Below are positions 1 to 32,012 of a DNA stretch of 32,012 nt, piece after piece. The number at the start of each line of letters is the position of its first letter. Positions within the stretch are counted from its first letter, which is position 1. A program made the translations under genes and the position numbers. The notes under the pieces were generated by a model. It had not been told where the DNA came from. It saw only the letters and a program-made list of their open reading frames with translations, and made no database searches. This stretch comes from a virus, in the IMG/VR virus record IMGVR_UViG_3300048033_000737, positions 1 to 32,012 of that record; one strand, given 5' to 3'.

Positions 1-1
1 A

Positions 2-1804
2 CAACAAGAGGCCGCCCAAGATAGAAAAACAAATTCGTTCTTTGAGCGTCTAGTTAATTTACAAACTAAACAAAATAATTTAGAAAAACAACTACTAGAT
101 GAAACTAAGAAGAAACAAGCAGAACGACAGATACGTGGCGGTTTCACAGACGAAGACTTACAGACACAAGAGTCTATGGACAAGTTAAAAAACCTAGGTA
201 AGGGATTCAAAGCAGTAGCATCTGCATCAGCAGTAGCATCAGCAGGAATTGAATCTGCATTTAGGCAAGGTTTTATGGACAGATTTGATATGGCACAAGA
301 AATGCGACAATCTGGATTGTTGGCAGGGCTAGATTCTGCTTCTGCTGGATTATTGAATATGTCAGAAACAATTACAGATGCTAACTTTACTTTTGGTGAA
401 GCCGCAGAATTCACAAAAAGATTTTCACAAGCAGTAGGTGTAACTGGGGTGCAGAGTGCGTTGCAGTTTGCAGACTCTATAGCAACAGGTGATGACGGGA
501 TGATGGCGAAACTAGGTATAGAGTTTGGCCAAGTTGCAAATATGACAGGCATGTATTTAGAGTCATTAAGAATTGCAGGTCAATTGAACGGTCGTTCTGA
601 CCAACAACTGCGTTCTGGTATGGATGACTTTATGAATAATGTAGTTAGCACAGCAAACGTATTAAAAGTTTCAGTTGAAGAGGCCGCAGAAATGATGATG
701 AAAACGTTGGATACATCAGATACTGGTTTATTAGCAACTATGAATCAAGACCAAGCCGCAACGATTGAAAATGCACTAAGGTCTTTCGGTTCGCAAGGTG
801 GACCTTTGATGGAAGCACTTTCTGCCAGATTGACAGCAGGTGACCAAGGAACATTCTTAAGAACAGAACAGTTTCAAGGATTACAAGGTACTGCATTAGG
901 TCAAGAAATGTTACCATTTATTGAACAGATGGCACGTGTAGTTGAAGAAGGTGGAGATTTTCAAGGGTTCTTATCTAACAATATGGGGGATATGGCAGAG
1001 CGTGTTAGAGATTTGGCGTCACAAGCGGGTGTACGAGAACAACTTGTGGATGACCCACAATTAGCATCATTAGTCGGTGCGCTAATGCAACAAGCACAAA
1101 ATATCGAAGATGCGGCAAAAGGAATGCCACAGTTAGATGAAGCAGGTAGAACTGGTCTTGTTAAGACAGAGTTAGATAGACAGGCTATCATTGCATCAGA
1201 AGATGTTGTAAACGAAAGTATGGGCGACTTTGTAGGAAATATGCAAATATTGAATACGACACAAGCAGAATTAATAGAACAAGCACGTAAATCATTTAAA
1301 AATATATCAGGAATAACTGACATTGTTAATAACGTAGGAACTGCCCTAACCGTATTGACTAGAGTTGCAACTGAATTTGGTCTTTCACTTATAGACCTAG
1401 GAATTAATTCTGACCGATATGACGGGTTAGAAGATGCGATGAAATTACAAGATATACAGAATAATCTAAATGGAAATGAAACACCTTCTGATAGAACTAA
1501 TGTACAATCTATAGTAGATGTACAAAATGCGGCAGTTGAGTTGAGTGCTAAAGTAGATGCACCACAAACACATGAAGCAGTGTTTAATACATTAGCAGAA
1601 CAATTGCGCAATTCTAATGTTACGTCTGAAGAACAATTAACACAACTCATTGACCTATTAAAACAAAATCAAGCAAATGCAGAAACAAGAATGAATGCTT
1701 CGCCAATAGGTTCGGATGAAAGACAAATAGAAATGCAAAATAACAATGAATATAATCAATTAATATCATCTATTAATGACCTTCTAACGGAATTGAGACA
1801 ATAA
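2..1804 (+). CDS. Large helical virion protein, tape-measure-like (5' end outside window)
   Basis: The reading frame is open from base 2 with no stop before the first ATG at 176. The residues before that ATG are Gln/Lys/Glu-rich and helical like the rest, so the true start lies upstream and this is the C-terminal 600 residues or so of a longer protein. It is rich in Ala, Gln, Asn and Met, predicted mostly helical, with hydrophobic Gly/Ala stretches near residues 10-30 and 370-400 of the ATG-started form and a charged, Asn/Gln-rich tail. No catalytic motif was seen. Position just before the portal gene and a long helical build fit a tape measure or other internal virion protein. This is inference from composition and context. 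I do not recognise a specific family. Confidence 0.6.
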   Translation, partial: QQEAAQDRKTNSFFERLVNLQTKQNNLEKQLLDETKKKQAERQIRGGFTDEDLQTQESMDKLKNLGKGFKAVASASAVASAGIESAFRQGFMDRFDMAQEMRQSGLLAGLDSASAGLLNMSETITDANFTFGEAAEFTKRFSQAVGVTGVQSALQFADSIATGDDGMMAKLGIEFGQVANMTGMYLESLRIAGQLNGRSDQQLRSGMDDFMNNVVSTANVLKVSVEEAAEMMMKTLDTSDTGLLATMNQDQAATIENALRSFGSQGGPLMEALSARLTAGDQGTFLRTEQFQGLQGTALGQEMLPFIEQMARVVEEGGDFQGFLSNNMGDMAERVRDLASQAGVREQLVDDPQLASLVGALMQQAQNIEDAAKGMPQLDEAGRTGLVKTELDRQAIIASEDVVNESMGDFVGNMQILNTTQAELIEQARKSFKNISGITDIVNNVGTALTVLTRVATEFGLSLIDLGINSDRYDGLEDAMKLQDIQNNLNGNETPSDRTNVQSIVDVQNAAVELSAKVDAPQTHEAVFNTLAEQLRNSNVTSEEQLTQLIDLLKQNQANAETRMNASPIGSDERQIEMQNNNEYNQLISSINDLLTELRQ

Positions 1805-1816
1805 ACAAAATAAAGG

Positions 1817-1846
1817 TTGACATATACGATATAAATATGTTAATAT
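1817..1846 (+). promoter_or_regulatory. Late promoter TATAAATA upstream of portal, with overlapping sigma70-like elements
   Basis: TATAAATA at 1830-1837 is an exact match to the T4 late promoter element and ends 29 bases before the portal ATG. TTGACA at 1817-1822 with a poor -10 (TTAATA, 1840-1845) after 17 bases could be a sigma70-type promoter on the same stretch. The late element is the stronger call. Confidence 0.65.
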
Positions 1847-1866
1847 AGAGAAATCGGGAAATAATT

Positions 1867-3552
1867 ATGACTTGGAAAAAATATTTTAAAACTTATGACG
1901 GGATGCCTGAGCGTTCTAAATCATCTACCTCTGGTGGTGGTGATGCTTCTAGTAAGAAGTATAGTAGTTGGCTACCTGAAGTTTATCAAGGGCAACCGAA
2001 CAGAGTACAGCGTTATGGTCAATATGACCAGATGGATATGGACTCAGAAGTAAATGCGGCTTTAGATACTATTGCTGAATTCTCTACGCTATTCAATGAA
2101 ACATCGAAACTAGCATTCCAAGTCGAGTTTAACGAAGACCCATCATTTACTGAAAATGAAATCATTCAAAAATCACTAAGACAGTGGTCAAATATGAATG
2201 AAATGAGTAAGCGTGTGTTTAGAATATTTAGAAACACAATTAAATATGGTGACCAAATCTTTATTCGTGACCCAGAAACATATAAATTATATTGGGTTAA
2301 CCCAGTTAAAATTGATAAGGTCGTTGTCAACGAAGGCAAAGGTAAGAAAGTAGAAGCATATTATATTAAAGATTTAGACCTCAACTTACAGAGTTTGAAT
2401 ATTACGGCTGACAGTACTAAATTAGCACAGACCGGCGCTGGTGCAATGGGAATCCCAACACATAATGCTAGTACTACTCAAGGGTATACTGGTGGGACAG
2501 CGGGTGGTTCACGTTTTGCAACAGATGAGACATCAACTCCAGTTGACGCAAAACACGTAGTTCATATCTCATTAAGTGAAGGTATCGACAGTTATTGGCC
2601 ATTCGGCACAAGTATACTTGAACCAGTATTTAAAGTATACAAACAAAAAGAATTATTAGAAGATAGTATTATTATCTATCGTGTACAACGTGCACCAGAA
2701 CGTAGAGTATTTTATATTGATGTTGGTGATATGCCAACTCATAAAGCACGCCAGCACTTAGAACGCATTAAGAGTGATATTCATCAAAGACGTATTCCAT
2801 CTAAAACAGGTGGTGGACAAAATGTTACAGATAGTGCATATAATCCACTATCAATAATGGAAGATTATTTCTTTGCACAAACGGCTGAAGGTCGTGGCTC
2901 TAAGGTTGAAACATTACCTGGTGGTGAAAACTTAGGTCAAATTGATGACTTAAAATATTTTAACGACAAACTATTACGAGGATTGCGTGTCCCACCTAGT
3001 TATTTAGGTGGTATTGATACTGGTGGTTCTGCGTTTAATGATGGTAGAACAGGTACTGCAATGATACAAGAGTTTAGATTTACTAAATTCTGTGAAAGAT
3101 TACAGCAACTTATTATTGAAGAAATTGACCGTGAATTTAAGATGTTTATAAAACATCGTGGTGTTATGATTGAAAGTAGTACGTTTGACTTGAAGTTCAA
3201 TGTAGTTCAGAACTTCGGTAAGTTCCGTCAAGCAGAAGTAGACCAAGTTGCAATGAACGTATTCACTGGTATTGAAGGCGCAGATTACATTAGTAAGCGT
3301 TTTGCATTGAAACGTTTCTTAGGATTGTCAGATGAAGAAGTATTAGAGAATGAAATGTTATGGAAAGAAGAACATGATGTTGAAGACCCTCTAGCACAAA
3401 ACCCTGATGGGTTGAAAGGTGTAGGCGCAAGTCCTGGTCCTGATATGGACATGGGCGGTGATGACTTCGATTTAGATGATGCAGAAGGCGATATTGAAGA
3501 CGGTTCTCCAATATCAGGTGCGGAAAACGCCGAAACGGACGAAGAAGTATAA
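1867..3552 (+). CDS. 20: Portal vertex protein gp20
   Basis: Forms the dodecameric portal at the single head vertex through which DNA is packaged and to which the neck joins. In T4-like phages it also nucleates prohead assembly. The 561-aa product (T4 gp20 is 524 aa) has the typical portal body, for example MDMDSEVNAALDTIAEF near residues 56-72, FRNTIKYGDQIFIRDPET near 121-138 and LLRGLRVPPSYLGG near 368-381. A Gly/Thr/Ser-rich probably disordered insert lies around residues 190-220, and the last 50 residues are acidic, rich in Asp/Gly. It opens the head gene cluster in T4 order and has a late promoter just upstream. The start ATG has only a weak GGGAAA ribosome site. Confidence 0.95.
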   Translation: MTWKKYFKTYDGMPERSKSSTSGGGDASSKKYSSWLPEVYQGQPNRVQRYGQYDQMDMDSEVNAALDTIAEFSTLFNETSKLAFQVEFNEDPSFTENEIIQKSLRQWSNMNEMSKRVFRIFRNTIKYGDQIFIRDPETYKLYWVNPVKIDKVVVNEGKGKKVEAYYIKDLDLNLQSLNITADSTKLAQTGAGAMGIPTHNASTTQGYTGGTAGGSRFATDETSTPVDAKHVVHISLSEGIDSYWPFGTSILEPVFKVYKQKELLEDSIIIYRVQRAPERRVFYIDVGDMPTHKARQHLERIKSDIHQRRIPSKTGGGQNVTDSAYNPLSIMEDYFFAQTAEGRGSKVETLPGGENLGQIDDLKYFNDKLLRGLRVPPSYLGGIDTGGSAFNDGRTGTAMIQEFRFTKFCERLQQLIIEEIDREFKMFIKHRGVMIESSTFDLKFNVVQNFGKFRQAEVDQVAMNVFTGIEGADYISKRFALKRFLGLSDEEVLENEMLWKEEHDVEDPLAQNPDGLKGVGASPGPDMDMGGDDFDLDDAEGDIEDGSPISGAENAETDEEV

Positions 3553-3555
3553 ATA
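3548..3555 (+). promoter_or_regulatory. TATAAATA octamer over the gp20 stop codon
   Basis: Exact late-promoter octamer spanning the portal stop (3550-3552) and ending 5 bases before the next ATG. If used it would give an essentially leaderless mRNA. It may equally be chance at a stop codon. Confidence 0.25.
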
Positions 3556-3560
3556 GTAGT

Positions 3561-3782
3561 ATGAGATATACTGATTTAAAAGAAAACTACTCACCCGAAG
3601 ACGATGAGTTTACAAATACTAATTTAGACGATACTCGTAAGATTCGCCTAACACTTGAACACCTCTCTAAGTTAAGAAAAATTAGAGAATACAGGAAATA
3701 TCAAAAAGGTATTGAAGCAGTACAAGTAAAACAACAATATGGTGCAAGTGGCGGAGACGATTCTGGAGCCGTAGAACTTTAA
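3561..3782 (+). CDS. Small conserved-type head-module protein between gp20 and prohead core
   Basis: A 73-aa charged protein with an acidic N-terminal third (ENYSPEDDEF), a basic helix around residues 28-55 with Leu/Arg/Lys heptads (LTLEHLSKLRKIREYRKYQK) and a Gly/Asp tail. From memory, small proteins with a similar TL-HL-KLRK-R pattern sit between gp20 and gp21 in other marine T4-like phages, and no function is assigned. It has no clear Shine-Dalgarno and starts 8 bases after the gp20 stop, so translation is probably coupled to gp20. A prohead core role is possible from position only. Confidence 0.7.
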   Translation: MRYTDLKENYSPEDDEFTNTNLDDTRKIRLTLEHLSKLRKIREYRKYQKGIEAVQVKQQYGASGGDDSGAVEL

Positions 3783-3844
3783 TTAAGTAGTATGTTTATG
3801 ACATACAAAAATCACTAAATATCTTTTGAACCAAACAAAAGCGT

Positions 3845-3864
3845 CAAAAAACAGCCGTTTTTTG
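3845..3864 (+). terminator. Possible weak A/T hairpin terminator
   Basis: CAAAAAAC (3845-3852) and GTTTTTTG (3857-3864) are perfect complements around an AGCC loop. The six T's are in the stem and there is little GC, so termination would be weak. It lies before a new late promoter. Confidence 0.3.
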
Positions 3865-3893
3865 ATATTTCCCTTATATACACACATTATCCC

Positions 3894-3901
3894 TATAAAT
3901 A
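3894..3901 (+). promoter_or_regulatory. Late promoter TATAAATA upstream of prohead core gene
   Basis: Exact T4-type late octamer in a non-coding gap, 83 bases before the ATG of the acidic core protein. It would drive the core, protease, scaffold and capsid genes as one unit ending at the 7829-7857 terminator. Confidence 0.65.
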
Positions 3902-3984
3902 CTTTTGAAACAAAGTAAAACGTTTCTATAACCTTGCCGCAATCTTAAGTGGCTAGACCAGAATAGATTTTAAGGAGACTTATA

Positions 3985-4830
3985 ATGTCAAGAAGTACAC
4001 TAGAACAAGTGCTAGAATTGTTAATCAACGAAGAAAATGGCAAAGCAGAAGAATTGCTACATGACTTTGTTGTTGAACAAGCACGACAAATCCATGAGGC
4101 TTCTCTAAACGAAAGCGATAACGTTGTAGAAGAAGAACTTGAGGAAATCGAAGAAGCATCAGAAGAAGTTGAAGAAGGTTTTGATTTAGAATCAGAATCC
4201 GATGAAATTGAGGCAGATGCAGATGAGATTGAAAACGAAGAAATTTATGACGAAGACGACATGGAAGACGATGAAGCAGTTGATGACCTAGAAATGGGTG
4301 ACGATGCTCCAGAAGGCGACATGGAAGACCGTGTAGATGATTTAGAATCAGCACTTGCTGATTTAGAAGCAGAATTTGAAAAAATTATGTCAGGTGAAGA
4401 AGACGACATGGAAGACGAAGGCGAAGAAGCCGACGCTGAAATGGAAGAATCACTAGAACTAGACCTTGAAGAAGCAGAAGAAGTGGAAGAAGACCTAGAA
4501 GAAAGTGACGAAACAGAAACCGATTTAGAAGAGTCAGAAGAAGACGAACAGTTAGACGAGTATGTAACTCCAGTAACTGCTTCAACTGGTGACAACGGTG
4601 ATGCATCAGCAAAAACAACTGTTAATGCAAACCCAAAGAGACCAGGTGACGATTCAAACGCAAAACCAGTAGGCCAAAACGATGGTAACACATCAGGCGG
4701 CAAAGGTGATGCACCAAAAGATATGTCAACAGGTAATGTGAACACATCAGGTAATAAAGCACCTAAGATGTCAACACAAACAGCAAAACCTGGTGATGAT
4801 GGTGTAAATAAAAAAGCAATTACATCATAA
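3985..4830 (+). CDS. 67: Acidic prohead core protein, gp67-like
   Basis: In T4 the acidic gp67 is an internal prohead core protein that gp21 digests to peptides during head maturation. This 281-aa product has a short helical head (residues 1-40, SRSTLEQVLELLINEENG), then about 150 residues of which more than half are Asp or Glu, then a neutral to basic Gly/Asn/Lys/Thr-rich tail. It sits directly upstream of gp21, as gp67/gp68 do in T4. It is far longer than T4 gp67 (80 aa). I/L-x-E sites such as INE and LNE near the N-terminus fit the gp21 cleavage preference. AAGGAG lies just before the ATG. Assignment rests on composition, N-terminal style and position, since low-complexity sequence aligns poorly. 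Confidence 0.75.
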   Translation: MSRSTLEQVLELLINEENGKAEELLHDFVVEQARQIHEASLNESDNVVEEELEEIEEASEEVEEGFDLESESDEIEADADEIENEEIYDEDDMEDDEAVDDLEMGDDAPEGDMEDRVDDLESALADLEAEFEKIMSGEEDDMEDEGEEADAEMEESLELDLEEAEEVEEDLEESDETETDLEESEEDEQLDEYVTPVTASTGDNGDASAKTTVNANPKRPGDDSNAKPVGQNDGNTSGGKGDAPKDMSTGNVNTSGNKAPKMSTQTAKPGDDGVNKKAITS

Positions 4831-4854
4831 GACTATAAACCTTAGGAGTAACCA

Positions 4855-5484
4855 ATGACCGTTCTTATTGAAAGATTATCACACAATCAAGCGAATGTAC
4901 AAGCACGTATCGTTGAGAGTGAGAATGGTGAAAAGAGTATGTTCATGGAAGGCATTTTCGTCCAAGGCGGCGTTAAAAATGCTAACCAAAGAGTATACCC
5001 GGTGAAAGAGATAGCGAATGCAGTGGAGAAAGTTCAGCATAAAATTGCTGAAGGTTACCCAGTGCTTGGCGAATGCGACCACCCACCAGAATTGACAGTC
5101 AACGTTGACCGTGTTTCACATATTATTGAGAATATGTGGATGGATGGTCCAAACGGCTTTGGTAAACTTAAAGTTGTTCCTACACCCATGGGTAACATCA
5201 TTAGAACACTAATCGAATCAGGCGCTACATTAGGTGTCTCATCTCGTGGTTCTGGTGAAGTTGACAACAGTGGTAACGTGAGTAATTTTGAGATTGTCAC
5301 AGTTGACATCGTGGCGCAACCAAGCGCCCCGGACGCATATCCAAAGGCGATTTACGAAGGATTAATGAACATGCGTGGTGGTTTCCAAACATGGCAATTA
5401 GCACAAGATGTTCAACAAGATAAGAATGCTCAAAAATTCTTATCAAACGAAATAGTTAAGTTCATTAGAGAACTCAAACTTTAA
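4855..5484 (+). CDS. 21: Prohead maturation protease gp21
   Basis: Serine protease that cleaves scaffold, core and capsid proteins during T4-type head maturation. The 209-aa product (T4 gp21 is 212 aa) carries the family signatures: His76 in GECDHPPE, Ser129/Ser130 in GVSSRGSG, and a candidate third residue Asp151 in TVDIVAQPSAPDAY. Spacing agrees with what is known of the T4 enzyme (His about 85, Ser about 140, Asp about 164). An IVE-S site at residues 19-22 could be a self-cleavage point. AGGAG precedes the ATG by 6 bases. It sits between the core and scaffold genes, as in T4. Confidence 0.95.
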   Translation: MTVLIERLSHNQANVQARIVESENGEKSMFMEGIFVQGGVKNANQRVYPVKEIANAVEKVQHKIAEGYPVLGECDHPPELTVNVDRVSHIIENMWMDGPNGFGKLKVVPTPMGNIIRTLIESGATLGVSSRGSGEVDNSGNVSNFEIVTVDIVAQPSAPDAYPKAIYEGLMNMRGGFQTWQLAQDVQQDKNAQKFLSNEIVKFIRELKL

Positions 5485-5498
5485 TAGGAGAACCAACA

Positions 5499-6617
5499 AT
5501 GGCACAAAACGAAATCCTTGCTGGTCTTCTTGAGTCAGGTATACTAGACGAAAATGCTAGTACTCAAATATCTGAGGCTTGGGAAGCACAAATAAATGAA
5601 GCAAGAGAGGAGATTACAGCCGAACTGCGTGAGGAATTCGCTCAAAAGTTTGAACACGACAAATCAGTAATCGTTGAAGCAATGGATACAATGCTTACTT
5701 CAACAATAACTACTGAAATGGAAGAGTTTAAAAAAGACCGCGAAGACTTGATTGCAGAACGTGTTGCATATAAGAAAGCAATTTCTGAACATGCAAAACT
5801 CCTTGAAAAATTCATTACTTCTCAGTTAGCAACCGAAGTTAAGGAACTACGTGACGACCGTGCGAAAGTTAGCGAAAATTTAGAAAAAACTAAAGCATTC
5901 GTTGTTAAACAACTTTCACGTGAACTTGCAGAATTCCATGATGACAAACGTGATTTAGTAGAAACTAAAGTACGTATGGTAGCAGAAGGTAAAGAACTTC
6001 TTAAGAAAACTAAAGAAGCCTTTATCAAACGTTCTGCTGAATTAGTTGAATCAACAATTGATAAAGCACTACGTTCAGAACTGGCTGTTCTTAAAGAGGA
6101 CATTCAAGCGGCTAAAGAAAACGAATTTGGTCGTAAGATTTTTGAAACATTTGCAGGCGAATTCATGTCTTCACAAATAAATGAAGGCACTGAAGTAGCG
6201 AAAATGAACAAAAAGTTAGACGAGTCTGCTCAGAAAGTTGCAGAACTAGAAGCAGTGATTACAGAGAAGGAAGAAACTATTACTAATGCTCAAAAGGCAG
6301 AGCGTGTACTACAAGACCGTATGAACCGTAAGGACGTACTAGAAGGTCTTTTAGCACCACTAGGCAAAGAAAAGCGTGATGTAATGGTGGACTTGCTGGA
6401 ATCAGTAAAAACTTCAAACCTTAAAACTGCATTTAAAAAATATCTACCAGCAGTTTTAAATGAAACCGTTTCAACGAAAGAAGAAACACAAACGTTAACA
6501 GAAGGCAAAGTGACTGAACACACTGGTAACCGCGAAGTTGAAGCAACTTCAACGTCCGAGAGTCAGAGTGGCGATGCCAATATAATCCAGTTAAAGAAAT
6601 TAGCCGGATTGAATTAA
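5499..6617 (+). CDS. 22: Prohead scaffolding core protein gp22
   Basis: Main internal scaffold around which gp23 assembles, later degraded by gp21. The 372-aa product (T4 gp22 is 269 aa) is almost entirely charged heptad-rich helix, with coiled coil likely over residues 30-290. The tail is Thr/Ser/Glu-rich and ends in IIQLKKLAGLN, a type of C-terminus I associate with gp22. Several I/L-x-E sites (ISE, INE, LNE, LTE) fit gp21 cleavage. An AGGAG ribosome site is present and the gene starts 15 bases after the gp21 stop. Position between gp21 and gp23 makes the call firm despite generic coiled-coil sequence. Confidence 0.92.
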   Translation: MAQNEILAGLLESGILDENASTQISEAWEAQINEAREEITAELREEFAQKFEHDKSVIVEAMDTMLTSTITTEMEEFKKDREDLIAERVAYKKAISEHAKLLEKFITSQLATEVKELRDDRAKVSENLEKTKAFVVKQLSRELAEFHDDKRDLVETKVRMVAEGKELLKKTKEAFIKRSAELVESTIDKALRSELAVLKEDIQAAKENEFGRKIFETFAGEFMSSQINEGTEVAKMNKKLDESAQKVAELEAVITEKEETITNAQKAERVLQDRMNRKDVLEGLLAPLGKEKRDVMVDLLESVKTSNLKTAFKKYLPAVLNETVSTKEETQTLTEGKVTEHTGNREVEATSTSESQSGDANIIQLKKLAGLN

Positions 6618-6642
6618 TTAACCAGATACAGGAGATAAAAAG

Positions 6643-7806
6643 ATGGAAAATCTTTTTGAAGGAAATAACTGGGACACAACACGTGAAACACTTTTAGAAG
6701 GTCTAGAAGGTAACAAGCGTGACGTAATGTCATCAGTTTTAGAAAACACAAAAGTAGCACTTAACGAAAGTGCGACAGCAGGTGCATCACAGGCTGGTAA
6801 TATCGCTACATTAAACAAAGTGATTCTTCCAGTAATTAGACGTGTTATGCCTACTGTTATTGCTAACGAAATCATCGGTGTTCAACCAATGACTGGCCCA
6901 GTAGGTCAAATTCACACACTACGTGTGCGTTATGCAGACTCAGCCAACGGCGCAACAGCAGGTGCAGAAGCACTAAGCCCATTTGATATTGCGAAAGCAT
7001 ACTCAGGTGCAGCCGGCGGTACAGCGGATTCAACAGCATCATTAGAAGGTGAAGCAGGCAACAGAATGTCTATTCAAGTTCTTAAGCAAACAGTTGAAGC
7101 GAAAACTCGTAAGTTATCAGCACGTTGGACATTCGAAGCGGCACAAGATGCTAATTCAATGCACGGCCTAGATATCGAAGCGGAAATCATGGCGGCTCTA
7201 GCAATGGAAATCACTGCTGAAATCGACCAAGAAGTACTAGGCTCACTAGAAAATCTAGCGACTCAAGGCGCTTCATTCGACATGTCAGGTTCATTCACTG
7301 GTACACCAACATTCGTAGGTGACAAGCATGCCGTACTAGCAACACTAATCAACCAACAAGCAAACCTAGTTGCGCAACGTACTCGTAGAGGCGCGGCAAA
7401 CTGGGCAGTTGTTTCTCCAGCGGCACTAACAGTTCTACAATCTGCAACTACATCAGCATTTGCACGTACAACTGAAGGTACTTTTGAAGCACCAACTAAT
7501 ACTAAGTTTGTAGGTACACTTAACGGTACAATGAGAATTTACGTCAACACATATGCTGGTGACGATGCTCCAGTACTATTAGGTTATAAAGGTCAAGGCG
7601 AGATTGACGCGGCGGCATTCTATTGCCCATACGTTCCACTAATGTCTTCAGGCGTTGTGGTTGACCCAGCATCATTTGAACCAGTAGTTTCATTCATGAC
7701 TCGTTATGGTTATGTTGAACTAACAAACACTGCATCATCACTAGGTAATGCGGCGGACTACGTTTCAAAAATTGCTATTCCAAACGGTACACTATCATTC
7801 ACATAA
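6643..7806 (+). CDS. 23: Major capsid protein gp23
   Basis: Forms the hexamers of the head shell (HK97 fold). The 387-aa product matches gp23 at the N-terminal part (NKVILPVIRRVMPTVIAN near residues 65-82, VGVQPM/GPVGQIHTLRVRY style near 85-104) and in the LSARWTFEAAQD region near 153-164. It is much shorter than T4 gp23 (521 aa), suggesting loss of the insertion domain and smaller loops. An LNE-S site at residues 40-43 fits gp21 cleavage, which would remove a 42-residue propeptide. The AGGAG ribosome site is good and a strong terminator follows. Ala/Gly-rich and codon-biased as expected for the most abundant protein. Confidence 0.96.
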   Translation: MENLFEGNNWDTTRETLLEGLEGNKRDVMSSVLENTKVALNESATAGASQAGNIATLNKVILPVIRRVMPTVIANEIIGVQPMTGPVGQIHTLRVRYADSANGATAGAEALSPFDIAKAYSGAAGGTADSTASLEGEAGNRMSIQVLKQTVEAKTRKLSARWTFEAAQDANSMHGLDIEAEIMAALAMEITAEIDQEVLGSLENLATQGASFDMSGSFTGTPTFVGDKHAVLATLINQQANLVAQRTRRGAANWAVVSPAALTVLQSATTSAFARTTEGTFEAPTNTKFVGTLNGTMRIYVNTYAGDDAPVLLGYKGQGEIDAAAFYCPYVPLMSSGVVVDPASFEPVVSFMTRYGYVELTNTASSLGNAADYVSKIAIPNGTLSFT

Positions 7807-7828
7807 TTTTATAATTATTTTTGATAAT

Positions 7829-7857
7829 AAAAACCCGGCATTTATGTCGGGTTTTTT
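7829..7857 (+). terminator. Rho-independent terminator after gp23
   Basis: Stem ACCCGGCA (7833-7840) with TGTCGGGT (7845-7852), TTTA loop, flanked by A's that pair with the T6 run at 7852-7857. Sits 22 bases after the capsid stop. Confidence 0.9.
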
Positions 7858-7881
7858 AACCTCTACTATTCCTGTTAAACA

Positions 7882-7889
7882 GATAAATA
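7882..7889 (+). promoter_or_regulatory. Late promoter GATAAATA for fibre cassette
   Basis: Octamer in the gap after the gp23 terminator, 51 bases before the first fibre gene. One of the repeated GATAAATA elements in this window. Confidence 0.6.
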
Positions 7890-7940
7890 GACTATAGTAC
7901 ACAATAAAATCTAAGCAAACTTAGTAATTGGAAGAATAAC

Positions 7941-9617
7941 ATGGCAGAACAGATTAAATTCGGTGACAGATTATTCCTTAAAGGCGAGAAAGTATTACTT
8001 GACAATGGAGTCAGTGATGCTATTATCGAGTCGAGAAACGGCACTTTAGTAATTAAGGGTAATCTAACAGTAGACGGCACCACAACAACCGTCAATACAG
8101 AAGAAATTACATTAGCAGACGCACATATCTTGCTCAATGGCAACCATACAGGAACAGCATCAGAAGATGTTGGTATTGAAGTTAATAGAGGCACAGATGA
8201 TAACGTTAAGTTCTCATGGAAAGAAGATGTTGATAAGTGGACTTTATATGATAAAGACTTAACAACTTCTGGAACAGTGAGTGCTGTGTTTGTCGGAGAT
8301 ATAACTGGTAATATTACATCTACTGGTACATCTACTTTTTCAAATATAGATATAAATGGTGGAACTATTGATGGTACAGTAATAGGAGCAACTACTTCTG
8401 CCGTAGGAACTTTTACTACTATAACTGGTGACGGAACCGCAATCACTAACGTTCTTACAAATTATACAACTACAGATTTGGCAGAAGGCACAAACTTATA
8501 TTATACAGATGAGAGAGTTGATGATAGAATTGATAATTTCTTTGATGCATCATACGGTCTAACAGCAACATATAATGATTCTGCAAACACATACACATTA
8601 GACTTTGACCCAATAAATGCTGGAACAGGAGTTGCAGTTTTAGATACAACAGATACTACACAAGCAAAATTTAGGACAGTAAAAGCAGGCCCAAATGGCG
8701 ATTTGGCAGTCACACTTGACGGTGACCATCTTGTAGTAGACACATCAGTTAAACTTAACATCTTAGAGAAATTTAGCGCAACTGGTACTGGTTCTGTTAG
8801 TGTTTATACTTTGCCATTTAATGTTTCACAAGATTGGCATATAGAAGTTTTCATTGACGGAGTATTTCAGGTACCTTCAGTTGCGTATTCAGTTACAACC
8901 GGAACTACACTAACATTAACATCACCGTTAGCGTTAAATTCGGTTATGTATGTTTTGAAACTAGCAACAAATAGTGTTAGTACAAGTATCACAAATGCAG
9001 ATACTTTAGGTGGACAACTTCCAAGTTTTTACACTAACCCAACAGCAGTTAGTACATTCACAAATGATGCAGGTTATATAACGTCTTCTGCAATACCAAC
9101 AAATCATATGGTAAATGACGCAGATAACACGACAACTGGTAGTATTTTTGTTACTACAGATAATACACAAGATTTAGGTACATCATCAAATAAGTGGAGA
9201 GCAATATACGGACATCAAGTAGAAGCAACATTTGCCGACTTGGCAGAACGCTATGCCGCAGATGCCCCATATGATGTAGGTACTGTTTTAGTATTCGGCG
9301 GCGAGGCAGAAATCACGTCAACTACAGAATATAATGATAGTAGAGTGGTCGGTGTAGTTTCGACAGCACCTGCATATTTAATGAACGCAGAAGTGGGAAA
9401 TTCACAGACACACCCAGCAATCGCATTAAAAGGAAGAGTACCGTGTAAAGTAATCGGTCAATGTAAGAAAGGAGACTTACTTACTACTTCCCAACTAGAA
9501 GGACATGCTACTGCGGTTTATGGTCAACCAGTTACTGGTTCAGTTATCGGTAAAGCAATGGAAGATAAAACTACATTCGAAGCAGGAATGATAGAGATAT
9601 TTGTGAGTATGATGTAA
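7941..9617 (+). CDS. Fibre-like structural protein 1, with shared C-terminal domain
   Basis: 558-aa Thr/Gly/Asn-rich beta protein, no signal peptide or membrane segment. Modules in order: an N-terminal region (IKFGDRLFLKGEKVLL); a 'LTVDGTTTTVNTEEITLADA' module near residues 40-100 found in most of its neighbours; one DLAEGTNLYYTDERVDDR repeat near 178-195; a beta module near 275-345 with IEVFIDGVFQVPSVAYSV; a 'DLGTSSNKWRAIYG' segment near 412-425; and a C-terminal domain from about residue 425 beginning ATFADLAERYAADAPY. That last domain resembles Peptidase_G2-type intramolecular chaperone domains of phage appendages (from memory, not searched). Probably a tail fibre or virion-attached fibre subunit. 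A GGAAG ribosome site is present. The stop overlaps the next start. Confidence 0.75.
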   Translation: MAEQIKFGDRLFLKGEKVLLDNGVSDAIIESRNGTLVIKGNLTVDGTTTTVNTEEITLADAHILLNGNHTGTASEDVGIEVNRGTDDNVKFSWKEDVDKWTLYDKDLTTSGTVSAVFVGDITGNITSTGTSTFSNIDINGGTIDGTVIGATTSAVGTFTTITGDGTAITNVLTNYTTTDLAEGTNLYYTDERVDDRIDNFFDASYGLTATYNDSANTYTLDFDPINAGTGVAVLDTTDTTQAKFRTVKAGPNGDLAVTLDGDHLVVDTSVKLNILEKFSATGTGSVSVYTLPFNVSQDWHIEVFIDGVFQVPSVAYSVTTGTTLTLTSPLALNSVMYVLKLATNSVSTSITNADTLGGQLPSFYTNPTAVSTFTNDAGYITSSAIPTNHMVNDADNTTTGSIFVTTDNTQDLGTSSNKWRAIYGHQVEATFADLAERYAADAPYDVGTVLVFGGEAEITSTTEYNDSRVVGVVSTAPAYLMNAEVGNSQTHPAIALKGRVPCKVIGQCKKGDLLTTSQLEGHATAVYGQPVTGSVIGKAMEDKTTFEAGMIEIFVSMM

Positions 9618-11149
9618 TGACAACAAAGATTAATAGTTTCGCTTTGGGCGATGATGTAGTTAAAGTAAACCATTTAGATACTAGTATCTTTGGAACTAGT
9701 TCAGGTGAAGTTGTTCAAGGTAACACAACAATACAAATTACTACGTCAGGTGATATTTCTGGTGGCGGTACATTAACACTAGGCGCTGGTGGCACACTTA
9801 ATGTGTCATACTCTGGTCCAACTAATATATCACATTTTACAAATGATTCAAATTACTTAACAGCAGAAACAGACCCAGTATTTTCTGCACATGCGGCGGC
9901 AAATGTTACAAATACAAAGATTTCAAACTGGGACACAGCATTTGGATGGGGTAATCATGCAACACAAGGTTACTTAACATCGGCAACAAATAACTATGCA
10001 GATTCATTGGCATTTAATACATCAGATGGTATTCTAACTGTAGGTAGAAACGGACTAGGCGATTTAACAGTTGACTTAGACGGAAGATATGCCTTAACTG
10101 CGGGCGGGCAACAAGATTTAGATAGTGTTACTTCACAAGGTAATACTACTACAAATGATATTACAGTTAATGGTATGACTGTTAACGGCAACTTGACTGT
10201 TAGTGGCACAACCACTACAGTTAATTCTAACACTGTAAATATCGGCGATAATATTATTCTACTAAACAGCGATGAAACAGGCGCTCCGTCACAGAACGGT
10301 GGTATTGAAATCAAGCGAGGAACGTCAACAAATAAGACACTACTATGGAATGAAACATCAGACAAATGGACAGTCGGTTCGGATACATTTGTAGCATCAA
10401 CATTCGAAGGTGACTTAACTGGAAACGCATCAACATCGTCTAAGTGGTCTACAGCAAGAACTATTACATTAGGTGGAGACTTGTCGGGTAGTGTTTCGAT
10501 AGATGGTAGCACAAATGTTACATTGACTGCGACAATAGGAACGAATAGTGTTGCTCTTGGCACAGATACAACTGGAAACTATGTTGGTGAAGGCGCTACG
10601 AGTGGTAACGGTATTAGTGGAAGCGTAAGTAGTGAAGGTGGGACATTTACGGTTACATCAAATGCAACAGAAGCCAATACTGCAAATACTATAGTATATA
10701 GAGATGCAAATGGTGATTTTGCCGCAGGTACGGCAACACTAACTGCAACACAGGCACAATATGCTGACTTGGCGGAAAAGTATACAGTAGAATTCGACCA
10801 TCCTACAGGTACAGTTATGTCAGTTAGTTATGAAGTTAGTTTAATAGATGATGGATTTGAGACAGAACCAGCAAATTCGGGAGATATTCCAATTGGTGTT
10901 GTTTCTGATAAACCAGCATTCTTAATGAATGAAACAATAGATGGTCAGGCCCTTGCGTTGAAAGGAAGGGTTCCTGTAAGAGTTAGAGGTAAAGTAAAAA
11001 AAGGAGAAGCAGTATACGCCGATGCAAACGGTATAGCATCAACGCATGGCGTTTCTGTAACGGGTACAAATCATCATATCGTGGGAGTATCCTTAGAGAC
11101 AAACGACACCCAGGCTGAAAAACTAGTCGAGTGTGTATTAAAATTATAG
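9617..11149 (+). CDS. Fibre-like structural protein 2, with shared C-terminal domain
   Basis: 510 aa. Starts inside the TAATG overlap with the preceding stop and has no clear ribosome site, so translation is probably coupled. Its N-terminus (KINSFALGDDVVKVNHLD) is like that of the following gene (KITDYVLGDRAVNVSKLD), suggesting the two share an attachment point. Contains the 'NLTVSGTTTTVNSNTVNIGD' module near residues 190-260, an ARTITLGGDLSGSVSIDGS segment near 280-298 that recurs in the fifth gene, and the shared C-terminal domain from about residue 378 (AQYADLAEKY). Predicted all-beta and trimeric like other fibres. The specific role (long fibre, short fibre or baseplate fibre) cannot be read. 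Confidence 0.72.
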   Translation: MTTKINSFALGDDVVKVNHLDTSIFGTSSGEVVQGNTTIQITTSGDISGGGTLTLGAGGTLNVSYSGPTNISHFTNDSNYLTAETDPVFSAHAAANVTNTKISNWDTAFGWGNHATQGYLTSATNNYADSLAFNTSDGILTVGRNGLGDLTVDLDGRYALTAGGQQDLDSVTSQGNTTTNDITVNGMTVNGNLTVSGTTTTVNSNTVNIGDNIILLNSDETGAPSQNGGIEIKRGTSTNKTLLWNETSDKWTVGSDTFVASTFEGDLTGNASTSSKWSTARTITLGGDLSGSVSIDGSTNVTLTATIGTNSVALGTDTTGNYVGEGATSGNGISGSVSSEGGTFTVTSNATEANTANTIVYRDANGDFAAGTATLTATQAQYADLAEKYTVEFDHPTGTVMSVSYEVSLIDDGFETEPANSGDIPIGVVSDKPAFLMNETIDGQALALKGRVPVRVRGKVKKGEAVYADANGIASTHGVSVTGTNHHIVGVSLETNDTQAEKLVECVLKL

Positions 11150-11159
11150 GAAAAATAAA

Positions 11160-13970
11160 ATGGCAATTACAAAAATTACGGATTATGTGCTAGGCGATAG
11201 AGCCGTCAATGTTTCAAAACTTGATGTGACCGCAGGCTCAAATGGTCAAGTTTTGTCTATCGATGGTTCAGGTAACCTAGTCTTCATAGATAACACATCA
11301 ACAGAAGTAATACAAGATGCTTCTGCGGCGATGATATTAGCAGGTACTCATACAAACATATCCGTAGTATATGATGATACTAATAATAAATTGTCACTGA
11401 ACGCCTCAGGCGCAGTAACGAGTGTTAACAGTTTAACAGGCGCAGTTGTATTGGATACCGACGATATAGCAGAAGGTTCTTCGAACTTGTATTATACAGA
11501 TGCAAGAGCAGACGCCAGAGCGCAACTTAAAATAGACACACTAGTAGATTCAGCACCAGCAACATTAGACACGTTAAACGAATTGGCCGCGGCGCTAGGT
11601 GACGATGAAAATTTTAGTACAACAATAACTAATAGTTTAGCAGGAAAAGAACCAACTATAACTGCCGGTACGACATCTCAATATTATAGAGGTGATAAAT
11701 CATTTCAAACATTAGATACATCCGCAGTAACAGAAAATACAAATCTATATTATACAGATACAAGAGCCCGTTTAGCAATTTCAGTTTCAGGTGACTTAAC
11801 ATATAATTCATCAACTGGTGTTATTTCTACACAAGGACTCACTTCAAGTACTACAGATGACCTAGCAGAAGGTACAAATAATCTATATCATACAACTACA
11901 AGAGCAAGACAGTCTATCTCGGCAAGCGGCGACTTAGCATATAATTCATCAACTGGTGTTATTAGTTTCTCGGCAACCGCATCACCTGTTGTGAGTGTTA
12001 ATACAAAAACAGGGTCAGTTGTTTTAGATACTGACGATTTGGCAGAAGGCACAAACAAGTTTTATACAGATACAAGAGCAAGAGAATCTATATCTGTAGT
12101 AGATGTGAGTGGTGATGGTTCTTTAGCATATAATAATACTACGGGTGTAATTACATATACTGGCCCAAGTGCTAGTGAAGTAAGAGCGCATTTATCAGCG
12201 GGTACTGGTGTTACTTACACCAGTGGTGAGTTCTCTATAGGACAATCTGTCGGTACGACAGATAATGTGCAATTTAATAATGTACAGATAGACGGGGTAC
12301 TAACATCAGATGATATCACAAGTTCTACTATTAGTATTTCAGGTGATGCGACTATTACAGGTGATTTAACAGTTTCGGGCAATACCACATATATAAGCAC
12401 TACTGATTTATTAGTTGCAGATAGTATAATTACATTAAATTCAGATTGGCCTTCATCTAGTGCACCAACTGAAAATGCAGGTATTGAAGTTAGTAGGGGT
12501 ACTCAAAATACTGTTGGGATTAGATTTAATGAGTCAATTGATAAATGGCAGTTTACAAATGATGGTTTGACATATAGCAATATCGGGTCATTATCTGCAT
12601 CAGACTCAGATGACTTATCAGAAGGTACAACAAATCTTTATTACACAGATGCAAGGTCAAGAGGTGCGATAAGCATCACAGATTCTGGCGGTGATGGTTC
12701 ATTGTTATATAACTCAACAACTGGTGTAATTACATATACTGGCCCAAGTGCTAGTGAAGTAAGAGCGCATTTGAGTGCATCAGGCTCATTGGCATATAAC
12801 TCAACAACTGGTGTGTTTTCATATACAACGCCAAATACTATTGCAAGTTTAGGAAACCACGATACAGATGATTTAGCAGAAGGCACTAATAATCTATATT
12901 TCACGTCGGCACGTAGTACAGCACAATTCAATACAGATTTAGCGGCATCAGATACAGATGACCTATCTGAAGGTACAACAAATCTTTATTATACAACTGC
13001 ACGTTGGGATACTAAGATGGCGGCGGCTGATACAGACGACCTATCAGAAGGCTCAGCAAATCTATATTATACACAAGCAAGAGCAGATGCAAGAGTTGAT
13101 GTACTAAGACAAAATCTTTTAACTGATGGTGGTGAAGATGTACATTTTAATAACTTAACAAATCTACCAACCATCGTAAGAGACACTATCACTGGTGATG
13201 GTTCAACGACTACATTTACATTAAGTGCTACACCTGGTAGCGCAAATGCACTAATTGTTACTATTTCAGGTGCAACACAAACACCAACTACAGACTACAC
13301 AGTATCATCAAATACTATTACATTCACATCGACATTGCCGTTAAGTCAAGTTGCAGAAGTAAGACACGTTGGCTATCAGATATCAGGAGGCACAATAACA
13401 ACTGCTACTGATTCACAATTGCTTGATGGATTAGATAGTACTCAGTTTTTAAGAAGTGACACTAACGATACAATGGTAGGTGATTTGACTATGACGGGCG
13501 ACATTGTCCCGACTACAGATGACACGTATGATTTAGGTAGTTCATCTAAAAAGTGGGCTAATGTATACGGGCATTCAATTGAAGCAACATTTGCCGACTT
13601 GGCAGAAAGATATGCCACAGATGCTCCTTATGAACCAGGCACAGTAGTTGTGTTCGGTGGAGAAGCAGAGATTACTACCACAACTCAAGCATTAGATGTT
13701 GCAATTGCAGGCGTTATTTCAACAGACCCAGCGGTGAAACTAAATGCAGATGCAGGCAATTCACACACACATCCTTATGTAGCATTGCGTGGGCGTGTCC
13801 CATGTAAAGTAATCGGCCCAGTTAATAAAGGTGACTTGATGGTAACATCAGATACTCCTGGCTTTGCAAAAAGTGTTGGTAAAGTAGATTATGGTGTGTC
13901 TGTATTTGCTAAATCTATCACTACTGACTTGTCCGGTGGCGAGAAAACTGTTGAAGTTGTAATATTATAG
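11160..13970 (+). CDS. Fibre-like structural protein 3, largest, eight LYYTDAR repeats
   Basis: 936 aa, the longest of the five. Carries eight copies of a repeat of the form TDDLAEGTNNLYYTDARAR, several followed by a GDLAYNSSTGVIS strand pair. It also has a LTVSGNTTYISTTDLLVADS module near residues 400-470, a beta module near 675-745 (FTLSATPGSANALIVTISGA), a TYDLGSSSKKWANVYG segment near 785-803, and the shared C-terminal domain from about 803. A 50-bp stretch is repeated exactly at 12144-12193 and 12723-12772. AGGAAAAA lies before the start. The repeats make it likely that shaft length varies by recombination among relatives. Probable host-recognition or shaft fibre, by inference. Confidence 0.75.
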   Translation: MAITKITDYVLGDRAVNVSKLDVTAGSNGQVLSIDGSGNLVFIDNTSTEVIQDASAAMILAGTHTNISVVYDDTNNKLSLNASGAVTSVNSLTGAVVLDTDDIAEGSSNLYYTDARADARAQLKIDTLVDSAPATLDTLNELAAALGDDENFSTTITNSLAGKEPTITAGTTSQYYRGDKSFQTLDTSAVTENTNLYYTDTRARLAISVSGDLTYNSSTGVISTQGLTSSTTDDLAEGTNNLYHTTTRARQSISASGDLAYNSSTGVISFSATASPVVSVNTKTGSVVLDTDDLAEGTNKFYTDTRARESISVVDVSGDGSLAYNNTTGVITYTGPSASEVRAHLSAGTGVTYTSGEFSIGQSVGTTDNVQFNNVQIDGVLTSDDITSSTISISGDATITGDLTVSGNTTYISTTDLLVADSIITLNSDWPSSSAPTENAGIEVSRGTQNTVGIRFNESIDKWQFTNDGLTYSNIGSLSASDSDDLSEGTTNLYYTDARSRGAISITDSGGDGSLLYNSTTGVITYTGPSASEVRAHLSASGSLAYNSTTGVFSYTTPNTIASLGNHDTDDLAEGTNNLYFTSARSTAQFNTDLAASDTDDLSEGTTNLYYTTARWDTKMAAADTDDLSEGSANLYYTQARADARVDVLRQNLLTDGGEDVHFNNLTNLPTIVRDTITGDGSTTTFTLSATPGSANALIVTISGATQTPTTDYTVSSNTITFTSTLPLSQVAEVRHVGYQISGGTITTATDSQLLDGLDSTQFLRSDTNDTMVGDLTMTGDIVPTTDDTYDLGSSSKKWANVYGHSIEATFADLAERYATDAPYEPGTVVVFGGEAEITTTTQALDVAIAGVISTDPAVKLNADAGNSHTHPYVALRGRVPCKVIGPVNKGDLMVTSDTPGFAKSVGKVDYGVSVFAKSITTDLSGGEKTVEVVIL
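12144..12772 (+). repeat. 50-bp exact direct repeat within fibre 3
   Basis: Copies at 12144-12193 and 12723-12772 are identical and encode GVITYTGPSASEVRAH. Identity at the third codon positions indicates recent duplication or gene conversion rather than protein-level selection alone. Confidence 0.85.
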
Positions 13971-14004
13971 AATTAAGTATAAACATCTTAAATATTCCGT
14001 TTAC

Positions 14005-14012
14005 GATAAATA
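14005..14012 (+). promoter_or_regulatory. Late promoter GATAAATA for fibre gene 4
   Basis: Octamer in the 114-bp gap after fibre 3, 72 bases before the next start. It is followed almost at once by a hairpin (14015-14045) that would form the 5' end of the transcript. Confidence 0.6.
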
Positions 14013-14014
14013 CT

Positions 14015-14045
14015 ATCAGAGAGAGCGAATCCCGCCTTCTCTGAT
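14015..14045 (+). other. Hairpin at the predicted 5' end of the fibre 4 transcript
   Basis: ATCAGAGA (14015-14022) pairs with TCTCTGAT (14038-14045), with an inner GCG/CGC stem (14025-14027 with 14033-14035) around AATCC. No T-run follows, so it is not an ordinary terminator. Could stabilise the mRNA 5' end. Confidence 0.5.
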
Positions 14046-14084
14046 TGAAATCGATTTTAAAAAAATTTAGACGGGAGAAATAAT

Positions 14085-16043
14085 ATGGCAGCATATGCAA
14101 TTCAGTTCCGACGTGGTACAACTACTCAACACTCATCCTTTACAGGCCTTCTGGGCGAGGTTACAGTTGATACTGACAAGAAAACACTTGTCGTCCATGA
14201 CGGTTCTACAACTGGTGGTTTCCCACTTTCACGTGAAGGTGCGGCGGCAACAAGTTCGACAGGTTCATTTACATCAAATGTATCAGTCGGTGGCACATTA
14301 GCAGTAACGTCAACATCAACGTTTGGTGACGATGTAGGTGTAACTGGTGACTTGACAATGACAGGTCACATTCTACCAAGTGCGAACATTACATACGACT
14401 TAGGTTCAACGACACATATGTGGCGTGATATCTACGTTGGTCCAGGCTCATTATATGTTAATGGCAAAAAAGTTATCGAAGATGACTCAGGTTCAATTAG
14501 CATTACAACAGAAGCAAACGAAGACCTAAAAGTCAGTACAACTGGCACAGGTACTTTGAAATTCATTTCAGGTAATGGTATTAACTTTACTGGTGAATTA
14601 GGCGCAGTATCAGGTGATTTACAAATCGGTGACCACATCGATATGAATTCAAATCTAATCAAAGAACTGGCAACTCCAGTTTCTGGTACAGATGCGGCAA
14701 ACAAAAACTATGTTGACTCTGCGGCGGCAAGCGCAGTAACAGGCGGCGGTAACGCTGTTTCTGGTACAACTGGTGCGTTTTCTAGTGACGTTACAATCAC
14801 TGGTGACTTAACAGTTAACGGTACAACAACTTCAATCAATACAACACAGATTGATTTAGCAGACAACATTCTACTATTAAATTCAGATGCCACTGGTTCT
14901 GCCACAGCATCAGCAGGTCTTGAAGTTGAGCGTGGTGATGACTTGAATGTTCAGTTTTTATGGGACGAAGCAAATGACCGCTGGACAACAGGTGCAGAAG
15001 ACTTCTACACAACAGGTACAATTACTGGTGACTTAACTGGTGATGTAACTGGTACAGTTTCATCAATTGCTAACCATTCTACTGACGATTTGTCAGTAGG
15101 TACTACTAACAAGTACTTCACAAATGCATTAGCGGATGCCAGAATTGCTCTACAAGTTGGTTCAAACTTAGATTTGTCATCAATGACTACAGCAAATTTG
15201 ACAGAAGATTCATCTAACAAGTACTACACAGATACACGTGTAGGTTCTTATCTAACTACTAACTCATATGCAACAGAGTCATATGTAAATACAGCAGTAG
15301 CAGGCAAAGACCAATTATCAGAACTATCTGGTACAACAGATGACGTAACTGAAGGTTCAACTAACAAGTACTTCTCAAACACACTGGCACAAGGCGCAAT
15401 CTCAGTAAGTGGTGATTTGTCATACAACTCAGGTGTAGTATCTTTCACAGAAAGAACAGATGCAGAAGTAACTACACTAGCGAAAGCGGCTATCTCAGCA
15501 AGTGGTGATTTATCATACTCAAACGGTGTAGTATCTTTCACAGAAAGAACAGATGCAGAAGTAACTACACTAGCGAAAGCGGCTATCTCAGTAGGCGGCG
15601 ACTTGTCATACAATAATGGTGTTGTATCATATACAACTCCAGCAGAAGTTGACAACTACGTAGACTCGTTATCATTCTCGGGTGGTACTTTGACCGTAGG
15701 TCGTACAGGTGCATTATCAGACTTGACAGTTGATATCACAACAGCAACAACTATGAAACATACTCATGGTTATTCAGTTTCGGCAGATGATGAATCTGAT
15801 AATACTGGTTCAACACATTCAATTACTTGGTCGACTTTAAACGGTACAGATAAAATTGACTTCGGTTCAAACGCAGTAGCGTATGGTTCTGAAATTGATG
15901 TAGCACCGTTTGTGCAAGTATTCATCAACAGAATGGTTCTAAGACCGAATGAAGTAACAATTACTTCATCAGGTGTGACATTCGCCTCAGGCGTTGTAGC
16001 AGAAGATGATGAATTAGAAATCATGTATATGGACGAAAAATAA
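14085..16043 (+). CDS. Fibre-like structural protein 4, Mtd-type N-terminus
   Basis: 652 aa. The first 50 residues (IQFRRGTTTQHSSFTGLLGE, then VTVDTDKKTLVVHDGSTTGG) match the N-terminal domain seen in major tropism determinant-type and many marine phage fibre proteins, which I recall as a trimer-base module. Then come a TYDLGSSTHMW-like segment near 105-115, the LTVNGTTTSINTTQIDLADN module near 240-260, and LYYTD-like repeats. A tandem 31-residue repeat starts GVVSFTERTDAEVTTLAKAA. Unlike its four neighbours it lacks the ADLAERY C-terminal domain and ends in a beta module (VQVFINRMVLRPNEVTITSS). GGGAG ribosome site. Likely a host-contact fibre, inferred from the N-terminal domain. Confidence 0.78.
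   Translation: MAAYAIQFRRGTTTQHSSFTGLLGEVTVDTDKKTLVVHDGSTTGGFPLSREGAAATSSTGSFTSNVSVGGTLAVTSTSTFGDDVGVTGDLTMTGHILPSANITYDLGSTTHMWRDIYVGPGSLYVNGKKVIEDDSGSISITTEANEDLKVSTTGTGTLKFISGNGINFTGELGAVSGDLQIGDHIDMNSNLIKELATPVSGTDAANKNYVDSAAASAVTGGGNAVSGTTGAFSSDVTITGDLTVNGTTTSINTTQIDLADNILLLNSDATGSATASAGLEVERGDDLNVQFLWDEANDRWTTGAEDFYTTGTITGDLTGDVTGTVSSIANHSTDDLSVGTTNKYFTNALADARIALQVGSNLDLSSMTTANLTEDSSNKYYTDTRVGSYLTTNSYATESYVNTAVAGKDQLSELSGTTDDVTEGSTNKYFSNTLAQGAISVSGDLSYNSGVVSFTERTDAEVTTLAKAAISASGDLSYSNGVVSFTERTDAEVTTLAKAAISVGGDLSYNNGVVSYTTPAEVDNYVDSLSFSGGTLTVGRTGALSDLTVDITTATTMKHTHGYSVSADDESDNTGSTHSITWSTLNGTDKIDFGSNAVAYGSEIDVAPFVQVFINRMVLRPNEVTITSSGVTFASGVVAEDDELEIMYMDEK
15432..15590 (+). repeat. Tandem duplication, 93-bp period, in fibre 4
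   Basis: A 66-bp block at 15432-15497 recurs exactly at 15525-15590, 93 bp (31 codons) downstream. A third, diverged unit flanks it on each side. Absence of synonymous differences suggests a very recent in-frame duplication. Confidence 0.88.
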
Positions 16044-16059
16044 TATATTCTTAATCAAA

Positions 16060-16117
16060 GAGTAGAGGGCACCATCCCTCTACTCCGTTCTTTAGAACAT
16101 TAGACCATGAGGGTCTA
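16060..16117 (+). other. Run of three hairpins between fibres 4 and 5
   Basis: Hairpin 1: 10-bp stem 16060-16069 with 16076-16085, 6-base loop. Hairpin 2: GTTC/GAAC (16087-16090 with 16095-16098). Hairpin 3: TAGACC/GGTCTA (16101-16106 with 16112-16117). Hairpin 1 is strong, but no T-run follows, so it may be an RNA processing or stability element, or a non-canonical terminator. Confidence 0.5.
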
Positions 16118-16151
16118 TCGATATTAAGATAACTTTTTTAAGGAGAAAAAA

Positions 16152-17882
16152 ATGGCACGTAAATTTAGACACAACGGTTCCACGAATACAGGTATTCAAC
16201 GTGGTAAGCGTTATAAATATGACTCAACAGGTAACATCACAGAGATTACTGGTACTCCAGATATGTCATCAGATGATATTATCTTTTCAGGTACAAAATC
16301 ATCAATTAGACGTATTGCAGACCTAGAACGTAACGTATCAATTCTAGCGGCAAAAGACTCAGGTGATGGTGGTGCAACAATCGCCAAAACTATGAGCGGT
16401 AAAGTCAAATTCAAAAACAATATTGAAGTTGATGGTACACTAGAAGCAGACGGTAACGTTGATGTTGCAGGTACATTAGATGTACAAGCAGGTCTAACTC
16501 TTGGTTCAGTTGCACAAGAAGTTATAATGGATGTAATCGGTGGTATGGTTTCGGGTAACACTGAATCAGGCATCACAGTAACATATGATGATTCATCAAA
16601 CGAATTTGATTTTGATATCACATCAGCACCAAAATGGGAAACTGCACGTACTATTACGTTAGGCGGCGATTTAAGCGGGTCAGTAAGTATTGATGGTTCG
16701 CAAGGCGTTACATTAACGGCAACAGTTGCGGACGATTCACACGCACATATTATCAGTAACGTTGATGGTTTACAAACTGCGCTTGATTCCAAACAGGACT
16801 CAGGTAATTTTGTAACAACAACTAGTTCACAAGCACTAGGTACAGCATCAAATGTTTTAACATTTTCTGCAAACACATTAACATTAGCACGTGGTGATGG
16901 TTCAACTGATACAGTTAACCTATCAGCATACCTAGACGATACTAACGCGGCAAAAATCACATCAGGTTCAATGGCATCAAATGGCGTTGCAACATTTACA
17001 CGTGATGATTCTTCAACGTTTACAGTTGATATGTCAGTTCTACTAGATAATGACAACTTAGCACGTATCACAACAGCAGGCTGGAATACTAGCAACGGTG
17101 TTTTAACTCTAACACGTAATGATAATTCAACTGTAACAGTTGACTTAGATGACCGTTATGCAACAACAAGCGGAGCCCGTGCGTTGGCGGCATCGGCGTT
17201 ATCAGTTTCTAATGATACCATCACACTAACTAAAGGTGACGGCACATCAGAATCAGTAACAGTTTCAGATGCTAACTCAGACAACTATCTAACTGGCGCT
17301 TCATTCAGTACTTCAAATGGTGTTCTAACACTAACACGTACAAATGGTGACGTAACAGTTGATTTAGATAGTCGTTACACAGACAACGGTTATGCAGACA
17401 CTATGAACCAACATGTTCGTACAACTGATTCACCAAGTTTCGTGGCAGTTACAGCAGACGACTTCAACGGTACGGCGACATATGCAAAATATGCCGACCT
17501 TGCTGAAAGATATGCGGCAGACGCCCCATATGAAGAAGGTACTGTGTTAGTATTTGGTGGTGAAGCAGAAGTCACATCATCTCAAGGTTACGCATCTAAT
17601 AAGATTGCAGGTGTTGTTTCAATTAAGCCAGCAGTAGCAATGAACAGTGAAGCAGGTAACTCACAAACTCACCCATATGTAGCACTACAAGGTCGTGTTC
17701 CAGTTAAAGTTGTAGGTCTAGTATCTAAAGGCGACATTCTTGTTGCATCGGATATCGTAGGTACTGCAACAGTTTGGAAAGAAACAGACACAGACCCACG
17801 TATGACTGCATACATCGGTATCGCTATCGAAGATAAGAACGTAGGCGGCACGGGTATGGTAGAAGTTAAAGTAGGTAAGTAA
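16152..17882 (+). CDS. Fibre-like structural protein 5, with shared C-terminal domain
   Basis: 576 aa. The N-terminus differs from the others (ARKFRHNGSTNTGIQRGKRY) and includes a possible coiled coil near residues 52-68 (IRRIADLERNVSILAAK). It has the ARTITLGGDLSGSVSIDGS segment near 170-190 shared with fibre 2, then repeated short units of the form SNGVLTLTRNDNSTVTVDLD, and the C-terminal domain from about 440 (AKYADLAERYAADAPYEEGT). AAGGAG ribosome site. No late octamer in its own leader, so it is probably read from the promoter before fibre 4. A terminator follows. Likely fibre or fibre-associated protein. Confidence 0.73.
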   Translation: MARKFRHNGSTNTGIQRGKRYKYDSTGNITEITGTPDMSSDDIIFSGTKSSIRRIADLERNVSILAAKDSGDGGATIAKTMSGKVKFKNNIEVDGTLEADGNVDVAGTLDVQAGLTLGSVAQEVIMDVIGGMVSGNTESGITVTYDDSSNEFDFDITSAPKWETARTITLGGDLSGSVSIDGSQGVTLTATVADDSHAHIISNVDGLQTALDSKQDSGNFVTTTSSQALGTASNVLTFSANTLTLARGDGSTDTVNLSAYLDDTNAAKITSGSMASNGVATFTRDDSSTFTVDMSVLLDNDNLARITTAGWNTSNGVLTLTRNDNSTVTVDLDDRYATTSGARALAASALSVSNDTITLTKGDGTSESVTVSDANSDNYLTGASFSTSNGVLTLTRTNGDVTVDLDSRYTDNGYADTMNQHVRTTDSPSFVAVTADDFNGTATYAKYADLAERYAADAPYEEGTVLVFGGEAEVTSSQGYASNKIAGVVSIKPAVAMNSEAGNSQTHPYVALQGRVPVKVVGLVSKGDILVASDIVGTATVWKETDTDPRMTAYIGIAIEDKNVGGTGMVEVKVGK

Positions 17883-17905
17883 TTACACTTTACTCTAAGT
17901 TATTT

Positions 17906-17932
17906 AAAGGGAGCAGAAATGCTCCCTTTTTT
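17906..17932. terminator. Strong terminator between convergent genes
   Basis: AAAGGGAGCA (17906-17915) pairs with TGCTCCCTTT (17920-17929) around a GAAA tetraloop, followed by T's to 17932. The A-tract on the other side lets it serve the minus-strand gene that ends at 17941 as well, though it lies just past that stop. Confidence 0.92.
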
Positions 17933-17940
17933 ATTGCCTA

Positions 17941-18642
17941 TTAGCAAAAGAATTTTTTGAGTGTGTTGTACAGGCTTGTACGAGTAGCAGATGTGTCTTC
18001 AGTTGTATTGTCATTAATCCATTCTGGGAATGCATGAAATAACTTTTTCCATTGTAGCATTTCATTATGCAAATCAACAATTTTTTTGATATATTCACTA
18101 GTATTAGAGAAGTTGAATTCTACCTTCAACTCATTGATGCGTTCCTTACATTCTTTTAAGTCTTCTAAATCTTTATCGATAGCAAGTAATATAGTTTCAA
18201 ATTCTTGCGTATTTTTAAACTTTTCTATTAGAAACATATGATGTTTGTTCTTGGGTCTATCCTCATATAGGAACATGATTTCTTGCAAATCATAGTATAA
18301 CGCCTTGACTGGATTGATACTCTCTCTGTATCTTTTAATAACCTCGGGAATAGCAAATTTGGTATCCTCAGTACATAGATTTTCGAGTACACTTGATGCC
18401 AAGAAGTTAATTCGTGTTCTGCTAGTTGTTAAGTTTTTTCTGGACTTTTCTCTAATCTTATCAATAACGATGTCTACTAATCGTTTTGTGTCTTTATCTA
18501 AGTTCTTTTTTAGATACTCAACATGTCCTGGAGTTGCAGATACAACAGAGGTACGTAGATTATCTGTAATCTTTCCAGTTTTCAGGAACTCTTTACAGTC
18601 ACGTATAAATCGTTGTTTTTTGAAATCTATGATTTCGTTCAT
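17941..18642 (-). CDS. Unknown 233-aa helical protein
   Basis: Start chosen at the ATG at 18642, where an AGGAG site sits 5-6 bases upstream, rather than an upstream GTG at 18657. The product begins MNEIIDFKKQRFIRDCKEFL and is charged and mainly helical throughout, with no membrane segment, signal peptide or recognisable catalytic motif. Lys/Glu/Leu-rich helices at about residues 110-200 could form a coiled coil. It is the last gene of the minus-strand block, after Nudix. A near-late element (TGTAAATA) lies just upstream on the minus strand. I do not recognise a family. Confidence 0.7.
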   Translation of the reverse strand: MNEIIDFKKQRFIRDCKEFLKTGKITDNLRTSVVSATPGHVEYLKKNLDKDTKRLVDIVIDKIREKSRKNLTTSRTRINFLASSVLENLCTEDTKFAIPEVIKRYRESINPVKALYYDLQEIMFLYEDRPKNKHHMFLIEKFKNTQEFETILLAIDKDLEDLKECKERINELKVEFNFSNTSEYIKKIVDLHNEMLQWKKLFHAFPEWINDNTTEDTSATRTSLYNTLKKFFC

Positions 18643-18683
18643 CTTATCTCCTAACACTAGTATTTACACTAATTAGAAGAAAA

Positions 18684-19109
18684 TTATAGTGATACTATAA
18701 TGTCCCTGACAATTTTGAGTTTGTTCTTTTTGAATAAAGTTCTACGTGTGCCGGGGTGAAGTGGCTTGGGTATATGGTGTCTATCTACCCATGTATACCC
18801 ACCTGATTCGTTATTAAGTTTTGGTATAAATTCTTTGCTGACAATGATAACAAATGAATAATAACTAAAATTTTTGTCACGTGAATGATATTGGTCTAAT
18901 GGATATATTCGTTCAATATCATTTATTCGGTCGATGTCTAATTCTTCTTCAATTTCTCTTAGTAATGCTTGTGCTATATTTTCTTTGTCTTCGACTTTCC
19001 CACCGAAGAAACCCCAATTTCTTGGTTGTGACCCTTCTTTTGTTCTTTGTTGTAGTAATAAACGTTTTGTATCTTTTGCTATGATACACGCCCCTGCCGC
19101 TCTAATCAT
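18684..19109 (-). CDS. Nudix hydrolase
   Basis: Nudix enzymes hydrolyse nucleoside diphosphates linked to another moiety, such as oxidised dNTPs, ADP-ribose, NAD or capped RNA ends. The 141-aa product has a Nudix box at residues 37-59: Gly37, Glu43 and the core Arg51-Glu52-Ile-Glu-Glu55-Glu56. The Gly normally next to last in the box is Asp58. The metal-binding glutamates are intact, so it is probably active. The N-terminus (MIRAAGACIIAKDTKRLLLQ) is the usual first beta strand pair, and NWGFFGGKVE resembles MutT/ADP-ribose-type members. Substrate cannot be told. It starts 9 bases after the gp15 stop, so it is in the same unit as neck genes gp14 and gp15. Confidence 0.9.
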   Translation of the reverse strand: MIRAAGACIIAKDTKRLLLQQRTKEGSQPRNWGFFGGKVEDKENIAQALLREIEEELDIDRINDIERIYPLDQYHSRDKNFSYYSFVIIVSKEFIPKLNNESGGYTWVDRHHIPKPLHPGTRRTLFKKNKLKIVRDIIVSL

Positions 19110-19118
19110 TTATCTGCC

Positions 19119-20501
19119 TTATGGTGTTGTTGTGACTAATTCTAGTCTCCAGTAGCCGCTTTCATAAATTCCTTGGAATGTATCTGACCATTCGCCCTTT
19201 TCAAATTTAAACTGTTGCATAGTATATGTGTTCGTTACATACGCACGTAGTGAGTACTCACTTGCATCAAAACTTACAACCCATTCGCTACCATTGTATT
19301 CAATGATATCATTTTTAGATATTTCAATACCAAAGTGACTGCTACTTGTAGCATCAGTCAATGATAAGTATCTTTGTCCTGTGGCGACATTAGGTATTCC
19401 ATTGAATCCCGGTCTTGCCGTAACAGCATCAATAATTCTATCTACTGAATTTACTGTATTTGTTGGCAATGTAGCAGTATCTACACTGAATGATAATAAC
19501 TCCGCGTCACTTGTTGCGGATATTGTACCAATGACATCAGCATTTAAGTCTTCTATTTCGCCATGATATTTAAGTCTTAATCTGGACACACCATCGTCTA
19601 GTGTCCCATAATTTTCTAATACTGTGTCCCATGTTATATTATTGTCGTAGTTGCCATTTGCTAATGGTTGCAATGTAACGTTTCCATTTACATCTTCTCC
19701 TACTTTCAATGCATAGTTTTCAGGTGTTACGATAACACTTGATTGTTTTTCTAAATCTCTAAAGAATTCAAACGCATCAGGGTCATAATCTAATGTATCT
19801 AAATCAGTATAATTGTATATATTATGAATAATATTTCTAATAACATTTTGTCTTGTCACCTGTGCTGGAGGGTTAATCCAAATAGGTATTTGAAAAGTCA
19901 ATGTTGCGATATCTATCTGGTCTTCGATTCCTGCAGGAATGCCCCGACTTGTCCATTGTATGTCAGTCATTTCTACAACTGTGATTGTTGTCCAATCTAC
20001 GGGATTATCGTTGTGTTGTATTTCTAATGCTGGATTAAATAATACTAACATCTGTTCGAGTAATTGAAGTTTTTGGTCTGTATTAGAAGTCCATACATCA
20101 ACCTGCATATTTAACAGATACGGTACTGGCATTAATCTTTTTACACTATATTTTTGTCCAGTTTCATTCGTATATTGTTTAGCAACCGGGTCATACTTTC
20201 TTTCGTTGACACTTACTGCATCATTAAAGAATGGTTCTTGTAAACGTTGCCTGTCTGGTATTAACCCTTGAACCCAACATGCAATAAATGGTGCAGAGTT
20301 AATAATATTTTCTGAATTCCCTTTTAGAATTGTTGAAGCCATACGAGACACATCTCCATATCTTGCTGGTACTCTGATATAATAGTCTGTAACGTTGTCG
20401 TTCATCTTCTTTCCTGTCTTTACAGAAAATCCACTAAACATTCTTACAAACTGTAATATATATCTTCTTATTTGTTCATCATAGAAATGTTCTTGGCTCA
20501 T
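19119..20501 (-). CDS. 15: Tail terminator / sheath stabiliser gp15, with C-terminal extension
   Basis: gp15 caps the finished tail tube and sheath and joins the tail to the neck. The first 240 residues match gp15: FYDEQIRRYILQFVRMFSGF at the N-terminus, a VPARYGD segment, PVPYLLNMQVDVWTSNTDQK near 125-145, EQMLVLFNPALEIQ near 149-162 and an IPIWINPPAQV segment near 210-220. The product is 460 aa against 272 in T4. The added C-terminal part includes a beta region and, from about residue 375, GQRYLSLTD...IIEYNGSEWVVSFD...QFKFEKGEWS...GYWRLEL. This resembles the Trp-containing modules of the sheath and gp14 here. It follows gp14 with a 1-base gap. Confidence 0.88.
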   Translation of the reverse strand: MSQEHFYDEQIRRYILQFVRMFSGFSVKTGKKMNDNVTDYYIRVPARYGDVSRMASTILKGNSENIINSAPFIACWVQGLIPDRQRLQEPFFNDAVSVNERKYDPVAKQYTNETGQKYSVKRLMPVPYLLNMQVDVWTSNTDQKLQLLEQMLVLFNPALEIQHNDNPVDWTTITVVEMTDIQWTSRGIPAGIEDQIDIATLTFQIPIWINPPAQVTRQNVIRNIIHNIYNYTDLDTLDYDPDAFEFFRDLEKQSSVIVTPENYALKVGEDVNGNVTLQPLANGNYDNNITWDTVLENYGTLDDGVSRLRLKYHGEIEDLNADVIGTISATSDAELLSFSVDTATLPTNTVNSVDRIIDAVTARPGFNGIPNVATGQRYLSLTDATSSSHFGIEISKNDIIEYNGSEWVVSFDASEYSLRAYVTNTYTMQQFKFEKGEWSDTFQGIYESGYWRLELVTTTP

Positions 20502-20502
20502 A

Positions 20503-21498
20503 TTAATCCACCTTCGGTCTTACCGCTTTAGATAAGTTTACTTTTGATTTTATTTGTGTACCATCGTCAAGTATTACACTACCATCATTATTGATAAATT
20601 TGTGGTGTAAGTGATGCCCAACTTCCCATGCACCGTCATCGTCTTCTATCTTATACCATTTGTTATCTCTATATTGAAATAGTCTACTTGGAGTATAATC
20701 AGTACGTAAGAAATACGAATCTTCAGCAGGACTATCCGGAAATTGTGTCCCGTTTGCTACTGTGGCATAGTCTATATCTTCAGGATGGTCACCTTGTGTT
20801 GCGTAAACCATATTATTTGTTCTGTAATCCCAGTATTTTCCTGGAACATTTTCTTGTGCTTCATCTACAATTGCATCAGTTATTTGAAGTTCTTTGTTGT
20901 ATGTTGACAAGATATTTTTCAAGTCATCTGCTTCTTCACCAGTACCAAGAATATCTGAGTACTCTTGTGTGTCCTGTAGTTGTTTACAACGAACACGCCA
21001 AATATGCGGCCACCAACCTGCATCAAATCCTTCAGCACCTTTAGTTGCTTCTTGTACGACCCAATATTGATTGACAGCATCACTATCTTCTTCTAGTAAC
21101 ATATCTTCTCTCATATGAGGCAGTTCGATTACATCACCAGTCATAATTTTACGACCTAGTTGATTGACCATCTCGTTCAAATGTAGAGTGAACACTTGTT
21201 GGTCATTACCTAAGAACATACCGAACTGTGATAATTCAAAGTCTTGGTCAGTTACAGTATATACACCTCTTAAATCGTAAATTTCAGTATCATACTTTCG
21301 GTCACGATTTTCCATAAACAATAAATCTTGTATTGCTGGTTGGGCAGGGTCATAATTAGGGTCAGTTTCGTCCTGAGACCCTAGATACTTGTGTATCAAT
21401 AATGAAGTTCCGCCATGGTCAAAGTGTGCTTTGACTGTCTTATCAGCGAATTTGTAATCATTGCCCTTACGAGGGTTCCATAAACTTAATCTTGGCAT
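20503..21498 (-). CDS. 14: Neck protein gp14-like
   Basis: Neck protein that with gp13 closes the filled head and binds the tail. The 331-aa product (T4 gp14 is 256 aa) has gp14-like order: an N-terminal segment, DTEIYDLRGVYTVTDQDFEL near residues 70-90, SQFGMFLGNDQQVFTLHLNE near 90-110, then a GDVIELPH segment and WVVQEATKG, followed by WRVRCKQLQDTQEYSDILGT. A C-terminal module near 247-285 (DSYFLRTDYTPSRLFQYRDN, then KWYKIED) resembles the decoration modules in gp15 and the sheath. The gene before gp15 in T4 order is gp14, which agrees. Sequence similarity is weaker than for gp15. A GATAAATA element on the minus strand is 25 bases upstream. Confidence 0.75.
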   Translation of the reverse strand: MPRLSLWNPRKGNDYKFADKTVKAHFDHGGTSLLIHKYLGSQDETDPNYDPAQPAIQDLLFMENRDRKYDTEIYDLRGVYTVTDQDFELSQFGMFLGNDQQVFTLHLNEMVNQLGRKIMTGDVIELPHMREDMLLEEDSDAVNQYWVVQEATKGAEGFDAGWWPHIWRVRCKQLQDTQEYSDILGTGEEADDLKNILSTYNKELQITDAIVDEAQENVPGKYWDYRTNNMVYATQGDHPEDIDYATVANGTQFPDSPAEDSYFLRTDYTPSRLFQYRDNKWYKIEDDDGAWEVGHHLHHKFINNDGSVILDDGTQIKSKVNLSKAVRPKVD

Positions 21499-21509
21499 AA
21501 AAATTTTCC

Positions 21510-21538
21510 TTGACTTATTACTGTATTTATCATATAAT
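21510..21538 (+). promoter_or_regulatory. Sigma70-type promoter for PhyH gene
   Basis: TTGACT (21510-21515), 17-base spacer, TATAAT (21533-21538): near-perfect bacterial housekeeping promoter, 28 bases before the ATG at 21567. The spacer contains the minus-strand late octamer. Confidence 0.8.
21524..21531 (-). promoter_or_regulatory. Late promoter GATAAATA for gp14-gp15-Nudix block (minus strand)
   Basis: TATTTATC on the plus strand reads GATAAATA on the minus strand, ending 25 bases before the gp14-like ATG. It lies inside the spacer of the opposing sigma70-type promoter. Confidence 0.65.
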
Positions 21539-21566
21539 AGTACTTATCTATATTTAAGGATTTAAA

Positions 21567-22250
21567 ATGAATGAAGGATATACAATAATACGTGGTATGT
21601 TGCCTAGTATGGTAACACATCAATTCAAATTATGGGCTATGAACCCAGAAAGATGTCATCGTGGGAACGCCGTAAACGGGAAATACTACAATAAACATCG
21701 AAAGGGAAGAGAATATGACTGTTGGTGGACAACTGCGCCTCCTGTCGAAATGTGGAGTCCTATAGTACAACAATTGCATACTTATATAAGTGCGCTATTC
21801 GAATCAGAAGATTGGGGCATTCATGGAGTAGATTGTATTACTACACGTCCTGGTAGTTCAAAGATTAGAGCGCACATTGATAGTCCTTATCGTTTTGATG
21901 AATATGCAACGTCAGAAGAAACATTGGGCGTCCAGGTAATTATACCCTTAGACCAGTTTACATTAGAAAATGGTGCAACATCATTTATACCTGGAAGTCA
22001 TGCAGAAATGATTCATTACAAAGATATTGAAGAATTTCAGGAAATATATGATGAACGAATCAGAAATGAAGGAGTACAATTTTTGTCTCAACCTGGTGAT
22101 GTATTGATGTATAATGGAAGAACGTTACACAGCACAATGCCAAATAATGCAGACACATTTCGTAGTGCATTGTTAATAAACGCTCTTTCCAAAGATATAA
22201 TAGACAAGACAAATTTGCTTGATAAAAACACAGATAGAAAAAAAACTTGA
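21567..22250 (+). CDS. PhyH-family Fe(II)/2-oxoglutarate dioxygenase
   Basis: Non-heme iron oxygenase of the phytanoyl-CoA dioxygenase superfamily, using 2-oxoglutarate and oxygen to hydroxylate a small molecule, protein or nucleic acid. In the 227-aa product the iron ligands are His103 and Asp105 (RAHIDSPY) and His188 (GRTLHSTMP), with Arg199 (DTFRSALLIN) for the 2-oxoglutarate carboxylate. A GATSFIPGSH segment near 136-145 is typical. Such genes are common in marine T4-like phages, where the substrate is not known. It has its own sigma70-type promoter, so it is probably expressed earlier than the structural genes around it. Confidence 0.9.
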   Translation: MNEGYTIIRGMLPSMVTHQFKLWAMNPERCHRGNAVNGKYYNKHRKGREYDCWWTTAPPVEMWSPIVQQLHTYISALFESEDWGIHGVDCITTRPGSSKIRAHIDSPYRFDEYATSEETLGVQVIIPLDQFTLENGATSFIPGSHAEMIHYKDIEEFQEIYDERIRNEGVQFLSQPGDVLMYNGRTLHSTMPNNADTFRSALLINALSKDIIDKTNLLDKNTDRKKT

Positions 22251-22275
22251 CAAATTGGTGCTTTTGTAGTTAAAT
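22247..22275 (+). promoter_or_regulatory. Sigma70-like promoter for 425-aa gene
   Basis: TTGACA (22247-22252), 17-base spacer, TTAAAT (22270-22275; 4 of 6 to TATAAT). Lies at the end of the PhyH gene, 46 bases before the next ATG. Confidence 0.5.
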
Positions 22276-22321
22276 ATAAACAGTAACGACTATATACTTT
22301 TAAAATAGGAGACGAAATCCA

Positions 22322-23599
22322 ATGGCGATTAAACTTGCTAAGAGAAAAAAATCAGCACAGCGTGGCTCAAAATATACAGATATATCGTATACTGGACCAG
22401 AACCTACATGGAAAGATGCAGACACATGGTCAGGCGAAAAATATTATAGAGAACGTAATCGCACAACTACGTTTTATGCATACTATTATAAATCAAAAGA
22501 TTTTGTTGTTTGGGCAGTTGACTGGATGAAAGAAAACGGTTATACTAAAGAACAAATAAAAGCATATAAGTCAGCGGAAGATTGGCGTACAAAAAGTACA
22601 ATAGCAAGTTATGCCAGAGCATTGATGAATGGTATGCCTGAAAATAATGAAGGTGTACCGGCATACTTAGATACATTGGCTGGGGTATCAGCAACATGTG
22701 TACGTGATGCAACTGATATAGTTAAAGAAGAAATCAATAAGATTATTGAAATCGGTGCAAAAATTTTAGAAGAAAAGAAAGAAGTAGAAGAAGTTGCAGT
22801 AAACAAATATAGACCATCTATTCAGCAGTTGTTACGTGACAAAGCGTTATCAATGACAGATGATATCGAAGAATTTATTGATAATTTTGATAACACTGCA
22901 AAAATGTTGAAAGAGTTTGACCCTTATAAACTACTAATAAGAGAGCAGGCAAAGGCAAATCATGCAAAGATTATTCTTAATCAGTATAAGCCAGTAGCAG
23001 ACGAACTAGATGAATTACTGAATCCTCCCAAGCGGATGAATGAAAGACAAAAAGATTTCTATGAACAACTTAAAGAAGGTTATGCTTACCTGACTAAGCC
23101 TGAAATTAAGGTAATGTATAAGATGTACCTATCTATTGTTGAAGCATGTGATATGATTATCGCTAAAGCAAAAGCAACAAGAACACCGCGTAAGAAGAAA
23201 CCAGTTAGTGCAGAAAAGCAAGTTGCAAAGTTTAAGTATATGAAGCAACATGTAGATACTAAGACAGTTAGTATGAATCCAGTAGAGATTGTAGGCGCAC
23301 AAGCAGTTCTTGTGTATAATACAAAGAACAGAAAACTAGGTATTTACTATGCTAGTAATATTGACCCTAAAGGATTAGGTAGAGAAGGCTCTGGACTTAG
23401 TGTCAAGGGAACAACTATTCAAGGCTTTGATGAAAAGAATAGTGTGCATAAAACATTGCGTAAACCAGAAGAACAACTTTCTAAGTTTAAGAAAATTACC
23501 AAACGTTCATTGCAGAAAGAATTCGGAGCAATTAATTCTGTAGAGACTAAAATGAACGGCCGTTTTAATGATAACAGTTTAATAATTAAGGTTTTCTGA
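22322..23599 (+). CDS. Unknown 425-aa basic protein, conserved-phage-type C-terminus
   Basis: Lys-rich protein with a basic N-terminus (MAIKLAKRKKSAQRGSKYTD), a Trp/Tyr-rich segment near 30-75, a helical middle (residues 120-310), a basic patch ATRTPRKKKPVSAEKQVAK near 286-304, and a compact beta C-terminal region near 330-425 (AVLVYNTKNRKLGIYY, then LSVKGTTIQGFDEKNSVHKT). I recall similar C-termini in unassigned proteins of other marine T4-like phages. No catalytic motif is evident, and nucleic-acid binding is only suggested by charge. AGGAG ribosome site. It has a sigma70-like promoter rather than a late octamer. Confidence 0.7.
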   Translation: MAIKLAKRKKSAQRGSKYTDISYTGPEPTWKDADTWSGEKYYRERNRTTTFYAYYYKSKDFVVWAVDWMKENGYTKEQIKAYKSAEDWRTKSTIASYARALMNGMPENNEGVPAYLDTLAGVSATCVRDATDIVKEEINKIIEIGAKILEEKKEVEEVAVNKYRPSIQQLLRDKALSMTDDIEEFIDNFDNTAKMLKEFDPYKLLIREQAKANHAKIILNQYKPVADELDELLNPPKRMNERQKDFYEQLKEGYAYLTKPEIKVMYKMYLSIVEACDMIIAKAKATRTPRKKKPVSAEKQVAKFKYMKQHVDTKTVSMNPVEIVGAQAVLVYNTKNRKLGIYYASNIDPKGLGREGSGLSVKGTTIQGFDEKNSVHKTLRKPEEQLSKFKKITKRSLQKEFGAINSVETKMNGRFNDNSLIIKVF

Positions 23600-23605
23600 T
23601 AAATA
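23598..23605 (+). promoter_or_regulatory. Late promoter GATAAATA
   Basis: Octamer starting next to the stop of the 425-aa gene, 48 bases before the ATG at 23654. Confidence 0.55.
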
Positions 23606-23653
23606 GTATTGTTGATGCACGACGGTGTATTGTTAATCTCAGGAGACATTATA

Positions 23654-24109
23654 ATGGCAAAACAGACATTCTATTTTTTAGAAACAACATTCCCTCAGGC
23701 GGTAGCAGATGCTAACACTGATAAGACTGGTTATGAGATTTCTCGTAGTTATTTGTGGGAATATATCCAAGAAACTGATTCAAAATATGCAAAAGCAATT
23801 GAGGGCTTTGTATTTGATGAGGTTAGACACTACCCTTGGAACGGTAACAAAGCAGGTGTTCGTATTAGATTTATGAGCGAAAGACATTTCACTCAATATA
23901 CTAAAATGGTTAAAGAATATAGAGCATGGGCAGAGGCAAATCGCGGCCTAGTATTTTCACATGAAGTTTCAGCAAACTTTGAATTGGGTGTTGAAGATAC
24001 GCCTTATAAAGCAGACGATGAAACAGAAATCGCCCCTACTTCATACGAACGCAGATTTATTCAATTGTTTGAAGATATCGCAGAAACACGTGGGTTTAAC
24101 GTATCGTAA
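23654..24109 (+). CDS. Unknown 151-aa protein
   Basis: Start set at the ATG at 23654, which has AGGAG 8 bases upstream. An earlier TTG/ATG in the frame overlaps the leader and has no ribosome site. The product begins MAKQTFYFLETTFPQAVADA, is soluble, mixed alpha/beta, and aromatic-rich, with an acidic stretch near residues 115-130. No motif or family was recognised. Its late octamer and position before gp13 suggest a virion or assembly role. A terminator-like hairpin follows. Confidence 0.65.
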   Translation: MAKQTFYFLETTFPQAVADANTDKTGYEISRSYLWEYIQETDSKYAKAIEGFVFDEVRHYPWNGNKAGVRIRFMSERHFTQYTKMVKEYRAWAEANRGLVFSHEVSANFELGVEDTPYKADDETEIAPTSYERRFIQLFEDIAETRGFNVS

Positions 24110-24137
24110 TATAAGTTGTTAAATTTAAATTAGTAGG

Positions 24138-24157
24138 CCCCTCTTTAAGAGGGGTTT
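24138..24157 (+). terminator. Terminator-like hairpin
   Basis: CCCCTCT (24138-24144) pairs with AGAGGGG (24148-24154) around TTA, followed by only three T's. Stable stem but short U-run. Confidence 0.6.
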
Positions 24158-24181
24158 ACCATATCCATAATTTGTTTTTAT

Positions 24182-24189
24182 GATAAATA
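24182..24189 (+). promoter_or_regulatory. Late promoter GATAAATA for gp13
   Basis: Octamer between the hairpin and the gp13 ATG, 20 bases before the start. Confidence 0.6.
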
Positions 24190-24209
24190 CAATATAATGG
24201 AGACTTTCA

Positions 24210-24962
24210 ATGGCAAAAAATAGAAATAAAATAAAGAATGATGTAATCAACCAAGTCAGACTATTACTAGGTGATGGTATGATTGATATCGAACTAGACC
24301 CAGAACACTATGACCTGGCTATTGATATTGCTTTATCTAAAATTAGACAACGTTCAGAAAATGCAGTAGAGGAAGATTTCTATACAATTGAACTACAAGA
24401 AGAACAAGATGAATACTCTTTACCAGAAGAAATCATTGAAGTAAAGAAGATTTGGAATCGTGCATTTGGCCATGGCATATCTGCTGGTGTAGATATGGAC
24501 CCATTTGAATTAGCATATGCTAACTCGTACTTCTTTATGAACAATCATCTAGGTGGTATTGCGACTTATGAACTATTTGCCGGATACAGAGAAACATTGA
24601 ATAAGATTGCCGCAACTGAAATTAACTTCATATGGAATCCTAGTACACATAAACTTAAACTTCTTAGAAAGTTAAGAGCAAAAGAAACTGTACTTCTACA
24701 TGTTCATTTAGAAAGACCTGATGATGTTCTTTTACAGGACAACTATCTTAAGTCTTGGTTACGTGATTATGCATTAGCATATTGTAAGAAAATGATTGGT
24801 GAAGCACGTTCTAAATTCTCTACATTACCGGGCGCACAGGGTGGTGTTTCGCTTAATGGCGATGTAATGAAACAAGAAGCAGATGCGGGTATTGAAAAAC
24901 TTGAGAACGAATTAAAATTGTACTTAGATGGCTCAGCACCATTAGGATTTATTATCGGTTAA
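24210..24962 (+). CDS. 13: Neck protein gp13
   Basis: Neck protein that with gp14 forms the head-to-tail connector. The 250-aa product shows the marine T4-like gp13 pattern: an N-terminal helical region (LDPEHYDLAIDIALSKIRQR near residues 29-48), DEYSLPEEIIEVKKIW near 69-84, a WLRDYALAYCKKMIGEARSK segment near 191-210, then the diagnostic LPGAQGGVSLNGDVMKQEA near 214-232 and a C-terminal FIIG. T4 gp13 is 309 aa. It lies on the opposite strand from gp14 and gp15, about 2.7 kb away, so the T4 order 13-14-15 is broken here. A GGAG ribosome site precedes the ATG. Confidence 0.85.
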   Translation: MAKNRNKIKNDVINQVRLLLGDGMIDIELDPEHYDLAIDIALSKIRQRSENAVEEDFYTIELQEEQDEYSLPEEIIEVKKIWNRAFGHGISAGVDMDPFELAYANSYFFMNNHLGGIATYELFAGYRETLNKIAATEINFIWNPSTHKLKLLRKLRAKETVLLHVHLERPDDVLLQDNYLKSWLRDYALAYCKKMIGEARSKFSTLPGAQGGVSLNGDVMKQEADAGIEKLENELKLYLDGSAPLGFIIG

Positions 24963-24965
24963 TAC

Positions 24966-24994
24966 TTGACACACTTGCATAACTATGCTATACT
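24966..24994 (+). promoter_or_regulatory. Sigma70-type promoter for dNMP kinase
   Basis: TTGACA (24966-24971), 17-base spacer, TATACT (24989-24994). It starts 4 bases after the gp13 stop and predicts transcription from about 25001. Confidence 0.75.
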
Positions 24995-25027
24995 TCTTTT
25001 AGTTAAGTTATGATAAGGAAATCTCAG

Positions 25028-25648
25028 ATGATTATTGGTATATGTGGACTCATTGGTTCTGGTAAAGGCACAGTTGCCGATATTTTAGTAGAAAAACATA
25101 ACTTCATAAAACTTTCCTTCGCAGACAAACTCAAAGACGGTGTTGCAACTGTATTCGGCTGGGACCGTTCTATGTTAGAAGGCGACACAGTAGAGAGTAG
25201 AAAATGGCGTGAACAAGTTGATACGTTTTGGACTAAAGAAACGGGTCGTGAGATTACTCCCAGATTAGTTCTACAAGAGTTTGGCACTGACTGTATGCGT
25301 AATGGTTTTTATGACGGCATTTGGGTTAGTCTAGTCAAACAAGAAATAATTAACAATCCTGAAAATAAGTATATCGTTCCTGATGTACGATTTGCAAATG
25401 AGATAAGCATCATTAAAGATTTAGATGGTGAAGTTTGGAATGTCAGACGTGGTGATTTACCTGAATGGTGGGGAACTGCAATCTTAGATAATGCAACAGA
25501 TTCAGACTTGATGAAAAGTAACTATCCCAATGTGCATCAAAGTGAATGGAGATGGATAGGAACTAATGATACTTTTAGTCATATTATCTATAACGATAGT
25601 GACCTACAGTCACTATATATCCAAGTTTCAAAGACGTTATCTATGTAG
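25028..25648 (+). CDS. 1: Deoxynucleoside monophosphate kinase, gp1-like
   Basis: Phosphorylates dNMPs to dNDPs for phage DNA synthesis (T4 gp1 is 241 aa). The 206-aa product starts MIIGICGLIGSGKGTVADIL, with the P-loop at residues 7-15 (Lys13), then LSFADKLKDGVATVFGWDRS, RLVLQEFGTDCMR and IVPDVRFANEISIIK segments typical of the family. I set the start at 25028, where AAGGAA lies 7 bases upstream. An in-frame ATG at 25010 would add six residues without a ribosome site. It stands between late tail genes but has its own sigma70-type promoter, consistent with earlier expression for nucleotide metabolism. Confidence 0.88.
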   Translation: MIIGICGLIGSGKGTVADILVEKHNFIKLSFADKLKDGVATVFGWDRSMLEGDTVESRKWREQVDTFWTKETGREITPRLVLQEFGTDCMRNGFYDGIWVSLVKQEIINNPENKYIVPDVRFANEISIIKDLDGEVWNVRRGDLPEWWGTAILDNATDSDLMKSNYPNVHQSEWRWIGTNDTFSHIIYNDSDLQSLYIQVSKTLSM

Positions 25649-25682
25649 TTAACTTCCAAACACCTGTTTTTTCGTAAAATAT

Positions 25683-25690
25683 GATAAATA
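25683..25690 (+). promoter_or_regulatory. Late promoter GATAAATA for sheath
   Basis: Octamer in the gap after dNMP kinase, 36 bases before the sheath ATG at 25727. Confidence 0.65.
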
Positions 25691-25726
25691 TTGTTAGCAA
25701 TTCATATTTTAAACAAGGAGAACAGA

Positions 25727-28405
25727 ATGCCTACATTAGTATCACCAGGTGTATCAGTAACAGTTGTAGATGAGTCACAATATGTGGCCGCAACACAAGG
25801 TACACTTCCATTATTAGTTATTGCTACGGCAAGTAACAAAGCAGACACTTCTGGTTCATCTATTGCTTCTGGCACAGTTCCAGCAAACGCTGGTGTGGCT
25901 TATCTAGTATCTTCACAAAGAGAATTAGTTGAAACTTTCGGAGAACCTAAGTTCTACGAAGTTGGCGGTTCAGTTGTGCAAGGCGCAGAGACAAGCGAAT
26001 ATGGTCTATTGGCTGCATATCAATATCTAGGTGTTTCAAACAACGCTTACGTTATTCGTGCAGATATCGACCTAGCAGAATTAGAAGCAACTACGACAGA
26101 ACCTGCAGGTGTAATCACAAACGGCTCATATTGGCACAACACGTCAAAATCTAAATGGGGACTATTCAAATGGGATGGTTCAGCATGGGTTGACGCAAAC
26201 GTATCAGTATTGACAGACGCACCAGGAACAGGAAACGTAGAGACATTAGACGGTTCAGGTTTCGCGGCACCATCAAACACATACGGTTCAGCAGGAGACT
26301 ACGCCGTAGTAGCATCAACTTCAAAAGTTGGTTACTATCAGAAAGTAGCAAGTGCATGGGTTTTATTAGGTAATGTAGGCGCAGGCGATTTTCAATTCTC
26401 TGCATTTGCACCAACAACACAGAAAGGTGGCGGCGCCTTAGTAGCAGGCGACACATATGCTCGTTTAACAGAACAAGGTGGCGGAATTGATATTGACATG
26501 AATGTTTATAATTCAACATCTGGTCTATTCACATCAGTTCAGGCTCCAACATATGCATCTGACGATGCGGCTGGTTCAGCATTAATTTCAGTCGGCGACA
26601 TATACACAAGATATGACGCTACACTTGGTTTCTTTGAACTAAGACGCCATACAGGCGCAACAAAAACTATGCTAACAACAGGAACTATTCCTGATACAGC
26701 ATCAATCACATCAACATTTACTGTAGAAAGTTCGTCATTTAATATGTCAGGCCAGTCTATTGACCAAGTAGTAACAGCATTACAAAGTGATGCAGGTTTG
26801 AATACAGCAAATGTTCAAATTGAAAAAGTTGGCACTAACAAAATACGCTTCACTAAAACTGACGGCAAAGAACTAAACATCGAGTTCTCTGTTGGTCAAA
26901 CAGCAATGGGCTTCGTAGATGCATCACAAAGTGCATCAGTTTGGGAAGCATTAGTATATGAAGCAAAATCAACACAAATCACTGGTACAATCGCAGAAGG
27001 AACTCTATGGTTCAACTCTGATTTAAAAGTTGAAATCTTAAAAAATACATGGAACGGCTCGGCACAAGAATGGGCAAAACATGCATGGTCAGAAGATACA
27101 GAAGGTCTTCTAGCAACTGAACTACAATTGCGTTCAGGTGAACCTACAAAGCGTAAAGACGGTACATCGGCTCTAGTAGCAGGTGATATTTGGGTAGACG
27201 GTGATGCTCTTCCTTACCCAACAGTATATCGTTGGTCAGGTTCAGCATGGGTTAAGTTAGACACAGCAGACCAATCATCAACTAACGGTTTATTATTTGG
27301 TAACTATTCAAATGATGCTCCTTATGATGCAAACGGTGCCGCTAACAGTCGTACAGTACATGCACAAGTTCCAAATGCAGAAACATCACCAGACGGTATG
27401 TTAATGGTTAACATGGACTACTCAACTTATAATGTCAAGCAATACACAGACGGTAAGTGGGTATGGGTTTCAGGTGTAAACACGGACGGTTCAGGTAAGT
27501 TCGGCACAGATGCACAGCGTCACATGGTTGTAGAAGCAATGCAATCAGCGATTACATCGAATGATGGTATTCGTGCAGAATCAACTTACTTCAATTTGAT
27601 TTCGGCTCCTGGCTACCATGAGTTAATGGATGAAATGATTACTCTTAATAAAGATAAGAAAGAAATCGCATTCATCGTAGGTGATTGCCCAATGAACTTG
27701 AAGTCAACTTCAACAGAAATGAAAGCATGGGCAGATTCAAACATGCCAGCAGAAACATATGCGGCAGTTTACTATCCACATGGTCTGTCAACTGACTTGA
27801 GTGGTAATGATGTTGTTATCCCTTCATCAGCAATTGCTTTAAGAACTATTGCTTTCTCTGACCAAGTATCATTCCCATGGTTTGCACCAGCAGGATTGAC
27901 ACGTGGTGTAGTTTCAAACGCATCACAAGTTGGTTATGTAAACTCTGAAAATGAGTTTGTAAGAACAAGACTAAGTGAAGGACAACGTGATACATTATAT
28001 ACAGCACGTATGAACCCAATTGCAGACTTCCCAAATCAGGGTTTAGTTGTATACGGTCAGAAGACTTCACAAGCATTTGCAAGTGCATTAGACAGAATCA
28101 ACGTAGCACGTCTAACGAACTACATGAGACATAATCTTGACCAACTTTCACGTGGTTTCTTATTCGAACAGAATGATAAAATTACACGTGATAACATGAG
28201 AGATGCAGTAGAACGTTTCTGTGGTGGTCTTGTTACAGATAGAGGTCTATATGACTTCTTAGTAGTCTGTGATGAGTCAAATAACACACCAGCACGTATT
28301 GATAGAAACGAATTATGGGTAGATGTTGCTATTCAACCAGTTAAAGCGGTTGAGTTTATCTACATCCCACTACGTATTCGTAACACTGGTGAATCACTAG
28401 CATAA
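25727..28405 (+). CDS. 18: Tail sheath protein gp18, with large decorated insertion
   Basis: Contractile sheath subunit. Start is the ATG at 25727, with AAGGAG 6 bases upstream. A frame-open TTG at 25691 is not credible. The 892-aa product (T4 gp18 is 659 aa) has the sheath N-terminus (PTLVSPGVSVTVVDESQYVA) and a strongly sheath-like C-terminal domain, including PWFAPAGLTRGVV, ARMNPIADFPNQGLVVYGQK, NVARLTNYMRHNLDQLSRGF and RDNMRDAVERFCGGLV. Between residues about 130 and 590 are roughly seven copies of a short beta module of the form GDIWVDG...YRWSGSAWVKLD, which probably project from the tail surface. A terminator like that after gp23 follows. Confidence 0.95.
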   Translation: MPTLVSPGVSVTVVDESQYVAATQGTLPLLVIATASNKADTSGSSIASGTVPANAGVAYLVSSQRELVETFGEPKFYEVGGSVVQGAETSEYGLLAAYQYLGVSNNAYVIRADIDLAELEATTTEPAGVITNGSYWHNTSKSKWGLFKWDGSAWVDANVSVLTDAPGTGNVETLDGSGFAAPSNTYGSAGDYAVVASTSKVGYYQKVASAWVLLGNVGAGDFQFSAFAPTTQKGGGALVAGDTYARLTEQGGGIDIDMNVYNSTSGLFTSVQAPTYASDDAAGSALISVGDIYTRYDATLGFFELRRHTGATKTMLTTGTIPDTASITSTFTVESSSFNMSGQSIDQVVTALQSDAGLNTANVQIEKVGTNKIRFTKTDGKELNIEFSVGQTAMGFVDASQSASVWEALVYEAKSTQITGTIAEGTLWFNSDLKVEILKNTWNGSAQEWAKHAWSEDTEGLLATELQLRSGEPTKRKDGTSALVAGDIWVDGDALPYPTVYRWSGSAWVKLDTADQSSTNGLLFGNYSNDAPYDANGAANSRTVHAQVPNAETSPDGMLMVNMDYSTYNVKQYTDGKWVWVSGVNTDGSGKFGTDAQRHMVVEAMQSAITSNDGIRAESTYFNLISAPGYHELMDEMITLNKDKKEIAFIVGDCPMNLKSTSTEMKAWADSNMPAETYAAVYYPHGLSTDLSGNDVVIPSSAIALRTIAFSDQVSFPWFAPAGLTRGVVSNASQVGYVNSENEFVRTRLSEGQRDTLYTARMNPIADFPNQGLVVYGQKTSQAFASALDRINVARLTNYMRHNLDQLSRGFLFEQNDKITRDNMRDAVERFCGGLVTDRGLYDFLVVCDESNNTPARIDRNELWVDVAIQPVKAVEFIYIPLRIRNTGESLA

Positions 28406-28428
28406 TACACTTTACATTTAATGTAACG

Positions 28429-28454
28429 AGAAACCCGGCTTTTGTCGGGTTTTT
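28429..28454 (+). terminator. Rho-independent terminator after sheath
   Basis: AAACCCG (28431-28437) pairs with CGGGTTT (28446-28452), with further G-U and C-G pairs closing a TTTT loop, then T's to 28454. Its core nearly repeats the gp23 terminator. Confidence 0.9.
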
Positions 28455-28485
28455 CATTAAGTACGACTTAATTCCTCACAGAATT

Positions 28486-28493
28486 GATAAATA
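28486..28493 (+). promoter_or_regulatory. Late promoter GATAAATA for tail tube
   Basis: Octamer after the sheath terminator, 43 bases before the tube ATG. Confidence 0.65.
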
Positions 28494-28536
28494 CTATAGT
28501 AAAACATAGATTGCAATCTATTATAGGAGACAGAAA

Positions 28537-29136
28537 ATGGCAAGAACGTTAAACAACTTTGGTGTTCCACTAGACTCGGGCGAAAACGCTCAAGGTACTG
28601 GTATTTTACAGCCAAAACTAAATTACCGCTTCAGAGTACAAGTAGCGGGCTTTGGTGGGGTTTCACAGAACACCCAAGAATTTACAAGACAGGTAATGAA
28701 TGTTACTCGTCCAAAGGTCTCACATGAGTCAATTCCACTAGATTCATACAACTCACGTATGTATATGATGGGTAAACACACATGGGAACCAATTACAATT
28801 ACATTGCGTGATGATATCGCAAACAATCTAACTAAACTAGTTGGTCGTCAAGTACAATCACAACTAGACCACAGAAATCAAAGAGGTCCTTCAGCAGGTA
28901 CTAACTATAAGTTTTCGACATTGATTGAAATCTTAGATGGTAACTCAGGTAACCCAACTGAACAGTGGCAATTAGAAGGTTGCTTTATTACTAATGCAGA
29001 CTATTCACAAACAGATTATGCTGTTTCTGACCCAGTACAAATCATTTTGACACTACAATATGATAATGCTGTGTTTACAGATGCAGAAATTATGCCAGAC
29101 CAAGTATTTATTAACAACTCAAGTTCAGCAGGTTAA
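28537..29136 (+). CDS. 19: Tail tube protein gp19
   Basis: Forms the rigid inner tube through which DNA passes. The 199-aa product (T4 gp19 is 163 aa) shows the family layout: NYRFRVQVAGFG near residues 29-40, VTRPKVSHESIPLDSYNSRM near 59-78, a WEPITITLRDD segment near 86-96, WQLEGCFITNADYSQTDYAV near 148-167 and a closing ILTLQYDNAVF strand. It follows the sheath as in T4 and has its own late promoter, as fits a protein needed in many copies. A good ribosome site (ATAGGAGA) precedes the start. Confidence 0.94.
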   Translation: MARTLNNFGVPLDSGENAQGTGILQPKLNYRFRVQVAGFGGVSQNTQEFTRQVMNVTRPKVSHESIPLDSYNSRMYMMGKHTWEPITITLRDDIANNLTKLVGRQVQSQLDHRNQRGPSAGTNYKFSTLIEILDGNSGNPTEQWQLEGCFITNADYSQTDYAVSDPVQIILTLQYDNAVFTDAEIMPDQVFINNSSSAG

Positions 29137-29153
29137 TAAAGAGGTAGTCGGTT

Positions 29154-30758
29154 ATGGCAGGTGAAGACCGTCAAAGCATAGGTAATAGGAAGCGTATCCT
29201 GGCGGATAGCGCAGGTGCTAAACATAGATTTGGATTTGAACAACAAGGCCAAGCCAACGGTGTTGGCCGTTCAACCATTACTAAAGCGCCTAAAACTTCT
29301 GACCTATGGTTTGTCGAATTCAATCAAACAAGCAACGATAACGGTGTAAAACCACTAGATATATCAGCATTAGCAAGAGCAGTGTCTGGCATCTCAGTAG
29401 TGACAAGTACTATACCAGTCGACCAATATGGTAAGCGACTATATGTACCTACACGTGTAGACTTCCCAGAAGTAAGTATTACGATGTATGATACTGTTGA
29501 TGGTACAATGTTTGACATGGCGGCAAGAATGTATGAAAGATTTTTCAAAAATAATAGTCTTGCACCGGCAGATGGAATGCAAGAAGGGTATCTTTCTGCA
29601 CATAACCAATTATATGGTAGAAAAATGCCAGACAAAAGCACTGGTGAATACTATCATCAAAGTTTTGAAAGTATTAAAGTCAATCACTTTTTTGGTAATC
29701 TTGATTCATCACAAGAAAATGAAGGCTTTGTGCAACAAATACAACTGATTAATCCATTAGTTACAAATATAACATTTTCACCCAGTGATTATTCTTCATC
29801 AGAACCAAGAACAATAGAAATCACGGTACAGCCTGAAAATATAGTTTTTTATCCTAAAGATGATAATGTACAGTTTCCAAGTTGGATGTCACTTGGGCTA
29901 GACTACATGTTAGATGAACTTTCTCCAGTTACAACTAAAACTAAGGGAATGAATAAAGAAGAAGAACTATTTAATAAGTTACTAACAGAAATGCAGAACA
30001 CTTCTAATTTCCCAGACGAGGATGGAGTTAAGGAGCAAGATAAACTTGATGAGATTAGAAAACTTAATCAACTCAGAAAGTTGTATAATAAGACACAAGA
30101 GTTATCAGGTGACAGAGAAGCCGCAAAAGCATTGTTACAAGAGTTAAGAAATGATATCGGAACTATAAAAGCAAGTAACTTGATGTATGCAGAAGAAACT
30201 GAGCAGAATAGAGAAAGAACTAATAATAGTAAACAGGGAATGAGTATCGATTTAAGAGAAACAATGGCAGGAACTAGACCCTCTGCACAGGAAACAGGTA
30301 ATTCTTATAAATCGACTATATTAAATCCGAATGTACCAGATTTTGCAGGCCTAGGTAGTGTTGATGGTGGAAGTCAAACTTATAGCCCAGCAAACTTCGG
30401 TTCAGCAGTTACAAACGAATTAGTTAGTGCATTTTTTAATGGAAGAAGTGTTAATTTTAGTAATATAACTAGAGATATCGGTCAAGGAATACTTGGTAAT
30501 ACAGGTATCGGTAATTTAACATCTCTAGGAAAAACATCTCAAAGTAAATTTGGTATAGCAGGAGACCTCATTAGAGACGGTATAACAAATGGCCTTAGAC
30601 AAACAAATACTAATGGAATAAACACAACAACAACACCTGCGTTTTCAAGTGAAGACAGTCAGACATTAAATCAGACAAAATCATCAAATTCATCACCTGA
30701 CAAAACGATGCAACAGAATAAAATTAGACTGTTAAATCAACAAAGGAGCCCAAGATGA
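29154..30758 (+). CDS. Tube-like baseplate/tube-initiator protein with long coiled-coil tail
   Basis: 534 aa. Residues about 45-235 repeat the gp19 fold: LWFVEFNQ, then VVTSTIPVDQYGKRLYVPTR paralleling the gp19 IPLDSYNSRMYM segment, VSITMYD paralleling ITITLRD, and NITFSPSDYSSSEPRTIEIT paralleling the last gp19 strands. The remainder is a charged heptad-rich helix (residues 265-355) and a Gly/Asn/Ser-rich tail. T4 gp54 and gp48 are tube-fold baseplate proteins that start tube assembly, so this is a likely equivalent. A distinct second tube subunit is also possible. GAGG ribosome site. Its stop overlaps the next start by ATGA. Confidence 0.75.
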   Translation: MAGEDRQSIGNRKRILADSAGAKHRFGFEQQGQANGVGRSTITKAPKTSDLWFVEFNQTSNDNGVKPLDISALARAVSGISVVTSTIPVDQYGKRLYVPTRVDFPEVSITMYDTVDGTMFDMAARMYERFFKNNSLAPADGMQEGYLSAHNQLYGRKMPDKSTGEYYHQSFESIKVNHFFGNLDSSQENEGFVQQIQLINPLVTNITFSPSDYSSSEPRTIEITVQPENIVFYPKDDNVQFPSWMSLGLDYMLDELSPVTTKTKGMNKEEELFNKLLTEMQNTSNFPDEDGVKEQDKLDEIRKLNQLRKLYNKTQELSGDREAAKALLQELRNDIGTIKASNLMYAEETEQNRERTNNSKQGMSIDLRETMAGTRPSAQETGNSYKSTILNPNVPDFAGLGSVDGGSQTYSPANFGSAVTNELVSAFFNGRSVNFSNITRDIGQGILGNTGIGNLTSLGKTSQSKFGIAGDLIRDGITNGLRQTNTNGINTTTTPAFSSEDSQTLNQTKSSNSSPDKTMQQNKIRLLNQQRSPR

Positions 30759-31018
30759 AGATAGATTTACTTACTGCTAATCTAAAGAAAAAGGGCTTTA
30801 CACAAGATAAGGCTGAAACGTATGCAATAGAAATTCAGAATATTGCAAAATCATTTGGTTTAAATCCGTATGATTTAGTTAACGAAGTGTCTGAAGACTT
30901 TTCATTTAATGATTTAGGAGCATTTGCTCTTAATAATGCATTGCGATTCGGTTATAAAACAGGCAAAGTAACGCCTTTAAAACCAAATAAGTATGTCGCA
31001 AGAGCAATTATTAAATGA
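30755..31018 (+). CDS. Small unknown protein in tail/head completion cluster
   Basis: 87 aa, MKIDLLTANLKKKGFTQDKA at the start, mostly helical and basic, with a short ending KPNKYVARAIIK. Starts at an ATGA overlap with the preceding gene and its stop overlaps gp4 by ATGA, so translation is coupled on both sides. AAGGAG lies upstream of the start. No family recognised. Context suggests a late assembly factor. Confidence 0.65.
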   Translation: MKIDLLTANLKKKGFTQDKAETYAIEIQNIAKSFGLNPYDLVNEVSEDFSFNDLGAFALNNALRFGYKTGKVTPLKPNKYVARAIIK

Positions 31019-31473
31019 GAAAATTTCATCAAGGTAAATATACTGTAAAGAATCCCGCAAAGTACTCTGGTAGCGGTGAACCTACCTTTCGTAGTAGTTG
31101 GGAACATACATTCATGTGTTTCTGTGACGATAATCCTAATGTAATGGCATGGGCAAGTGAGCCAGTTAGAATTACATATCAACATCCACTAAATGGTAAG
31201 GTAACTAGTTATGTTCCTGATTTTGTCATTGTATATATGGATGCAAAAGGAAATAAAAACGCAGAATTGATAGAAATTAAACCAAGCAGACAATCAAATC
31301 CAAAATTAGCACGTGGTAGGGGTGAACAGGCTCAAGTTGCAGTAAATTATGCAAAATGGGATGCGGCAACTCATTGGGCTAGAAAACGTGGTATGAAATT
31401 TAGAGTTTTAAATGAAGGCGACATTTACTCAAATACTAGAAAACAAAAAGAAGTCAAAAGACGTAAAAAATAA
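31015..31473 (+). CDS. 4: Head completion protein gp4
   Basis: In T4, gp4 (also called gp50/65) acts after packaging to finish the head before the tail joins. The 152-aa product is close to the T4 protein in length (150 aa) and pattern: KYTVKNPAKYSGSGEPTFRS, SSWEHTFMCFCD and VPDFVIVYMD followed by ELIEIKP. Glu30, Asp69, Glu87 and Lys89 form a PD-(D/E)xK nuclease-like set. The nuclease fold is known for this family; whether it cuts DNA here is not shown. The C-terminus is basic (KEVKRRKK). It starts at an ATGA overlap with the previous gene. Confidence 0.93.
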   Translation: MRKFHQGKYTVKNPAKYSGSGEPTFRSSWEHTFMCFCDDNPNVMAWASEPVRITYQHPLNGKVTSYVPDFVIVYMDAKGNKNAELIEIKPSRQSNPKLARGRGEQAQVAVNYAKWDAATHWARKRGMKFRVLNEGDIYSNTRKQKEVKRRKK

Positions 31474-31475
31474 CA

Positions 31476-31529
31476 CACCTTAGGACCGATATAAGTTACT
31501 TATATCTAAGGTGAGGATGCCGTTATCCT
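31476..31529 (+). other. Compound hairpin after gp4
   Basis: CACCTTAG (31476-31483) pairs with CTAAGGTG (31506-31513). Inside, GATATAAGT (31488-31496) pairs with ACTTATATC (31498-31506), sharing one base and leaving a one-sided bulge. A second small hairpin AGGAT/ATCCT follows (31514-31518 with 31525-31529). No long T-run, so function (terminator, processing or structured leader) is open. Confidence 0.55.
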
Positions 31530-31577
31530 TTAATCATATCGCTACTATGTTTACAAAAAACGGCACTTTCCTATAGA

Positions 31578-31585
31578 GATAAATA
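31578..31585 (+). promoter_or_regulatory. Late promoter-like GATAAATA close to start of the last gene
   Basis: Octamer only 8 bases before the first ATG of the following gene; use of this site would give a nearly leaderless mRNA. Confidence 0.5.
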
Positions 31586-31593
31586 CGTATATA

Positions 31594-32012
31594 ATGATGA
31601 ATGAAATAGAAAATATAGTTTCAGAGAAAACTATCGCTGTTATGTACGAACCTGGCGCTGGAGGAGACTTCATATGTACGCTATTGTCACTTATACCAAA
31701 AATATATGGAGATAATTTGAACATGGCACCAGAAAATGACGGTAGAGTCAAATCTATGGTCAATAATAAGATAACAATACAGTTAAATGTACAAAAAGTG
31801 TTAGATGATTACAAGTTTTGGGAAAAGAAAGACTTACAGTCAGAAATATTAGATAAAATATTAGATATTGCAACACTTAAACAAGAAATAATCAATAATG
31901 ATTCTTTATATATTTCTAAAATACATCCTTATATCTATGAAGATGCAGAAAACAGTTTAAAATTATTAAATCATTTAACACATAAATATTTTAAGAGTAA
32001 GAAAATACTTAT
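31594..32012 (+). CDS. Unidentified protein with Gly-rich N-terminal loop (3' end outside window)
   Basis: Frame open from the ATG at 31594 to the window end, at least 139 residues, no stop. A second in-frame ATG follows at 31597. Begins MMNEIENIVSEKTIAVMYEP, then GAGGDFICTLLSLIPK at residues 21-36. This beta strand followed by a Gly-rich loop and helix is reminiscent of sulfotransferase-like or other nucleotide-binding phage proteins, but lacks the classic GK[ST] of a P-loop. Then a Lys/Asp/Ile-rich helical part. No Shine-Dalgarno is seen before the start. Function unassigned. Confidence 0.7.
   Translation, partial: MMNEIENIVSEKTIAVMYEPGAGGDFICTLLSLIPKIYGDNLNMAPENDGRVKSMVNNKITIQLNVQKVLDDYKFWEKKDLQSEILDKILDIATLKQEIINNDSLYISKIHPYIYEDAENSLKLLNHLTHKYFKSKKIL

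Follow-up and report, generated by a model that had tools for sequence, protein, structure and literature searches.

A short tryptophan-containing beta unit repeated in the tail sheath of a giant T4-related phage recurs in its gp14-like neck protein and, probably, gp15

Multi-domain tail sheaths of large phages, classified as type 3, retain a conserved core into which further domains, for the most part rich in beta strands, are inserted away from the tail tube (Evseev et al. 2022, PMC9230969). The purpose of these extra domains is open; they have been proposed to serve adhesion or stability, or to be linked to appendages (PMC9230969). A single virion can bear small modules on several of its tail and neck proteins, as in the lactococcal 936 phages: their neck and tail are decorated with carbohydrate-binding modules (CBMs), whose binding has been demonstrated with GFP fusions (PMC6669499). 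Promiscuous Ig-like domains, for which weak contact with the cell surface has been proposed, are likewise add-on beta modules found across phage structural proteins (Fraser et al. 2006, as cited in PMC9230969 and PMC5259590).

We analyzed a window of 32,012 nucleotides (IMG/VR record IMGVR_UViG_3300048033_000737) in which a reading of the sequence alone had proposed that sheath, gp14 and gp15 carry one Trp-containing beta module as a transferable surface decoration, possibly one that binds glycans or particles. Like the type 3 sheaths, the window sheath consists of a core with inserted extra domains. It differs in having a repeat unit that the consulted text on type 3 sheaths does not describe (the terms gp14, gp15 and repeat do not occur in the main text of PMC9230969). 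This work tabulates Agrobacterium phage Atu_ph07, also a relative found here, with five or more sheath domains. The extra sheath domains as such are thus already published, but no earlier description of a unit shared by sheath, gp14 and gp15 was seen among the matches listed in text searches of the literature or in the consulted text of PMC9230969, PMC5259590, PMC7247149, PMC13282480, PMC6669499 and PMC12270204.

The tail sheath gene (25727..28405, plus strand) belongs to the T4 gp18 family. Its reading frame (25691-28405, plus strand) opens at a TTG at 25691, but the likely start is the ATG at 25727 (MPTLVSPG), which aligns with the starts in relatives. The assignment is based on Pfam Phage_sheath_1C (PF17482, E 1.7e-12), indicating the sheath C-terminal domain, on the PHROG annotation as tail sheath, and on an AlphaFold2 model (mean pLDDT 84.9) whose core aligns to 9f4a (Z 28.6, rmsd 2.9, 329 residues), so the core fold of the T4 gp18 sheath is present. 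This conserved core comprises residues 13-128 and 601-904, and about residues 129-600 form an insertion outside it. When aligned to T4 gp18 with hhalign, residues 69-124 matched 40-83 and residues 676-902 matched 425-650, a third match being at chance level; the insertion gave no sequence match to T4 gp18. Model confidence is high across the insertion, with pLDDT values of 84-95 in 46 of the 48 ten-residue blocks of model residues 111-590 and of 77 and 81 in the other two. Since the insertion lies outside the conserved core, and since extra sheath domains sit away from the tube-contacting part (PMC9230969), it is probably exposed on the tail surface.

About seven sheath copies had been proposed between residues 130 and 590. 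We found seven units of approximately 35 residues, all inside the insertion (residues 138-597) and each built in the model around three successive strands; their limits were drawn by us from sequence and strands, and extra short strands lie between them. Strands are given below in sheath model numbering (residue minus 12), and all units are on the plus strand. U1 (26102..26206, residues 138-172; strands 135-138, 146-149, 154-156 and 159-162, the third strand being split) keeps W148 in 45 of 45 aligned rows and W166 in 44. U2 (26273..26380, residues 195-230; strands 192-195, 200-207 and 210-213) has W223 in 43 rows and a gap in the other two. Both anchor tryptophans of U5 (26972..27100, residues 428-470; strands 427-429, 436-442 and 447-454), W440 and W461, are present in all 45 rows, and U6 (27134..27268, residues 482-526; strands 488-491, 499-503 and 508-510) has W501 in all 45 and W520 in 44. 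U7 (27374..27481, residues 562-597; strands 559-562, 570-574 and 577-580) retains W590 in every row, and used as a query it scored 17.2 with U1 and 15.7 with U6 (background excluding self-overlap, 11.0). Only U1, U5 and U6 thus carry both anchors, the first Trp being missing from U2 and U7. U3 (26429..26566, residues 247-292; strands 243-246, 258-262 and 267-271) and U4 (26579..26695, residues 297-335; strands 292-296, 302-308 and 314-317) are degenerate and have no Trp in the window sheath; we counted them as units because of their strand pattern and their profile scores with the U6 query (35.2 and 23.4, respectively; best background, 18.0).

The gp14-like neck protein of 331 residues (20503..21498, minus strand) was assigned from PHROG 11591, a virion structural protein (E 2.4e-85), and from a weak hhalign match of T4 gp14 to our gp14 alignment A4 (P 0.018 over 71 columns); the A4 profile gave no PDB match at E<=10. 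Its gene adjoins that of gp15 in four of eight named relatives (PA5oct, Vibrio 2.275.O, CBB and 121Q). From A4 and the profile scan, the unit expected near residues 247-285 was located at residues 250-288 (20635..20751, minus strand), where it is linked to the sheath units. The unit profile A6, which includes this unit's own row, matches it at 20641-20739 (E 1.2e-13).

The gene for gp15, the tail terminator or sheath stabiliser, occupies 19119..20501 on the minus strand and encodes a C-terminal extension. Residues 5-232 match Pfam T4-gp15_tss (PF16724, E 3.3e-25), and the model aligns to T4 gp15 (4huh) with Z 17.8 and rmsd 3.2 over 169 residues. The stretch near residues 375-460, where one unit had been noted, contains two similar ones, and the model blocks of residues 371-450 have pLDDT values of 83-93: unit 1 (19263..19388, minus strand; residues 372-413) has model strands 377-380, 399-402 and 407-411 (pLDDT 87-93) and unit 2 (19173..19256, minus strand; residues 416-443) has strands 420-424, 430-434 and 437-440 (pLDDT 83-88). 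Compared by strand pattern in the sheath and gp15 models, the units of the two proteins are alike, each being three-stranded, which is the part of the expected common fold that these models bear out.

In a sliding profile-profile scan with hhalign over 312 segments, with 199 background segments, queries from sheath, gp14 and gp15 all picked the same segments. The gp14 unit scored highest with U6 (29.3, its top sheath match) and U1 (27.1), followed by the two gp15 units (20.8 and 18.9), U2 (18.2), U3 (14.8) and U5 (14.4); U7 (12.1) and U4 (11.0) did not exceed the best of the 199 background segments (12.7, after setting aside a 25.1 from an 8-column self-overlap). The gp15 query 384-415 scored 19.6 with gp14, 18.0 with U1 and 16.7 with U6 (best background excluding self-overlap, 11.7), and the query 416-456 scored 21.3 with U6, 17.2 with U1 and 15.9 with gp14 (best background, 13.9). 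The alignments obtained with gp15 are short and cover mainly the Trp hairpin: most gp14 rows have 20-24 columns and the sheath rows about 10-12.

At i-E<=0.1, an HMM built from four sheath units matched 13 gp14s out of 101 (best, 5.4e-5), the window's own gp14 not being among them, and 5 of 93 gp15s (best, 0.044); of 506 decoys made by shuffling or reversal, none reached i-E<=1. Adding gp14 units raised this to 7 of 93 gp15s (best, 0.006), with no decoy at <=0.1 and three at <=1. After permutation of the columns of the sheath HMM, none of 40 versions reached i-E<=0.1 in gp14; in gp15 one of 40 did, with 12.0 bits versus 10.8 for the best true match. With an HMM made from just the gp14 unit, a single sheath out of 160 was recovered at i-E<=0.1 (0.0023), and an apparently unrelated reading frame scored 0.031. 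Whole-protein hhalign P values were 0.03 for sheath-gp14, 0.21 for sheath-gp15 and 0.13 for gp14-gp15. Taken with the scan, these results link the segments as the sequence-only reading had expected, and support one unit in sheath and gp14. For gp15, where matches are weaker and shorter and one permutation beats the true order, the same unit is probably present and the support is moderate; its units may share descent with the others. Overall, the unit appears to be a genuine building brick put to repeated use, and the interpretation given by the sequence-only reading is supported in part. Several candidate additions were set aside. A gp14-type unit inserted in the gp15 of relative L285 is visible by eye, but the combined HMM fell short of i-E 0.1; a unit in XacN1 gp14 was likewise seen by eye only (best i-E, 2.9). 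PHROG 16122 matches window gp15 370-440 at 2.1e-6, but we gave it little weight as proof of a domain common to gp14 and gp15, as the query found gp15 in two of eight phage records, its third match, in XacN1, lies elsewhere, and it also matches one of 14 control genomes (Caulobacter).

The whole genomes of eight relatives contain 21 unit matches at E<=1e-3, of which 17 fall in sheath or gp14; for the four genomes that gave the profile no rows and are not near a contributor, the count is 10 of 12. Only one match at E<=1 (0.125) lies in gp15. The T4 genome contains no unit match at E<=1, the XacN1 sheath has no detected units, and XacN1 gp15, at 269 residues, lacks the C-terminal part, in agreement with the unit being an add-on. 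The idea that it is transferable would fit the similar stretches in other structural or unannotated phage reading frames; one in L369 (GDLWW...YYNDGTSVQWV; sheath-unit HMM i-E 7e-4) has the aromatic order of the units. Such aromatic strand-hairpin stretches are single or scattered in other proteins, unlike the repeated array of the sheath, and suggest that the unit may be a general brick. The best PDB match of the unit profile, NEQ068 (E 0.0026, 17 columns), has no evident phage link, and we rejected it as a solved structure of the unit, the similarity being probably convergent. The VIA lists included no relative of the sheath insertion or of the C-terminal part of gp15, a result that we took as uninformative.

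The sheath insertion diverges faster than the core yet is under purifying selection. Its identity is 60.7% versus 88.8/83.4% for the core among 29 close relatives, and 31.6% versus 56.8/57.9% among 15 distant ones. The dN/dS values in the units are low (0.08-0.11), and no diversifying or positive selection was seen in what are effectively two comparisons, the counts of L003, L004 and L006 being the same or nearly so.

The eight best-conserved sheath tryptophans look structural, acting as fold-core residues, and for this reason their conservation is not evidence for sugar binding. No CBM, lectin or Ig Pfam family matched the window sheath, gp14 or gp15 or the scanned unit segments; CBM_5_12 was not found in these proteins at E<=1, nor at E<=5 in segments with U1-U2, U6, the gp14 unit or the gp15 units, and CBM5/12 was rejected as the identity of the unit for want of a Pfam match. 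An HMM made from four gp14 inserts likewise reached gp15 only marginally (best i-E 0.1), with another reading frame at 0.036 and the top shuffled decoy at 0.24. Glyco_hydro_32C on a gp15 segment (E 0.029) and CBM96 on 121Q gp14 (E 0.12) were below any cut-off. No Ig-like family was detected in the three proteins or, at E<=0.01, among 45 sheaths. The units differ from the modules of the 936 phages, which are recognised CBMs with shown binding, in giving no CBM match and being known from sequence and model, and from Ig-like domains in their length of about 35 residues, the three strands of their models and the lack of an Ig-like Pfam match. Indirect support for putative glycan binding comes from gp14 relatives, some of which carry CBM5/12-like inserts outside the unit (best E 8.7e-6, 26.1 bits, cut-off 26.2), and from XacN1 gp14, whose F5/8C domain scores 29.3 bits (cut-off 28.2).

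Based on these data, we propose, with a probability of about 0.45, that one brick has been reused in sheath, gp14 and gp15 to form outer accessory adhesive lobes. The brick would span about 35 residues, its three-stranded beta core being stabilised by a small number of invariant aromatic residues: a Trp on each of strands 1 and 3 and another aromatic on strand 2. Within this lineage of phages it may have multiplied into a sheath lobe sited where T4 gp18 has domains I/II, and also been placed ahead of the conserved gp14 tail and at the gp15 C-terminus. The lobes would most likely cover sheath, terminator and neck on the outside and offer accessory contact surfaces that adhere weakly and multivalently to material of the cell surface or the environment; the core tryptophans would serve the fold, and exposed loops would make the contact. 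A wider version, in which a stackable Trp brick forms a continuous neck-to-baseplate coat throughout a group of giant T4-related phages and acts as a low-affinity multivalent adhesive evolving by brick swapping, is doubtful; each virion might then bear about a thousand copies, calculated as 7 units x 6 subunits x about 25 rings on the assumption of a tail like that of phAPEC6.

It is possible, though rather unlikely, that the units are structural cement that packs on neighbouring sheath subunits, bridges sheath, gp15 and gp14 and stiffens a large tail, adhesion not being their role. The compact, confidently folded lobe, the purifying selection and the structural tryptophans would fit such a role, and Evseev et al., with reference to phage 812, take up the possibility that additional domains act as cement (PMC9230969). 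The gp14 of T4, moreover, touches gp15 with its C-terminal region (PMC12270204), so the gp14 and gp15 units could be buried at an interface. Against cement stand the much faster divergence of the insertion, the carbohydrate-binding-type domains added to gp14 in some relatives, and the T4 genome and XacN1 sheath, in which no units were detected. Independent origins from beta hairpins of the short aromatic kind that phage structural proteins often contain are improbable for the set as a whole and most plausible for gp15, with its short alignments and a true score under the best of 40 permutations. The weak whole-protein P values, the NEQ068 match (a short Tyr-Trp hairpin converges easily), and the similar stretches in assorted reading frames, including the apparently unrelated one found with the gp14-unit HMM, point the same way; the agreement of queries from three proteins on the same segments and the transfer of the sheath HMM to gp14, with clean decoys and permutations, argue for a shared unit.

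Very unlikely, finally, is a docking platform of sheath and neck lobes for hair-like tail fibres such as those of CBB and phAPEC6. The CBB sheath is a member of the window sheath's family and the CBB tail bears hairs along its length (PMC5259590); phAPEC6, an isolate of the 121Q species according to its authors, has filaments in rings at three sheath levels, one just below the collar (PMC7247149). However, three hair levels compare with 25 sheath rings (PMC7247149), and for this reason the sheath protein alone could not, by our reasoning, place the hairs.

That the extra sheath part is largely one repeated brick, found also in the gp14-like protein and probably in gp15, provides a defined piece to express, delete and image, which makes the function of the extra sheath domains testable. 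The unit also labels formerly unannotated parts of all three proteins. One part of the insertion is not a unit: between U4 and U5, an alpha/beta domain (26696..26965, plus strand; residues 336-425) has model strands 327-333, 336-343, 363-368, 372-377 and 383-389 and helices 345-353 and 356-360 (sheath model numbering). It resembles the flagellin hook IN motif; Flagellin_IN (PF07196) did not exceed its cut-off in Pfam scans of the whole window sheath and its segments, and it matches the Phosso sheath with E 1.8e-6 (28.4 bits, cut-off 22.7).

Judged by its sheath, gp14-like and gp15 sequences, the source of the window is a giant T4-related phage, and the record (32,012 bases) is probably a fragment. 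The nearest named relatives are the PA5oct-like Pseudomonas phages, Agrobacterium phage Atu_ph07, Sinorhizobium phage Phosso, Salicola phage SCTP-2, Vibrio phage 2.275.O and the RaK2/121Q/CBB group. The sheath was identified with Pfam and PHROG; its ORF opens with TTG at 25691, and relatives begin at the equivalent of ATG 25727. In an AlphaFold2 model from 45 aligned sequences (mean pLDDT 84.9), the core (residues 13-128 and 601-904) matches the sheaths of a Klebsiella phage KP1 variant (9f4a; Z 28.6, 329 residues) and pyocin R2 (3j9r; Z 26.6, 319 of 383 residues), so that residues ~129-600 are an insertion, extra to a minimal sheath. Profile alignment places sheath residues 69-124 and 676-902 onto T4 gp18 residues 40-83 and 425-650, and the insertion therefore sits at the place of T4 domains I and II.

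The sequence-only reading had proposed about seven copies of a short Trp-containing unit in the sheath, and the model bears this out: seven units, U1-U7 (residues 138-172, 195-230, 247-292, 297-335, 428-470, 482-526 and 562-597), each have a three-strand core, the third strand of U1 being split, with extra short strands between units. pLDDT is high across the insertion apart from two ten-residue blocks (77 and 81). U1-U4 are followed by a distinct alpha/beta domain (residues 336-425; 26696-26965) resembling the flagellin hook IN motif, and then by U5-U7. Pfam Flagellin_IN matches the Phosso sheath (residues 198-232, E 1.8e-6) and gave no match in the window sheath.

We searched for the unit in gp14 (20503-21498, minus strand; residues 250-288) and gp15 (19119-20501, minus strand; residues 372-413 and 416-443) using HMMs trained without the protein under test. 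At i-E ≤ 0.1 the sheath-unit HMM matched 13 of 101 gp14s (best 5.4e-5), the window's own gp14 not being among them, and 5 of 93 gp15s (best 0.044), with none of 506 shuffled or reversed decoys at i-E ≤ 1. Combining sheath and gp14 units gave 7/93 gp15s (best 0.006), with no decoys at i-E ≤ 0.1 and three at ≤ 1. In the opposite direction, gp14 plus gp15 units matched 15/160 sheaths (best 0.02; one reversed decoy at 0.048), and gp14 units alone matched 1/160 (0.0023); this HMM also scored a partial sheath (0.058) and, at 0.031, an ORF that seems unrelated. When the columns of the sheath-unit profile were reordered 40 times, the 13 gp14 matches at i-E ≤ 0.1 obtained with the true order fell to none in any permutation. 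For gp15, the true order gave 6 matches (best 10.8 bits), and one of the 40 permutations gave two, the better of which scored higher (12.0 bits). On transfer, decoys and permutations together, the kinship of sheath and gp14 units is well supported at the sequence level and that of the gp15 units moderately supported; the proposal of one module in three proteins thus stands for sheath and gp14, and to a lesser degree for gp15.

Alignments of sheath (45 rows), gp14 (25) and gp15 (29) were also cut into 312 sliding 45-column segments, against which hhalign scored eight unit queries (five sheath, one gp14, two gp15), the limits separating unit from background being set by eye and by strands. The gp14 query scored 29.3 with U6, 27.1 with U1, 20.8 and 18.9 with the gp15 units, 18.2 with U2, 14.8 with U3 and 14.4 with U5, against a best background of 12.7; U7 (12.1) and U4 (11.0) fell below it. 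With the U1 and U6 queries (backgrounds 17.7 and 18.0), gp14 scored 30.0 and 28.2 and both gp15 units 18.9-20.3; U7 (15.7), U2 (14.7), U4 (13.0) and U3 (12.9) stayed below background for U1, as did U7 (16.2) for U6. The top matches of the gp15 queries were gp14, U1 and U6, in alignments of 10-24 columns that cover chiefly the Trp hairpin. The U7 query (background 11.0, self-overlaps excluded) found U1 (17.2), U6 (15.7), gp15 (14.6 and 14.0) and gp14 (12.8). The U5 and U2 queries miss gp15: U5 found U1 (41.0), U6 (27.2) and gp14 (13.1 against a background of 12.4, leaving out two segments that overlap U5 itself or the edge of U1), with gp15 at 10.1 and 9.2; U2 found U3 (27.0), gp14 (16.7) and U6 (16.0), with gp15 at 11.7 and 11.5 against a background of 14.1. 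Alignment of entire proteins was weak (P 0.03, 0.21 and 0.13 for sheath-gp14, sheath-gp15 and gp14-gp15). Models of sheath and gp15 both show three-strand units. The gp15 model (mean pLDDT 74.4, pTM 0.40) has two, in blocks 371-450 at pLDDT 83-93, and its N-terminal domain matches T4 gp15 (4huh, Z 17.8).

A profile built from 25 unit segments (34 positions), whose rows include Atu_ph07 and 121Q (to which CBB is close), gave 41 matches in eight whole phage records, 21 at E ≤ 1e-3: 17 in sheath or gp14 and four in ORFs that carry a hypothetical-protein annotation. At this threshold, sheath or gp14 accounts for 10 of the 12 matches in PA5oct, Phosso, SCTP-2 and Vibrio 2.275.O. The 121Q gp14, itself among the rows, has three separate matches (E 6e-8 or better), gp15 was matched once at E ≤ 1 (0.125) across the eight records, Stenotrophomonas phage CM1 has three matches at E ≤ 1 (best 5.8e-5), and T4 has none at that threshold. 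A combined HMM found one or more units at i-E ≤ 0.1 in 159/160 sheaths (not in that of XacN1), 100/101 gp14s and 82/93 gp15s, counts that include its training sequences. Unit-like stretches also occur in other ORFs of the fetched loci (best i-E 7e-4).

The insertion diverges faster than the core, with identities to the window of 60.7% (core 88.8% N-terminal, 83.4% C-terminal) among 29 close relatives and 31.6% (56.8%, 57.9%) among 15 distant ones. The window insertion has 15 Trp residues: eight are conserved in 43-45 of 45 rows, each of these lying on the first or third strand of a unit, and seven are variable. In two independent comparisons, dN/dS was 0.11 and 0.08 for units and 0.09 and 0.04 for C-terminal core positions. 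A near-identical sheath (L005:3073-5784, against window 25691-28402) has 53 differences, and 40 of these lie in the bins of residues 300-419, which hold U4 and the alpha/beta domain; within the insertion dS is 0.47 between units, 0.31 in units, against 0.15 in the C-terminal core. This clustering and the raised dS suggest that the block was exchanged.

The units may form an outer contact layer, a reading favored by their location outside the core, the fast divergence of the insertion and the known sugar-binding-type domains on some gp14 relatives. CBM5/12-like inserts were found in 5/101 gp14s with an HMM built from four of them; in a Pfam scan of nine proteins, four gp14s matched CBM_5_12 (E 8.7e-6, 2.7e-5, 0.0021 and 0.18), all under the cut-off. 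In that scan the XacN1 gp14 homolog (L371:1170-2822, minus strand) matched an F5/8 type C domain at its N-terminus with 29.3 bits, above the cut-off of 28.2. The units may instead be structural cement, a reading favored by the low dN/dS, by the apparent structural role of the conserved Trp residues and by T4, where the C-terminal region of gp14 touches gp15 (PMC12270204). They may also be docking sites for tail hairs such as those of CBB (PMC5259590) and phAPEC6 (PMC7247149).

Earlier work describes extra sheath domains in large phages, including Atu_ph07, and proposes adhesion or stability as their role (PMC9230969); 936 phages are a known case of modules common to proteins of neck and tail (PMC6669499). 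In the open-access literature we found no prior description of unit sharing among sheath, gp14 and gp15; what is new is the sheath repeat unit and its sharing with the gp14-like protein and, probably, with gp15.

Among gp14 relatives on the minus strand, the CBM5/12-like inserts of L270:6427-7725, L251:6405-7739, L310:6509-8128 and L302:6196-7542 occupy two different positions, and L314:5433-6677 carries a different insert with ITGxTSG-like stretches, for which Pfam gave no match. The XacN1 gp14 homolog has, by eye only, a candidate C-terminal unit. Elsewhere in the window, a putative fiber protein (14085-16043, plus strand) has a Mtd_N domain (Major tropism determinant N-terminal, E 3.5e-16), and two adjacent tail tube proteins of 199 and 534 residues (28537-30758, plus strand) both match PHROG 4542. 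By eye and position, the gene adjoining gp15 (18684-19109, minus strand) is NUDIX/MutT-like; in the records of PA5oct, CBB, 121Q and Vibrio phage 2.275.O, gp15 likewise has a neighbor annotated as NUDIX or MutT.
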